From an uncultured Candidatus Melainabacteria bacterium (GTDB lineage: Bacteria > Cyanobacteriota > Vampirovibrionia > Gastranaerophilales > Gastranaerophilaceae), in assembly GCA_947090755.1 (NCBI GenBank), contig CAMUPF010000018.1, positions 1-33,881 of the forward strand: a DNA stretch of 33,881 bases, read 5' to 3'. The position numbers were made by a program, and so were the translations under genes. Below, piece by piece: positions 1 to 33,881 of the stretch (its first letter is position 1; each line of letters begins with the position of its first letter). The notes under the pieces were generated by a model that saw nothing but the letters and a program-made list of their open reading frames with translations, did no database searches and was not told where the DNA came from.

Positions 1-1006
1 CAAAATTTGTGCAATTGGCGACCCGAATCAGGCAATTTACGGATTCCGCGGCGGTGATTCAAGGTTCTTCAAGAACTTTACACAGGACTATCCGCAAACA
101 AAAATTATCAACCTGAAAAACAACTATCGTTCGACAGGAAACATTGTTAATGCCTCAAACCAGATGATTCAAGAGTTTAACATTGTGTCAATGTACGACA
201 AGCCGCATGAAAAGCTTACAATCCACACGGCACCCACCGACAAGGCCGAAGCAGAATTCGTCGCAAGTACAATCGAACGACTAATCGGCGGGCATAGCCT
301 GTTTTCAATTGATTCCGACCGCTCAACCGGTCAGGAGTGCGAATATTCGTTCTGTGATTTTGCAGTTCTTTACCGAACCTACTCACAGCTTCCGGCATTG
401 ATTGAAGCGCTTGAACGGACAGGCATGCCTTTTGTAACATTGTCAAATGAGCCATTGTGTGAAAAGAAGCCGGTTCGTGAACTTTTGAAAAAACTCAATG
501 CTGAAACAGAAATCGCAGAACAACTTAAGTTACTAAAAGAAGATTTTTCCGATAAAATTACGGACAACATCTGGCAATTTCTGACGAATCTTGCTCAAAC
601 TCACCGTGAAAAAGACGACTTCATCCACGAGGTTTCGCTCGTGACAGAAGCCGACACTCTGGACAAACGCGCTGACCGCATAACGTTGATGACACTTCAT
701 TCATCAAAAGGTTTAGAGTTTAAATGTGTCTTCATTACTGGGCTTGAAGACGGGATTTTGCCGCTTTACCGTGCAAAAGAATCCTCTGAAATCGAAGAAG
801 AACGCCGGCTTTTATATGTGGGAATGACCCGCGCTGAAGAGCGTCTGTTTCTAACCCGTGCCGAAAAACGACGTTTACACGGATTTATGCAAGAAATGCC
901 TATTTCGCCATTCTTACAAAAAATCGAAAACGATCTTTTGAATCTAAGTAAATTTGACAAAGTTTTTAAAGAAAAAGACAATTCACAGCAGTTAAGTCTG
1001 TTCTAG
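1..1006 (+). CDS. UvrD/PcrA-like superfamily I DNA helicase, 3' part
   Basis: An ATP-dependent 3'-5' DNA helicase of the UvrD/Rep superfamily, cut by the window edge; the frame is open from base 2. Visible motifs are GDPNQAIYGFRGGD (helicase motif III region, bases 20-61), NNYRST (motif IV, about 119-136), TLMTLHSSKGLEF (motif V, near 690) and EEERRLLYVGMTRAEERL (motif VI, near 800). Only about 110 residues separate NNYRST from the LHSSKGLEF block's lead-in, so the 2B subdomain is much shorter than in UvrD or PcrA; this suggests a divergent branch, perhaps one fused to another N-terminal domain outside the window. The last residues are QQLSLF, matching the bacterial sliding-clamp binding consensus QL[SD]LF. 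The gene ends 15 bp inside the convergent multi-HTH gene. The helicase call is firm; the exact subfamily is not. Confidence 0.93.
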   Translation, partial: KICAIGDPNQAIYGFRGGDSRFFKNFTQDYPQTKIINLKNNYRSTGNIVNASNQMIQEFNIVSMYDKPHEKLTIHTAPTDKAEAEFVASTIERLIGGHSLFSIDSDRSTGQECEYSFCDFAVLYRTYSQLPALIEALERTGMPFVTLSNEPLCEKKPVRELLKKLNAETEIAEQLKLLKEDFSDKITDNIWQFLTNLAQTHREKDDFIHEVSLVTEADTLDKRADRITLMTLHSSKGLEFKCVFITGLEDGILPLYRAKESSEIEEERRLLYVGMTRAEERLFLTRAEKRRLHGFMQEMPISPFLQKIENDLLNLSKFDKVFKEKDNSQQLSLF

Positions 1007-2144
1007 ATTTTTGCCTGCTGATAATATCCGACGCATTGTACTTTTGCTTATATTTAACTCTTTGCAAATTTCTTCTGATTTTTTACCGTCATTGCGCAGC
1101 GCCAGAATTTGCTCTTTTGTAACATTTGAAATTATATCACTGGAAATTCTTTGAGGTGTTGCAAGATTGTATTTACGGATTAATGCTATATAATTCATTT
1201 CGCTAATTTTATACTTAGCACAAATCTCCTTAACAGTCATACCGGCATCCAAAGATTTTTGAAGTTCATCTTTAGGGACAGACATTATCCTATCTATGGA
1301 ATCCCGAAATACGGTTTTTACTCCTGCCTCCTTCGTCTTCTGGTAGTATGTTGTTAGTGAAACGCCTAATTCTTTTGTTATTTCCTCAACAGTTTTTCCG
1401 GAATTTGCTAACTCTTCAAGCCTTTGTTTAGGAATCTTTATTTCATTTGAGTTATGCAAATAATTATATTTAATATCAAATCGCTTTAGTAAACGATAAA
1501 ACATACAATCATTAATCTTTAATCTAGTGCAGATTTCCGGCTTTGAACAACCACTATCCAAAAGAGATTGCAGCATTTCAGGTTTTATAGAGGCAATATG
1601 TTTTTTAGCCGCTTTTCTTCCTGTTGTCAGCCCAAATTTATCCAGAAGACGTGAATATGTTCGCTCCGAAATATTTAACTCTTCACAAATTTTCTTCACG
1701 GTCAAGCCGCTATGAATAAGATTTTCCAATCTTTCTTTTGTAATTTCTGAAATATTTTTCTTTGCCTGCATAGAATCAGTCTTAATACCAAATTTTGCAA
1801 GAAGCGTATTATATGTATCCTCGGATATTCCTAATATTTTAAGAATTTCGTTATATTTTTTACCGGAATTGTGCAACTCTAAAATCTGCTCTTTTGTAAT
1901 CGTGGAATTATGTTTAACAGAGGCTCTATATGGCGTTTGAATATCCAGTTTTCGAACCCAATAGTAATATGTTGAAGGCGTTATATTCAAAGACTCGCAG
2001 ATTTGAGCCACTGAGAAGTCCCCCCCCCCCGCAGACTGCAATCGACTTAAATTTTTGAACATTAAATTTTGGCCCTTGTGCCTCAAAGTTTATTCTATAA
2101 TTTTCTCGTTGCAATGTGTAATTCGGGTTAAACGATATTCTCAT
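992..2144 (-). CDS. Tandem helix-turn-helix repeat protein, G-tract interrupted (candidate phase-variable gene)
   Basis: A protein built of about seven divergent units of roughly 51 residues. Each unit looks like an HTH: pattern [TK]-x-E-x-L-x-x-L-x-x-[SN]-G-x-[TK]-x-x-E-I-C-x-x-L-x-I-S-x-x-T-Y, for example KERLENLIHSGLTVKKICEE. The best start is ATG at 2144 (MRISFNPNYTLQRENYRINF). That frame meets 11 consecutive G (minus strand, 2030-2020) and is thrown into a frame ending at 1926, a 72-residue product. With 10 G the N-terminal part joins the HTH repeats to give about 383 residues. As printed, only the downstream part from ATG 2062 or TTG 2086 reads through. No good Shine-Dalgarno precedes any of these starts. 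DNA binding is inferred from the HTH pattern; targets are unknown. The divergent neighbours are cell-surface sugar genes (glf, GT2), so control of surface polysaccharide is possible but speculative. Confidence 0.75.
2020..2030. repeat. 11-bp poly-C (poly-G on the coding strand) tract inside the multi-HTH gene
   Basis: Eleven uninterrupted C on the plus strand. It lies at about codon 39 of the minus-strand gene starting at 2144. Changing the tract by one base switches which upstream frame joins the HTH repeats: 10 or 13 G joins the MRISFN N terminus, and 11 G does not. Homopolymer tracts of this length are known hot spots for slipped-strand mispairing, and also for assembly error. Confidence 0.9.
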
Positions 2145-2271
2145 ACAACAACTAAAAAACAAACAAAATTAATTTTGCTATATTGTTATAAGAACTATAC
2201 TGTCGGGGCATTATTTTAAAAATACTTTAATTTATCCTTTGAGTATAAATTGCTTTAGGAGAACTAAAACT

Positions 2272-3381
2272 ATGCCTGAAAATACAAATTTAGTTGTCGG
2301 AGCCGGCGTTTCCGGTGCAGTAATCGCACGTTTAATCGCTGAAAAACTTAACGAAAAAGTTCTTGTCATAGATAAAAAAGAGCATGCCGGCGGAAATTGT
2401 TATGATTACAAGGATAAAAACGGGATTACTACCCAGAAATACGGCTCGCATATTTTTCACACAAATAGCGAAAAAGTCTGGAAATTTTTAAATCGTTTTA
2501 CGGCATTTAATACCTATATGCACAGAGTTTATGCAGTAATCGACGGGATTGAAACGACTATTCCGTTTAATCTTAATACGCTCTTTGATGTTTTTCCCAG
2601 AACAATGGCAGAAAAATTTTCCGACCAACTTATAGATAAATTTCCGTACAACACACGTATTCCAATATTAGAACTACAAAAACACCAAGATTTAAAATTT
2701 CTTGCGGATTATATTTATAACAAAGTATTCTTAAACTATACAATCAAACAATGGGGGCTGACACCCGACAGTATAGATGGTTCCGTAACAGCAAGAGTTC
2801 CCGTTCTTATAAGTAAAGACAGCAGGTATTTTCAGGATGTTTATCAGGGAATCCCTCTGAATGGCTTTGCCAAAATGATAGAAAAAATCTTAGAACATCC
2901 AAATATAAATATAAAGCTGAAATGTGAATTCAATGACTATCGAAGTTTGCCTTACAAACGGTTTTTTTATACAGGTTCAATCGATGAATATTTCAACTAC
3001 GAACTTGGTATGCTGCCGTATCGTAGTGTTAAATTTAAACTTGAAGAACATGATCGGCCATACTACCAGCGCAACAGCGTTGTGAATTATCCGAATAACT
3101 ATGATTTCACGCGTATTCATGAATACAAATACTATCTGAACGAAATCTCTGAAAAAACGGTTATTGCAAAAGAATATTCAGAAGAATTTCAGTTAGGCGA
3201 AAATGAACGATATTACCCCATCGTTAACACAGAAAACTTAGAATTATATGAAAATTATAAAAATCTGGCACTAAATTATGATAATTTATATTTTCTGGGC
3301 AGACTTGGCGATTATAAATATTACGATATTGATAAAGCCATTATAAGAGCGTTCGAATGTTTTGAAGAGATAAAATATTAA
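2272..3381 (+). CDS. glf: UDP-galactopyranose mutase
   Basis: Interconverts UDP-galactopyranose and UDP-galactofuranose, a flavin-dependent ring contraction that supplies Galf for surface polysaccharide in the cytoplasm. The N terminus has the dinucleotide-binding GAGVSGAVIARL followed by VIDKKEHAGGNCYD. The YGSHIFHTNSEKVW and Y-x-H-R-V-x-A segments are typical of the family, as is the C-terminal FLGRLGDYKYYDIDKAI near residue 345. The 369-residue length is normal. I chose ATG 2272 over the longer frame because AGGAG lies 10 nt before it and the FAD-binding strand begins directly after. The GT2 gene follows after 10 bp with its own Shine-Dalgarno, so the two are probably one transcription unit for a galactofuranose-containing polymer. 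The partner function is inferred from context. Confidence 0.95.
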   Translation: MPENTNLVVGAGVSGAVIARLIAEKLNEKVLVIDKKEHAGGNCYDYKDKNGITTQKYGSHIFHTNSEKVWKFLNRFTAFNTYMHRVYAVIDGIETTIPFNLNTLFDVFPRTMAEKFSDQLIDKFPYNTRIPILELQKHQDLKFLADYIYNKVFLNYTIKQWGLTPDSIDGSVTARVPVLISKDSRYFQDVYQGIPLNGFAKMIEKILEHPNINIKLKCEFNDYRSLPYKRFFYTGSIDEYFNYELGMLPYRSVKFKLEEHDRPYYQRNSVVNYPNNYDFTRIHEYKYYLNEISEKTVIAKEYSEEFQLGENERYYPIVNTENLELYENYKNLALNYDNLYFLGRLGDYKYYDIDKAIIRAFECFEEIKY

Positions 3382-3391
3382 GGAGTTAATT

Positions 3392-4414
3392 ATGAGTTAT
3401 AAAATTTCTGTAGTTGTACCGGTCTATAATGTTGAAAAATACCTCAAACAATGTTTAGACAGTATTTTAAACCAGACACTGGAAGATATCGAAATAATTT
3501 GCATTAATGACGGTTCAAAAGATTCCTCCGACGAAATACTCGAAAATTATCGCCGTCAGGACAAACGTGTTATAGTTGTAAATAAGCAAAACGGCGGCTA
3601 TGGCGCAGCCTGCAACACCGGCCTACGTCTTGCCAGAGGCGAATTTATTAGTATCGTAGAGCCTGATGATTTCATTGATTCTAAAATGTATGAGGATATG
3701 TACACCCTCGCGGTTAAAAACAATGTCGATATCGTCAAATCCGCTTTTTATGAATACAGAGATGGCGCAAATCAAGAGGAAGAAACAACAACCAAAATAA
3801 ACTGGAACGAAATTTACAACATGCCGGAAAAAGTTTTCAAAATCGAAGACTGCTCACAATTGTTATATTTCCATCCAAGTATCTGGTCTTGTATCTACAA
3901 ACGTGAATTCCTGAACAAAAATAATATACGCTTTGTAGAAGCAACCGGTGCCGGATGGGTTGATAACCCGTTTCAGGTTCAAACTCTTTGCCTTGCAGAA
4001 AGTATTTATTATACAAACAACGCCTATTACTATTACAGACTCACTAACCCCGGGTCTTCCAGCAATATAGTAAATATTTCAAATCCATTTGACAGAAGCG
4101 ACGAGGTCCATTCTTTCCTTGATTCTCTAAAAATCAAAAACAAAGACCTCTGGGCACACCTCTATAAGCGCGAATTTAGTTATATTCACATTGTTTTATG
4201 CGGCATAAACTCCGATTTATTCGGCTTCGCCTGCGAAAAAATCCGTGACATGATTCTGCGTATGGATGAAAATATTATCTACAATAATGAACTTATAAAC
4301 GATTACGAAAAAAATGTATTCGAAAAATGCCACAGCGAAAGCGGTATCTGGTCAATAATGAACAAAATCAAGGAAAATGGGCCTAATATTTCAGTCGTAA
4401 ACACCGCTCAATAA
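3392..4414 (+). CDS. Family 2 glycosyltransferase
   Basis: A GT-A fold, nucleotide-sugar-dependent glycosyltransferase, 340 residues. The start is SYKISVVVPVYNVEKYLKQC, then LEDIEIICINDGSKDSS with the nucleotide-binding Asp, GGYGAACNTGLRLARGEFI, and the metal-binding VEPDDFID at about residue 90 (the EPDD variant of DxD). A mid-region with ATGAGWVDNPFQVQ probably forms the acceptor side. It lies 10 bp after glf with AAGGAG before the ATG. The context suggests it adds a sugar, possibly Galf, to a surface glycan; donor and acceptor cannot be read from the sequence. No membrane helices are obvious, so it probably acts at the cytoplasmic face. Confidence 0.92.
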   Translation: MSYKISVVVPVYNVEKYLKQCLDSILNQTLEDIEIICINDGSKDSSDEILENYRRQDKRVIVVNKQNGGYGAACNTGLRLARGEFISIVEPDDFIDSKMYEDMYTLAVKNNVDIVKSAFYEYRDGANQEEETTTKINWNEIYNMPEKVFKIEDCSQLLYFHPSIWSCIYKREFLNKNNIRFVEATGAGWVDNPFQVQTLCLAESIYYTNNAYYYYRLTNPGSSSNIVNISNPFDRSDEVHSFLDSLKIKNKDLWAHLYKREFSYIHIVLCGINSDLFGFACEKIRDMILRMDENIIYNNELINDYEKNVFEKCHSESGIWSIMNKIKENGPNISVVNTAQ

Positions 4415-4441
4415 AATTTTACTATAATAAACTTTTTGATT

Positions 4442-4447
4442 TATAAT
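4442..4447 (+). promoter_or_regulatory. TATAAT -10 box 7 nt before the ClC gene ATG
   Basis: TATAAT at 4442-4447, then CAAATTG, then ATG at 4455. No Shine-Dalgarno fits between. With a normal -10 to start distance the mRNA would begin at or next to the ATG. The -35 region is weak. Confidence 0.6.
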
Positions 4448-4454
4448 CAAATTG

Positions 4455-6167
4455 ATGATACGAAGTAAAATTTACAAAAGAACACGCCATTTTATCAGCG
4501 AAATATCCCGCAGTAAAATCATTTTTCAGGCAGTTTTCGTCGGAATACTTGCCGGAATCCTCGTCGTTCTTTTCAGATTGGCAATTGCCAATGTATTTTC
4601 TTCGACCCAAAGTTTCGTCAATTCATACCCGTTTTCGACAAAAGTGATTTTATTCCCGCTAATAACAACTCTTGGCGGTCTGATTTCGGGTATTCTGGTA
4701 TGGAAATTCGCCCCTGAAACCAAAGGCAGCGGGATTCCATACGTCAAAATGGCGCTAACACGAATGGGCAAATTAATCAGGATTCGAAGCATAATCGTAA
4801 AATTTCTTGCAGGCGTTGCCGGAATCGGTACAGGCTTATCCCTCGGCCGCGAAGGCCCCAGTGTTCAACTTGGCGCGGGAGCAGGAGCATTAATAGGAAA
4901 ACTTTTTAAAATGAACGGCACCGACAAAGACAAGCTCATAGCCGCAGGTGCCGGATCAGCCATTGCCGCAACATTTAACGCACCGATTGCCGGAACAATC
5001 TTTGTACTGGAAGAACTTCTTAATAAATTTTCATCATCATTACTGTTCCCTGTACTCATTGCAACAGTTACAGCTGATACTTTGTCCAGATATATGCTAG
5101 GTAACAAGCCCTGCTTCATTATTCCTGCCGATCTGGCATCAACTTACACGATAAATATTCCGGCCTGCATAATTCTCGGAATAGTTGCCGCACTCACAGG
5201 TGTATTATTTGCCAAATCTATATTTTTCAGTAATAAAATCTTTAACACCCTGAAACTCCCGAACTACACAAAACCAGCCCTCGCCGGAGCCATTGTCGGT
5301 ATTATCGGCTTGTTTATACCGCTGGTTATGGGTTCAGGAAATATTGCCGTCGACATCCTCCTCGCGCATAAACTACAATTCGGCATAATCCTTATTATAT
5401 TCTTATTGAAATTTCTCCTCACACCGCTTTGCTTCGGCTCAGGCGCGGCAGGCGGAATTTTCTTGCCAACACTAATGCTCGGCGCATTTTTAGGTTATCT
5501 CGTAGCCATAATCCTGAATTTCCTTGGCATCGCAGTAGATTCCGTAATGTTAGCCGTCTTAGGCATGGGAGCATTCCTTTCAGCAGTAGCCCGAACCCCT
5601 ATTACCGCAACTGTAATGGTATTTGAAATGACCGGCTCATATAATTTCATTCTTCCAATAATGCTTTGCGCTGCAATCGCAGATTTGACCGCTGAAAAAC
5701 TTGGCCACAAGCCTATTTATTCAATGTTAATCGTTAACGACTCCACCAAAACCGGCGAGGCAAAACATTTATCGGAAATTAAAGTAAAAACAGCAATGAC
5801 GAAAAATGTTAAATATGTAAAATTAAACGACACACTTGAAGCGGTCAAAACCAAACTTACCCAAAACCCATATTCAACCTATCCGGTCTTGAATAGCCGT
5901 AAAAAACTATGCGGTTATATAACTAAATCTAATATTGAGGATTTGTTATTTGAAGGTACATCAGCGACCCTTGAAATAGAGAAAATAATGAACCCTAACC
6001 CTGTTGTAATAAATGAATCAGAAAATCTTTATATCGCATATTACAGATTGCATTCAAACAATATAACGAGCCTTTTTGTAACCGATCGTTTGAATAACCT
6101 CAAAGGCATAATCACCCGCGAAGATATCTCCCGACAAATTAATTCAGTTTTTTATCATGGAGAATAG
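4455..6167 (+). CDS. ClC-family chloride channel/transporter with C-terminal CBS pair
   Basis: An integral membrane anion channel or Cl-/H+ exchanger of about 570 residues. The ClC signatures are in order: GSGIPYVKMAL (about residue 95), GREGPSVQLGAGAGALIG (about 135, with the gating Glu), FNAPIAGTIFVLEELLNKF (about 178, with the Glu position of proton-coupled exchangers) and GSGAAGGIFLPTLMLGAFLG (about 330). Two CBS domains follow, one around TAMTKNVKYVKLNDTLEAV and one around EKIMNPNPVVINESENLYIA; such pairs often bind adenine nucleotides and modulate gating. Retention of both Glu suggests exchange rather than channel function, an inference. Translation most likely starts at ATG 4455. The stop codon lies in a 16-bp repeat of the neighbouring tRNA 3' end. 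Confidence 0.95.
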   Translation: MIRSKIYKRTRHFISEISRSKIIFQAVFVGILAGILVVLFRLAIANVFSSTQSFVNSYPFSTKVILFPLITTLGGLISGILVWKFAPETKGSGIPYVKMALTRMGKLIRIRSIIVKFLAGVAGIGTGLSLGREGPSVQLGAGAGALIGKLFKMNGTDKDKLIAAGAGSAIAATFNAPIAGTIFVLEELLNKFSSSLLFPVLIATVTADTLSRYMLGNKPCFIIPADLASTYTINIPACIILGIVAALTGVLFAKSIFFSNKIFNTLKLPNYTKPALAGAIVGIIGLFIPLVMGSGNIAVDILLAHKLQFGIILIIFLLKFLLTPLCFGSGAAGGIFLPTLMLGAFLGYLVAIILNFLGIAVDSVMLAVLGMGAFLSAVARTPITATVMVFEMTGSYNFILPIMLCAAIADLTAEKLGHKPIYSMLIVNDSTKTGEAKHLSEIKVKTAMTKNVKYVKLNDTLEAVKTKLTQNPYSTYPVLNSRKKLCGYITKSNIEDLLFEGTSATLEIEKIMNPNPVVINESENLYIAYYRLHSNNITSLFVTDRLNNLKGIITREDISRQINSVFYHGE

Positions 6168-6173
6168 GAGACT
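6158..6173. repeat. 16-bp direct copy of the tRNA-Ala 3' end
   Basis: TGGAGAATAGGAGACT at 6158-6173 is repeated exactly at 6249-6264 within the T-arm/acceptor end of tRNA-Ala. Such partial copies of tRNA 3' ends are typical of integrase attachment sites. Only about 75 bp separate the copies and no integrase is present, so it would be a scar or coincidence. Confidence 0.6.
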
Positions 6174-6208
6174 GTCTTGCCCGACGGCGTTAAACTGATC
6201 TACATATA

Positions 6209-6246
6209 ATAAAAGAGACGATAACAAATGTCATCGTCTCTTTTAT
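6209..6246 (-). terminator. Perfect 14-bp hairpin, terminator of tRNA-Ala and probably of the ClC gene
   Basis: ATAAAAGAGACGAT (6209-6222) pairs with ATCGTCTCTTTTAT (6233-6246), leaving a 10-nt loop. It begins right at the CCA end of the minus-strand tRNA, and T-rich arms lie on both sides, so it can work in both directions. Confidence 0.85.
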
Positions 6247-6321
6247 GGTGGAGAATAGGAGACTCGAACTCCTAACCCCCTGCGTGCAAAGCAGGTGCTC
6301 TACCAATTGAGCTAATCCCCC
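6246..6321 (-). tRNA. tRNA-Ala (anticodon UGC)
   Basis: On the minus strand a 76-nt cloverleaf starts GGGGGATTAGCTCAATTGG. The D arm is followed by the anticodon stem CCTGC/GCAGG around loop TTTGCAC (anticodon TGC). The T arm contains GGAGTTCGAGTCTCC, and the encoded CCA is at 6246-6248. The acceptor stem pairs with two G-U wobbles. Confidence 0.97.
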
Positions 6322-6503
6322 ACATCTTTTATCGGGTACAGTTCTTATTCTACATGCTGATTTTTTTTTGTAAACCCCTTTTTCCTTTTTTTATTATTAT
6401 TTTTTTTGTAAAATTTTGTTAATTTTTTGAATGTCGGAAGTATTATTAATATTTTTCTCAAAATATGTGTTTTAATATATATATAAGCATTAACGGAGGA
6501 AAC

Positions 6504-6770
6504 ATGAATAACAACTTTCTTATCGCAGAATTAACCCAAAAAGAACTCTACGTTCTCACTGAAGTTTTAAAAGGTAAATCCAATCAGGAAATCAGCAAAA
6601 CTTTTTTTGTTACATTACACACCGTAAAAGCACATATTCAAAGTATTTTATACAAAACCAGATCTAAACACCGCGCTGAACTTATTTCTAAATTCTTTAC
6701 TTACACTTTTGATTTCGAAATTAATATCAACTCCGTTGAAAATGTTTTGAAAAATAAATTATATTGCTAA
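6504..6770 (+). CDS. Small LuxR/GerE-type helix-turn-helix regulator
   Basis: An 88-residue protein that is little more than a LuxR-family C-terminal DNA-binding domain. ELTQKELYVLTEVLKGKSNQ, then EISKTFFVTLHTVKAHIQSI and LYKTRSKHRAEL, match the usual LT-x-x-E-x-x-VL-x-x-x-x-x-G-x-SN-x-EIA...TVK-x-H pattern. There is no receiver or ligand domain, so it would act alone or through another regulator, as GerE-type proteins do. I chose ATG 6504 because CGGAGGA lies directly upstream; the longer frame from 6465 has no such site. An AT-rich tract of about 140 bp separates it from tRNA-Ala. Targets are unknown. Confidence 0.85.
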   Translation: MNNNFLIAELTQKELYVLTEVLKGKSNQEISKTFFVTLHTVKAHIQSILYKTRSKHRAELISKFFTYTFDFEININSVENVLKNKLYC

Positions 6771-7065
6771 TTTTTTTTTTGCAAATGAAAAGCGCTTCTG
6801 TTGGGGAAGCGCTTGGAATGTTTGTTAAACTTTTTTCATTCCGAACAATAGTGTGAAGTGTGTAGTTTGCTTAAAATCGCTTTCGTATCCTCGTTTTAAG
6901 CTTTTCCTCGTGTTATTTATATAAAGTGTTTTGTTTATATAAAATTGATATAAATTGCGTATAGAAACTAAATATCGTTACAATTGTTTACAATATTTTC
7001 GAAGCCCTAGGCAAAGTGCTTAAAAAGAGTTAAAATAGGTATAGACAGTTTATTAAAGGAGAATT
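6771..7065. other. Non-coding gap with three consecutive hairpins before surE
   Basis: After a run of 10 T (6771-6780) come three stem-loops: AAGCGCTTC/GAAGCGCTT (6790-6814), GGAATG/CATTCC (6815-6842) and CTTAAAA/TTTTAAG (6870-6900). No frame here looks coding. The last 30 bp hold AAAGGAG before the surE ATG. The first hairpin may end the LuxR transcript, but no T run follows it; a small RNA is possible. Confidence 0.5.
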
Positions 7066-7863
7066 ATGAGAATTTTACTTTCCAATGATGATGGAATTGC
7101 GTCTAATGGTATACGGGCGTTATCTGAGGCTCTTTCAGAAAATCATGAAGTTTATATTGTAGCACCGGATAGAGAGCGAAGCGCCGCAGGTCATTCGTTG
7201 ACACTACATACCCCGTTGAGAGTTGAAAAGCTGGAGGAACCGGTTTATAAATCTACGGCATCATGGGTTACAACAGGAACACCGGGGGATTGCGTCAAAA
7301 TCGCTATCAACGCTGTTCTTGGGCCGGATGAACAGCCGGATTTAATAATTTCGGGGATTAATCACGGGCCGAATCTAGGGTCTGATATTCTCTATTCAGG
7401 AACTGTCAGCTGCGCAATGGAGGGAGCGATGCTCGGGGTTCCGAGTATTGCGATGTCATTAGCAAGTATGCATTGCGAGTATGAAGATTTTAAATATGCG
7501 GCAAAATTTATTGCTGCTTTTGTTGATAAAAAATTAAAGGAATTTGAGTTCCCGCATAAAAGTATTTTGAATATAAATGTTCCGTCTGTTGACGAGGATG
7601 ATATCGGCGGAATCGCAATTACAAAACTCGGCAAAAAAATGTTCACTGACAACTACGAAAAACGTGTTGACCCGCGCGGCAAAGTATATTACTGGATGGC
7701 AGGCGAACTGATTAGTGAGCCGACGAATTCAAATACAGATATCGCGGCTGTTCGTGATAATAAAATTTCTATCACACCTGTCACATACGAAATGACGAAT
7801 TACGCATTGATGACCGACCTTGAGGACATTTTGTGCAAAGATAATTCTTGCAAATGGTTTTAA
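7066..7863 (+). CDS. surE: 5'/3'-nucleotidase SurE
   Basis: A metal-dependent nucleoside monophosphate phosphatase. The N terminus MRILLSNDDGIASNGIRAL carries the NDD metal ligands at residues 7-9. The family block VAPDRERSAAGHSLTL follows, then TGTPGDCVKIA and SGINHGPNLGSDILYSGTV with the conserved Asn and Ser-Gly-Thr. The length of 265 residues is usual. AAAGGAG stands 5 nt before the ATG. radA follows after 13 bp in the same direction, so the two are probably co-transcribed. SurE proteins are linked to stationary-phase survival and nucleotide pool balance in other bacteria. Confidence 0.97.
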   Translation: MRILLSNDDGIASNGIRALSEALSENHEVYIVAPDRERSAAGHSLTLHTPLRVEKLEEPVYKSTASWVTTGTPGDCVKIAINAVLGPDEQPDLIISGINHGPNLGSDILYSGTVSCAMEGAMLGVPSIAMSLASMHCEYEDFKYAAKFIAAFVDKKLKEFEFPHKSILNINVPSVDEDDIGGIAITKLGKKMFTDNYEKRVDPRGKVYYWMAGELISEPTNSNTDIAAVRDNKISITPVTYEMTNYALMTDLEDILCKDNSCKWF

Positions 7864-7876
7864 GGGTTGAACATCA

Positions 7877-9247
7877 ATGGTAAAAGCTAAGTCAAAATGG
7901 GTGTGTCAAAATTGCGGATACGAAACTGCAGGATATCTTGGAAAGTGTCCTGAATGCTTGCAATGGGGAACTTTTCAGGAAGAAATTTTTACACCGGTAA
8001 AAGAATTAAACAATTGCGTAATGGACGAATTTATCAATAAAGAGAAGGCCATTCCGCTCAACGACATTGAACTCGGGCAGGAAGTCAGGATAAGTACAAA
8101 CATTTCCGAATTCGACCGGATTCTGGGCGGTGGATTTGTGAAAGGCTCTCTGGTACTTCTTGCCGGCGACCCCGGAATTGGTAAATCCACAATACTTTTA
8201 CAAACCAGTGGCGAATTGTGCAGGTCCGGCAAAAAAGTTCTGTATGTTTCGGCCGAAGAAAGCGCGAGCCAGTTAAAACTTCGTGCGCAAAGATTGAACG
8301 TCAATCCTGAAAACCTTTTGATATACCCGCAGACTTTGATGGAAAAAATCAAGGCTGAGATTGACGAGGTTAAACCTGATTTTATAATGGTAGATAGTAT
8401 TCAGGCGATTTATTCGCAGAATATTTCGGGTTCAATCGGAAGCGTTTCGCAGATTCGTGAATGCTGTAACCTCTTGATGTATATTGCAAAAACGAGGGGA
8501 ATTACGGTTGTAATCGTCGGGCATGTGACAAAAGACGGAAACATCGCAGGGCCGAAAGTTCTTGAACACATGGTTGACACGGTTATTTACTTCGAGGGTG
8601 ACAGATACAAATCATATAGGATTTTACGCTCGATTAAGAACCGTTTTGGCAACACTTCAGAGGTTGGAATCTTTGAAATGCACGCGTTAGGGCTAAAAGA
8701 AGTAAAAAATCCCAACGAACTTTTCTTGAATGAACGTTCACAAATTTCGACACCCGGAAGCGCGATTATCGTAACAAACGAGGGCACGCGGCCGCTGTTG
8801 GTTGAGATTCAGGCGCTTGTAGGTACGACTTCATACCCTAGCCCCCGCAGGGTTACAAACGGGGTAGATTTAAGCCGATTACACCAGATTTTAGCGGTTC
8901 TGGAAAAGCGTGTCGGATTAAATCTTTCCAAGCAGGATGTTTACGTAAACGTGATGGGCGGAATCGAAGTTGACGAGCCTAGCGCGGATTTAGGTATAGC
9001 GCTTGCTGTTGCAACATGTGCAAACGATATTGTCGTCGACAGCCAGACCGTAATAATCGGCGAAATAGGCCTGTCGGGAGAAATACATCCGGTTGATAAT
9101 ATTGAAAAGCGTTTAAATGAAGCGGTTGCCTCAGGGTTCAAAAAGGCGATTATTCCATACGCAAATAATGTAAAAAACGATAAAATAGAAATCGTTCGCG
9201 TAAAAAAACTTATGGATGCAATAAAATTTAGCACATCAATTTTCTAA
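7877..9247 (+). CDS. radA: DNA repair protein RadA (Sms), branch-migration helicase
   Basis: A RecA-like ATPase that aids homologous recombination and branch migration. It has all three family parts: a four-Cys zinc finger (CQNCGY...KCPECLQWG, residues 10-30), the ATPase core with Walker A GDPGIGKST near residue 97 and the RadA-specific KNRFG motif near 253, and a Lon-like C-terminal domain (VYVNVMGGIEVDEPSADLGI and after). The 456-residue length is normal. It ends in the very strong hairpin shared with the convergent hpf gene. No missing residues are seen. Confidence 0.97.
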   Translation: MVKAKSKWVCQNCGYETAGYLGKCPECLQWGTFQEEIFTPVKELNNCVMDEFINKEKAIPLNDIELGQEVRISTNISEFDRILGGGFVKGSLVLLAGDPGIGKSTILLQTSGELCRSGKKVLYVSAEESASQLKLRAQRLNVNPENLLIYPQTLMEKIKAEIDEVKPDFIMVDSIQAIYSQNISGSIGSVSQIRECCNLLMYIAKTRGITVVIVGHVTKDGNIAGPKVLEHMVDTVIYFEGDRYKSYRILRSIKNRFGNTSEVGIFEMHALGLKEVKNPNELFLNERSQISTPGSAIIVTNEGTRPLLVEIQALVGTTSYPSPRRVTNGVDLSRLHQILAVLEKRVGLNLSKQDVYVNVMGGIEVDEPSADLGIALAVATCANDIVVDSQTVIIGEIGLSGEIHPVDNIEKRLNEAVASGFKKAIIPYANNVKNDKIEIVRVKKLMDAIKFSTSIF

Positions 9248-9285
9248 AAAGTAAGGGCGGAGCCGTTGGCTCCGCCCTTACTTTT
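9247..9285. terminator. Bidirectional terminator between radA and hpf
   Basis: AAAAGTAAGGGCGGAGCC (9247-9264) pairs perfectly over 18 bp with 9268-9285, loop GTT. A-rich and T-rich ends give a U tract in either direction. It fills the gap between the two convergent stop codons. Confidence 0.95.
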
Positions 9286-9639
9286 CTAAGCTTCTTCTAC
9301 GGTTTCAGTTTCCGCGTCTGTTCTGATAGACGCTTTGTCAGAGCCTACGGCTTTATCTTTAAACTTTTTAACCTGTCTGTCGAGTTTATCGGCAAGAAGG
9401 TCAATACTTGCGTACATAGATTCTGCTGATTCTTCGCAGTGAACAACGCCTGTAACCATTTTACATGATACTTCGGCAACATGACGACCTGAAGCGGCAG
9501 GGTTTTTAATTACTGACAACACAACTTCAATTCCTTGAATCTGGTCGTAGTGGTTGGCTACTTTGCCAAATTTTTCTTTCACATAAGCTTTGATAGCGTC
9601 TGTAATTTCGATGTTTCTTCCGTTAACGTAAATGTGCAT
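9286..9639 (-). CDS. hpf: Ribosome hibernation promoting factor, short form
   Basis: A 117-residue member of the HPF/YfiA family, which binds the 30S decoding region and inactivates ribosomes under stress. The beta-alpha-beta-beta-beta-alpha fold is visible: MHIYVNGRNIEITDAIKAYV, then KFGKVANHYDQI, HVAEVSCKMVTGVVHCEESA and MYASIDLLADKLDRQVKKFK. Only an acidic tail follows (ETETVEEA), with no C-terminal dimerisation domain as in long HPF, so it should form 70S inactive ribosomes or need a partner for 100S formation. AGGAGG precedes the ATG. A minus-strand extended -10 (TGTTATACT) lies about 30 nt upstream. Confidence 0.95.
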   Translation of the reverse strand: MHIYVNGRNIEITDAIKAYVKEKFGKVANHYDQIQGIEVVLSVIKNPAASGRHVAEVSCKMVTGVVHCEESAESMYASIDLLADKLDRQVKKFKDKAVGSDKASIRTDAETETVEEA

Positions 9640-9668
9640 GACTGCCTCCTATCATATACTACCCCCTC

Positions 9669-9677
9669 AGTATAACA
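9669..9677 (-). promoter_or_regulatory. Extended -10 promoter of hpf
   Basis: On the minus strand TGTTATACT ends 29 nt before the hpf ATG, leaving a short leader that contains the AGGAGG ribosome site. The -35 region is not recognisable, as is common for extended -10 promoters. Confidence 0.5.
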
Positions 9678-9761
9678 TACCTGCGGGAAAATTTAAAGTG
9701 CTAAAACGGGTATTCTGAAAAACGGGTTCAGAAAAAATAAAAAATCCTATAAAAAGTCGCG

Positions 9762-9801
9762 ATTACTTGAAAGTCCTATCTCCCTTATACTAACAAGTAA
9801 T
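9762..9801 (-). other. Stem-loop downstream of the Cys-rich gene
   Basis: ATTACTTG (9762-9769) pairs with CAAGTAAT (9794-9801). On the minus strand the stem is followed by CGCGACTTTTTATAGG and more T runs, so it may terminate the Cys-rich gene. The loop is long (24 nt), so this is a weak terminator call. Otherwise 9675-9840 holds nothing recognisable. Confidence 0.35.
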
Positions 9802-9840
9802 GTATCGGACAGCATGCCCAAAAACTTTAATATTTTTGTC

Positions 9841-10101
9841 TTATTCTTCAATTAGGAACTGCTGTAATTCGACGTTAGGCGTACCGATTACTCTAACCAA
9901 TTCTAGAACAGAGGCTTTCATCTGGCATTTTTGTGACGAACTGCTGAAAAAATCTTTGTAAAAGCAGCCTTCGCAGTTACATCCTCTTTTATAACATTCC
10001 AGAGCGGTCTGCGTCCATCTTCTGACGGCAACTGCTCTTCCCATATCCCTACTTCTAAACAACTTATTATCTCCCACGATTATCTTTACACAGCGGCTCA
10101 A
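9841..10101 (-). CDS. Small Cys-rich protein of unknown function
   Basis: A protein of up to 86 residues that I do not assign. Its core has RRWTQTALECYKRGCNCEGC followed 13 residues later by KCQMKASVLELVRVIGTP. The Cys pattern C-x4-C-x-C-x2-C...C suggests binding of zinc or an Fe-S cluster; alternatively it could be disulfide-bonded, but no signal peptide is seen. The longest frame starts at TTG 10101 with poor spacing to GGGGAG. TTG 10062 (GGGAG 8 nt upstream) and ATG 10044 are plausible shorter starts, and the recognisable core lies after all of them. A leader with two hairpins precedes it, suggesting post-transcriptional control. Confidence 0.65.
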   Translation of the reverse strand: MSRCVKIIVGDNKLFRSRDMGRAVAVRRWTQTALECYKRGCNCEGCFYKDFFSSSSQKCQMKASVLELVRVIGTPNVELQQFLIEE

Positions 10102-10108
10102 ATCTCCC

Positions 10109-10144
10109 CAAGGTAGAGCCTTGATTTTACGGGGTTCATGCCCC
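10109..10144 (-). promoter_or_regulatory. Two-hairpin 5' leader of the Cys-rich gene
   Basis: On the minus strand GGGG(10144-10141)/CCCC(10134-10131) is followed by CAAGG(10123-10119)/CCTTG(10113-10109), the second abutting GGGGAG near the candidate TTG start. The arrangement could modulate ribosome access. Confidence 0.4.
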
Positions 10145-10153
10145 TATAATTAC

Positions 10154-10181
10154 ATTATAAAAAATCCCCATGTTTTTTCAA
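10154..10181 (-). promoter_or_regulatory. Promoter of the Cys-rich gene
   Basis: Minus strand TTGAAA (10181-10176), 16-bp spacer, TATAAT (10159-10154). Transcription would start near 10147, just before the GGGG/CCCC hairpin. Confidence 0.6.
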
Positions 10182-10234
10182 GCGTCAAACATGTGATTGT
10201 GAATATTTGTAACAGAATAGAAAAATCCAGTTAT

Positions 10235-10342
10235 AACAGGCGTTTTCAGTTTTCAAACATGCTCAAATGCTACTCTCATCATGGTTTCCATGATTTTTAG
10301 CATGAAAACGCATGGTGTACATGGCTTTCAACCTGTTTTTAT
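10235..10342 (+). ncRNA. Candidate structured small RNA with nested and branched stems
   Basis: About 105 bp folds into one closed structure. The outer stem is AACAGG (10235-10240)/CCTGTT (10332-10337). Inside, CGTTTTC (10241-10247) and ATGCTA (10267-10272) pair with the contiguous TAGCATGAAAACG (10298-10310). An inner hairpin is ATCATGG (10278-10284)/CCATGAT (10288-10294), and a further CATG/CATG hairpin lies at 10311-10323. TTTTT follows the outer stem on the plus strand, which favours that strand. It could instead be the 3' end of the minus-strand YibE/F gene. No family is recognised. Confidence 0.45.
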
Positions 10343-10347
10343 ACACA

Positions 10348-11445
10348 TTAAGATTTGTAAATCTTTGACTTTTTGGACACCAGATTAGCGGAAATAAACG
10401 CCGTCACAGGTACACATGCCAGAATTGCAATACTTCCGATAAGAGCGGAGGAGATTTCCGTGGCGACTTGATTAAGGTTAAAAAATTTCTGCAGATCAAT
10501 ACTGGAAGAAAGCAGGACAAGCGGTAATGAAGCGCCTAAATATACGAGAATCAGGGTGTTAGACATAGTGCCTATGATATCGCGGCCTACGTTCATGCCT
10601 GATTTAAAGAGTTGTTTTACAGAAAGCGACGTATCTGTCAGATAAACTTCGTTGATGGTACTTGCGATAGAAACCCCGACATCCATCAACGCGCCGAGCG
10701 CAGAGAGGATAATAGCGGCCGCAAGAATGCCTTGCATGTTCAAATCAGGCCTTACGGAATGCAAGAACATATTATCTTCGCTAACAAAGCCCGTAAGGTG
10801 CGCTAAATGAATCGTAAGGATTGAGAGTATGCTTGCAATCAAAAGACTCGATGTCGTTCCTAAAACTGCAGACGTACTTTTATAGTTCACACCTGCAACC
10901 AGATAAATCGTAAGAACAGTTGATAAAATTCCGACAAGAAGCGCGGCAAAAATCGGAGAAACTCCGCGCAAAACGAGCGGCATCATTACGGAAAAAATAA
11001 GTAATACTGTTAGAACAATTGATAAAAGTGCGCGCACGCCTTTATTTTTACCGATAATAACTATAAAAATCGCAAAGATTCCGGCCAGAAGCCACAACGC
11101 ACCGTCGCGGCGAATATCCGTAATAAAGAAGTCCACATCATCAGCGTCAGTAACAAATTCACTATGCGGCTCAACGTGTACAACAACTTTGTCGCCTGCC
11201 TTCAAGTTAATATCATAGTAAGGATTGCCGCTTATAATGTTTTCAACAAGCCGTTTTTCGCCCTTAAACTGACCTGAAACCACTTCAAGTTCTACGATTT
11301 GTTTAATGGCTTCGACATTTTCAGTTTGCGCATTAAGAGTCTGAACCTCACGAACCACACCGGTTGCAGACGGTAAAAAGCCCTCGGCAAAAGATGGCAT
11401 TATCGACAGAAACATTAATATAAGCGTTAAAATAAATTTTTTCAC
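10348..11445 (-). CDS. YibE/F-like multi-pass membrane protein
   Basis: A 365-residue membrane protein resembling the YibE/F family, whose molecular function is poorly known. A signal peptide (KKFILTLILMFLSIMPSFA) leads into an exported domain of about 90 residues with VVREVQTLNAQ and LKAGDKVVVHVEP. Then come about eight hydrophobic segments, including ALWLLAGIFAIFIVIIGKNKG, a family-typical loop LGALMDVGVSIASTINEVYL, and GRDIIGTMSNTLILVYLGAS. The conserved Asp in GALMDVGVS and the DIIGTMSNTL block are the strongest links. The ATG lies 4 bp inside the end of the upstream PanE gene, so the two are translationally coupled. Confidence 0.88.
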   Translation of the reverse strand: MKKFILTLILMFLSIMPSFAEGFLPSATGVVREVQTLNAQTENVEAIKQIVELEVVSGQFKGEKRLVENIISGNPYYDINLKAGDKVVVHVEPHSEFVTDADDVDFFITDIRRDGALWLLAGIFAIFIVIIGKNKGVRALLSIVLTVLLIFSVMMPLVLRGVSPIFAALLVGILSTVLTIYLVAGVNYKSTSAVLGTTSSLLIASILSILTIHLAHLTGFVSEDNMFLHSVRPDLNMQGILAAAIILSALGALMDVGVSIASTINEVYLTDTSLSVKQLFKSGMNVGRDIIGTMSNTLILVYLGASLPLVLLSSSIDLQKFFNLNQVATEISSALIGSIAILACVPVTAFISANLVSKKSKIYKS

Positions 11446-12332
11446 GATTTTTCCTCTAAAATCCGTATCATTTCATACAAAACCTGATTATATGGGGTTG
11501 GAATCCCATGTTTTTGCCCGAGTTTTATGACAGTTCCGGCAAAAATATCAAGTTCGGTTTTTCGCCCCGCTTCAATATCCTGCCACATAGAAGTTCGGCC
11601 GTCCGCTATCATTAAATCAAGAGCTTTAAAAACATCAACCGTAAGATTTTCATACCCCTGAACACCTTCTGCGTTGGCCAATTGCGTAACCTCATCCAGA
11701 ATATTTCGGGCAAAACTCTTAAACGCCTCATTGTTCTGCATTTCTCCAAACGTCATTTTTAAAATACAAGAAGCCTGATTACATACAATATTCAGCCCAT
11801 ATTTAAGCCACTTGGCGTATTTTATATCTTGCGGAATCTCAAAATCAATCCCGGCACGGGTGAAAAATTCCGCAACGGTTGCTTCTCTCATGCCGCCAAA
11901 GACAATCTTTCCAATGCCGTCTTGAACAACTTCGTTCCCTACGCGCATTGCGCTGTGACAAATTATATAACCGTAAAGAACCCTTTCCCAACCATAAACT
12001 TGTGCGATTTTTTCTTCTGCCGAAATTCCGTTCAATACCGGTAAAATTATAGTATCTTCGTTGACGAAATTTCGCAAATTTTTTAATATATCATCAAGTC
12101 CGTTCATTTTTGTCGCAATAATGACTAAATCGGCTTTATAATCGGTCACAGATGGCATAATATAGTCAAAAAATCTCTCATCACCGTTCATTTTAAGCGG
12201 TTTTTCAGTATAGCGCCGTAAGCGCTCCTCATCCACCAGCACCTTTAAACATTCGGGCGAAAATTTTTGCAATTTACACGCAATAGTGAGGCCAACGGCG
12301 CCTATTCCGCATAATAAGACATTCTTTATCAT
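11442..12332 (-). CDS. panE: 2-dehydropantoate 2-reductase (ApbA/PanE family)
   Basis: Reduces 2-dehydropantoate with NADPH in pantothenate/CoA synthesis; paralogues of the family reduce other ketoacids. The N-terminal Rossmann motif GIGAVGLTIACKLQ begins at residue 9. The middle has TKMNGLDD and LPVLNGISAEEKIAQVYG, and KYAKWLKYGLNIVCN carries the catalytic Lys. The C-terminal SMWQDIEAGRKTELDIFAGT is a family hallmark. The start at ATG 12332 gives 296 residues and fits the Rossmann fold; the longer frame adds MLCYNQK without support. An extended -10 box ends 6 nt before this ATG, implying a leaderless mRNA. Confidence 0.9.
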   Translation of the reverse strand: MIKNVLLCGIGAVGLTIACKLQKFSPECLKVLVDEERLRRYTEKPLKMNGDERFFDYIMPSVTDYKADLVIIATKMNGLDDILKNLRNFVNEDTIILPVLNGISAEEKIAQVYGWERVLYGYIICHSAMRVGNEVVQDGIGKIVFGGMREATVAEFFTRAGIDFEIPQDIKYAKWLKYGLNIVCNQASCILKMTFGEMQNNEAFKSFARNILDEVTQLANAEGVQGYENLTVDVFKALDLMIADGRTSMWQDIEAGRKTELDIFAGTVIKLGQKHGIPTPYNQVLYEMIRILEEKS

Positions 12333-12338
12333 TTTTTG

Positions 12339-12347
12339 ATTATAACA
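12339..12347 (-). promoter_or_regulatory. Extended -10 promoter directly before panE
   Basis: Minus strand TGTTATAAT (12347-12339), then CAAAAA, then ATG. No Shine-Dalgarno is present. Predicted to give a leaderless or near-leaderless transcript. Confidence 0.7.
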
Positions 12348-12443
12348 TAGCACGCTAACTTTTAAAAAATTGTTACAAATTTCAAAAATTAGTCAATCCG
12401 GCTTGCAAAAAAACGTTTATATCTATGTGTGTAGTAAAAATTA

Positions 12444-13256
12444 GTGTATGTGTGTATGGGTGGAAATTTCTTTGGCCTGAACGCAGTTAAGCATTTTGGC
12501 GCAAATGGTTTATATTCAACGCAGCGGATTAATAACAATCCGTACATGAATTTTGGTGCAAACGGGCTGGAACGCGACACGTTCCAGTACAATCCGGATT
12601 CTCTGGGCCGTCATACGACAGAGGCTAACCTTGCGCTAATGATGAAACGCAACCCGAGAATCCGTGAGATTCTTCGCGAAAACGGCATGTGCGGGGAATT
12701 AAATATGGAAAACCTTCGCGCATTACTTGCAGGTCATGCCAAAGACACACAAAAAATCGCCACCGGAATAGTGAATAATCTTCCGGCCGCTCTGAGATAC
12801 GAAGTAAACAAAAAATCACTAACCGACGCTTGCTATCTTCATGACTTAGGCAAAGTTTTAATTCCTGACGAAATCTTAAACAAACCCGCACGCCTGACAC
12901 CGGAAGAAGAAAGAATAATGCACACCCATTCAGAACTGAGTTACGAATTGTTGAAAAATTCTGACATTGACCCTAAAACGCTCGATTTAATAAAATACCA
13001 TCATCAAAACCCTCTTGGCAGCGGCTACCCGCAGGCAAAACCAGATTTCAACGCGGACGTAACGCTTCAAGTTTTATCCGCGGCGGACAAATATTCAGCG
13101 CTAACGGAAAAGCGCTCTTACAAAGAACCTCTATCCCCTGAAAAAGCGCTTGGAATAATGTATAAAGATGTAAAAGACGGCAAAATGCACCCGTTCGTAT
13201 TCAAAGCCCTTGTCGCGCATGTCCGCGAAAAAGCCCCTATACCACAAGCCGTCTAA
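12444..13256 (+). CDS. HD-GYP-like metal-dependent phosphohydrolase
   Basis: A 270-residue protein whose central part is an HD domain. Motifs in order: LLAGHAKDTQKIATGIVNNL (about residues 93-112), the HDLGK metal site (about 133), MHTHSELSYELL, YHHQNPLGSGYP (about 184, replacing HH-x3-DG-x-GYP of cyclic-di-GMP phosphodiesterases) and SAADKYSALTEKRSYKEPLS. The deviations make a different or lost cyclic-di-GMP activity possible. The N terminus is unusual: two FGANGL-containing stretches within 45 residues, before the fold begins. ATG 12444 and ATG 12456 are both possible; no Shine-Dalgarno decides. A GT-rich TGTGTGTA stretch precedes the start. Confidence 0.85.
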   Translation: MYVCMGGNFFGLNAVKHFGANGLYSTQRINNNPYMNFGANGLERDTFQYNPDSLGRHTTEANLALMMKRNPRIREILRENGMCGELNMENLRALLAGHAKDTQKIATGIVNNLPAALRYEVNKKSLTDACYLHDLGKVLIPDEILNKPARLTPEEERIMHTHSELSYELLKNSDIDPKTLDLIKYHHQNPLGSGYPQAKPDFNADVTLQVLSAADKYSALTEKRSYKEPLSPEKALGIMYKDVKDGKMHPFVFKALVAHVREKAPIPQAV

Positions 13257-13267
13257 TGTTGAAAAAA

Positions 13268-13300
13268 ATACCGCAAATATACAAAATGCGGCTGTTTTTT
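13268..13300 (+). terminator. Terminator of the HD-domain gene
   Basis: CCGCA and TGCGG (13287-13291) form a stem followed by CTGTTTTTT. It lies 15 bp after the stop codon. Confidence 0.75.
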
Positions 13301-13466
13301 CACATAAACTAATATATTAAGTACTCCGTCTAAGTCTATCAATAGTGTCTTTTTGTACATAAAACTCCCCTAATTTGTCATGCTTTTAATATTATTATAC
13401 ACCAAATTACTACAATTAGCAACTTTTAGTATGCGATTAGCTGTGGAGTATATTGCTGCAAACTTC

Positions 13467-13472
13467 TATAAT
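13467..13472 (+). promoter_or_regulatory. TATAAT box 6 nt before the XRE regulator ATG
   Basis: TATAAT, then TTCAAT, then ATG at 13479, without Shine-Dalgarno. It supports ATG 13479 as the start and suggests a leaderless mRNA. Confidence 0.6.
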
Positions 13473-13478
13473 TTCAAT

Positions 13479-13700
13479 ATGGAAGAGAAAATAAGACAAA
13501 ACCTCGCATACAATTTAAAAGTGGAAAGGGTGAAAAAATCTCTTACACAGGAAAAACTTGCAGAGTTAGCAGATGTTTCAATGAAACATATTACAAAGAT
13601 TGAATGTAGAGGTGTAACACCTAGCATTTACATCGTATATAAATTAGCGAAAGTTTTGAACGTTACAGTTGACAAACTGATTGCCGATATTGAAAACTAA
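13479..13700 (+). CDS. XRE-type helix-turn-helix regulator
   Basis: A 73-residue Cro/CI-like DNA-binding protein. MEEKIRQNLAYNLKVERVKK, then SLTQEKLAELADVSMKHITK with the HTH, then IECRGVTPSIYIVYKLAKVL and NVTVDKLIADI; it is a single domain. The longer frame from 13380 would add a hydrophobic N terminus without any start signal, so I use ATG 13479. It ends only 5 bp before the first hairpin of the small-peptide cassette at 13706. That makes it a candidate regulator of, or co-transcribed partner of, the peptide gene; this is inference from position. Confidence 0.9.
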   Translation: MEEKIRQNLAYNLKVERVKKSLTQEKLAELADVSMKHITKIECRGVTPSIYIVYKLAKVLNVTVDKLIADIEN

Positions 13701-13705
13701 ATAAC

Positions 13706-13907
13706 GGGCAGTACCCACTCTCTCCGCTGACACACACGATTATATGGAGAAATCGGTCAGAAAGGAGGTGAGAAACTATGGTTGAACAAATAATAAAAGC
13801 CCTAGTTATACTAGAGCTTTTGGCTAAGTTAATCTTAGCAATTCTACAACTATAGGGTATGAAGTGAAGTCCTCGATACCAAGCTAAAGCTATCGGGGGC
13901 TTCCCCC
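13706..13907 (+). promoter_or_regulatory. Structured mRNA cassette A around a tiny hydrophobic peptide gene
   Basis: Elements in order: GGG/CCC hairpin with 5-nt loop (13706-13716); a pyrimidine stretch CTCTCTCC (13718-13725) that can pair with the ribosome site; a hairpin CTGAC...CGATT/AATCG-GTCAG (13727-13760); a 13-nt Shine-Dalgarno AGAAAGGAGGTGA (13759-13771) complementary to the usual 16S rRNA 3' tail; the 25-codon frame; then stems CGATA/TATCG (13874-13895) and GGGGG/CCCCC (13895-13907). The same layout recurs at 27067-27268. The design of a very strong but masked ribosome site is typical of type I toxin mRNAs. Confidence 0.6.
13778..13855 (+). CDS. 25-residue hydrophobic peptide A, toxin-like
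   Basis: The frame encodes M-V-E-Q-I-I-K, then a leucine/isoleucine-rich segment (LVILELLAKLILAILQL), enough for one short membrane helix. The ribosome site upstream is about as strong as possible, 6 nt before the ATG. It aligns with the 27-residue peptide at 27145 over M-x-E-[QE]-I-x-K and the hydrophobic tail. The coding part itself contains two hairpins (CTAGT/ACTAG and GCTAAG/CTTAGC). I infer a type I toxin-like or signalling membrane peptide; no named family is recognised. It follows an XRE regulator gene. Confidence 0.65.
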   Translation: MVEQIIKALVILELLAKLILAILQL

Positions 13908-13938
13908 TATGTTTATATTATTTACTATTTTCTTGATT

Positions 13939-13967
13939 TTGTCAATACCAGCTATTTATGCTATAAT
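13939..13967 (+). promoter_or_regulatory. Promoter of tmk
   Basis: TTGTCA (13939-13944), 17-bp spacer, extended -10 TGCTATAAT ending at 13967. ATG follows after 6 nt, so the transcript should be leaderless. Confidence 0.8.
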
Positions 13968-13973
13968 AAACCT

Positions 13974-14582
13974 ATGGACGGACTATTTATAACATTTGAG
14001 GGCTGTGACGGCTGTGGAAAAACTACACAGCTAGAGCTTTTAGCACAATATTTAAAAGACAAAGGTTTCGACGTTATCACCACACGCGAACCCGGGGCTA
14101 AAGGGCTTGGCGTTAAACTTAGAGAAATTCTTCTCAATTATGACGGCGAAGTTTCCTCAAACTGCGAATCGTTTTTGTTTTTGGCCGACAGAGCGCAACA
14201 CATTGATACAATCGTAAAACCCGCAATTTCTGAGGGCAAAATCGTTCTTTGTGACAGACATATAGATTCAACCGTCGCTTATCAGGGGTATGGCAGAGGA
14301 CTTGATTTACAACAAATTAACTACCTCAATAACCTTGCAACCGGCGGGTTAAAACCGGATTTGACACTGCTTTTTGACGTTGACACCCAAACCTCTATGC
14401 AGCGTGTTGGCAAAAATCAAGACCGCATGGAAAGCGCCGGAATCGCGTTTCAGGAAAAAGTCCGCCATGGATATCTGGAACTTGCAAAAGCCGAGCCTGA
14501 GCGCATAAAAGTTTTAGACTCCAGAAAAACAATCCAACAACTTCATCAAGAAGTTCTTGCTATTTTTGCCGGATTAAACTAA
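13974..14582 (+). CDS. tmk: Thymidylate kinase
   Basis: Phosphorylates dTMP to dTDP with ATP, essential for dTTP supply. The P loop is FEGCDGCGKTTQ (residues 6-17, a GCDGCGKTT variant of GxDGxGKST). TTREPGAKGLGVKLREIL carries the REPG motif, and LCDRHIDSTVAYQGYGRGLD carries the DR-x-x-x-S-x-x-AYQ nucleoside site. The 202-residue length is normal. No Shine-Dalgarno is present; the promoter ends 6 nt before the ATG. An MCE-type gene follows after 48 bp, separated by a perfect inverted repeat. Confidence 0.96.
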   Translation: MDGLFITFEGCDGCGKTTQLELLAQYLKDKGFDVITTREPGAKGLGVKLREILLNYDGEVSSNCESFLFLADRAQHIDTIVKPAISEGKIVLCDRHIDSTVAYQGYGRGLDLQQINYLNNLATGGLKPDLTLLFDVDTQTSMQRVGKNQDRMESAGIAFQEKVRHGYLELAKAEPERIKVLDSRKTIQQLHQEVLAIFAGLN

Positions 14583-14608
14583 TCAAGTCGGGCGATTGAA
14601 GGCTGCGT

Positions 14609-14630
14609 ACAAATATTTTTCAATATTTGT
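14609..14630. repeat. Perfect inverted repeat directly before the MCE gene
   Basis: ACAAATATT (14609-14617), loop TTTC, AATATTTGT (14622-14630); the next base is the A of ATG. It could be an operator or an RNA hairpin that hinders initiation; no Shine-Dalgarno is present. Confidence 0.6.
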
Positions 14631-15536
14631 ATGGATATCAAAAACGCATTATTCGGTTTACTCAAAAAATTTAAAGTTGTACTAATCGTATTTTTCGCAG
14701 GCTTGTTGATAATGAAAGCCATTGAACTGACGCATATGCGTATAACCGCGGTTTTCACGGAATTAAAACCGTTCACAAACCTGAATGTTTATTATAAGGG
14801 TTTCAAAATCGGACGTGCAGTAAAAGTTGTGCCCAGCAAAGACTTTATGACAACTAAAGTCACAATTGTTTTGGACAGTTGGAGTTACAACCTGCCAAAC
14901 AACATCAAAGCAAAAGTCTATAAGCGTCGTAAAATTACAGATTTCGACTATATGGAAATCGTCTATCCGAGTTCACCTGCGATTGCACGTATAAAATACG
15001 GCGATAAAATCGAAGGCGAAATTTCTCACGACTGGAATGATATCGTTGAAAATATGACAGACGGCGGCGGATTAGATGAACTTAAAGGCAACGCAAACAG
15101 TTTAATTTCGACCGTAAATGTTGCGGCTCAGGATGTTAGCGACCTGTTAAAGCAAATCAATGCGATGTTAAAAGATATTCAACCTGATATCAACACCGCC
15201 GCACACGAAATTTCGACAGCCTGCGGAAATCTAAGCAATATGACCAGAAAACTTGACGATTCAGTTGATGAAAAAAATCTTAAGAATTCAATAACCAGTG
15301 TCCAATCTACGACAAAAAATTTCGAAAACAGCACACAAATTATCAACTCAACGACGCTTCCGGCAATAAACGCAACCGTTTGCAGCCTTAAATCGCTACT
15401 TGATAACCTTAATGAAATTGTAAAAGGTGTCGGCAACACGCTCAAACAACGAATGGGCGGCGCGCGGTTAATCCTTGGAACACCTATAAAGGATAATTGT
15501 TCCAAATCATGCCGGAAATGTACAAAATGCGACTAG
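14631..15536 (+). CDS. MCE/MlaD-family lipid transport protein
   Basis: A membrane-anchored protein of the MCE family, which shuttles phospholipids or other hydrophobic molecules between envelope membranes. A single N-terminal anchor (about residues 14-32, VVLIVFFAGLLIMKAIEL) is followed by the MCE domain (about 38-130): LNVYYKGFKIGRAVKV, then DYMEIVYPSSPA and IKYGDKIEGEISHDWNDIVE. The rest is a long helical region, probably coiled coil, ending in CSKSCRKCTKC. That four-Cys tail is unusual for the family and could bind metal. It overlaps the convergent thioredoxin-fold gene by 4 bp. The ATPase and permease partners are not in the window. Confidence 0.85.
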   Translation: MDIKNALFGLLKKFKVVLIVFFAGLLIMKAIELTHMRITAVFTELKPFTNLNVYYKGFKIGRAVKVVPSKDFMTTKVTIVLDSWSYNLPNNIKAKVYKRRKITDFDYMEIVYPSSPAIARIKYGDKIEGEISHDWNDIVENMTDGGGLDELKGNANSLISTVNVAAQDVSDLLKQINAMLKDIQPDINTAAHEISTACGNLSNMTRKLDDSVDEKNLKNSITSVQSTTKNFENSTQIINSTTLPAINATVCSLKSLLDNLNEIVKGVGNTLKQRMGGARLILGTPIKDNCSKSCRKCTKCD

Positions 15537-16006
15537 CGGGTTTTGCGTAGATATTCCCGCAACAGGTACACCAATCTTTTAGGATTATCATACAACATGG
15601 GTTTTACGGGTACAACGACATTACGATGCGGGTTAGCTATCATAAGATAAGGCACCCTTTTTACATTAAGTTTTTTCATTAATTCCTTATTTTCGGCGCT
15701 TTTAACATTAAAAGCGCTAAACCCGTAATCTTGATAAAGGTTGTTATAAACGAAGTAGCCATTATTTGCCATGGACGCTGCCGTCGGAATATCTGTAAAA
15801 TCAGCAAAAACTAACAAAAACGGCTTTTTTCCACGTTTAATTTCATCGTAAGAAACACCGTAATACGGCTGATTCATGGCTTCATTTATATTAATATTTC
15901 TACTTTTTGCAAGTTCTAAAATCGTATTTATATCAAAATCTTCGGCCGGTGCCTGCTGTACACCAAAGCAAAATATGCACAACAGAAGTAAAAAAATCTT
16001 TTTCAT
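15533..16006 (-). CDS. Exported thioredoxin-fold protein lacking CXXC
   Basis: A 157-residue protein with a signal peptide (KKIFLLLLCIFCFGVQQAPA, cleaved near AEDF). The body has GKKPFLLVFADFTDIPTAAS, then a helix with NGYFVYNNLYQDYGFSAFNV, then KELMKKLNVKRVPYLMIANP, whose [RV]-V-P-Y cis-proline loop is typical of thioredoxin folds. The active-site CXXC is replaced by TDIP, so redox activity is unlikely; a binding or chaperone role in the periplasm is an inference. An extended -10 (TGTTATAAT) ends 6 nt before the ATG. Confidence 0.7.
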   Translation of the reverse strand: MKKIFLLLLCIFCFGVQQAPAEDFDINTILELAKSRNININEAMNQPYYGVSYDEIKRGKKPFLLVFADFTDIPTAASMANNGYFVYNNLYQDYGFSAFNVKSAENKELMKKLNVKRVPYLMIANPHRNVVVPVKPMLYDNPKRLVYLLREYLRKTR

Positions 16007-16012
16007 ATTTAA

Positions 16013-16021
16013 ATTATAACA
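16013..16021 (-). promoter_or_regulatory. Extended -10 promoter before the thioredoxin-fold gene
   Basis: Minus strand TGTTATAAT (16021-16013), then TTAAAT, then ATG 16006. No Shine-Dalgarno. Predicted leaderless start. Confidence 0.65.
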
Positions 16022-16047
16022 TATATTCTAAAGGTCCGCAACCCTTG

Positions 16048-17241
16048 TTATCTAAGGGCTTCAAGCATATTGGTCAGATAATCCTGTTTTGATTTTGTAA
16101 GTTCTTCGAGCCCGTCAAGCTTTTTCAGAACTTTCCTTACATCTTTTAAATATACGTGCTTTAGAAAAATCGTTGAGCCGGTATTACTTAAAATATCATC
16201 AGACAACGCCAGAATCTCAGAATAAATACTTTCGTCAATCTCAAAACGAATTTCACACAAAAGCGCCAGAAGTCTTCCGAATTTTGCCTGTGCCGCCGCA
16301 ACTTTATCTTTTAAAATCAATTCTCTTATATCAACTGAAAAATTTTTAATTTTTATGTAATTATCAAGATGTTTTTGTTTTTTTACCGGCAGCAGGTATT
16401 TAAAATGTTCGATTGTTTGCCTGTAACCGTTTTGAATCAACTCTTTGCGCTCTGCTTCTTTCATCTGAAAATTTACGATTACGACATCGCCTGTGTTTAC
16501 AATCAGACAATCGTGCTTTTCATCCGTTTTAAAAAGATTGACGACAAAATCGCTCGCAACAGAGGTAACACAGCTATATACAGAGTTGATAAAGCTGATA
16601 GGGTTTGCAAGATTACCGCAAGGTGTGCCTTCAAGCCTGATTTCCAAAACATTTTCATCCAAATTTGTAAGCGACTCGCAAAGCTCCCACATAGGTCTGC
16701 TTTTTTGCAAATCACCGTCTACAAGCATACAGTCTTCAAACTCTACCGGCCGCATAAGCCCCGGCATGCAGGCTGAAATCCTTACAGCCTCAGCGACTTC
16801 AAAATCAGGTGTCATAAGCCGCGAAAACTCTTTACAGGTGAAATTTGTCAAATCCGTTGTGATTATAACAAGATTTCTATCAATATCTTTAAACCTAACG
16901 CGGGGATTTTTACCTTTTACATAATCCTCGCCATAAAATTTAGATTCAATAATCTCTCTCATCCATTCAAGGAAAATCTGGCCTTTGCTAAGCGCCACGG
17001 TTTTACTGAAATTAATATCGCGGAAAAGTTCAAAATCAACGTCAAGGAAAATCTTTTCCAGTTCGCTATCGTCATACCCGACTGCAAGGAACGCAGCAAC
17101 AAGCGCACCAACAGACGAACCCGCCAGCGTTCCGATACCGATACCGAGTTCCCGCATAGCACGCACAACACCAACATGGGCAAGCCCTCTTATAGCCCCG
17201 CCGCCAAATAAACACGCGTATTGTAACTCGCTTCTCTTCAT
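16048..17241 (-). CDS. Patatin-like phospholipase (RssA type)
   Basis: A cytoplasmic or membrane-associated serine acyl hydrolase. The oxyanion motif is FGGGAIRGLAHVGVV (residues 11-25). The nucleophile elbow is GSSVG, and the catalytic Asp lies in MLVDGD (a DGD form of the usual DG[GA]). The patatin core covers about residues 5-200. The remaining 190 residues are mainly helical and unassigned. ATG 17241 is preferred to the longer frame: TATAAA ends 6 nt before it, and the terminator of the upstream gene lies at 17259-17286, so transcription must restart just here. Confidence 0.9.
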   Translation of the reverse strand: MKRSELQYACLFGGGAIRGLAHVGVVRAMRELGIGIGTLAGSSVGALVAAFLAVGYDDSELEKIFLDVDFELFRDINFSKTVALSKGQIFLEWMREIIESKFYGEDYVKGKNPRVRFKDIDRNLVIITTDLTNFTCKEFSRLMTPDFEVAEAVRISACMPGLMRPVEFEDCMLVDGDLQKSRPMWELCESLTNLDENVLEIRLEGTPCGNLANPISFINSVYSCVTSVASDFVVNLFKTDEKHDCLIVNTGDVVIVNFQMKEAERKELIQNGYRQTIEHFKYLLPVKKQKHLDNYIKIKNFSVDIRELILKDKVAAAQAKFGRLLALLCEIRFEIDESIYSEILALSDDILSNTGSTIFLKHVYLKDVRKVLKKLDGLEELTKSKQDYLTNMLEALR

Positions 17242-17258
17242 AATTAATTTATAATACA

Positions 17259-17286
17259 AAAAAGAGTCTTTTTAAAGACTCTTTTT
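17259..17286 (-). terminator. Terminator between the HEAT-like gene and the patatin gene
   Basis: AAAAAGAGTCTT (17259-17270) pairs with AAGACTCTTTTT (17275-17286), 12 bp, loop of 4, with T runs on the minus strand. It isolates the patatin gene transcriptionally from the gene before it. Confidence 0.85.
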
Positions 17287-17293
17287 AAAACTT

Positions 17294-17581
17294 TTATGCT
17301 GCTGTCTGACAACCATCGATTTCACGGATTAAGTAATCTGCAATCCATTGAAAATCTTTATTTTTTCTGGCCGCGTCCTGCAAATATTTAACAGATTGAT
17401 GGCCCAGTCTGATAAGAGTCATTGCAATAATACCTCTTTTCAAGCCTCTGATACTTTGAAGTTCTTCAACTAAAAGCGGTAATGCTTGATCGCCAATACT
17501 AACCAATTTGTTTTCTAATTCGTTTTTATTAGTGTTGTCAGCCGTATCTAATTTAGACAAAATTTCGTTTACAGTTTCCAT
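17294..17581 (-). CDS. Small HEAT-like helical protein
   Basis: A 95-residue all-helical protein with one or two HEAT-like helix pairs: NKLVSIGDQALPLLVEELQS followed by GLKRGIIAMTLIRLGHQSVK. Such units usually mediate protein binding. No enzyme motif or membrane segment is seen. ATG 17581 is chosen because GGAGAT lies 4 nt upstream; the frame extends five codons further without a ribosome site. It is divergently placed from rpsU and ends at its own terminator, so it is probably monocistronic. No specific function is assigned. Confidence 0.7.
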   Translation of the reverse strand: METVNEILSKLDTADNTNKNELENKLVSIGDQALPLLVEELQSIRGLKRGIIAMTLIRLGHQSVKYLQDAARKNKDFQWIADYLIREIDGCQTAA

Positions 17582-17671
17582 AATTATCTCCATCAAATCT
17601 TATATTATAATTATAAGGCCAAAAAATAACGATTTGAGATTTCCTTATAAATTCTTTATATGGTAGCAAAT

Positions 17672-17699
17672 TTGATTTTTTACATGTTTATACTATAAT
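17672..17699 (+). promoter_or_regulatory. Promoter of rpsU
   Basis: TTGATT (17672-17677), 16-bp spacer, TATAAT (17694-17699). A leader of about 50 nt follows, with AAAGGTGG before the ATG. Confidence 0.75.
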
Positions 17700-17757
17700 A
17701 ATTACATAAGACAAAATATTACACTCTTAAATTGCTATAAAGGTGGTGAAAAACAAA

Positions 17758-17928
17758 ATGGCAGAAGTTAAAGTAGGCGAAAACGAAAGTATCGAAAGCG
17801 CATTAAGACGTTTCAAGAAAAAAATCCAAAAAGCCGGTATTCTTTCTGAAATCAAAAAACGCGAAAGATACGAAAAGCCAAGCGTAAAAAGAAAACGCAA
17901 ATCTGAAGCAGCTCGTAAGAGAAAATAA
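17758..17928 (+). CDS. rpsU: Ribosomal protein bS21
   Basis: Small-subunit protein bS21, 56 residues. [20 protein letters not shown], then [20 protein letters not shown] and a basic tail ([15 protein letters not shown]) match the family closely. AAAGGTGGTGA upstream fixes ATG 17758; the longer frame is not needed. It is transcribed alone from its promoter and ends in a clear terminator. bS21 abundance affects initiation at sites with strong Shine-Dalgarno pairing in other bacteria, which is of interest given the mix of leaderless and strong-site genes here. Confidence 0.97.
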
Positions 17929-17951
17929 GCATACAGATATTAAGATATAAC

Positions 17952-17990
17952 AACAAAACGTCGGATTTTATCCGGCGTTTTTGTTTTGTT
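17952..17990 (+). terminator. Terminator of rpsU
   Basis: CGTCGGAT/ATCCGGCG (one G-U pair), loop TTT, flanked by AACAAAA and TTTTTGTTTTGTT, which extend the stem and give the U tract. Confidence 0.9.
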
Positions 17991-18077
17991 AACAAGTGTT
18001 AAGTTCCTGCTTTTCAAAAAAGCAATTTCCTCAAAAAAAAATACTTTATATAAAGGTAAGGAAAAGAGGACAATTCA

Positions 18078-18281
18078 ATGAACGAAAAGGAATTAAACAC
18101 TATTATGTCTGTTGTGACAGATCCAATTCAAAATGTATATAAAATTGAATCAAGAAAAGACTTGGAAGAGATTTCAAGAATCATCAGAATCATGGATATG
18201 GCTCACGAACAACACTACAAACATACAATGTTTTCTGTTCGTTCGTTGTTGGCATTGAAACTTGTTATGAGTAATAATTAA
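18078..18281 (+). CDS. Small helical protein of unknown function
   Basis: A 67-residue protein that I do not recognise. It reads NEKELNTIMSVVTDPIQNVY then IESRKDLEEISRIIRIMDMA, HEQHYKHTMFSVRSLLALKL. It looks wholly helical and soluble, with several His and Met. AAGAGGA before the ATG and a terminator 32 bp after the stop support it as a real gene. There is no recognisable DNA-binding or metal motif. It sits between rpsU and a convergent metallopeptidase gene. Confidence 0.7.
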   Translation: MNEKELNTIMSVVTDPIQNVYKIESRKDLEEISRIIRIMDMAHEQHYKHTMFSVRSLLALKLVMSNN

Positions 18282-18313
18282 CAAACAATATAAGAAAAAG
18301 ATTTGGTTAACAG

Positions 18314-18356
18314 AAAGGATTAGTTTTATCGAAACCGATGAGGCTAGTCCTTTTTT
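18314..18356 (+). terminator. Terminator of the 67-residue gene
   Basis: AAAGGATTAG (18314-18323) pairs with CTAGTCCTTT (18344-18353) with one wobble, an inner ATCG/CGAT helix tops it, and six T follow. It overlaps the last codons of the convergent metallopeptidase gene. Confidence 0.85.
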
Positions 18357-19150
18357 AATACATTTTTTAGTTCGCGGTAATAGCCGCTTTCCAACAATTC
18401 GTAGAACTTTTCTGTTGTTTGCGGGGCAAGCGCACAAACCCATTCCTCGTCAATATAAAGCCCCTCGACAAGTCGCGCAAAGAGTTCCGCAGGGCGCTCG
18501 TAATACTTCTTATAACGATTAATTCGCGCAGATACCCTTGAACCTTTTCGTTGCAAGGATTTAAGACGTATACACGCGACAAAGGCTTTTTCCATTTCAG
18601 GAAAATCTTTTTCTATCGTATCAATCGTGATTATGCGGTTTCCGGCATGCCAGAAACCGCCTGTAATCTTAACGCGGTCGTATTTGAGAAGATAGCGGGC
18701 GTCGGATTTTTTGATGTAACGGTCAAACGGCTTAAATGCTTTTGAACGCCGGAATTCAGGGTAATCCTCTTTTATAATAAGTTCTTGTTGTTTAATTTTG
18801 ACGCGAATTTTATCGCGCATTTCGTAAAGCTTTACAAGCCGCGAACTTTCATCAACAAACTGGGTTACACGGATAAGTTCTTTTTCATAAAGAGGATTTG
18901 AAGAATTAAAAATCCGCTCTAAACTTCCGCCCGTACGGTTTAAATCAGGTTCAATCTTCGAATGAATATAATGCGTAAACTCGTGCAGAAGCGTTGGAAT
19001 AAAACGTTCTTCCGTAACATTTCTGGATATATCAATCCTATTTTTGAGGAAAAATCCCTGATGGCCGCGCGCACCGGTAGATGTATTCACCTCTAGCCCC
19101 AGTGAACGAAAGTATTTTATAAGCGCTTTTTTGTCAAGTTCTTGCAGCAT
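18344..19150 (-). CDS. HExxH zinc metallopeptidase-like protein
   Basis: A 268-residue protein with a zinc-protease core. FIPTLLHEFTHYIHSKIEPD (about residues 50-69) holds HEFTH, with the two His ligands and catalytic Glu. YYERPAELFARLVEGLYID (about 224-242) supplies a likely third ligand Glu, as in IrrE/ImmA-type and related gluzincins. Between them lies a charged helical insert (VKLYEMRDKIRVKIKQQELI). No signal peptide is seen, so it should be cytoplasmic. It starts 3 bp after the GlcD-like gene and is probably co-transcribed with it and the giant coiled-coil gene. The substrate is unknown. Confidence 0.75.
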   Translation of the reverse strand: MLQELDKKALIKYFRSLGLEVNTSTGARGHQGFFLKNRIDISRNVTEERFIPTLLHEFTHYIHSKIEPDLNRTGGSLERIFNSSNPLYEKELIRVTQFVDESSRLVKLYEMRDKIRVKIKQQELIIKEDYPEFRRSKAFKPFDRYIKKSDARYLLKYDRVKITGGFWHAGNRIITIDTIEKDFPEMEKAFVACIRLKSLQRKGSRVSARINRYKKYYERPAELFARLVEGLYIDEEWVCALAPQTTEKFYELLESGYYRELKNVLKKD

Positions 19151-19153
19151 AAT

Positions 19154-20539
19154 TTAAAAGATTTTATACGGATTCAGGATATTTTCAGGGTCAAAAGTCT
19201 TTTTAATCTGACGCATATAGTCTAGCGCCGTTTCGTTAATGACAAGCCCGATAGCTTCGCGTTTAAGCATTCCGATACCGTGTTCGCCGGAAAGAAGTCC
19301 GCCAAGCTTTGCCGTAAGTTTATAAATCTCACTTTTGGCTCTTTTAAACCTTGAATATTCTTCCGCGTCGTTGTAATCAATCGGGATTTGCGGATGAACG
19401 CTACCGTCGCCTACGTGCCCGACCATACAAACCGTAAGCCCGTATTTTTCACAAATTTCACGTACTCCGGATACAAGTTTTGCAAGATTCTCACGCGGCA
19501 CAACTAAATCATCCGTCGTCACATTCGGTTTCAAACGCGTGCATGCAGCCATAGACGCGCGCCTTGCAGACCAGATTCTGTCATATTCATCATCAGAGCC
19601 GGAAATTTGGATTTCGGCCGCACCGTAATTAACAAGAATTTTTTCGATAATATTTTTTTGATAATCGACCGCGCAGGCAAGCCCGTCAACTTCAATGATT
19701 AACGCACACTCCTTGTTCGTCAAGAGCCCTGCGCCTTTAAAATCCTCAACCGTCTGAATCGCGTTTCTATCCATAAAATCAATGGTAGCCGGCGTAATTT
19801 TGTGTTCAATAATTGAATTCACCGCCTGAATCGACGCATCAACACTGTCAAAATAACTCATCATAACGATTCTGGTTTCAGGTTTCGGGATGAGTTTTAA
19901 AGTGGCTTCCACAACAATACCCAGAGTACCTTCTGAACCGACAAAGAGCGTACTCAGGTTATAACCCGTCGCATTTTTTATAGTAGAAGAACCCGTTTTC
20001 AGAATACTGCCATCCGCCATAACAACTGTTAAATCAAGCACATAATCTTTTGTAGAGCCGTATTTAAACGCTTTTGCACCCGCTGAGGCCTGTGCGATAC
20101 TTCCGCCAATGGTTGAAACCGCAAGATTTGAAGGGTCAGGCGGGTAGCAAAGTCCGAATTTCTCGACTTCTTTTTGCAAATCACCTACAACAACCCCCGC
20201 TTGAACACGCGCAGTCATATTCGCAGGATTAATTTCTAAAATTTTATTCATCTTAGAAAAATTTAAAATAATTCCGTTATTTTCAGGAATACACGCGCCG
20301 ACAACATTTGTTCCGGCACCTCGGCAAACCACAGGAATTTTATGTTTTGCTGCAAGTTTTACGACAGCCTGAATTTGTTCAATGTTTTCTACAAATACTA
20401 CAGCACCGGCAATATTCTTGATTTCAGGGGTATTCAACGCGTCCTGAGAATAGGCGTAACGTTCCTCAAGCCCCGTCAAAATATTGCTTTTGGGCAAAAC
20501 ATTCGACAAATATTGATTTAATTTTTCGCTAGTCAACAT
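19154..20539 (-). CDS. FAD-linked 2-hydroxyacid dehydrogenase, GlcD-like
   Basis: A 461-residue flavoprotein of the GlcD/D-lactate dehydrogenase group, which oxidises 2-hydroxyacids such as glycolate or D-lactate. The PCMH-type FAD site is clear: PVVCRGAGTNVVGACIPENN (about 70), YPPDPSNLAVSTIGGSIAQA (about 131) and NATGYNLSTLFVGSEGTLGI (about 188). The C-terminal MVGHVGDGSVHPQIPI and LLSGEHGIGMLKRE carry the conserved His and Glu of the active site. The start overlaps the end of the upstream giant coiled-coil gene by 11 bp. No iron-sulfur partner (GlcF) or electron acceptor gene is adjacent. The exact substrate cannot be read from the sequence. Confidence 0.92.
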   Translation of the reverse strand: MLTSEKLNQYLSNVLPKSNILTGLEERYAYSQDALNTPEIKNIAGAVVFVENIEQIQAVVKLAAKHKIPVVCRGAGTNVVGACIPENNGIILNFSKMNKILEINPANMTARVQAGVVVGDLQKEVEKFGLCYPPDPSNLAVSTIGGSIAQASAGAKAFKYGSTKDYVLDLTVVMADGSILKTGSSTIKNATGYNLSTLFVGSEGTLGIVVEATLKLIPKPETRIVMMSYFDSVDASIQAVNSIIEHKITPATIDFMDRNAIQTVEDFKGAGLLTNKECALIIEVDGLACAVDYQKNIIEKILVNYGAAEIQISGSDDEYDRIWSARRASMAACTRLKPNVTTDDLVVPRENLAKLVSGVREICEKYGLTVCMVGHVGDGSVHPQIPIDYNDAEEYSRFKRAKSEIYKLTAKLGGLLSGEHGIGMLKREAIGLVINETALDYMRQIKKTFDPENILNPYKIF

Positions 20540-23500
20540 AAGCTGTTAATTTTTCTATGCTATTACTCATCGAATAAATAATTTTTTCCATTCTTTCCAT
20601 TTTTTGTGCAATAGAAAGAGTATTATTTTGCGATGTTTGTTCCATAAGTTCGTCTAATTTAGTTTCAAGTCTGTCCATTCTTGATTGCTGTTCCTCAAAG
20701 CGTTCTTCAAGCATGTCAATCAAAGCAAGTTTTTCCGGAACAATTTTTCTTAACTGAGAAAGCGCTTCGGAAACATCATTAATTTCATCAGCCTTATCGT
20801 TAATACTTTCAATGGTTTCAGACGCGGCGTCGACCCACTCGCCCAGAAACATCATTGCTTTGTGGAAAGTGTTATCCATTGAGGCAGAAGTTTCAAGCAT
20901 GGCAGTCATTCTTTCCAATTTTTCAGCCATTTCAGCGTTGAACTCTTTATTGGAAAGCTCATTCATACGTTCTTCAAGATTATACGCCATGTGGCTAAAT
21001 GCAAGAAGCCCTTCCGAAATTGTTTTTTGCGCTTCGTCAGAATTTAAAAGAAGTTTATTCGTTCTTGAACTTATACTTAAAATATCTTCGTTAAGTTTCA
21101 GAATATTTGTTTTCAACTGATAAATCTCAGCAGGAGTAAGGTTTTTGCTGATAGATTCGATTGATGAGGTTAGATTGTGAATATTACGTGAAATCTGGTT
21201 AATATCCCCGCACGAAGTTGAGGACGAAATATCGTTCAGAACAAGTCTTAACTTGGCAATATCACTTTCCACATCGGCAAGAGTATAAGAATAATCAGCA
21301 ATTTCATTCTGCTTAATAGTCTGGATTTGTGATTGAACAGAAATTAACTGCTGGCTCAATTCTCCGGTTTTTTCTTCAACGAAATCTTTAATCTCTTCAG
21401 TTTCTTCCGTAAAATTTGAACTGCTGAACACCGAAACTATTGTATTGACTAAATCCTCCTTAATTTTAGCAGAATTTTCATCGTGTTCATCGATTGTCTT
21501 TGAAATACCGTCAATTCTGGTTAATAACTTATCAATATTTTCAGAAACAACGGAATTTCTGTCCTCGCCAAGAATTTGACGCTGTTCAAGAATAATTTCT
21601 CTAATTTGTGCAAGTTCATCTTCCAGTGCTTCTGTGTCGCTTGTGGACACAAATACGTCAAGCTTTGCGTGGAGTTCATCAAGTAAGCTGCGATTCTCGT
21701 TTACAGAAAGACTATTTGTCAACAGCATGTCGCTATTGTCACTTATAAGCTTTTTAGTTTCCAGCAGTAAGTCCTGATTTTTCTCAAGGAATCTGCGATT
21801 GGTCAAAACATTTTCATTTGTGCCTGTAATAAGCTTCTTGCTCTCACTGACCATTTCTTGCGTTTCAGAAACCTTGTCGAGAAGTTCGTCAAAATTTTCC
21901 TCATAATCTATGGTTGCCAGAACATCAAGTTTTGCGTCGATTTCATTTATTAATGAAAGGATTTTTTCATTAAGTTCAAGAACCTCGGTATCTTTTTTTG
22001 CGAGAGCAATTTTAGTTAATTCTGCAATTTTATCCTCAAAGGCTGTCAGCAAATCTGCATTTGAAATTTCTTCAGGCTGCGCGAGAAGCAAAAGTTGATT
22101 AAGCGTATTGCTTTCTGTAACTTTATCCTGACCTATAATCGTAATTTTGTCGTTAAGTTCTTGCAGGTAATCCAGAAGCTGAGTGTTAACTATTTTTTGT
22201 TTTTCAGGAAGCGCATTAAAGTCCGTTGTCAAAAGTTTATCAACTTTGGACTGCAATATTTTAACCAGCTCCTGAGTTTCTTCGTTTTGTTCTGATAAAA
22301 TTTCAAAATTTTCGCTGTAATCAGTTGCGGCAATAACGTCTATTTTAGTTTCAAGACTTTCAAGCAGTTTGACACTTGCGTCATTCAATTCTTTTGCTTG
22401 AACACCGGCCTCTGTCAATTCAGAATTATTTTTATTGACGATTTCATACAAATCGCGGAAAGCCTGAGTAAATTGTTCCTGAATTATCACCAGTTTATCG
22501 TTGTAATTCGTTGAATTTACATTCATAAACTGTTTCAATTCTTCAAGAGAATGAGTAATTTCCATCTGTGCAGTATTAGAAACCTCGTTATAAATCGAAT
22601 TGAATTCAGCAACAAACTCATTCAAATCCTTATTAAGTGCTGAAATTTGTTCTTTATATTCAAGGCCTGTAAATTTAAGGCTTTCTTCTAATTTTGTTAC
22701 AGCGTCCGCAACGAGTTCTATTTTATCGTAGTACTGCTTAACCCTTTGCGCTTCTTTTTCCAAAAGTTCTGCTTCTTTGTTTTGAATATCTATTGAAATA
22801 TCCGAAAACATTGTTTTCATTTGCAAAACTTGATCTTCTAAGAACTCGGATTTTATATTGAAATTATTGTTAATAATATCAACTTTTTCCAGCAAACCGG
22901 CCATTTCAGCGCTTAAATCAAGGTCCTTGACGGCTTTAATGACGTCTTCATTGCGATTATTTTCAGTGTAATCAATTAGCACCTTGACAGGTTCTGTAAG
23001 ATTTTGTGCATAATCCTGAAGATTTCTTATACCGCACAGGGTATCCTGCGCCATTATGGTAATAGAATCAAAATTTTGTTGTAAAGTTCCGGAGGTTTCC
23101 GCCGCATATTTATCAGATTTGTTCAAAACTTCAGCCAGTGAAGATTTTATCGTTTCCAAATCATTAGTATACTCGTGGTTAGCCTCTTCAAGTTCTTTAA
23201 ACTTTACTTGCAATTCAGATTTTAAAAACTCATTATCGTATTTTAAAGTTTCGCTGTTAGCGTCTATCAGCTCATTGATTTGAGCGATTTTATGTTCCAG
23301 CAGCTCTTTATACGAACCCGTTTGAGAATTAACATTGTCCGAAACAAGTTTAATCCCCTCAGCCAGAAGCGCAACTCTTGCAGCGGTATTTTCCTGTGCG
23401 GTTTTTAGCGCAATGGACATTTCCTGATGAAAAATCCTTAATTCATCCGAAATTTTCAAAAACTCTTCTCTTGCAGCCTGAACACCGGAATCTGAAATAT

Positions 23501-23867
23501 CAGAAAATCTGCCCTCAATAGCTTCAATCTTAGCGGCAAGATTATTAATATTCGTTGCAAATGCACCGGCCAACGCCTGAAAACGCTCTTCAAAAAGTTC
23601 TGCATTCTGTAACGCGCTTTCATCCTTAACCGACTCGTCTTTCAAGGATTTAATCTGTTCAAAAATATTATGGAATTTATTGTCCAGAGAATCTTTAAAA
23701 TCTGCTATAGAATTTCTGATAAAAATTAACTCTTCCGCGTCAGATATTTCTTCCAGCCTTCCGTTAATTTCACCCAGCGATTTTTTCAAAATTTGAACAT
23801 TTACAAGACTGCTCGCCTTTAAATCATCTATAAGTTCTAAAACATTTTTTAATTCTCTTGTCATCAT
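20529..23867 (-). CDS. Giant coiled-coil protein (1112 residues)
   Basis: A very long, almost wholly coiled-coil protein, rich in Glu, Lys, Asn and Leu, without signal peptide or membrane helix and with only two Cys. Tropomyosin-like heptads run from about residue 5 to the end. Around residues 500-740 a unit recurs: LETKIDVIAATDYSENFE (about 507), DAKLDVLATIDYEENFDE (about 647) and HAKLDVFVSTSDTEALED (about 734), showing internal duplication. AAAGAG precedes the ATG. The gene overlaps the GlcD-like gene. A cytoskeletal, scaffold or chromosome-associated role is possible, but there is no Walker motif, which excludes SMC-type ATPase. I do not recognise a named family. Confidence 0.85.
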   Translation of the reverse strand: MMTRELKNVLELIDDLKASSLVNVQILKKSLGEINGRLEEISDAEELIFIRNSIADFKDSLDNKFHNIFEQIKSLKDESVKDESALQNAELFEERFQALAGAFATNINNLAAKIEAIEGRFSDISDSGVQAAREEFLKISDELRIFHQEMSIALKTAQENTAARVALLAEGIKLVSDNVNSQTGSYKELLEHKIAQINELIDANSETLKYDNEFLKSELQVKFKELEEANHEYTNDLETIKSSLAEVLNKSDKYAAETSGTLQQNFDSITIMAQDTLCGIRNLQDYAQNLTEPVKVLIDYTENNRNEDVIKAVKDLDLSAEMAGLLEKVDIINNNFNIKSEFLEDQVLQMKTMFSDISIDIQNKEAELLEKEAQRVKQYYDKIELVADAVTKLEESLKFTGLEYKEQISALNKDLNEFVAEFNSIYNEVSNTAQMEITHSLEELKQFMNVNSTNYNDKLVIIQEQFTQAFRDLYEIVNKNNSELTEAGVQAKELNDASVKLLESLETKIDVIAATDYSENFEILSEQNEETQELVKILQSKVDKLLTTDFNALPEKQKIVNTQLLDYLQELNDKITIIGQDKVTESNTLNQLLLLAQPEEISNADLLTAFEDKIAELTKIALAKKDTEVLELNEKILSLINEIDAKLDVLATIDYEENFDELLDKVSETQEMVSESKKLITGTNENVLTNRRFLEKNQDLLLETKKLISDNSDMLLTNSLSVNENRSLLDELHAKLDVFVSTSDTEALEDELAQIREIILEQRQILGEDRNSVVSENIDKLLTRIDGISKTIDEHDENSAKIKEDLVNTIVSVFSSSNFTEETEEIKDFVEEKTGELSQQLISVQSQIQTIKQNEIADYSYTLADVESDIAKLRLVLNDISSSTSCGDINQISRNIHNLTSSIESISKNLTPAEIYQLKTNILKLNEDILSISSRTNKLLLNSDEAQKTISEGLLAFSHMAYNLEERMNELSNKEFNAEMAEKLERMTAMLETSASMDNTFHKAMMFLGEWVDAASETIESINDKADEINDVSEALSQLRKIVPEKLALIDMLEERFEEQQSRMDRLETKLDELMEQTSQNNTLSIAQKMERMEKIIYSMSNSIEKLTAYVD

Positions 23868-23997
23868 AATTCTCTTTAAATTTTACGCAATAATTCCCTG
23901 ATATAATTTTACCAGAATAATGGCATTTTTAGCAAGAATGTTAATATGTATTACAATTAGCAACAAAACGTGCCCTGAAAAAATATTAGTGTTAAAA

Positions 23998-24003
23998 TAT
24001 AAT
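23998..24003 (+). promoter_or_regulatory. -10 box of the 2-oxoacid oxidoreductase operon
   Basis: TATAAT (23998-24003) is followed after 18 nt by ATG 24022, with AAGGAAG in between. The -35 region is weak (CTGAAA at 17-bp spacing). Confidence 0.55.
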
Positions 24004-24021
24004 AAATAAGGAAGTAGAGAA

Positions 24022-24234
24022 ATGAGTTACATAACTATTAATAAATCAAAATGCAAGGCTTGTTATTTATGCCTTAGCGAATGCCCTAAAAAGCTTTTAA
24101 AAATAGGGAATGAAGTTAATCACCTCGGTGAAAAACTTGTAGAATTTGACGACCCTAACCACGAATGTCTGGGCTGCGCGATGTGCGCAACAAGATGTCC
24201 TGATATGGCAATCACAGGAGTTTATAAAGAATAA
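24022..24234 (+). CDS. 2-oxoacid:ferredoxin oxidoreductase delta subunit (2[4Fe-4S])
   Basis: A 70-residue ferredoxin-type subunit that passes electrons from the thiamine catalytic subunits to ferredoxin. Two complete cluster motifs are visible: CKACYLCLSECP (residues 11-22) and CLGCAMCATRCP (about 49-60). AAGGAAG precedes the ATG. Its stop overlaps the next start (TAATG), so the alpha subunit is translationally coupled. Gene order delta-alpha-beta-gamma fits VorDBAC/KorDABC enzymes. It marks anaerobic, ferredoxin-linked metabolism. Confidence 0.93.
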   Translation: MSYITINKSKCKACYLCLSECPKKLLKIGNEVNHLGEKLVEFDDPNHECLGCAMCATRCPDMAITGVYKE

Positions 24235-25298
24235 TGGCAGAACTAACAATCGGAAAAAAGATTTTAACAAAAGGTAACTACGCAATAGCGCACGCAGCCG
24301 TTCTTGCAGGATGCGAATGCTATTTTGGGTACCCTATCACACCGCAAAGCGAAATCGGTGAATATTTAAGTGTAAAAATGCAGGAAGAAGGACGCGCATT
24401 TGTTTGTGCAGAAAGCGAAATTTCTGCGATAAACATGGTAATGGGCGCTTGCTCAACCGGTGCCAAAGCGATGACATCTTCATCCTCCTGCGCTGTAGCC
24501 CTAATGCAAGAGGCAATCGCGTGCGCGTGCACAGATGAACTGCCTGTTGTTCTGATAAGCGTTATGAGAGGCGGCCCCGGCTTAGGTTACATCTACCCGT
24601 CACAGGGTGACTACAATCAGGCAACAATCACAGGCGGAAACGGCGATTTTAGAACAATAGTTCTTGCTCCGTCTACCGTTCAGGAATGCGTTGACCTTAC
24701 TTACAAAGCATTCCACCTTGCCCACAAATACCGCAACCCTACCATCCTGCTTGCAGACGGACTTATGGGGCAAATGATGGAACCTGTTGAATTCAAGCCT
24801 TATCCGTATGAAGAAATTGATAACTCTGACTGGGCTTTAACAGGTGCGAAAGGCAGACCGGCACGTTCAATCAAATCACTTGCCGTTGACGCTGACAAGC
24901 AATGTGAACATATCAAAAATCTTTTTGCAAAATACAAAAAAATCGAAGAAAACGAAACAGAATGGGAAGAATTTGATACAGAAGATGCCGACATCATTCT
25001 TATGAGTTTCGGAAGCCCTTCAAGAGGCGTTAAATCCGCAGTTAAAGAACTTAGAAAACAAGGCTTGAAGGTCGGTTTCTTCCGTCCGATTACGCTGTTC
25101 CCGTTCCCGTCTAAGAGATTGGCGGAACTGGCGCAAAAAGTAAAAAAATTCGTTGTTATCGAAATCAACATGGGCCAAATGGTTCGCGACGTCCGCTTAG
25201 CCGTAAACGGTGCGGCAGAAGTTGAACAAATTAACAAGCCTGTCGGAGCGCCAATCGACGTTGAAACAATTATAGAAGAAGTTATGAGGATGAGTTAA
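24234..25298 (+). CDS. vorB: 2-oxoacid:ferredoxin oxidoreductase alpha subunit (VorB/KorA-like)
   Basis: The 354-residue subunit with the pyrimidine-binding and transketolase C-terminal domains of a ketoacid oxidoreductase, which turns a 2-oxoacid and CoA into acyl-CoA, CO2 and reduced ferredoxin. Diagnostic stretches are CECYFGYPITPQSEIGEYLS (about 28), CAESEISAINMVMGACSTGA, TSSSSCAVALMQEA and VMRGGPGLGYIYPSQGDYNQ. The C-terminal FRPITLFPFPSKRLAELAQK is typical. It resembles 3-methyl-2-oxobutanoate (VorB) subunits most, but 2-oxoglutarate specificity is not excluded. Confidence 0.9.
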   Translation: MAELTIGKKILTKGNYAIAHAAVLAGCECYFGYPITPQSEIGEYLSVKMQEEGRAFVCAESEISAINMVMGACSTGAKAMTSSSSCAVALMQEAIACACTDELPVVLISVMRGGPGLGYIYPSQGDYNQATITGGNGDFRTIVLAPSTVQECVDLTYKAFHLAHKYRNPTILLADGLMGQMMEPVEFKPYPYEEIDNSDWALTGAKGRPARSIKSLAVDADKQCEHIKNLFAKYKKIEENETEWEEFDTEDADIILMSFGSPSRGVKSAVKELRKQGLKVGFFRPITLFPFPSKRLAELAQKVKKFVVIEINMGQMVRDVRLAVNGAAEVEQINKPVGAPIDVETIIEEVMRMS

Positions 25299-25300
25299 TT

Positions 25301-26056
25301 ATGGCAGTACAAACATTTAAAATTCCGGAATCAATAAAAAAAGATATGAAATATTCGTTCTGCCCCGGCTGCGACCACGGCGTTGCAGTAAGACTCGTCG
25401 CAGAAGTTCTTGATGAATTAGGCTTAAGAGAAAATACCGTTGCTCCGGCATCAATCGGATGTTCTGTGTGCTTATATAATTTTCTTGACGTAGATATGGT
25501 TGAAGCACCTCACGGCAGAGCGCTTGCAAGCGCAACCGGTATCAAACGCGCACACCCTGAAAAATTTGTCTTTACCTATCAAGGTGACGGTGACTTCGCG
25601 TCAATCGGTCTGGCTGAAAGCTTACACGCAGCACTTCGTGGCGAAAAAGTAAGCGCAATTTGTATCAACAACACAACTTACGGCATGACCGGCGGCCAGA
25701 TGGGCCCGACATCTTTAATCGGTCAGGTTACAACAACTTCTACAATGGGAAGAACCGTTGAAAACTACGGTTATCCGATTAAAATCGCAGAACACGTAGC
25801 GCTTTGCGACGGAACAGCTTACAGCGCAAGGGTTTCACTCGATACTGTTGCAAACATAAGAAAAGCAAAAGCCGCTATCAAAAAAGCATTTGAAGTTCAA
25901 TTGAAAGGATTAGGCTTCGGGTTCGTGGAAATCCTTTCAACCTGCCCGACAAACTGGCACATGACTCCGACTCAGGCTCACGAAAGAGTAAGAAACGAAA
26001 TGATGAAAGTCTTCGTTCCGGGTGTCTACAAAGATATTACAGCAAATAATCAATAG
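25301..26056 (+). CDS. 2-oxoacid:ferredoxin oxidoreductase beta subunit (thiamine-binding)
   Basis: The 251-residue thiamine pyrophosphate-binding subunit. YSFCPGCDHGVAVRLVAEVL (about residue 18) carries the Cys pair of the family. ASIGCSVCLYNF follows, and FTYQGDGDFASIGLAESLHA with INNTTYGMTGGQMGPTSL forms the GDG...NN cofactor motif. EILSTCPTNWHMTPTQAHER is also typical. It begins 2 bp after the alpha stop codon, in the same operon. The subunit is often called VorA or KorB depending on substrate. Confidence 0.92.
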   Translation: MAVQTFKIPESIKKDMKYSFCPGCDHGVAVRLVAEVLDELGLRENTVAPASIGCSVCLYNFLDVDMVEAPHGRALASATGIKRAHPEKFVFTYQGDGDFASIGLAESLHAALRGEKVSAICINNTTYGMTGGQMGPTSLIGQVTTTSTMGRTVENYGYPIKIAEHVALCDGTAYSARVSLDTVANIRKAKAAIKKAFEVQLKGLGFGFVEILSTCPTNWHMTPTQAHERVRNEMMKVFVPGVYKDITANNQ

Positions 26057-26071
26057 TAATAGGATGATTTT

Positions 26072-26623
26072 ATGGAAAAGAATTTTATAATCGCCGGATT
26101 TGGCGGACAAGGTGTATTATTAGCAGGTGAAGTACTCGCAAACGCATTTATGCTTGCACAAAAACACGTTACCTGGTATCCAAGCTACGGCGCGGAAATG
26201 CGCGGAGGCACTGTTAACTGCGAAATAGTTACAGGTGACGAAGAAGTTTCAGCAGTAAACAAAAAAGATTTGGACTTCTTAATCGCGCTGAATCAACTCT
26301 CTTTCGACAAATTCCTGCCTAAACTAAAAAAAGGCGCAACAGTCATTGCAAATTCAACACTTGTAAATAAAATTAAACCGCTTGAAGGAATCAACTATAT
26401 TTTTGCACCGATTTCGCAACTTGCCGCTGAACTTGGCAACGTCAAAATGGCAAATATCCTTTCTCTTGGTCTGCTTGCAAAACAACTGGGATTTGAAAGC
26501 CTTGAACTTCTCGAGAAAGCTTTAGATTCAGTGCTCCCTCCGCATAGAAAAAACCTCTTACCTATGAACTTTAAAGCCTTAAAATTAGGCTATGAGTATG
26601 ATTTATTGCGTCAGCCGGTGTAG
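26072..26623 (+). CDS. 2-oxoacid:ferredoxin oxidoreductase gamma subunit
   Basis: The 183-residue gamma subunit. FIIAGFGGQGVLLAGEVLAN (residues 5-24) is the Rossmann-like start, and WYPSYGAEMRGGTVNCEIVT (about 36-55) the family block. AGGATG stands before the ATG. It completes a four-subunit enzyme in the order delta, alpha, beta, gamma. A structured region starts right at its stop codon, which itself lies in the loop of a CCGGTG/CGCCGG hairpin. Confidence 0.93.
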   Translation: MEKNFIIAGFGGQGVLLAGEVLANAFMLAQKHVTWYPSYGAEMRGGTVNCEIVTGDEEVSAVNKKDLDFLIALNQLSFDKFLPKLKKGATVIANSTLVNKIKPLEGINYIFAPISQLAAELGNVKMANILSLGLLAKQLGFESLELLEKALDSVLPPHRKNLLPMNFKALKLGYEYDLLRQPV

Positions 26624-26724
26624 CGCCGGTGTTGGCACCCGAAAGGGTGACAAGCAGGGCGCGAAACACTACGACAGCGACGTTTCAAATTTCGCAATTG
26701 TTGATAACAATTGCTTGAAATTTG
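26612..26724 (+). other. Structured intergenic element after the oxidoreductase operon
   Basis: Three stem-loops in series: CCGGTG-TAG-CGCCGG (26615-26629, the loop being the stop codon), CACCC-GAAA-GGGTG (26636-26649, a GNRA-type loop) and a 17-bp stem with a 2-nt bulge, CAAATTTCGCAATTGTT (26686-26702) with 26706-26724. No T run follows, so it is not a standard terminator. It may be a repetitive element or a small RNA. The rest, 26725-26840, shows only the ribosome site of the next gene. Confidence 0.5.
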
Positions 26725-26840
26725 TCAGGAGCTAATTAAAAAGAATAAAATCACCTAAAAAGCGGATTTATAAATTCTCAAAAGATATTATCATCATGTT
26801 TGTGAAAGGACATCCCCCGATAATATTTGGATGAGGTATT

Positions 26841-27068
26841 ATGAGAGAAAAGCTAAAACAATCAATTCGTGAAAAAGAGATTCAGATGAAAAAGCTGGCA
26901 CCGTTGATTGATAAAAATCCTGTTTGTTCAAATTTGTTTAATAAAGTTTTAATAGAAAAAGCTGTGTTAAGAAAACAACTAGAAGAGTTGAATAACGACA
27001 CGTTTTTTGGCCGTGTCAAACGTTTTCTGCCTAAAAATCAAACATTGATTTGCGATTATTTTAAATAA
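26841..27068 (+). CDS. Small coiled-coil protein of unknown function
   Basis: A 75-residue basic, helical protein: REKLKQSIREKEIQMKKLAP, then KVLIEKAVLRKQLEELNNDT and FFGRVKRFLPKNQTLICDYF. The middle is a short coiled coil. GATGAGG precedes the ATG. The stop codon is embedded in the 5' arm of the structured peptide cassette B (AAGCAGGGT starts at 27067), so the two are closely linked, as the XRE gene is to cassette A. No function is assigned; a role connected with the peptide is only inferred from position. Confidence 0.6.
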   Translation: MREKLKQSIREKEIQMKKLAPLIDKNPVCSNLFNKVLIEKAVLRKQLEELNNDTFFGRVKRFLPKNQTLICDYFK

Positions 27069-27268
27069 GCAGGGTTAGGCCCGCAGCACTCCTTACATAC
27101 ACGACGAACTTTTCTGCATAAGATGTAGAAAGGAGGGTTAAGCAATGACAGAAGAAATCAATAAAATAATAAAAGGCATCCTAGTCATTTTAGGACACCT
27201 AATATTAATTTTATCTTCATTATTGTAGGGTCTGCATCGGGCTATCTGATACATAGCCCACCCTGCTT
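27067..27268 (+). promoter_or_regulatory. Structured mRNA cassette B around a tiny hydrophobic peptide gene
   Basis: Same layout as 13706-13907: GGG/CCC with 5-nt loop (27072-27082), anti-ribosome-site CTCCTT (27089-27094), Shine-Dalgarno AGAAAGGAGG (27127-27136) also partly pairable with TTTTCT just upstream, the 27-codon frame, then hairpin GGGCTAT/ATAGCCC (27239-27259). In addition the ends pair with each other: AAGCAGGGT (27067-27075) with ACCCTGCTT (27260-27268). End-to-end pairing and a masked ribosome site recall the full-length, inactive form of type I toxin mRNAs such as hok. Confidence 0.6.
27145..27228 (+). CDS. 27-residue hydrophobic peptide B, toxin-like
   Basis: The frame encodes M-T-E-E-I-N-K-I-I-K, then GILVILGHLILILSSLL, a single short membrane helix with a polar N-terminal head. 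It is the paralogue of the peptide at 13778: same start pattern M-x-E-[QE]-I-x-K, same length class, same strong ribosome site 8 nt upstream, same surrounding RNA structure. A TCCTA/TAGGA hairpin lies in the coding part. A type I toxin-like or signalling peptide is inferred; no named family is recognised. Confidence 0.65.
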   Translation: MTEEINKIIKGILVILGHLILILSSLL

Positions 27269-27307
27269 TCATTATAAACTATATTAAAAAATTTTTCAAG
27301 CCCATGA

Positions 27308-29050
27308 TTACAAACTAAATTCTTGAGCGACTTTATCTTTAACCGGCAGAGTAAACCCGAATGTTGAGCCGACTCCGACTTCGGACGTTACAAAAACTTT
27401 TCCGCCGTGGTGTTTTTCGATTGTGGTTTTAACAAGTTGAAGCCCGAGGCCTGTGCCTTTGATTGTGTGGGTTGCGTTTTCAACACGATAAAATCTGTCG
27501 AAAAGTTTCTTCAAATGTTCCGGTGCGATTCCGCAGCCCTCATCGGTTACACTTACACGAACATCATCATTTTCGCGTTCAAGACGCACCGTAATAGTAG
27601 AGTTTTCAGGCGAATATTTTATCGCGTTAGAAAGAAGATTCGTCAACGCGCGCTGAATACTGTTGTAATTGAACATAAAGTTTGGTATTTCGCCTGATTT
27701 TTGGATTGAAATTTTAATATTATTCTGTTCAAGAAGAATCTGCACCTGTTTAACCGCAGTTTCAGCAAGTTCGACGATATTGTTCGGAAGTTTTTCGATT
27801 TCATAGTCGGAATCAAGACGCGAAAAATCAAGAATATCGTTGACCATACTGTTAAGTCTGATAATCTCATCATTAAGCGTTGAAAGAAATTCTTTCTTAG
27901 TTTCAGCGTCGAATTCATCACCATAGTTATATAAAGTATCAATATAGCTTCTAAGAACAGTCACAGGCGTTCTAAGTTCGTGAGAAACATTAGAAATAAA
28001 TTGAGAACGCATTGTATCAATTTCGGTTTCTTTAGTGATATCAATTAATACGATTATGTAGCCCAGATAATCACGATTTCGCGTAAACATAGGCGAAACA
28101 ATTGATTTAATAACTCTTTTATCAACCTGAATATTAAAAACCGTCGGTGCGTTTTCACGTTCTTGAAGCGGTAAGGCTTTAAATTCTTCAATTTTTTCGC
28201 GGAAACAGAAATTGCCTTCTGTATCAATATAATCTTGAATTTTACTCTCTAAAATCTGTTCGTCGTCAAGTTCCAGAAGGTTTTGGGCGTGCGGGTTAAC
28301 AAGAACCACATTATCGTTATTGTCACAAACAACAACTCCGTTGGCGATACTTAAAAGCACGGCTTCAAACTTGTTACGTTCAAGCGTAAGTTGTTCAATA
28401 TTCTGTTCTTCATAAACGTGAAGTTTGCCGGACATATCGTTAAAAGCATTAAAAAGTGCCCTGACTTCGCGACTAACCTCCTGTTCTTCAATTTTATACC
28501 CGAATTCACCGGTAGAAATCTTCGCAACCCCATCTTTAAGCATACGAAGTTCACGGGTCGTAAGATAGGTGCTGATTAAAATTACAGACGCAAAAATCAG
28601 CCAGCAAAGTGCAAATACTGAAAAAATTGAAAATCTTGTTGTTGAAAATGTTTTATCCAGAGCATTTGCGCTAAAAACTATTGTAAAAGAGCCGCCAGAC
28701 TTGCGGGGGGTAACAATAGAAAAAGTTCTTGCCGCCGCAGCAGCCGGATTTTCTTCGCTCAAAACAAGATTACCGGCCTCATCTACATATTTTATTGCAA
28801 GAATATTATCACTGCTGGAAATAATTGTTTTAAGAAATCCTGCCAGTTCGTCTTTTTCAGCGACTTGCGCAGACGAATCCGCGATAGTCTGAGCAATAAC
28901 CTCGCCGTAATTCTGATAACTGCTTTTAAGATTATTCTGAATATTAAAGGAAGTCAAAATCCCGATACCAACAATCAAAAACGTACTGGACAAAAGCCCC
29001 GCGATTATTAATTTATTTTGTTTAGTTATATTGACTTCTCTATCTTCCAT
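27308..29050 (-). CDS. Membrane sensor histidine kinase (PhoR/WalK-like)
   Basis: A 580-residue two-component kinase. TM1 about residues 14-33 (IIAGLLSSTFLIVGIGILTS), a periplasmic loop to about 140 and TM2 about 143-163. A HAMP linker follows (about 165-215), then a PAS domain (SIANGVVVCDNNDNVVLVNP, about 233-340). HisKA has FISNVSHELRTPVTVLRSYI with the phospho-acceptor His. The ATPase domain has LTNLLSNAIKYSPENS (N box), VTDEGCGIAPEHL and IKGTGLGLQLV. No response regulator lies next to it, so the partner is elsewhere. A TATAAT box ends 7 nt before the ATG, so it has its own promoter although ilvB ends just upstream. Confidence 0.95.
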   Translation of the reverse strand: MEDREVNITKQNKLIIAGLLSSTFLIVGIGILTSFNIQNNLKSSYQNYGEVIAQTIADSSAQVAEKDELAGFLKTIISSSDNILAIKYVDEAGNLVLSEENPAAAAARTFSIVTPRKSGGSFTIVFSANALDKTFSTTRFSIFSVFALCWLIFASVILISTYLTTRELRMLKDGVAKISTGEFGYKIEEQEVSREVRALFNAFNDMSGKLHVYEEQNIEQLTLERNKFEAVLLSIANGVVVCDNNDNVVLVNPHAQNLLELDDEQILESKIQDYIDTEGNFCFREKIEEFKALPLQERENAPTVFNIQVDKRVIKSIVSPMFTRNRDYLGYIIVLIDITKETEIDTMRSQFISNVSHELRTPVTVLRSYIDTLYNYGDEFDAETKKEFLSTLNDEIIRLNSMVNDILDFSRLDSDYEIEKLPNNIVELAETAVKQVQILLEQNNIKISIQKSGEIPNFMFNYNSIQRALTNLLSNAIKYSPENSTITVRLERENDDVRVSVTDEGCGIAPEHLKKLFDRFYRVENATHTIKGTGLGLQLVKTTIEKHHGGKVFVTSEVGVGSTFGFTLPVKDKVAQEFSL

Positions 29051-29057
29051 AATTTAG

Positions 29058-29066
29058 ATTATAGCA
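29058..29066 (-). promoter_or_regulatory. Extended -10 promoter before the sensor kinase gene
   Basis: Minus strand TGCTATAAT (29066-29058), then CTAAATT, then ATG 29050. No Shine-Dalgarno. Predicted leaderless start. Confidence 0.65.
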
Positions 29067-29078
29067 TTAAAAATTAAA

Positions 29079-30758
29079 TTAGACTACTTCCAACGGCTCA
29101 ACGACAAAATCAATTAAATAAGGCGCGTCGGAATCAAAACATTTTTGAAGCGCAACATTAATATCTTGCGCCCGTTCAACACGTGCTGCTTCAATGCCAT
29201 AGGCTTTCGCCAACATCAAAAAGTCAGGATTATGAATCTGTGTTTGCGAATAACGTTTTTCACACATTCTTTCCTGAAGTTGACGAACCATTCCGAGATA
29301 TCCGTTATTTAAAACAAAAATTTTGACAGGCAAACCATATTCAACACAAGTCGCAAGTTCCTGAATATTCATCTGCAAACTTCCGTCACCTGTAATGCAG
29401 ATAACCGGAGCGCCGTTTTGCGCAATGCTTGCACCAATCGCCGCAGGAAACCCGAATCCCATTGTGCCCGAACCGCCAGAAGTCAAAAATTGGCCGGCAT
29501 GACTAAACTTATAACCCTTTGCCGCCCATAACTGGTGCTGGCCGACTTCGGTCGTAACAGTTAAATTTTTGTCTTTCGTAAACTCATAAATAGCCTCAAT
29601 AACCTCAAACGAATGAAGTTTGTCGGATTTTTTTTCAGGTTTACGGTTGCGGCTTTTAAGAATTTGAGCCTCATTTGCCCAGCCGATAAAATTATTTTCG
29701 ACAAGCCCGATAAGTGCGCCCAAAACCTCTTTAACATCGCCAACAACGCCAAGTCGGGCATTAAGTACGCGAGAAATCTCATTTTCGTTAATATCAATTT
29801 GGATTAGATTGCGTTCAAGTTCACCATTCGGGAAACAACAGCTTATGCGGTCGTTAAATCTGGCGCCAAGAGAGATGATTAAGTCACTTTCGCGTAAAAT
29901 CTGGTTTGCACTGAATGAGCCAAAAAGTCCAATCATTCCGAAATAAAGCGGATGGCTCTGCGGGAAAGCACCAAGTCCCATCATTGTAGAAACAACAGGA
30001 ATATTTGCCGCCTGCGCAAATTGTGTCAATTCAGCGGCCGCGCCTGAATGCACTACGCCGCCGCCGGCTACGATTACCGGATGTTTCGCACTGTTTAGTA
30101 GCGCAAGAATTTCAGGGATTCTTTCAAGTTTTGAACACGATTCTACCGCCGGCAACTTTAAACCTTCAAATTCTGCTGTTTCGGTAAAAATATTTTTCGC
30201 AAGGTCAACCACTACAGGGCCTTTTTTACCCGAAAGCGCCGTTGAAAAAGCTTCCACAAGTGTCTTTTCAAGGTCACAAGCGCCGGTTACCTGAAAAGTT
30301 TTTTTAGTACAAGGCCTTGTAATATCAACGATATCAACCTCTTGAAACGCGTCTTTGCCAATTAATTCTTTAGAAACCTGACCCGTCAAAACCACCAGCG
30401 GGTAGCCGTCAAGATAAGCATTTGCAAGCCCTGTGACAATATTTGTCGCCCCCGGGCCGGAAGTAACAAGCACAACGCCGACTTTACCTCCTGCTAATGT
30501 TGGGCTTAAAGTCTTGCCATTGTCGAAGTTGTGGCTGGCACTCAGTGCCGCGCGACTGTAACCCTCTGCCTCATGCACTGACGCCTGTTCATGCCGGCTG
30601 AGAATATGTTTGATTTCACTTTGCGCAAACAATTCATCGTAAACCTTCAGCACAATGCCGCCGGGATAGCCGAAAATCGTATCTACTCCGAGGTTTTTAA
30701 GGGTTTCCACTAAAATTTTTGCGCCCGTAAGGGTCTTTGTCGTAACTTGCATTGCCAT
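29079..30758 (-). CDS. ilvB: Acetolactate synthase large subunit
   Basis: Condenses two pyruvates (or pyruvate with 2-oxobutyrate) in branched-chain amino-acid synthesis, with thiamine pyrophosphate and FAD. The N-terminal domain has TIFGYPGGIVLKVYDEL and SRHEQASVHEAEGYSRA with the catalytic Glu. VTSGPGATNIVTGLANAYLD and GKDAFQEVDIVDITRP follow. The C-terminal GDGSLQMNIQELATCVEYGL with NNGYLGMVRQ is the cofactor motif. The 559-residue length is usual. An insert (about residues 70-85, SASHNFDNGKTLSPTLAGGK) lies between SRAA and VGVVLVTSG. Start at the first or third residue (ATG 30758 or 30752) is undecided; no Shine-Dalgarno. No small regulatory subunit (ilvN) lies nearby. Confidence 0.95.
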   Translation of the reverse strand: MAMQVTTKTLTGAKILVETLKNLGVDTIFGYPGGIVLKVYDELFAQSEIKHILSRHEQASVHEAEGYSRAALSASHNFDNGKTLSPTLAGGKVGVVLVTSGPGATNIVTGLANAYLDGYPLVVLTGQVSKELIGKDAFQEVDIVDITRPCTKKTFQVTGACDLEKTLVEAFSTALSGKKGPVVVDLAKNIFTETAEFEGLKLPAVESCSKLERIPEILALLNSAKHPVIVAGGGVVHSGAAAELTQFAQAANIPVVSTMMGLGAFPQSHPLYFGMIGLFGSFSANQILRESDLIISLGARFNDRISCCFPNGELERNLIQIDINENEISRVLNARLGVVGDVKEVLGALIGLVENNFIGWANEAQILKSRNRKPEKKSDKLHSFEVIEAIYEFTKDKNLTVTTEVGQHQLWAAKGYKFSHAGQFLTSGGSGTMGFGFPAAIGASIAQNGAPVICITGDGSLQMNIQELATCVEYGLPVKIFVLNNGYLGMVRQLQERMCEKRYSQTQIHNPDFLMLAKAYGIEAARVERAQDINVALQKCFDSDAPYLIDFVVEPLEVV

Positions 30759-30777
30759 TTTATTTTACCATGAAATA

Positions 30778-31116
30778 TTATAAATCTTCTTCAACATCGC
30801 GAGGTTGAACAATAGTTGAACGCAATTTTTCTACATAAACCTGATTGCGCTCCTGATTTTCGACCTGAATGTCGCGTTTTTTCTCTAACTTAACCTTTTT
30901 TTCTTCAAGTTTTGCACGTTTTTTATCAACTTTAGCCTGCGCTTTTTGTTGTTTTTCAAGGGCTTTAGCCTCTTTTGCGTCAAATTCAACGAAATCAGTC
31001 ACAAACTCCTCATCAATCGGAAACGGGGTTCCAACAACAGGCGGCACGGAAGCCTTTTTCGCAAACGCCATATCAAATGATAACAAAAGCGCTAAACATA
31101 GAACAAAAATTCTCAT
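30778..31116 (-). CDS. Exported charged coiled-coil protein
   Basis: A 112-residue protein with a signal peptide (RIFVLCLALLLSFDMAFA, cleavage after AFA). A Pro-rich stretch follows (VPPVVGTPFPIDEEF), then a highly charged helix of Lys/Glu/Ala repeats (KALEKQQKAQAKVDKKRAKL), predicted as a coiled coil in the periplasm. No enzyme motif is seen. GGGGTGAT precedes the ATG. It lies 10 bp after rph and 19 bp before ilvB, in one apparent transcription unit. Function unknown; an envelope structural role is a guess. Confidence 0.7.
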   Translation of the reverse strand: MRIFVLCLALLLSFDMAFAKKASVPPVVGTPFPIDEEFVTDFVEFDAKEAKALEKQQKAQAKVDKKRAKLEEKKVKLEKKRDIQVENQERNQVYVEKLRSTIVQPRDVEEDL

Positions 31117-31126
31117 ACATCACCCC

Positions 31127-31816
31127 TTAGTATTTTTCAATAATTTCCATAATGCCTTTTTTCGCTACCGCAAAGATTTCGCCCATTTGCGCTTCTTCAT
31201 ACGGTGCGCCTTCGGCAGTTGTTTGAAACTCAATAATTTTGCCGCTTTTGGTTAAAACGATGTTTGCGTCAACCTGCGCACGGCAATCTTCTTCGTACTC
31301 TAAATCCAAACGGACTTCGCCGTCAACGATTCCGGCAGAAATCGCACCGATTGGCTCAATAATTGGGTTTTCAGCCAGTTGACCGGAAGCAAGAAGTTTT
31401 TCAACCGCAATTTTTAATGCAAGAAATCCGCCGCAAATACTTGCCGTACGGGTTCCGCCGTCAGCCTGAATAACATCCGCGTCAATCGTTATTGTAAGTT
31501 CAGGCATTTTTTCTAAATCCACACAGGCTCTAAGGCTTCTGCCTATAAGGCGCTGAATCTCCTGCGTTCTGCCTGAAATCTTCGTACGCTCACGCTGACA
31601 GCGCGTACTTGTTGAAGACGGAAGCAAAGAATATTCAGCCGTAACCCAGCCGCGGTTATCCTCTTTTGCCATCCATTTAGGTTTTCCAACCTCAACAGAC
31701 GCCGTTGTGATAACCTTTGTCTCACCAAACTCCGCTAACACTGAGCCAGGTGCGTGTTTGGTAAAATCCTTTGTAAATCTTATCTCTCTTAATTCGTCAT
31801 TTTTTCTGTTTCTCAT
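31127..31816 (-). CDS. rph: Ribonuclease PH
   Basis: A phosphorolytic 3'-5' exoribonuclease that trims tRNA 3' ends. RNRKNDELREIRFTKDFTKH, then GSVLAEFGETKVITTASVEV, RGWVTAEYSLLPSSTSTRCQRE (split here by no gap), TQEIQRLIGRSLRACVDLEK and TITIDADVIQADGGTRTASI are the family signatures. The 229-residue length is usual. ATG 31816 is chosen because TAGGAGATAG stands just before it; the longer frame overlaps the zinc-ribbon gene. It begins 1 bp after the stop of that gene, indicating an operon. Confidence 0.95.
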   Translation of the reverse strand: MRNRKNDELREIRFTKDFTKHAPGSVLAEFGETKVITTASVEVGKPKWMAKEDNRGWVTAEYSLLPSSTSTRCQRERTKISGRTQEIQRLIGRSLRACVDLEKMPELTITIDADVIQADGGTRTASICGGFLALKIAVEKLLASGQLAENPIIEPIGAISAGIVDGEVRLDLEYEEDCRAQVDANIVLTKSGKIIEFQTTAEGAPYEEAQMGEIFAVAKKGIMEIIEKY

Positions 31817-31817
31817 A

Positions 31818-32048
31818 CTATCTCCTAACTGAGCCATCGTAATCCCATTTGTAAATCGAACCGCAATATTTACACACAGCATGCCCGTTCATAAACGCCA
31901 GATCCGGTGTAAATTTATATCCGTCAACAGTTATTTCAATCTCGCCTTTTTCGTTGTAATCCATCTTAAAAGTTCGGCTTCCGCGATAATCAGGCGCAAA
32001 CATAAGTTCAAATCTATCAACCGTTTTGCAGTTCTTACATTTAAACAT
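31818..32048 (-). CDS. Small zinc-ribbon protein
   Basis: A 76-residue protein with two Cys pairs, FKCKNCKTV (residues 2-10) and VCKYCGSIYKW (about 58-68), enough to form one zinc ribbon. Between them is a beta-rich stretch (YNEKGEIEITVDGYKFTPDL). A role in RNA or protein binding is likely but unproven. Its ATG overlaps the stop of the preceding membrane protein gene (TAATG), and rph follows 1 bp after its stop, so all three are coupled. Confidence 0.75.
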   Translation of the reverse strand: MFKCKNCKTVDRFELMFAPDYRGSRTFKMDYNEKGEIEITVDGYKFTPDLAFMNGHAVCKYCGSIYKWDYDGSVRR

Positions 32049-33016
32049 TAAACTTCCTCATCATCCTTTAAATTTGCCCTGCGCAAAATCTCAGGGTCAA
32101 GCTGTTTTTTACCCTTTGAAGATTTCTTTTTTGCACCGGTATTTTTCTTGCCGGCAAGTTTTTTGTACCAGAGCGTCCAACAAATACTTCTCAACGGAAG
32201 CGTAAACCCGAAAACAACAAAGCCTACTAAACCTCCAAATAATGCACGGGAAATGAATTCAGGCGTAATTTGTAACATCAAAGGCAATCTTGCATTCAAA
32301 ACATTGACTGGCTCTGTGGCAACAATAAGCCAGGAAAGATTCGCCGCAAAACTCTTTATATCAACGATTTTGGATAGCCCAAAAGTACACAACTCTGTCA
32401 GCCCCCACGCAACTATTAACAGAATTACCGCGAGTGAAAGTGTTTTCAAAAAATTTCCCTTAACAAGGTTAAAACTTTTTGTAAAACAATTTACAACACC
32501 AGCCTCAGTTTCGAACGTAAACACCTGAAACACAAGGATAAAATAAATGAATAAAATTCCACCCAAAATAAATAAAAACGGATTGAAAGCGGCAAGGCTT
32601 AGAATAGAAATCATAAGCCACAGCAAAATATATGACCAGATGTATCTTTTCACCAGACCGTTATGCGCCGGAAAATCGTAAACCTTACCCGAAGTCAGCG
32701 CGCTGTGCGTCATAGAATTTAACGCCGCGTACGCAACAAGATATTTCCAAAACGCCGAAATCATCAACACCAGCCCCGGTAAAATTACCAGAAGCACAAG
32801 CGCCAATTGTTTTGACGGCTCTGCAAAAAATTCATACTTACCGGCCAATTCAGGCAGCACATCCTTCAAATACAAAGCGGGCGCACCGATTAAAATCAGC
32901 CCCAAAATTTGTCCGAGCACCGGAAACGCCATATATGCAACAAATTTATGAATATTCATCACATACATCTGTAAGCTTTTAAACAAAATGTTAACAAAAT
33001 TATTACTATTTTTCAT
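32048..33016 (-). CDS. Multi-pass membrane protein of unknown function
   Basis: A 322-residue protein with about six hydrophobic segments, among them AYMAFPVLGQILGLILIGAP, LALVLLVILPGLVLMISAFW, ILLWLMISILSLAAFNPFLF and TLSLAVILLIVAWGLTELCT. It ends in a Lys-rich cytoplasmic tail (KKSSKGKKQLDPEILRR). No catalytic motif is recognised; the topology resembles the broad glycerophosphoryl-type or YciC-like membrane families. It is the first gene of the minus-strand run with the zinc ribbon and rph. The upstream gap shares a promoter region with the divergent PHP gene. Confidence 0.75.
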   Translation of the reverse strand: MKNSNNFVNILFKSLQMYVMNIHKFVAYMAFPVLGQILGLILIGAPALYLKDVLPELAGKYEFFAEPSKQLALVLLVILPGLVLMISAFWKYLVAYAALNSMTHSALTSGKVYDFPAHNGLVKRYIWSYILLWLMISILSLAAFNPFLFILGGILFIYFILVFQVFTFETEAGVVNCFTKSFNLVKGNFLKTLSLAVILLIVAWGLTELCTFGLSKIVDIKSFAANLSWLIVATEPVNVLNARLPLMLQITPEFISRALFGGLVGFVVFGFTLPLRSICWTLWYKKLAGKKNTGAKKKSSKGKKQLDPEILRRANLKDDEEV

Positions 33017-33080
33017 AACCGCCCTTATTTTGTTTTGTTTATACTATAATATATTTTATAACAAATCAGGAAAAAAGAAA

Positions 33081-33749
33081 ATGGCTGACATCAGGGAATT
33101 AATTTCCTCGTTTACAGAAGAAGATTACGAAAAGAGTTTAGTAAATTTACATATCCACACAAACCACTCCGACGGCGTCGGCGACTTTGAAGACATCGTA
33201 AATCAGGCGCAGGAAAAAGGTTATAAGTACATAGCAATTTCTGATCACAACACCATGAACGGTTATATAGAAACCGGAATCCAACGCGATTTTCTTATTC
33301 CGGCCTGCGAATTTGACGTCTGGTGCGGTTATGTTTTCTGCCACCTTCTTGCGTACGGAATAGATTACAACCACCCTGCAATCAAACCGTTTTTTGCAAA
33401 ACATAAATACGAAACCGTTCGTAACGTAATCCGTTTACTTCCAACACGCAACCTGAAAAAATTAATCGACGCAATCCACGAAGCGGGCGGAATCGCAGTA
33501 GTCGCGCACCCTGCGTGTTACTGGGCGTTAAGCCTTGACAGCCTTTTTGCAAAAATGAAAAAACTCGGACTTGACGGGGCGGAATGCTATTACCCTTATG
33601 GCCGCCTGAGAGGAATTATTAAATTCCACAAACGTGAACACGTAATCAAATACGCAGACAAACACGGCCTAATCAAAACCGGCGGCACCGACCTGCATAA
33701 AGAAATTTTAGAACCTATTAAATTAAAAAAGAAATTGGTCAGGCATTAA
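33081..33749 (+). CDS. PHP-domain metal-dependent phosphoesterase
   Basis: A 222-residue PHP phosphoesterase resembling TrpH/YciV (RNase AM-like nucleases and 3',5'-bisphosphate phosphatases). The metal-binding motifs are NLHIHTNHSDGVGDF (residues 17-31), ISDHNTMNGY (about 52), ACEFDVWCGYVFCHLLAYGI (about 75), VVAHPACYW (about 139) and GGTDLHKE (about 205). ATG 33081 is chosen because AGGAAAAAAG precedes it, and a TATAAT at 33045-33050 lies just upstream. The longer frame would add a membrane segment and overlap the divergent gene. Confidence 0.9.
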   Translation: MADIRELISSFTEEDYEKSLVNLHIHTNHSDGVGDFEDIVNQAQEKGYKYIAISDHNTMNGYIETGIQRDFLIPACEFDVWCGYVFCHLLAYGIDYNHPAIKPFFAKHKYETVRNVIRLLPTRNLKKLIDAIHEAGGIAVVAHPACYWALSLDSLFAKMKKLGLDGAECYYPYGRLRGIIKFHKREHVIKYADKHGLIKTGGTDLHKEILEPIKLKKKLVRH

Positions 33750-33754
33750 TCAAA

Positions 33755-33783
33755 TTGACAAGGGTTAAAAAATAGTTTAAAAT
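33755..33783 (+). promoter_or_regulatory. Strong sigma-70-type promoter before the last gene
   Basis: TTGACA (33755-33760), exactly 17 bp, TAAAAT (33778-33783). Transcription would begin about 33790, and GGAGGT follows 5 nt before the ATG. It begins 6 bp after the PHP stop codon. Confidence 0.85.
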
Positions 33784-33816
33784 TAATATGTAATTATATA
33801 AATTCTGGAGGTACTA

Positions 33817-33881
33817 ATGAAAAAACAAATCCTGAAAAGCCGTGATTTATGGCCGTTTCCAGTGAGGGGGGGGGGGCAAGA
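33817..33881 (+). CDS. N terminus of an unidentified gene with an in-frame 11-G tract
   Basis: Only about 21 codons are visible: MKKQILKSRDLWPFPV, then R-G-G-G-Q encoded across the G tract. A strong promoter and GGAGGT before the ATG show that it is a real start. As printed, the frame passes through the 11 G into CAA GA. The gene continues outside the window, so neither product nor ON/OFF state can be read. A surface or pilin-like protein is one possibility, but nothing visible proves it. Confidence 0.6.
   Translation, partial: MKKQILKSRDLWPFPVRGGGQ
33866..33876. repeat. 11-bp poly-G tract near the start of the last gene
   Basis: Eleven uninterrupted G beginning 49 bp after the ATG. It has the same length as the tract at 2020-2030 and is also early in a coding frame. 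A candidate slipped-strand site. Confidence 0.85.

Follow-up and report, generated by a model that had tools for sequence, protein, structure and literature searches.

The window analysed here is contig 18, 33,881 nucleotides long, of a genome assembly (G000) comprising 1.78 Mb in 53 contigs and estimated to be 99.98% complete. The organism, a gut bacterium, belongs to the Gastranaerophilales, which are non-photosynthetic relatives of the cyanobacteria, and its closest named relatives are assemblies designated Candidatus Gastranaerophilales or Melainabacteria, including Candidatus Gastranaerophilus phascolarctosicola. At the 3' end of the window, on the forward strand, lies a gene with matches to PHP-type families that encodes a PHP-domain phosphoesterase (33081-33749); its orthologues in six congeners (58-95% identity) mark the syntenic place in related species. 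Directly downstream of it, a consensus scan recovered a promoter-like site with 11 of 12 consensus matches (33755-33783, forward strand), formed by TTGACA (33755-33760), a 17-nt spacer and TAAAAT (33778-33783), and the sequence further reveals a GGAGG ribosome-binding site (33807-33811, forward strand) 5 nt 5' of an ATG (33817-33819). The near-consensus promoter and ribosome site described in the initial annotation are thus present, a single promoter-like site of such quality being unremarkable in itself (0.7 expected in shuffles of the region). The ATG opens the start of a prepilin leader, MKKQILKSRDLWPFPV plus one base (33817-33865, forward strand), a distance of 49 nt or 16 codons plus 1 nt, after which a G11 run, the presumed switch, occupies 33866-33876 on the same strand. 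Re-reading of the sequence bore out both the length of exactly 11 G and the position about 16 codons into the gene that had been given for it. The same leader class precedes G runs elsewhere in this genome and at the syntenic locus of a related species (G006).

Contig 18 stops 5 bases beyond the run (last letters CAAGA). Its last 54 bases (33828-33881, forward strand) were found by script to overlap exactly with the end of contig 23 and with part of contig 32, where they likewise belong to a pilin locus, and it is because of this repetition that the assembly ends here; the last 115 or so bases of the window additionally recur, with divergence, at 18 other places in the genome. Beyond the overlap contig 23 encodes KNALADADSVGLRSA immediately followed by FTMAEILL and a 319-residue mature pilin, and it is inferred to be the most likely continuation of contig 18. 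On this inferred join the G11 run is one G above the length that places the pilin of contig 23 in frame; the reading frame after the run, which the initial annotation had proposed to follow beyond the contig end, is therefore not intact and meets a stop after 27 codons. The G11 run at the end of the window sits early in a member of a prepilin family of over 100 genes for hair-like surface fibres, nearly all of which have a G run that probably turns them on or off by the gain or loss of a base.

For runs of at least eight G the window yields 8 overlapping matches where 0.18 would be expected, and none of 100 shuffles reached 8, in keeping with the earlier statement that chance would rarely yield G runs this long. 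Across the genome there are 117 such runs, and in a 221-kb sample drawn around them the run lengths form two separate groups, with counts close to zero at 6-10 and a second peak at 11-13. A survey for G runs at gene starts, likewise proposed earlier, revealed that they are not scattered: at least 84 of the 117 lie within 330 nt upstream of a paralogue of a single prepilin family, and about 17 more, including the window's own, are situated at contig ends where the pilin is cut off. A ribosome-binding site and an ATG with an open leader are present at 98 of 113 runs. This concentration of the runs in the leaders of one paralogous family supports the contingency-locus system that the initial annotation had postulated, and the excess over chance combined with the tie to surface genes meets the repeat criterion for such loci. 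Most of the runs in this genome serve a single gene family and have a fixed position in it.

A profile built from 67 of these pilins and searched across the genome recovered about 127 copies, together spanning about 115 kb or 6-7% of the genome; 84 of them are preceded by a G run at a distance of no more than 330 nt, and most of the others begin at contig ends. The run is placed between a short start peptide and the prepilin motif FTMAEILLSLTIIGVVAAITLP, 0-82 codons before the latter. In all copies FTMAEILLSLTIIGVVAAITLP is preceded by A or G, and this residue before the F, the E at position 5 and the hydrophobic N-terminal helix satisfy the criterion for type IV pilins. Pilins of known structure match residues 1-26 with E-values of 0.002 to 0.4, and the sole match to the Pfam N_methyl profile, under its cut-off, is a divergent copy (L090). 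A structural model (mean pLDDT 89) contains the long helix of pilins (residues 3-49) and, beyond a middle part, a C-terminal domain (residues 225-314). This domain aligns with the C-terminal domain of Legionella Lcl (VIA Z 10.4, rmsd 1.6 A over 88 residues, 25% identity), a Foldseek search with it recovered 8q4e with an E-value of 4e-4, and many C-type lectins are found at VIA Z 7-9. On the strength of the model, the C-terminal 90 or so residues are predicted to adopt a C-type-lectin-like fold, as in Lcl. The likeness lies in the fold. Matches to Pfam PF07603 (Lcl_C) are weak and remain just under the gathering cut-off (best 33.3 bits against 34.9), and Lcl itself is an adhesin of Legionella rather than a pilin. 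Ligand binding by the domain is an inference for which there are no binding data. Column identity is 0.99 at the N-terminus versus 0.3-0.5 in the C-terminal part, the most variable region of the family. Machinery genes are present in the genome, namely a prepilin peptidase (PF01478) on contig 17 and PilB/PilT-type ATPases (PF00437) on contigs 36, 5 and 15.

Two further observations concern individual copies. L138 (contig 32, 3407-3888) has a full leader and a G13 run, after which only a C-terminal pilin fragment (profile positions 193-309) is present, and this we read as a rearranged or degraded copy. At L157, L195, L231, L321 and many other loci the translation between the run and FTMAEIL resembles interspersed repeats (CHPELDSGS..., RNKFGMT), and repeat elements seem to have been taken in frame into the removable leader.

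The reading frames around the runs provide considerable clues regarding the consequences of run length. At 78 of 80 loci no stop codon interrupts the pilin frame between the run and the pilin, and the other two frames were stopped in 120 of 124 tests. Of the 80 loci, 45 lack any start codon beyond the run that would be in frame with the pilin, and just one locus has such a start with an RBS-like site before it; initiation after the run was accordingly rejected for nearly all loci. Since starts after the run are lacking or without an RBS-like site, translation of the pilin must set out from the ATG before the run, and from that start leader and pilin are linked in frame by a single run length out of every three. 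Run lengths between the ATG and the pilin extend from G9 to G15, one in three being in frame, and the contingency-locus criterion that run length should decide expression is met. As assembled, 17 loci are ON, with leaders of 19-69 residues, which is long for prepilins, and 58 are OFF, 54 of these exceeding the in-frame length by one G and 4 falling short of it by one, with products of a median 20 residues. These states rest on one assembled length per run from one genome per species without reads, and length differences are thus seen only between loci or species, as in the leader MKKLNVLICA, which occurs with G12, G12 and G9. The in-frame length varies with leader class and the commonest observed length shifts along with it (p = 2e-8), so that what is preserved is the state of the frame and not the length itself. 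Natural controls are furnished by pilin copies that lack a run or have a short G6 in frame, a few of the run-free ones possessing short leaders of the normal kind. The lean towards one G too many is independent of the in-frame length (54 of 75 loci in this genome and 28 of 45 in relatives). It is not accounted for by simple slippage, and may reflect selection for an OFF state with a one-step route to ON, or else low-level expression by polymerase slippage.

The pilin genes themselves are maintained irrespective of their assembled state. All 78 complete mature pilins are intact (298-334 aa), pairs of OFF genes have a pN of 0.07 and a pS of 0.75 over codons 1-60, and the closest pilin pairs have a dN/dS of about 0.1, with saturated synonymous sites and conserved proteins. 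Purifying selection and intact frames together imply that the OFF genes are being kept and are not decaying, as would be expected of contingency loci. The saturated synonymous sites rule out that the constant N-terminus stems from recent duplication or gene conversion. Leaders and the segments after the run are associated overall, and weakly or not at all within the main leader class, a mixed picture that gives no clear support to their free reassortment at the run.

The arrangement is found in five congeners and two further genera. Five of the six congeners examined possess 87-127 G10 runs and 105-127 pilins, and over 17 genomes pilin count and run count correlate with a Spearman coefficient of 0.79. 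The sixth congener (G005) has no G10 runs and 22 pilin matches, a state that could be either a loss or ancestral. At the syntenic place 3' of the PHP gene, G006 shows the same leader class with G11, G002 a different leader with G12, and G003 a run-free pilin, and in G004 a G11 pilin is situated 1.27 kb further from the PHP gene. Outside the genus, G027 (genus g22) has another pilin subfamily with G10-G11 in a different leader, 2 loci being ON and 9 one G short, and the arrangement is also present in G072 (genus g47). Within the family, at least one G10 run was found in 263 of 356 genomes and at least 50 in about 36 (counted by eye), with a maximum of 176. A run in the pilin leader is not a family-wide rule, as the runs sampled in G019 and G083 are located elsewhere. 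In G019, loci L343-L348 have a G10 run behind MADTEIKNGQ or MVTKxSGKN leaders, with an immediate TAA in one frame and a shared GGTTTTGGCGATTTTT, and these are perhaps another switched family unrelated in arrangement to the pilin leaders. No copies that could have served for a comparison of run lengths were found in viral contigs. Many copies of the pilin family are also encoded in the JAMPIJ01 records (L156, L160, L177 and others), which are labelled Fusobacterium sp. NALB_7963_5; judging by its gene content, this assembly is probably a mislabelled Gastranaerophilales genome.

The observed position of the runs, their frame logic, the intact and conserved pilins with their predicted lectin fold, the machinery genes and the conservation across species lead us to propose, with considerable confidence, slipped-strand phase variation of a very large repertoire of adhesive pilins, in which slippage, leader cleavage, pilus assembly and ligand binding are inferred. 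The pilin copies are dispersed through the genome and as a rule possess start signals of their own, and translation would proceed from the ATG before the run through a glycine stretch and 0-82 further codons into the pilin, whose leader would be removed by prepilin peptidase before FTMAEILL. Slipped-strand mispairing during replication would gain or lose a G, and the one length in three that keeps the frame would be ON, the remainder stopping after a median of 20 codons and being OFF. As the run is in the part that is cleaved off, switching would alter whether a pilin is made and not its mature sequence. Each cell might thereby display its own subset of pilins with different C-type-lectin-like C-terminal domains. 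Lost mismatch repair does not offer itself as the cause of run instability: MutS1 scores above its curated cut-off in 17 of 18 genomes, this one included, both with and without runs, so that the absence of MutS cannot be what makes the runs unstable (MutL was outside this test).

The most serious alternative is that RNA polymerase, or the ribosome, slips on the G run without any mutation, such that off-by-one alleles give a low set level of pilin. Most loci being exactly one G off the pilin frame, and length tracking the frame class as though the state were preserved, would both suit this explanation. Against these stand the 17 loci that are exactly in frame, the spread of lengths from 9 to 15, the existence of copies without a run or with G6, and the opposite lean of G027 towards one G too few; we accordingly consider it unlikely, though it is not excluded. 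Two other explanations have only a slender chance of being correct. The OFF copies could be dead genes or silent recombination donors, as pilS is for pilE, with the runs as by-products or recombination sites; most copies are indeed OFF at the assembled length, and expression could be confined to those few pilins without a run that have short, normal leaders. However, the OFF copies keep a ribosome-binding site, an ATG, an open leader and complete frames, and consequently do not meet the criterion for donor cassettes (copies without a start and a complete gene). They are also under strong purifying selection and have saturated synonymous sites, whereas synonymous divergence should be lower had gene conversion occurred recently. 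Equally doubtful is the notion that faulty assembly or sequencing produced the run lengths and that the genes are simply always on. Long homopolymers are error-prone and no reads stand behind the lengths used here, but the modal length differs among leader classes within one assembly and the offset is reversed in G027, a combination that a constant error, such as one of +1, cannot give; moreover, runs at the same place in dozens of genes from several assemblies cannot themselves be errors. That a G run arose by chance in a random gene, for which no supporting evidence was found, can practically be discarded in view of the shuffles, the two length groups, the fixed position in the family and the syntenic presence elsewhere.

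Poly-G phase variation is textbook biology of mucosal pathogens, and several known systems share elements with the slipped-strand switching proposed for these pilins. One of them is Opa of Neisseria, in which CTCTT repeats occur in the leader-peptide coding sequence (PMC3745409, PMC5953494): both are scattered multigene families of surface adhesins with a repeat in a removable leader whose frame sets ON or OFF. Opa, however, comprises about 11-12 genes for outer-membrane barrels with pentameric repeats, whereas more than 80 genes with an observed run, encoding type IV pilins and using a single-base run, are involved here. In the poly-G phase-variable genes of Campylobacter, whose runs number 32 in C. 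jejuni NCTC11168 and over 80 at most in a figure of a review (PMC8355987), and in pilC, pglA and pglI of Neisseria (PMC5953494), runs of about 9-20 G within the coding sequence similarly shift the frame. These systems affect many unrelated genes, mostly of glycan and surface modification, whereas most of the present runs are tied to a single paralogous family and a fixed position in it. The pilE/pilS system of Neisseria likewise combines type IV pilin diversity in many copies with repeat tracts reported in some pilS (PMC5953494), but relies on one expressed gene and silent donors that act by recombination, unlike the present pilins with their own start signals and complete frames. The vlhA genes of Mycoplasma gallisepticum, with GAA repeats near their promoters (PMC6258824), are comparable as a large paralogous surface family with a repeat switch on each member. 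There the repeat is upstream in the promoter region, and in the pilins the G run is inside the reading frame.

No description of phase variation, homopolymers or type IV pili in Gastranaerophilales or Melainabacteria was found in the literature searched, which left out most subscription journals and all preprints. The switch principle is known; what appears to be new, judging from the papers searched, is the class of gene, the scale, the presence of a lectin-like domain and the lineage. A fuller reading, which we hold to be evenly balanced between right and wrong, is that about 6-7% of the genome of this cyanobacterial relative from the gut is given over to more than 100 lectin-like pilins, that most of these are poly-G-switched with a default one base off, and that the pili on any cell, which would bind ligands (or face phages or antibodies), are a small selection differing from cell to cell; as part of the same reading, we know of no larger family of adhesins switched by a simple repeat. 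If true, the Gastranaerophilales would constitute a test case for commensal diversification of adhesion, immune visibility or phage receptors. With their predicted states, ON or OFF, the 75 loci of this single genome form a quantitative test set that metagenome reads already available could serve to check. Annotation pipelines will probably treat most of the pilin genes as truncated or place their starts beyond the run, thereby hiding about 6-7% of the genome.

A minority of the runs fall outside the pilin family. The initial annotation had paired the run at the contig end with another early G11 tract of the window; both tracts are real, the other one being located at 2020-2030 on the minus strand, but it belongs to an unrelated gene (992-2062, minus strand), in the early part of which it lies. 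This gene encodes repeated helix-turn-helix domains (MFKNLSRLQSAGGGDFSVAQ...) and is in frame at G11, and its product is possibly a phase-variable DNA-binding protein in the ON state. About 15 runs of this genome are not associated with pilins, for example L077 (contig 8, 16310), L023 (contig 1, 102610), L134 (contig 26, 12964) and L073 (contig 4, 80995); such runs occur inside an acyltransferase and adjoining PRTase-CE and SLT-domain frames, and a G8 run is found inside the gene for the DNA polymerase III alpha subunit. Contig 15 begins (positions 1-12, L118) with a C run directly 5' of a pilin start, on the strand opposite to that of the usual G run, which is probably a chimaeric contig end.
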